Assembly (NCBI GenBank): GCA_017656425.1
Contig: JACDNV010000032.1
Coordinates: forward strand, 1 to 10,543
DNA length: 10,543 nucleotides
Direction: 5' to 3'
Origin: Candidatus Neomarinimicrobiota bacterium
Lineage (GTDB): Bacteria; Fidelibacterota; UBA2242; B5-G15
Made by a program: the position numbers and the translations under genes. Below, piece by piece: positions 1 through 10,543 of the stretch; position 1 is the first letter of the stretch; every line of letters begins with the position of its first letter. The notes below the pieces were generated by a model. It did not search any database. It was given only the letters and a program-made list of their open reading frames with translations, and was not told the DNA's origin.

Positions 1-130
1 AACCAAGAGACAGCATTATTTCCCTATAAAGCGCCTCATCTGGTGAAGCAATTTTAAGAAGATTTTGCATTCTTTGCTTTTTAAGTTCAAGCCATTTTCC
101 CCCGAGGTGATTGAGATTTAAAAATAACAT
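1..130 (-). CDS. Partial open reading frame at window edge, possibly DUF2851-like fragment
   Basis: From an ATG at 130 the minus strand stays open to the window edge for 43 codons without a stop. The peptide is protein-like (charged helix, then an 'ASPDEALYREIML' segment ending in LG). The 'EALYREIM..LG' pattern is reminiscent of DUF2851 proteins, whose function is unknown; this is a recollection, not a search result. The same frame is open upstream to about position 210 (AVRWAGELGRYCEIVEM), but that stretch runs through the GC-rich palindrome at 160-188. There is no convincing Shine-Dalgarno before the ATG at 130. It may therefore be a gene whose 5' part was lost or interrupted rather than a normal start. 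The family call is weak; that the stretch is coding or formerly coding is somewhat more likely. Confidence 0.35.
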   Translation of the reverse strand, partial: MLFLNLNHLGGKWLELKKQRMQNLLKIASPDEALYREIMLSLG

Positions 131-159
131 TTCTACAATTTCACAATAACGCCCAAGTT

Positions 160-188
160 CACCCGCCCACCGTACGGCAGATCGGGTG
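160..188. repeat. GC-rich nested palindrome
   Basis: CACCCG at 160-165 pairs with CGGGTG at 183-188. Between them lies the perfect palindrome CCGTACGG (170-177), almost concentric with the outer arms. The block is far more GC-rich than its surroundings and has no T-run on either side, so it does not look like an intrinsic terminator. It could be a dispersed repeat or a protein-binding palindrome lying between the four-TM gene and the leftmost reading frame. Confidence 0.5.
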
Positions 189-247
189 GAAAGGCTTGTT
201 TTAGAAATCTCTTTTCATCTTCATTTTTATTAGTTGTTTTAACAATA

Positions 248-886
248 TTATCTGTTATTCACTTGTGAAGCTTTCGCAAGAACATTACAAACAAAACGAT
301 TTCCATAATTTCTGGCTGCTAAAGATAAGCTTAAATATTGTATTATTAAATAACCTAAATAAGCAAACACATAGTTTGAATTATTAAACAAAAGCAGAGT
401 AGTACCAAAAACTAGCAAAAATAAAAAACTGAGAGATGTAAAATCACGTGTTATAAGAAAATCTCTATGACTTCCCCAAACTATTTCGTCATCCCTATAT
501 TGTTGGCACAAGGAATACCACACTCTATTTTGCTTCTTTGGCTCTTTAGGAAATTCTCCAACTTTATCTTTTAGCGATTCAATGTTAACACGGGGATCTT
601 TTATAGCAAAATGAGAAAATGCCCTATAACCGGGTAATCTATTTTTGACTTTCCAGAAAACAAGGACTTCTTTAATTGAGTTAGGTATTATTCCATTTAA
701 TACAATTGTAATAATCGGCGACAAGAAAAAAATGAAACTTTTAATACTTATGAATTTATACAGATTTAAGTTGATTTTATCAAAGTTAACAGTACCGTAT
801 ATAAAGATACTCCAAAAAATAAGTATATTTACCGAGATAAAAATCCATAGATATTTTTGATAAGTATCTTTAATTCGTTTGGGCAT
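248..886 (-). CDS. Predicted four-helix integral membrane protein, unknown function
   Basis: I do not recognise a characterised family. The 212-residue product has four hydrophobic helices at about 11-31, 50-70, 150-167 and 171-190. A soluble loop of about 80 residues sits between helices 2 and 3. The loop carries motifs that look conserved: LPGYRAFS near 84-91, DPRV near 97, QNRVWYSL near 119-126, then H140 and a second RD (147-148) just before helix 3. I chose ATG 886 because an AGGTGAGG Shine-Dalgarno lies about 6 bases upstream. A GTG at 898 gives four more residues and a GTGA overlap with the stop of the MBL gene, but has no ribosome site. Either way the gene is tightly coupled to the MBL hydrolase, and the two probably act together at the membrane. 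A pore, receptor or anchor role for the hydrolase is possible but unproven. Confidence 0.8.
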   Translation of the reverse strand: MPKRIKDTYQKYLWIFISVNILIFWSIFIYGTVNFDKINLNLYKFISIKSFIFFLSPIITIVLNGIIPNSIKEVLVFWKVKNRLPGYRAFSHFAIKDPRVNIESLKDKVGEFPKEPKKQNRVWYSLCQQYRDDEIVWGSHRDFLITRDFTSLSFLFLLVFGTTLLLFNNSNYVFAYLGYLIIQYLSLSLAARNYGNRFVCNVLAKASQVNNR

Positions 887-894
887 CAGAAACC

Positions 895-1863
895 TCACCT
901 ATCATATTGAGTTTCATAAGTAATTTTTCCATCATCATTTATTGTAAACACAATATTGCCTTTCCAACGCGTAGACCATACATGTTCAGAATACCCTCTA
1001 TACTTATTAGAAGCATCCGCTTCAGGTTTTTTACCAACAGAAACTATTGTATAGGTAGGAAACATTAGTTTAACTGCTAGTTGATAATATCCACTATCTC
1101 TTCCATGATGAGCAGCCTTTAATATATCAATGTTTTTCAATTCATCTTCATAATTTTCAACCAGGTATTCCCATGTTTCTTTTTCTGCATCACCTGGCAA
1201 TAATATTTTTCGTCCCCTGTGTTTTATTAGTAATACATAGCTCATTTTGTTAGGATTACTTTCGCTACCTTCCTTCAGTTGATCATTGGGTGCTAAGATT
1301 TGAATTCCGTCCTCCTTGTAGTACTGTGCTTGATAGCCCTCTTCAGGGCGTACAATTATTACTCCTTCAATTTCCCGCTCATCGGTGTCTCTAAACTTTT
1401 TATATAGTTCCCAATCTCTCTTTTGAGGCTCTGATAGTTTATCTAAATCGGGTTCGTATTCGTTTTTTATTATCCATATATTTGTAAAGCCAATTTGCTT
1501 GTGAAGATCGTAGAGTCCTGATAAATGGTCCATATGTGGGTGAGTAGAAATAAATCTAAATATATTGGTTATACCCTTACTATATAGGTATTCAAGTGGA
1601 TCCTGAAGTCTTATATTATATCCAACGCTTTCAAGCATAGATGGTGTAATTTTTGTTCCTAACAATAACGTTGATCTAGCCGATAGAGAATAAGATAAAG
1701 GTATGGATAAAGATGTAGATATGGATTCATAAATTTCCCTAGCAGATTCTTCATCCATCTCAGGTGTACGATTTATATCAATCATGGCAACTCTTGAATT
1801 ATCGATAAATTCTATAATACAACAATCGCCATGTCCTACATTTAAAAAATGGATTCTAAGCAT
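895..1863 (-). CDS. ComEC/Rec2-like metallo-beta-lactamase-fold hydrolase (soluble)
   Basis: This 322-residue protein has the markers of the ComEC/Rec2-type branch of the metallo-beta-lactamase fold: an N-terminal strand with LNVGHGD (7-13), the metal-binding HPHMDH (108-113), LLPGDAE with D225, and AAHHGRDSG (250-258). All expected metal ligands seem present, so it should be an active metal-dependent hydrolase. Some relatives cut nucleic acid or phosphodiesters; the substrate here is unknown. There are no membrane helices or signal peptide, so it is not full-length ComEC and is probably cytosolic. Residues 47-68 form a Ser-rich stretch between the first strands and the metal motif. The ATG at 1863 follows an AGGAGG (1874-1879) by 10 bases. 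It begins 38 bp after the methyltransferase stop with no obvious terminator between, so it probably belongs to the same operon. It is coupled to the downstream membrane protein gene. Confidence 0.85.
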   Translation of the reverse strand: MLRIHFLNVGHGDCCIIEFIDNSRVAMIDINRTPEMDEESAREIYESISTSLSIPLSYSLSARSTLLLGTKITPSMLESVGYNIRLQDPLEYLYSKGITNIFRFISTHPHMDHLSGLYDLHKQIGFTNIWIIKNEYEPDLDKLSEPQKRDWELYKKFRDTDEREIEGVIIVRPEEGYQAQYYKEDGIQILAPNDQLKEGSESNPNKMSYVLLIKHRGRKILLPGDAEKETWEYLVENYEDELKNIDILKAAHHGRDSGYYQLAVKLMFPTYTIVSVGKKPEADASNKYRGYSEHVWSTRWKGNIVFTINDDGKITYETQYDR

Positions 1864-1901
1864 TACGCTTTTTCCTCCTAATTAGCTTTTTAGATACTCC
1901 T

Positions 1902-4900
1902 TTACACACTCCTTGCCTTTTCCAATCTATTTTTTACTAATTCAGCTACTGCCCAATAGACCTCTTTCCTTTCCTTTTCGGTTAGACCGAGGGCGTCAAA
2001 AATGATGTCGTCAAGGGCTTTTCGGTCAGGCAAAGGATTGGGTTCCTGTTCACGGATGGGTTTGTTTGGATCAAAGCCAAGTTCTTCTATAACGCCTTTT
2101 TGCTTAAGAATTAAAAAATCTTTAAATCTATTTAGTGATATTTTGAGATTGTCGATTATTTTAAAAAGTCCAATATCATATCGCGAAAACTTAAGTGCCC
2201 CTCCACCTAAATTTGTAATACCTAATAGTTCACTTTGAAGAATTCCAAAGGTTGAATTTAACTGAAAAACTATCGGAATAATTTTCTCTTCATGAAGTGG
2301 TATTATTTTGTAAAATTCTTTACCTAATGCTTTTGCACTGTTCCAGATAATCAATTGAACATTTCCTAATGTTCTGGGGAACCATATTGGAGATATAATT
2401 CGAGATTTCTTAGACTTTTTAACTCCATACATGATTATCTTTTCAGAGTGAATATCTAATAAAATACATTCCAAATCTCGAACAGATTTTATAAATCTAA
2501 CTTTTGGGTACTTGTCGCCTGTATTATTATCATGAATATAGCCTTCAATTTTTGCAACATCCCCAAGTCTTACCAGTTTCCCTTTTCCTTTTTCCAGAAT
2601 CTTAAAGTAAATCTCAGGTGCTCTGAGGTAATTTCCACCCCATTTGTTGCCAATGTATGGAAGATGTTCTAAATCACTTTTTATCAATTCATCTTTTTCT
2701 GGCACCTCAACGCCTTCTTCCAGCAGTTCCTTTTTTGGCTTAGGATAAAATCTGAAGTCTTCATCATCAAATATGGGTTTATCAGCTCTTTCAATTTTTT
2801 TAATAACTTCTGCATTCAGCACCTCTTCAAAAGGTTTTTTAAAGGCAACGAATTTTAGGGTAAAATCATCAAGTTTTTCAGCCGGTCTTCTGATTAAAAC
2901 AATCACTGTATTTACATCTGCTTGCTTAAAGGAGCGTTTTTTAAGATTATCAATGATAAAAAGAGGCTCCATACTCTTAAGCAAAAATTCCTGAAGTCCT
3001 ACACCATAGCCAACATCAAGCCAGGAATTGGAATTGATAAAACAAAACACTCCACCAGGACGCAAAAGCGATAATCCTTGATAGTAAAAGTAAACATAAA
3101 GATCGCTTTTTTTATCAATTTTTACATTATTTCCCCATACATTTTTTACTGATTGAATGAGTTTTTCTTTGTATTGTTTTTTAATCTCTCTCCACTTGTC
3201 ATCGCTATAGTTGTCTTGATTTTCAAGAGGTGGTGCAATAAGTTCCTGCCGCACATAAGGGGGATTTCCAATAACGATGTCAAAACCTCCTTTTTGAGAG
3301 AAGACCTCAATGAAGTCCAGTTCCCAAAGGAAGTAATTCTTCCGGGTTTTATTACCAATGTTGTTTATGAGCTTGTTGTATTTGTCCAGGTTTATTTTTT
3401 GCTGTCCAAGTTCCTGCTCAAGTTGTTTAACTTGCTTTTTTAAATCCGGACTTTTCTCTCCAAAAAGATTTTTTTGAGATTTTTGTTGTCTAATCCTTTG
3501 TTCTAACCTTTTTATGTTTCCATTTACTTCATCAATTTTGAACTCAACAATCTCTTTAAAAATTTCCTGTTCAAACTTTTCGATATCCTTTGCCTCTCTT
3601 AAATCAGCGCTTCTACCCCCTGAAAAGAAACTTGATTTCCTATCAATCAACTCGTTTATCTTAACCCTGATTGATGGAGGAACACTGAGCATTTCGTCTT
3701 TAAGATTTATACTAACATCGGCTATCTCCTGAACAAGAGAGTCTCCTTGACGAATCTTGAAGGAGAGATTTGGCAAAAGTGGTTTTGTGTAAAGGTCCAT
3801 ATACTTTTCTTCTGTTTCTATAATTAAAGAAAGCCATAGTCTTAACTCACCCACCATTACAGCCCAATCCTTCACATCAACGCCGTATAGATTTTCAAGT
3901 ATAATTCTCTCCTTTAATGCAAACAGATTTTCGCCTATATCTGTAAGACGCTCTGTCAATTCTGAATGGAGTTCTACAAGAATATTCAACATTCCAACGA
4001 GAAAAGATGCAGACCCAACCGCCGGGTCAACAATTTTGACTCTATCGAGCTTATCTTTTATAATTCGTAGTTCTTCACTGGGTAGTTCAATGTTCTTATT
4101 ATGGGGTTCAAACACAAAGTCAATAATTTTTTCCTTCGATATGCTTTCCTCAGAGGCAAGATAATTTACAAGGGATAGTCTGCACATAAAGTCGATTTCA
4201 ACCCTTGGTGTATAAAAGATTCCAGCATTCCCTCTTTCTTCCTCAGCGATCAGAGATTCATAAACTCTTCCAAGCATTTCAGGGTCAACAGCAACTTCAA
4301 CATCGATCGGGCTTGACTCATCAATGGTGAAATTAAAGATCTCAAGAAACCCCTTTCGTTTGTCTTTATCATCAGGTTCGAAAAACCACTCAAAAACATT
4401 ATCGGGTAAATCAAATCCAAGTTCATCAAGCTCAGTTCGTGAGAAAAGTCCACCATTCAAGAAAGGCATAAGGTTAAAAGATTCCTTTATTTCTTCGGGC
4501 AGTCCTCCGTAAATAAGATGCGATTTTCTATTGAACGCACCGAAAAAAAGGCTTGATAACCACCGTGAATAAAAAACGTCTTCTGATCTGGTGCTTTCCT
4601 TCCAATCCTTGTATTTAAACCAGAGGTTTCTTATGTAATTTTTATCCTGAACATAATTTTTCCACTTAAACCATTTTTTTCTTTGCAGAAAATATATAAA
4701 CAAGATCCGTGATAGTAACTGCTGAGCAAAGGAATGCTTTTTCTCATACAGCGCATCATATTTTGAGAGGGACTTAATAATAACCTCTTTAAGGGCATAC
4801 TTATAAGCGTCAAAAAACTCTTCAGTTACCTTCTCAACCGAAAATGCCTCGATAATTCTATCAAGCGAAGAAAAATCGGCATCTCTTAAAGCCTGCTTAA

Positions 4901-5330
4901 AAGTCTTATTTGTCAATTCAGGGCTAACATAGTACGTATACCTCTTGTAATAACTAAATTTACTCTTGGTACCCTGAGATACACTATAAACAAGAGAAAA
5001 TCGAAAGTTTCTCGCATCGTCGTAAAAGACAAAAATTCCTGCATTTATGAAAGAATCTTTGATAATCCTTTTAGCAAATTCATATTGTCTCTTTTTACTG
5101 CTTCTTTCTGTCAGCTCTCCGGCGGTCTTGATTGCAAAGACCCATAAGTTTTTTGCATCTTTGAGTTTCAGCTCCCCGATTTTGTATATCTCCTCAAAGG
5201 CGTCCTCTTCATAACCGTAAAGCCTTTCCGGAGGTGAATAAATCATAAAATCCGGGTTTTTACTTCTTAAGAAGTCTTCAAGATTTCCAAGCGAAAACTC
5301 CTGCGCAAGTTTTTCTACTATTTCCTGCAT
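1902..5330 (-). CDS. Eco57I-class N6-adenine DNA methyltransferase (restriction-modification-like)
   Basis: The protein transfers a methyl group from S-adenosylmethionine to adenine N6 at a specific DNA site. Numbering here is from a TTG at 5366 (1154 residues); from the preferred ATG at 5330 it is 1142 residues, so subtract 12. Visible parts: an N-terminal region (1-200) with QYEFAKRII and FRFSLVY; a helical region; FYTP (384-387, motif X); DPAVGSASF (447-455, SAM-binding motif I); a long charged coiled coil (about 565-670) inserted between the two halves of the catalytic domain; catalytic NPPY (701-704, motif IV); a target-recognition-like region (about 930-1080, beginning LVRLGDVAKIEGY); and a C-terminal helical tail. 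I see no clear PD-(D/E)xK nuclease in the N-terminus, so cutting is probably left to the partner helicase. The ATG at 5330 is preferred because it has an AAGGGGA site 7 bases upstream and sits 4 bp after the helicase stop. The TTG would overlap the helicase by 32 bp. Confidence 0.9.
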   Translation of the reverse strand: MQEIVEKLAQEFSLGNLEDFLRSKNPDFMIYSPPERLYGYEEDAFEEIYKIGELKLKDAKNLWVFAIKTAGELTERSSKKRQYEFAKRIIKDSFINAGIFVFYDDARNFRFSLVYSVSQGTKSKFSYYKRYTYYVSPELTNKTFKQALRDADFSSLDRIIEAFSVEKVTEEFFDAYKYALKEVIIKSLSKYDALYEKKHSFAQQLLSRILFIYFLQRKKWFKWKNYVQDKNYIRNLWFKYKDWKESTRSEDVFYSRWLSSLFFGAFNRKSHLIYGGLPEEIKESFNLMPFLNGGLFSRTELDELGFDLPDNVFEWFFEPDDKDKRKGFLEIFNFTIDESSPIDVEVAVDPEMLGRVYESLIAEEERGNAGIFYTPRVEIDFMCRLSLVNYLASEESISKEKIIDFVFEPHNKNIELPSEELRIIKDKLDRVKIVDPAVGSASFLVGMLNILVELHSELTERLTDIGENLFALKERIILENLYGVDVKDWAVMVGELRLWLSLIIETEEKYMDLYTKPLLPNLSFKIRQGDSLVQEIADVSINLKDEMLSVPPSIRVKINELIDRKSSFFSGGRSADLREAKDIEKFEQEIFKEIVEFKIDEVNGNIKRLEQRIRQQKSQKNLFGEKSPDLKKQVKQLEQELGQQKINLDKYNKLINNIGNKTRKNYFLWELDFIEVFSQKGGFDIVIGNPPYVRQELIAPPLENQDNYSDDKWREIKKQYKEKLIQSVKNVWGNNVKIDKKSDLYVYFYYQGLSLLRPGGVFCFINSNSWLDVGYGVGLQEFLLKSMEPLFIIDNLKKRSFKQADVNTVIVLIRRPAEKLDDFTLKFVAFKKPFEEVLNAEVIKKIERADKPIFDDEDFRFYPKPKKELLEEGVEVPEKDELIKSDLEHLPYIGNKWGGNYLRAPEIYFKILEKGKGKLVRLGDVAKIEGYIHDNNTGDKYPKVRFIKSVRDLECILLDIHSEKIIMYGVKKSKKSRIISPIWFPRTLGNVQLIIWNSAKALGKEFYKIIPLHEEKIIPIVFQLNSTFGILQSELLGITNLGGGALKFSRYDIGLFKIIDNLKISLNRFKDFLILKQKGVIEELGFDPNKPIREQEPNPLPDRKALDDIIFDALGLTEKERKEVYWAVAELVKNRLEKARSV

Positions 5331-5334
5331 TTTG

Positions 5335-8300
5335 CTATCCCCTTGAGGCCTGATTTTCGACCGCAATTATCACTTCCTCATTAATTTCTTTTAAATATTC
5401 CCCTATCTTTTTGAGAAAGTTTTCTCCAATCTCATTTTTGAGGGCTTCAAGTTCTTCTTTCAGCTCTTGTGTGTTCTTCTTTCCCCACCCGGTAATTCTC
5501 GAAAGTACATAATCGGAAAGCGTACCAAAGGACCTTACGTCCTCAAGCAGATCCGAGATAAAACTTTTATAGGGAGTAATATCTTTGTCATCCCGCTCAA
5601 GAAGCCCATTAAGGATGTTGTAAGCTTGCGTCGATAGATCTCTTCCCCTTGATTTTCTTCTGAAATAGGATTCTTTTCTCAGTACTTCATGATAGTTAGT
5701 CCAGAAATTATCGCTCAGAGGCAGTCTGGGCTCATTATAAGATGTCTTTATCTTTTCGTATGCCTGTTCAAAGCCAACAGATACTGGCTGTTTCTCGCTG
5801 TAATTTTTATACCCAACAAAGAGGTCTTTTCCCTTTTTCACGAATACAAGTAGTTCGTTTTCTTCCCCTCTCTTGGCAACTTTTACTCTCACTGGCATAT
5901 CTTTGATTTCTTCCTCTATCTCTGGAAACCTTTCCTTTATCTTCTCATACTCCCGTTTCAATTTCGTAAAGAAACTTTCTTCTTCCTCTTCTGTGTATGT
6001 TGTTAATCTTCTGTAGAGCTCTGCTGGTTGGGGCTCTTCATCCGGGGTGAAAATTTTTGCATCTTCACCAAGCACATTGTGAATCATAAACATCTTGGTT
6101 TGAGCTATCTCTCTTGATTTAACGATGTCTGCTCCTTTCTCTGTTGGGAAAAAGTTCACAATGAAGATCTCATCATACAGCTTTTTACCAATCCGGTTAA
6201 TTCTTCCTACTCTCTGGATTACCCTGACAGGGTTCCACGGAATATCGTAATTCACAACAACTCCAGCTCTATTGAGGTTAAATCCTTCTGAAAGTTTATC
6301 TGTGGCAAGGAGAATCTTATAAGAATCTTCCTGATGTTTGTACTGAGCGTCGAAGTTTTTATATATATCCTTCACTGTCTTTTTACTCAGAGAACCGAAG
6401 GCCGGGAGGACCATCCCTTCAAATTCCCTACTCAGGATATCCTTTAAATGGGTGGCAGTGTCAAAATATTCCGTAAAGATGACCACTTTTCTATCTTCTT
6501 TTAGAAACTCTCTTATTCCTTCAACCAGACGCTCCGCTTTCGGATCATTTTGAACCAGCCCAATTTTTTCAATTGTGTTTAAAAGGCTTTCAAAAAGCTT
6601 TAAATCGCTTTTTATATCTCTTTTAAATTGTTCTTCACCCTTGAATTTCCTTATATCGTATACTTTGTAGTACCTGGGGTCAAGCTTTTCTTCTCTCAGA
6701 TCTTTTTCGTATCTCTCCAATCGTTCATTGATAACCTCAGGGTCTTCTGAGACAATCTCATCCATTAATCTTCTGTCAAGTATGAACTTGTTTGTCTTCT
6801 TTATAAAAGTTAAAGCCGACCTGTGAATCTTTATAAAGCGTTCCACACTTTCTTTGAATGCTCCAAAACTACTTTCAAATCTTTTTACCAGTAACCTTCT
6901 CATGAAATCATAGAGGTTCTTTTGATATAAGTAAATAAAGCTTTCTTCCTCATTGAGCTCAGGTTCTTCAGGATCCCCCAGATAATCGAATACCCCTTTT
7001 TCGTACCTTATCGGGAAATAGATAGCGCCTTTAAACCTGCCCCCATCTTCAAGCTGAGAAAAAGATTTTATTACCTCATCATAGAATTCTAACTGCTTTT
7101 CTGTCAGTTCAAAGAACCATTCGCTTGGGTCTTTAACCTCCGGGAGATCTATTTTCTCTTTATAGTGTCTGAGGTCAAGCCTGTTTCTCCTTATCACAAC
7201 AGGTTCAAGTATAGCCCTGATTTCGCGAGCGAGTCCTCTTGTTCTCCCCTTAACTTTGCTCATGTTAATCGATGACTCACCGAAAACATCTCTATAGTAT
7301 CTTATCGCTCTGTTTCTTCTCTTTTCAACGAGTGAGTTGTGGTAGTTTCTTATGTAAGAAAGTTTCCTGAATTCGGCCTCATACCGGGAGAACCTTTCTT
7401 CCAGATTCTCATCAAGCACAATAGTTGACTTCCTGGGGACAGTAAAGAGCTTTAAGAGAGCATAAAGATCTGATGGTCGGTTGTTAAATGGAGTTGCAGT
7501 AAGTAGTAAAACTATTTTGCCCCTGCATATTTCATTTAGGTAGTGGTAGCTCTGCGTTCTTTCATTTCTGAATCTATGCGCCTCATCAACAATTATAATT
7601 TCTATATCCTCGCTTTCCCTGACAAACTCTAAAGTGCTTTCAAGTTTCCCAACAGAACGAACCTCCCAATCATAGAGCTTGAAGTCTGATAGATATTTCT
7701 TCCAGCCCGATGTGCGGTTTTCATCTCCTATAAGATGGGGAGGACAGATTACAATTCCTCTTTTACCAAGGGCTTTTGCCACAAGACAGGCTATCACTGT
7801 CTTACCAAGTCCAACAACATCTGCAATTAATGTGCCTCCATGCGCTTCGCAGTTTGCGAGAGCTTGAGAAACTGCTTCAAGCTGATATGTATAAGGTATA
7901 TAACCTTTTGCTTTCATGAGTCTCTTTAGCTCTTCGCCTAAGTCCTTTCCCTTGTGTAGTTCAAGATAGGTTTTAAGGAGATACGCATAAGCTGTAAAAG
8001 GTGCAATCTCTCTAATCAGACTATTTTTTGTAAGAATACTGATTATTTTATCAATGTCCTCTTTGCTAAAAGCAATAGCTCTATTCCAGAGTCTGTCGAA
8101 GTACTTCTCTGCTTCTCTGAATCCAAAATCCATTATCTCGACATTGAATTCATCCTGAGATTCAAGCCCTGCCTTCGTAAGATTACTACTACCTGTAATA
8201 AATAGAGACGGGATTATCTGTTTAAACGACTCATTCATTTTAAAAAGGTAAAGTTTTGCGTGATTGGGTTCTCTGGTTTTTCTAAGAACAAGCTTCCCCT

Positions 8301-8673
8301 CTTTAAGAAGTTGTATAAAGAATTCTATCTGTTCGTAGGTTTCCTTGCGGTCGAGCTCCTCAGAGTTAAAGGCGATTTCAAGCGACCTGTAGAAGTCCTT
8401 TTTAAGCTTGTTTCCACTGTAAATTCTTTGTTTCCTGGCTGACTCGTAAATGCCGTACGCAGATTTATCAATATTAAGACCAACAAGTATTTTGAGATGT
8501 TCTTCTTTTAGAGCTTCGCTCTCGTAAAGAGTCTTTAGAGTTTCGTATAACTCCCTAATTCCAGAGAAGTAAAAAAACCCAACTAAAAATTTGAGCTCAT
8601 TGCTGTTGATAATAAGTGTTTGGAGGCGTTTTTTTAAAGACTTTTCCCCGCTGTTGGTGATGAACGTACCCAT
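5335..8673 (-). CDS. PLD-nuclease/SNF2-type superfamily 2 helicase fusion protein
   Basis: This 1112-residue protein is a probable DNA translocase with its own nuclease domain. Residues 1-200 form a phospholipase D-like domain with one HKD-type motif: H138-A-K140, then GSSNLTKAG (161-169) and E175. PLD nucleases such as BfiI use a pair of these motifs, so dimerisation is likely. The helicase core follows: Walker A in ADVVGLGKT (284-292), DEAH (363-366), TATPF (392-396), a long insertion (about 410-700), and the C-terminal lobe with VIFTEY (731-736), ATDKLSEGFNL (790-800) and QRVGRINRIG (820-829). The tail (about 880-1112) is charged and helical. Walker A reads DVVG where relatives often have DEVG; the catalytic Lys is intact. 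The ATG at 8673 follows a moderate AAAGGGA site. It is the first gene of a probable operon with the methyltransferase and may be the cleavage arm of the system. Confidence 0.9.
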   Translation of the reverse strand: MGTFITNSGEKSLKKRLQTLIINSNELKFLVGFFYFSGIRELYETLKTLYESEALKEEHLKILVGLNIDKSAYGIYESARKQRIYSGNKLKKDFYRSLEIAFNSEELDRKETYEQIEFFIQLLKEGKLVLRKTREPNHAKLYLFKMNESFKQIIPSLFITGSSNLTKAGLESQDEFNVEIMDFGFREAEKYFDRLWNRAIAFSKEDIDKIISILTKNSLIREIAPFTAYAYLLKTYLELHKGKDLGEELKRLMKAKGYIPYTYQLEAVSQALANCEAHGGTLIADVVGLGKTVIACLVAKALGKRGIVICPPHLIGDENRTSGWKKYLSDFKLYDWEVRSVGKLESTLEFVRESEDIEIIIVDEAHRFRNERTQSYHYLNEICRGKIVLLLTATPFNNRPSDLYALLKLFTVPRKSTIVLDENLEERFSRYEAEFRKLSYIRNYHNSLVEKRRNRAIRYYRDVFGESSINMSKVKGRTRGLAREIRAILEPVVIRRNRLDLRHYKEKIDLPEVKDPSEWFFELTEKQLEFYDEVIKSFSQLEDGGRFKGAIYFPIRYEKGVFDYLGDPEEPELNEEESFIYLYQKNLYDFMRRLLVKRFESSFGAFKESVERFIKIHRSALTFIKKTNKFILDRRLMDEIVSEDPEVINERLERYEKDLREEKLDPRYYKVYDIRKFKGEEQFKRDIKSDLKLFESLLNTIEKIGLVQNDPKAERLVEGIREFLKEDRKVVIFTEYFDTATHLKDILSREFEGMVLPAFGSLSKKTVKDIYKNFDAQYKHQEDSYKILLATDKLSEGFNLNRAGVVVNYDIPWNPVRVIQRVGRINRIGKKLYDEIFIVNFFPTEKGADIVKSREIAQTKMFMIHNVLGEDAKIFTPDEEPQPAELYRRLTTYTEEEEESFFTKLKREYEKIKERFPEIEEEIKDMPVRVKVAKRGEENELLVFVKKGKDLFVGYKNYSEKQPVSVGFEQAYEKIKTSYNEPRLPLSDNFWTNYHEVLRKESYFRRKSRGRDLSTQAYNILNGLLERDDKDITPYKSFISDLLEDVRSFGTLSDYVLSRITGWGKKNTQELKEELEALKNEIGENFLKKIGEYLKEINEEVIIAVENQASRG
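5338..5344 (-). promoter_or_regulatory. Ribosome binding site deciding the methyltransferase start
   Basis: AAGGGGA lies inside the last codons of the helicase gene, 7 bases before the ATG at 5330. The helicase stop TAG (5337-5335) falls between the site and the start. This geometry favours translational coupling, in which ribosomes finishing the helicase can start the methyltransferase. It also argues against the TTG start at 5366. Confidence 0.7.
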
Positions 8674-8809
8674 TTTGATCTGATCCCTTTCCCTAAGTTT
8701 AATCCTTTGTCGAGAGTGTTTATTTTTAAACTACTTAATGATTCTTCTGTAGGCAAAACTTCCTTAACCTATTCTCGCATAACTTTAAGATTTCTTTTTT
8801 TTCAACCCT

Positions 8810-8837
8810 ATCATAACTTATTGCTATATAATATCAA
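8810..8837 (-). promoter_or_regulatory. Candidate sigma70-type promoter for the helicase-methyltransferase operon
   Basis: On the minus strand, TTGATA (8837-8832) is followed after 16 bases by TATGAT (8815-8810); each differs from consensus at one position. A second, overlapping candidate uses TTGATT (8856-8851), a 17-base spacer and TATTAT (8833-8828). Either would give an untranslated leader of roughly 130-150 bases before the helicase ATG. The rest of 8674-8888 is AT-rich and shows no other gene or clear structure. The insertion sequence ends 33 bp upstream of the distal -35 box. Confidence 0.45.
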
Positions 8838-8888
8838 CCTGAAAACTAAAAATCAAGCTATTTTAGTGACGTTAGCAATGCAATAGAA

Positions 8889-8925
8889 TTCTGTTGAAAT
8901 TAGTAAGCATAGATAAAGGTACCCC
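8889..8925. repeat. IS terminal inverted repeat, transposase 3' end
   Basis: The outer arm TTCTGTTGAAATT is at 8889-8901 and the inner arm AAAGGTACCCC is at 8915-8925. Both are exact reverse complements of the arms at the other end. The transposase's apparent original stop codon (8900-8902) overlaps the outer arm. Confidence 0.85.
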
Positions 8926-8980
8926 TATTTAGTTCTACTTTTTGAGTTGGTTTTGCAAAAACTTCTCTATATACATTCAC

Positions 8981-8991
8981 TCCCTAAAGGA
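8981..8991. repeat. Short palindromic insert, type B, copy 1
   Basis: TCCCTAAAGGA forms a 3-4 bp stem with an A-rich loop and supplies the in-frame TAG (8986-8984) in the transposase relic. It is the most divergent member of the TCCC-(N)AAA-GGGA set shared with 9100-9111 and 9335-9345. Confidence 0.45.
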
Positions 8992-9045
8992 ATAGAAGCA
9001 TAATTTTATCCACCTGTTTTTCATCTATCCAAGCTGGATATCGCC

Positions 9046-9066
9046 TCTCAATAGAGATCCTTCGGA
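9046..9066. repeat. Short palindromic insert, type A, copy 1
   Basis: A 21-bp unit carries two adjacent mini-palindromes: TCTC-n-GAGA and TCC-TTC-GGA (9058-9066). It matches the units at 9213 and 9295 at nearly every position. In the transposase relic it sits in frame between REFL and RRYPAW-like sequence, as if 21 bp (7 codons) had been added. Confidence 0.7.
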
Positions 9067-9099
9067 TTAGAAATTCACGTAAATGTTTGAAAAACCCTT

Positions 9100-9111
9100 T
9101 CCCGAAAGGGA
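9100..9111. repeat. Short palindromic insert, type B, copy 2
   Basis: TCCCGAAAGGGA is a perfect 4-bp stem with a GAAA loop on the plus strand. An overlapping 6-bp stem pairs CCCTTT (9095-9100) with AAAGGG (9105-9110). It encodes the foreign-looking RVPFGK segment exactly where the catalytic Glu region of the transposase is expected. Confidence 0.6.
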
Positions 9112-9212
9112 CTCTACGAGCCGCCATATTAACGGTTCTTAATCTCTGTCTATACTCGAAAGGGAAATCATAGTAATGGAAGAGATTTTCTTCATGTAAA
9201 GCAAATGTTTTA

Positions 9213-9233
9213 TCTCAAAAAAGATCCTTCGGA
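9213..9233. repeat. Short palindromic insert, type A, copy 2
   Basis: This 21-bp unit has the same TCC-TTC-GGA core (9225-9233) and TCTCAA start as its two sister copies, with an A-run in the middle. Read on the minus strand it introduces the TGA stop (9217-9215). Removing 21 bp would rejoin VPSI to DKTFALHEENLF. Confidence 0.7.
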
Positions 9234-9294
9234 CTTATGGATGGTACCGTCTTTACCCATTTCTTCAAGAACTCAAAATATTTATCATAACACT

Positions 9295-9315
9295 TCTCAA
9301 GAGAGATCCTTCGGA
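9295..9315. repeat. Short palindromic insert, type A, copy 3
   Basis: This is the most regular type A copy: TCTC-AA-GAGA followed directly by the TCC-TTC-GGA core (9307-9315). Removing 21 bp would rejoin AYDLD to KCYDKYFEFLKKW in the same frame. Confidence 0.7.
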
Positions 9316-9334
9316 CATCCAGATCATAAGCATT

Positions 9335-9345
9335 TCCCAAAGGGA
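9335..9345. repeat. Short palindromic insert, type B, copy 3
   Basis: TCCC-AAA-GGGA lies beside the point where the transposase frame breaks (stop at 9351-9349). To restore the frame the added DNA must be 2 more than a multiple of 3, for example 17 or 20 bp. It shares its core with the copy at 9100-9111. Confidence 0.6.
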
Positions 9346-10232
9346 GTCTTAGACGAAAATTTCCCAAAACTGGTTATAGAAACAATCTTTAATCTTAGGT
9401 GGTAGATGAGAGACCTGTTTCATCAATGTCTGAGATAGATGCCAGAGGCAGTATTGAAAGTTAGAACCGGGATAAACAAATTTTCCTGCTTCTGGAAGGC
9501 CTCTAGCTCCATCTCCTACTATTATCTTTACTTTCTCCAGTCCTCGCTTCTTTAAGCGGCTTAGTAATACTCCATAACTATTAAATGATTCCTTCTCAGC
9601 TAATTCCCAATCCAATAGATGAATCTTACCCTCTCTATCAACACCAAGAGCTACCAGTATAACTCCCTTTTTCTTCTTTATCCTGATATGACCCCAGATA
9701 CCATCCAGAATCAGACCTTCAATGTCAGAAAAAAGCGGACTATTTCGTATCTTATCTATCTCCTCCTCAACAACCTTTATAAACCTGCAAAAAGTAGCAT
9801 AACTGACCACTTCCTTTAACCTTGATCTAAACCAAACTGTTATCTTACGAGTACTCATGTTTAGAGTATGAGCAAGAATAACATCGTTAATGAAATCAGT
9901 TGCGTAGTGAACATATTTGTCTATGAATAAGCGCACCTCCTTACCCCTCTCTCGCATCCTCGGTATCCTTACATTGGCTAAGATACCCAGGGGAGTTATA
10001 ATGTATTTCCTGATTGTATAACCCCATCTCTTTATCCTGGAAGACCTCTGATAGGGTCTATTACCTATGATTTTATCCCTCTGAACAATCAGTTCTTTTT
10101 CTAAAGATTCCTTCAGAATTTCAATTAATTTTGGTTTAACTATAGAAAATACTTGCATAATGAAATGACTTAATGTTAGATTTTCTTTTAGAAATTTAGG
10201 GTTCATGGGTACCTCCTTTCAATAGTTGATTG

Positions 10233-10271
10233 GGGGTACCTTTCTTATTTTTATTCAAAATTTCAACAGAA
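10233..10271. repeat. IS terminal inverted repeat, transposase 5' end
   Basis: The outer arm is at 10259-10271 and the inner arm GGGGTACCTTT is at 10233-10243; both are exact complements of the arms at 8889-8925. A further GGTACC lies between the inner arm and the transposase start, within the ribosome site region. Confidence 0.85.
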
Positions 10272-10293
10272 AATTTAACAGACCCATGCCCAC

Positions 10294-10333
10294 TGTCGTT
10301 GCGAGCGTAGTAAAACGAAGCGAAGCAATCTCA
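10294..10333 (+). repeat. Dispersed palindromic repeat (TTGCGAG...GCAATCT type), copy 1
   Basis: The unit begins TGTCGTTGCGAGCG and ends CGAAGCAATCTCA. GTTGC and GCAAT at the two ends can pair (one G-U), forming a hairpin. The same termini recur at 10483-10520 in the same orientation. Repeats with these ends are common between genes in many bacterial genomes. The type A inserts in the transposase relic share a CGAAG..ATCTC portion with this unit when read on the opposite strand. Confidence 0.65.
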
Positions 10334-10342
10334 TCTGATTGG

Positions 10343-10446
10343 GATGGCGAGATGGCTAAATAGCTAGGTGGCTAGATGGCGAGATGGCAAAATGGCTGGA
10401 TAGCTATCAAGCTATCAAGCTAACAGGCTAACAAGCTAACCAGCTA
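10343..10446. repeat. Degenerate short-period tandem repeat tract
   Basis: About 100 bp are built from drifting 8-10 bp units: first GATGGCGA/GATGGCTA-like units, then AGCTATCA twice, then AGCTAACA-like units. The unit sequence changes gradually along the tract. No open frame or conserved unit length suggests coding, and repeat length and spacing do not fit a CRISPR array. It lies between the two dispersed palindromic repeats. Confidence 0.6.
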
Positions 10447-10471
10447 AAGAAGTAACTTGGTGTAACTTCTT
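10447..10471. repeat. Inverted repeat / possible hairpin
   Basis: AAGAAGT (10447-10453) pairs with ACTTCTT (10465-10471) across an 11-base loop. The loop region also carries a direct repeat of GTAACTT (10452-10458 and 10462-10468). No T-run follows, so I do not call it a terminator. Confidence 0.4.
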
Positions 10472-10482
10472 CGGTGGCCCCC

Positions 10483-10520
10483 TGTCATTGCGAGCGAGCG
10501 TAAGCGAGCGTGGCAATCTA
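10483..10520 (+). repeat. Dispersed palindromic repeat (TTGCGAG...GCAATCT type), copy 2
   Basis: The unit begins TGTCATTGCGAGCGAGCG and ends GTGGCAATCTA. ATTGC and GCAAT at its ends are perfect complements, and the middle holds GAGCG direct repeats. It has the same orientation as the copy at 10294-10333. The remaining 23 bases to the window edge show no feature. Confidence 0.65.
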
Positions 10521-10543
10521 TTATGCTTAAGCTGTGATGGTAG

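Follow-up and report, generated by a model that had tools for sequence, protein, structure and literature searches.

Palindromic units in a transposase gene

Near one end of the DNA analysed here (the window: 10,543 nucleotides, contig C32 of a 2.8-Mb, 50-contig genome) is a transposase gene with several short palindromes crowded into its last part. Do these segments belong to the gene or were they inserted into it, and if inserted, by what route? We conclude that they are probably copies of very small non-autonomous mobile elements of 20-22 bp, each made of two abutting micro-palindromes. This confidence covers the mobile-element statement and not the route.

The gene occupies 8984-10206 on the minus strand. 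Its open reading frame at 9349-10206 encodes a Mutator/IS256-type transposase (PF00872, E=4e-29), and the stretch around it (8875-10286, minus strand) aligns by blastn with a homologous IS copy on contig C15. We found five units in the gene, all on the minus strand. Three belong to one family (family A, 21 bp): TCC-GAA-GGA/TCTC-TATT-GAGA at 9046-9066 (34.3 bits with the covariance model described below), TCC-GAA-GGA/TCTT-TTTT-GAGA, with one changed base, at 9213-9233, and TCC-GAA-GGA/TCTC-TCTT-GAGA at 9295-9315 (34.1 bits). The others are unit D, CTC-GTA-GAG/TCCC-TTTC-GGGA (21 bp), at 9100-9120, and unit E, GTC-TAA-GAC/TCCC-TTT-GGGA (20 bp, 20.5 bits), at 9335-9354. The first-pass annotation had reported six micro-palindromes in this region. 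Its three TCC-TTC-GGA copies are the family A units; two of its three TCCC-(N)AAA-GGGA copies lie in units D and E, and the third did not hold up. The motifs it took as cores are present, but the units are longer, with two abutting palindromes of 9 and 11-12 bp. The sixth palindrome, at 8980-8990 (TCCCTAAAGGA), was rejected as an insert and is native sequence; the copies on C15 and C12 carry CCTTAAGGGA there.

Three of the five units are cleanly missing from other copies in the same genome. The unit at 9046-9066 is missing from both the C15 and C12 copies, that at 9100-9120 is missing from C15 and present in the C12 and C1 copies, and that at 9213-9233 is present in C15 and missing from C12. 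In blastn alignments with the C15 and C12 copies the units appear as clean 21-bp gaps with no target base duplicated or lost, and the alignment that the first-pass annotation had proposed thus gave the exact edges of the inserts. For the units at 9295-9315 and 9335-9354 we saw no empty copy, as the C15 copy has both and is identical to the window there. We counted them as inserts because they match the covariance model and their removal rejoins the frame.

The unit at 9335-9354 runs past position 9345, where the region had been taken to end, and is the source of a frameshift and of the in-frame TAA that terminates the raw open frame. Its edge is the only unit sequence in the 858-bp open frame (9349-10206), so the claim that the first 860 bp of the gene are free of inserts is almost correct. 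Excising the five units extended the frame from 289 to 376 codons. The C15 copy, minus its three units, is open for 404 codons. Because that copy, treated alike, reads through, the native TAG at 8984-8986 that ends the window gene is an ordinary substitution, and the inserts therefore do not account for all of the stops once ascribed to them.

Divergence between the window and C15 copies is mosaic: approximately 480 bp are identical and elsewhere the copies differ by more than 10%. This pattern suggests that IS copies have recombined recently. Two units, at 9295 and 9335, lie inside the 100%-identical tract and were therefore probably spread by recombination.

Other features of the window were also noted. 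Positions 895-8673 hold a defence-like cluster (a type IIG/DrmMI-like methylase, an HKD+Snf2/DrmD-like helicase and an MBL-fold protein, PDC-M48B), and a related methylase and helicase pair is found at C5:22000-31000. There, at C5:26438-26671 (L132 ~4439-4672), an 812-aa methylase-like ORF contains an in-frame RAYT-like Y1 transposase domain with a PNHVH motif. Repeated TGI(P/S)AC peptides flank this domain, and the arrangement looks like a RAYT element that inserted with the reading frame kept intact. Positions 10323-10435 and 10445-10475 of the window hold an imperfect short tandem repeat (gatggctagatggcgag...) and a hairpin beside 'cattgcgagcg...gcaatct' intergenic repeats.

Several sequence families share one structure

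Nearly all units fit the consensus NYC-(G/T)(A/T)A-GRN followed by TCYC-T(2-4 nt)-GRGA. The first palindrome (9 bp) has a 3-bp stem and a 3-nt loop, and the second (11-12 bp) a 4-bp stem and a loop of 3-5 nt. Five families were found in the genome: TCC-GAA-GGA/TCTC-TTTT-GAGA (family A, 21 bp), TCC-GTA-GGA/TCCC-TATTC-GGGA (22 bp), TTC-GAA-GAA/TCCC-TTC-GGGA (20 bp), and the families of unit D (21 bp) and unit E (20 bp). At 49 unique sites the units were 20 bp (16 sites), 21 bp (16), 22 bp (16) or 23 bp (one).

The families share this structure with compensatory changes. Among 37 distinct units from this genome and its relatives, 99.2% of cells were paired, and 33 cells in 3 of the 7 pairs had changed on both sides, in an alignment that was fitted to the model and so leans towards structure. 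Pairing was far lower in a sliding-partner control, which destroyed the signal. Pair 1 occurs as UA, AU, CG and GC, and these four types are visible directly in the sequences. The predicted folding energy of the double hairpin was weak and no better than that of shuffled sequences. Structure alone cannot identify units, because the count of bare 3-3-3/4-4-4 double hairpins barely exceeded that in shuffles. In duplex DNA the symmetry of the unit could equally be a protein-binding feature.

Units are dispersed and concentrated in IS genes

We found that the units occur in excess elsewhere in the genome, as the first-pass annotation had anticipated, and mostly in IS genes. The motif TCCGAAGGATCTCTNTTGAGA was present at 23 places genome-wide with three or fewer mismatches; its reversed control was present at none. 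In approximately 390 kb of stretches, the most dispersed 14-mers, besides A/T-rich ones, all came from units. Regular expressions matched 61 units in these stretches and none in three Markov shuffles, although the stretches had been picked partly around matches and a few of the 61 were counted twice through alternative loop lengths. The covariance model gave 73 matches in the whole genome at E<=0.062 and 96 at E<=10. From these searches and stretches, 89 units were examined and reduced to the 49 unique sites. This count leaves out C26:19902 and three matches on C10 and C12 (TCCGAAGGAGTTCTATCGAAC) that belong to a longer intergenic repeat. That repeat (C10:82852, C10:84182 and C12:2866) contains TCC-GAA-GGA/GTTC-TATC-GAAC, a 9+12 layout in a larger hairpin context.

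By our own reading of the hits, approximately 36 of the 49 sites are in IS genes (IS256 types, ISL3, an rve-type element and IS110-like), with up to nine units in one IS copy. Five are in a tyrosine-recombinase-like relic on C18, and the remainder are in spacers or host genes. Excision of units restored frames from 289 to 404, from 333 to 415 and from 112 to 342 codons. One host gene with a unit encodes a response regulator: the unit at C1:100008 adds 7 residues to the frame (216 vs 209 codons), and solved receiver domains have a gap there. A second candidate, in an S46 peptidase (C2:140033), reads in frame, but its alignment to solved relatives is too gappy for a proven insertion.

Deletion joints, too, coincide with units in direct repeat. 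The rve-type element has derivatives on C8 (48311-48336) and C6 (48310-48366) whose joint is one unit; C13 has two copies of this unit, at 6669 and 7446, a distance of 777 bp. These MITE-like derivatives suggest recombination between the two direct-repeat units.

Insertion is precise and follows a target rule

Each insertion is of a single unit, which may point either way with respect to the gene. A script that joined the flanks found empty sites in other copies, again with no duplication or loss of target bases. Two of these empty sites are 100% identical to the filled copy over 120 bp (C15:49456 vs C23, and C2:59489 vs C3). In one case a family C unit has inserted into a family B unit (TCCG^TAGG); un-nested B copies are present on C3, C15 and C23. 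The nested insertion and the empty sites with identical flanks show that the units have spread recently, in line with the active spreading of very short palindromes first suggested for this gene.

We found that insertion is immediately 5' of N-A-R-G. At 35 of the 49 unique sites there is both an A at +2 and a G at +4, against a background of 5.5% (p~2e-33). Taken singly, +2 is A at 40/49 and +4 is G at 42/49. Insertion is usually after T-R, with T at -2 in 29/49. The nested insertion obeys the rule too. On the complementary strand this corresponds to insertion 3' of CYTN. The 3' tetranucleotide is already in the empty site and varies; it is GTAG at 1/49 sites. No guide tetranucleotide, of the kind that accompanies the subterminal hairpins of TnpA-moved IS200/IS605 elements, was found outside the hairpins.

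Related units add seven residues to host enzymes

Among 60 relatives, repeated units were confined to another family (f4) of the same order. Units there differ in sequence (for example ATC-GAA-GAT/TCCC-TTCT-GGGA) and keep the architecture, and the same target rule holds at 17 of 25 sites. A search of 245 genomes of the phylum at E<=0.01 gave one match outside the order, about the chance level; this range is a lower bound, as the covariance model was built from the units of our genome. The exact family A pattern had one chance-level match in the genomes of other species, a collection that may omit near relatives, and three unit patterns had no match in viral contigs.

Host genes carry mostly 21-bp (7-codon) units in frame. 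In one relative, G008, such units lie in acetyl-CoA synthetase (AcsA) and, by our own reading of the sequences, in an acylase-like protein, a sensor protein and others. The AcsA insert, which encodes IEDSLLG, is common to G008 and G022 and absent from G020 (same genus), G016, G021, G003 and G010. The closest solved AcsA has a gap of exactly seven residues at this position. A second dense cluster, of four 20-21-bp units in approximately 450 bp, was noted in G008 (contig C254, L192).

The double-hairpin unit, the NARG rule, the structure common to both supposed families, the insertions in host genes and the related genera all go beyond what the first-pass annotation had described.

Possible routes of spread

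Our best guess, held tentatively, is a single-strand route of the HUH type. An enzyme acting in trans would recognise the unit when it is folded as a single strand and join a copy of it to a single-stranded target at the short motif; transposon genes and spacers would tolerate the inserts. The CYTN rule appears to follow the logic of HUH (Y1) single-strand transposases. In IS200/IS605 elements a conserved target tetranucleotide flanks the left end (PMC6006769), and the units likewise insert beside a short fixed motif on one side without target duplication. Against this route, no mobilising enzyme was found, and the thermodynamic weakness of the hairpins does not favour it either. The single Y1_Tnp domain of the genome is the one inside the methylase frame, on a contig (C5) without units, and one relative (G011) has a unit-like match and no Y1_Tnp match. 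Y1_Tnp counts are slightly higher in unit-bearing relatives (p=0.048), a weak difference confounded by assembly quality.

Spread through RNA, which we consider unlikely, would account for the lack of target duplication and for a structure better conserved than the sequence; an RNA route was proposed for the elements of Allomyces since these lack flanking duplications (PMC2800124). However, the genome, which is 99.66% complete, has no reverse transcriptase domain (PF00078, RVT_1), and units point both ways with respect to the gene.

Somewhat less likely still is that the units are REP elements moved by a RAYT transposase. REP and REPIN sequences are short palindromes spread in bacterial genomes with RAYT, and a tetranucleotide matters to them (PMC3116915, PMC3733652, PMC6006769). 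The units are likewise short, palindromic and dispersed, with a tetranucleotide that matters, and the Y1_Tnp domain in the genome has an HVH motif, with more such domains in several unit-bearing relatives. In contrast to REP sequences, the units have shorter stems and two different abutting hairpins, are mostly in genes, and contain no GTAG/CGTC tag, the varying 3' tetranucleotide belonging to the empty site. We found no RAYT gene flanked by the repeat: the sole RAYT-like domain has no units nearby and no covariance-model match on its contig. The missing tag rules out canonical REP membership; a non-canonical RAYT may be at work.

It is improbable that a host defence deliberately disrupts transposons with these units. 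The preponderance of IS genes and the many units in single copies would fit such a defence, but tolerance alone predicts the IS bias, insertions are nested, and units are also found in intergenic DNA, in the response regulator and in metabolic enzymes of relatives.

We give even less credence to the inserts being cut out of the mRNA or bypassed during translation, leaving the transposases functional. Inserts in Magnusiomyces mitochondria are a precedent. Once units are excised, the frames are long and show few further lesions, and dN/dS between insert-bearing copies is 0.12-0.37. This divergence is, however, probably older than the inserts or homogenised by recombination, and we rejected dN/dS below 1 as evidence for splicing or bypass, as the window and C15 copies share a 100%-identical tract with the units at 9295 and 9335. 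Both orientations of the unit also occur, there are many deletion derivatives among the carriers, and the host-gene inserts of relatives, which add seven codons in frame, do not have to be removed. Finally, short stems are common by chance, but native palindromes, chance or an assembly artefact, true only of the 8980-8990 stretch, are refuted for the unit family as a whole by exact presence and absence, identical 20-22-mers repeated in unrelated flanks, the target rule and recurrence in independently assembled relatives.

Relation to known elements and significance

The units, as mobile elements, are among the smallest known in DNA. Their closest kin are the small dispersed repeats (SDR) of Nostoc punctiforme, which Elhai and colleagues in 2008 reportedly found to be 21-27 nt, dispersed, nested and judged mobile, with some families said to share secondary structure despite different sequence. 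The units are similar in size, in unrelated flanks at 49 unique sites, and in nesting and recent mobility. Unlike the Nostoc repeats, they are in a host that is not a cyanobacterium as far as the evidence goes, have one architecture (9+12) and one target rule over several families and genera, and insert in frame in host enzymes. Precise insertion at a fixed motif is also known for SDR5 of Nostoc (PMC4390886). In the mitochondrial DNA of Allomyces, double-hairpin elements are described, in the account cited in PMC2800124 (Paquin et al. 2000), in genes and spacers without target duplication; the units resemble these fungal mitochondrial elements in these respects. Palindromic elements of Rickettsia also insert in frame in protein-coding genes (PMC10969869), but are approximately 150 bp and end in CGTC, an end that the 20-22-bp units lack. 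MITEs of DDE transposons have terminal inverted repeats and a target-site duplication; no such duplication was present in our empty and filled pairs.

Very small mobile repeats, mitochondrial double-hairpin elements and in-frame palindromic elements in Rickettsia are thus already known; what is new is the combination of a two-hairpin superfamily with a target motif conserved between genera. The units may constitute a class of their own among DNA parasites, close to the minimum size for mobility, a proposition that we put forward at a little under even chances: a two-hairpin single strand of 20-22 nt with its own dedicated enzyme and an NARG target, which has spread through one bacterial order and has added seven residues to working enzymes again and again. 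Our results suggest that mobile elements of approximately 20 bp are more than a cyanobacterial oddity. What moves such tiny elements is a directly testable question, because filled and empty copies in one genome, a sharp target motif and a covarying structure are all at hand. The in-frame insertions of seven residues in conserved enzymes are a source of change in proteins that annotation would miss.
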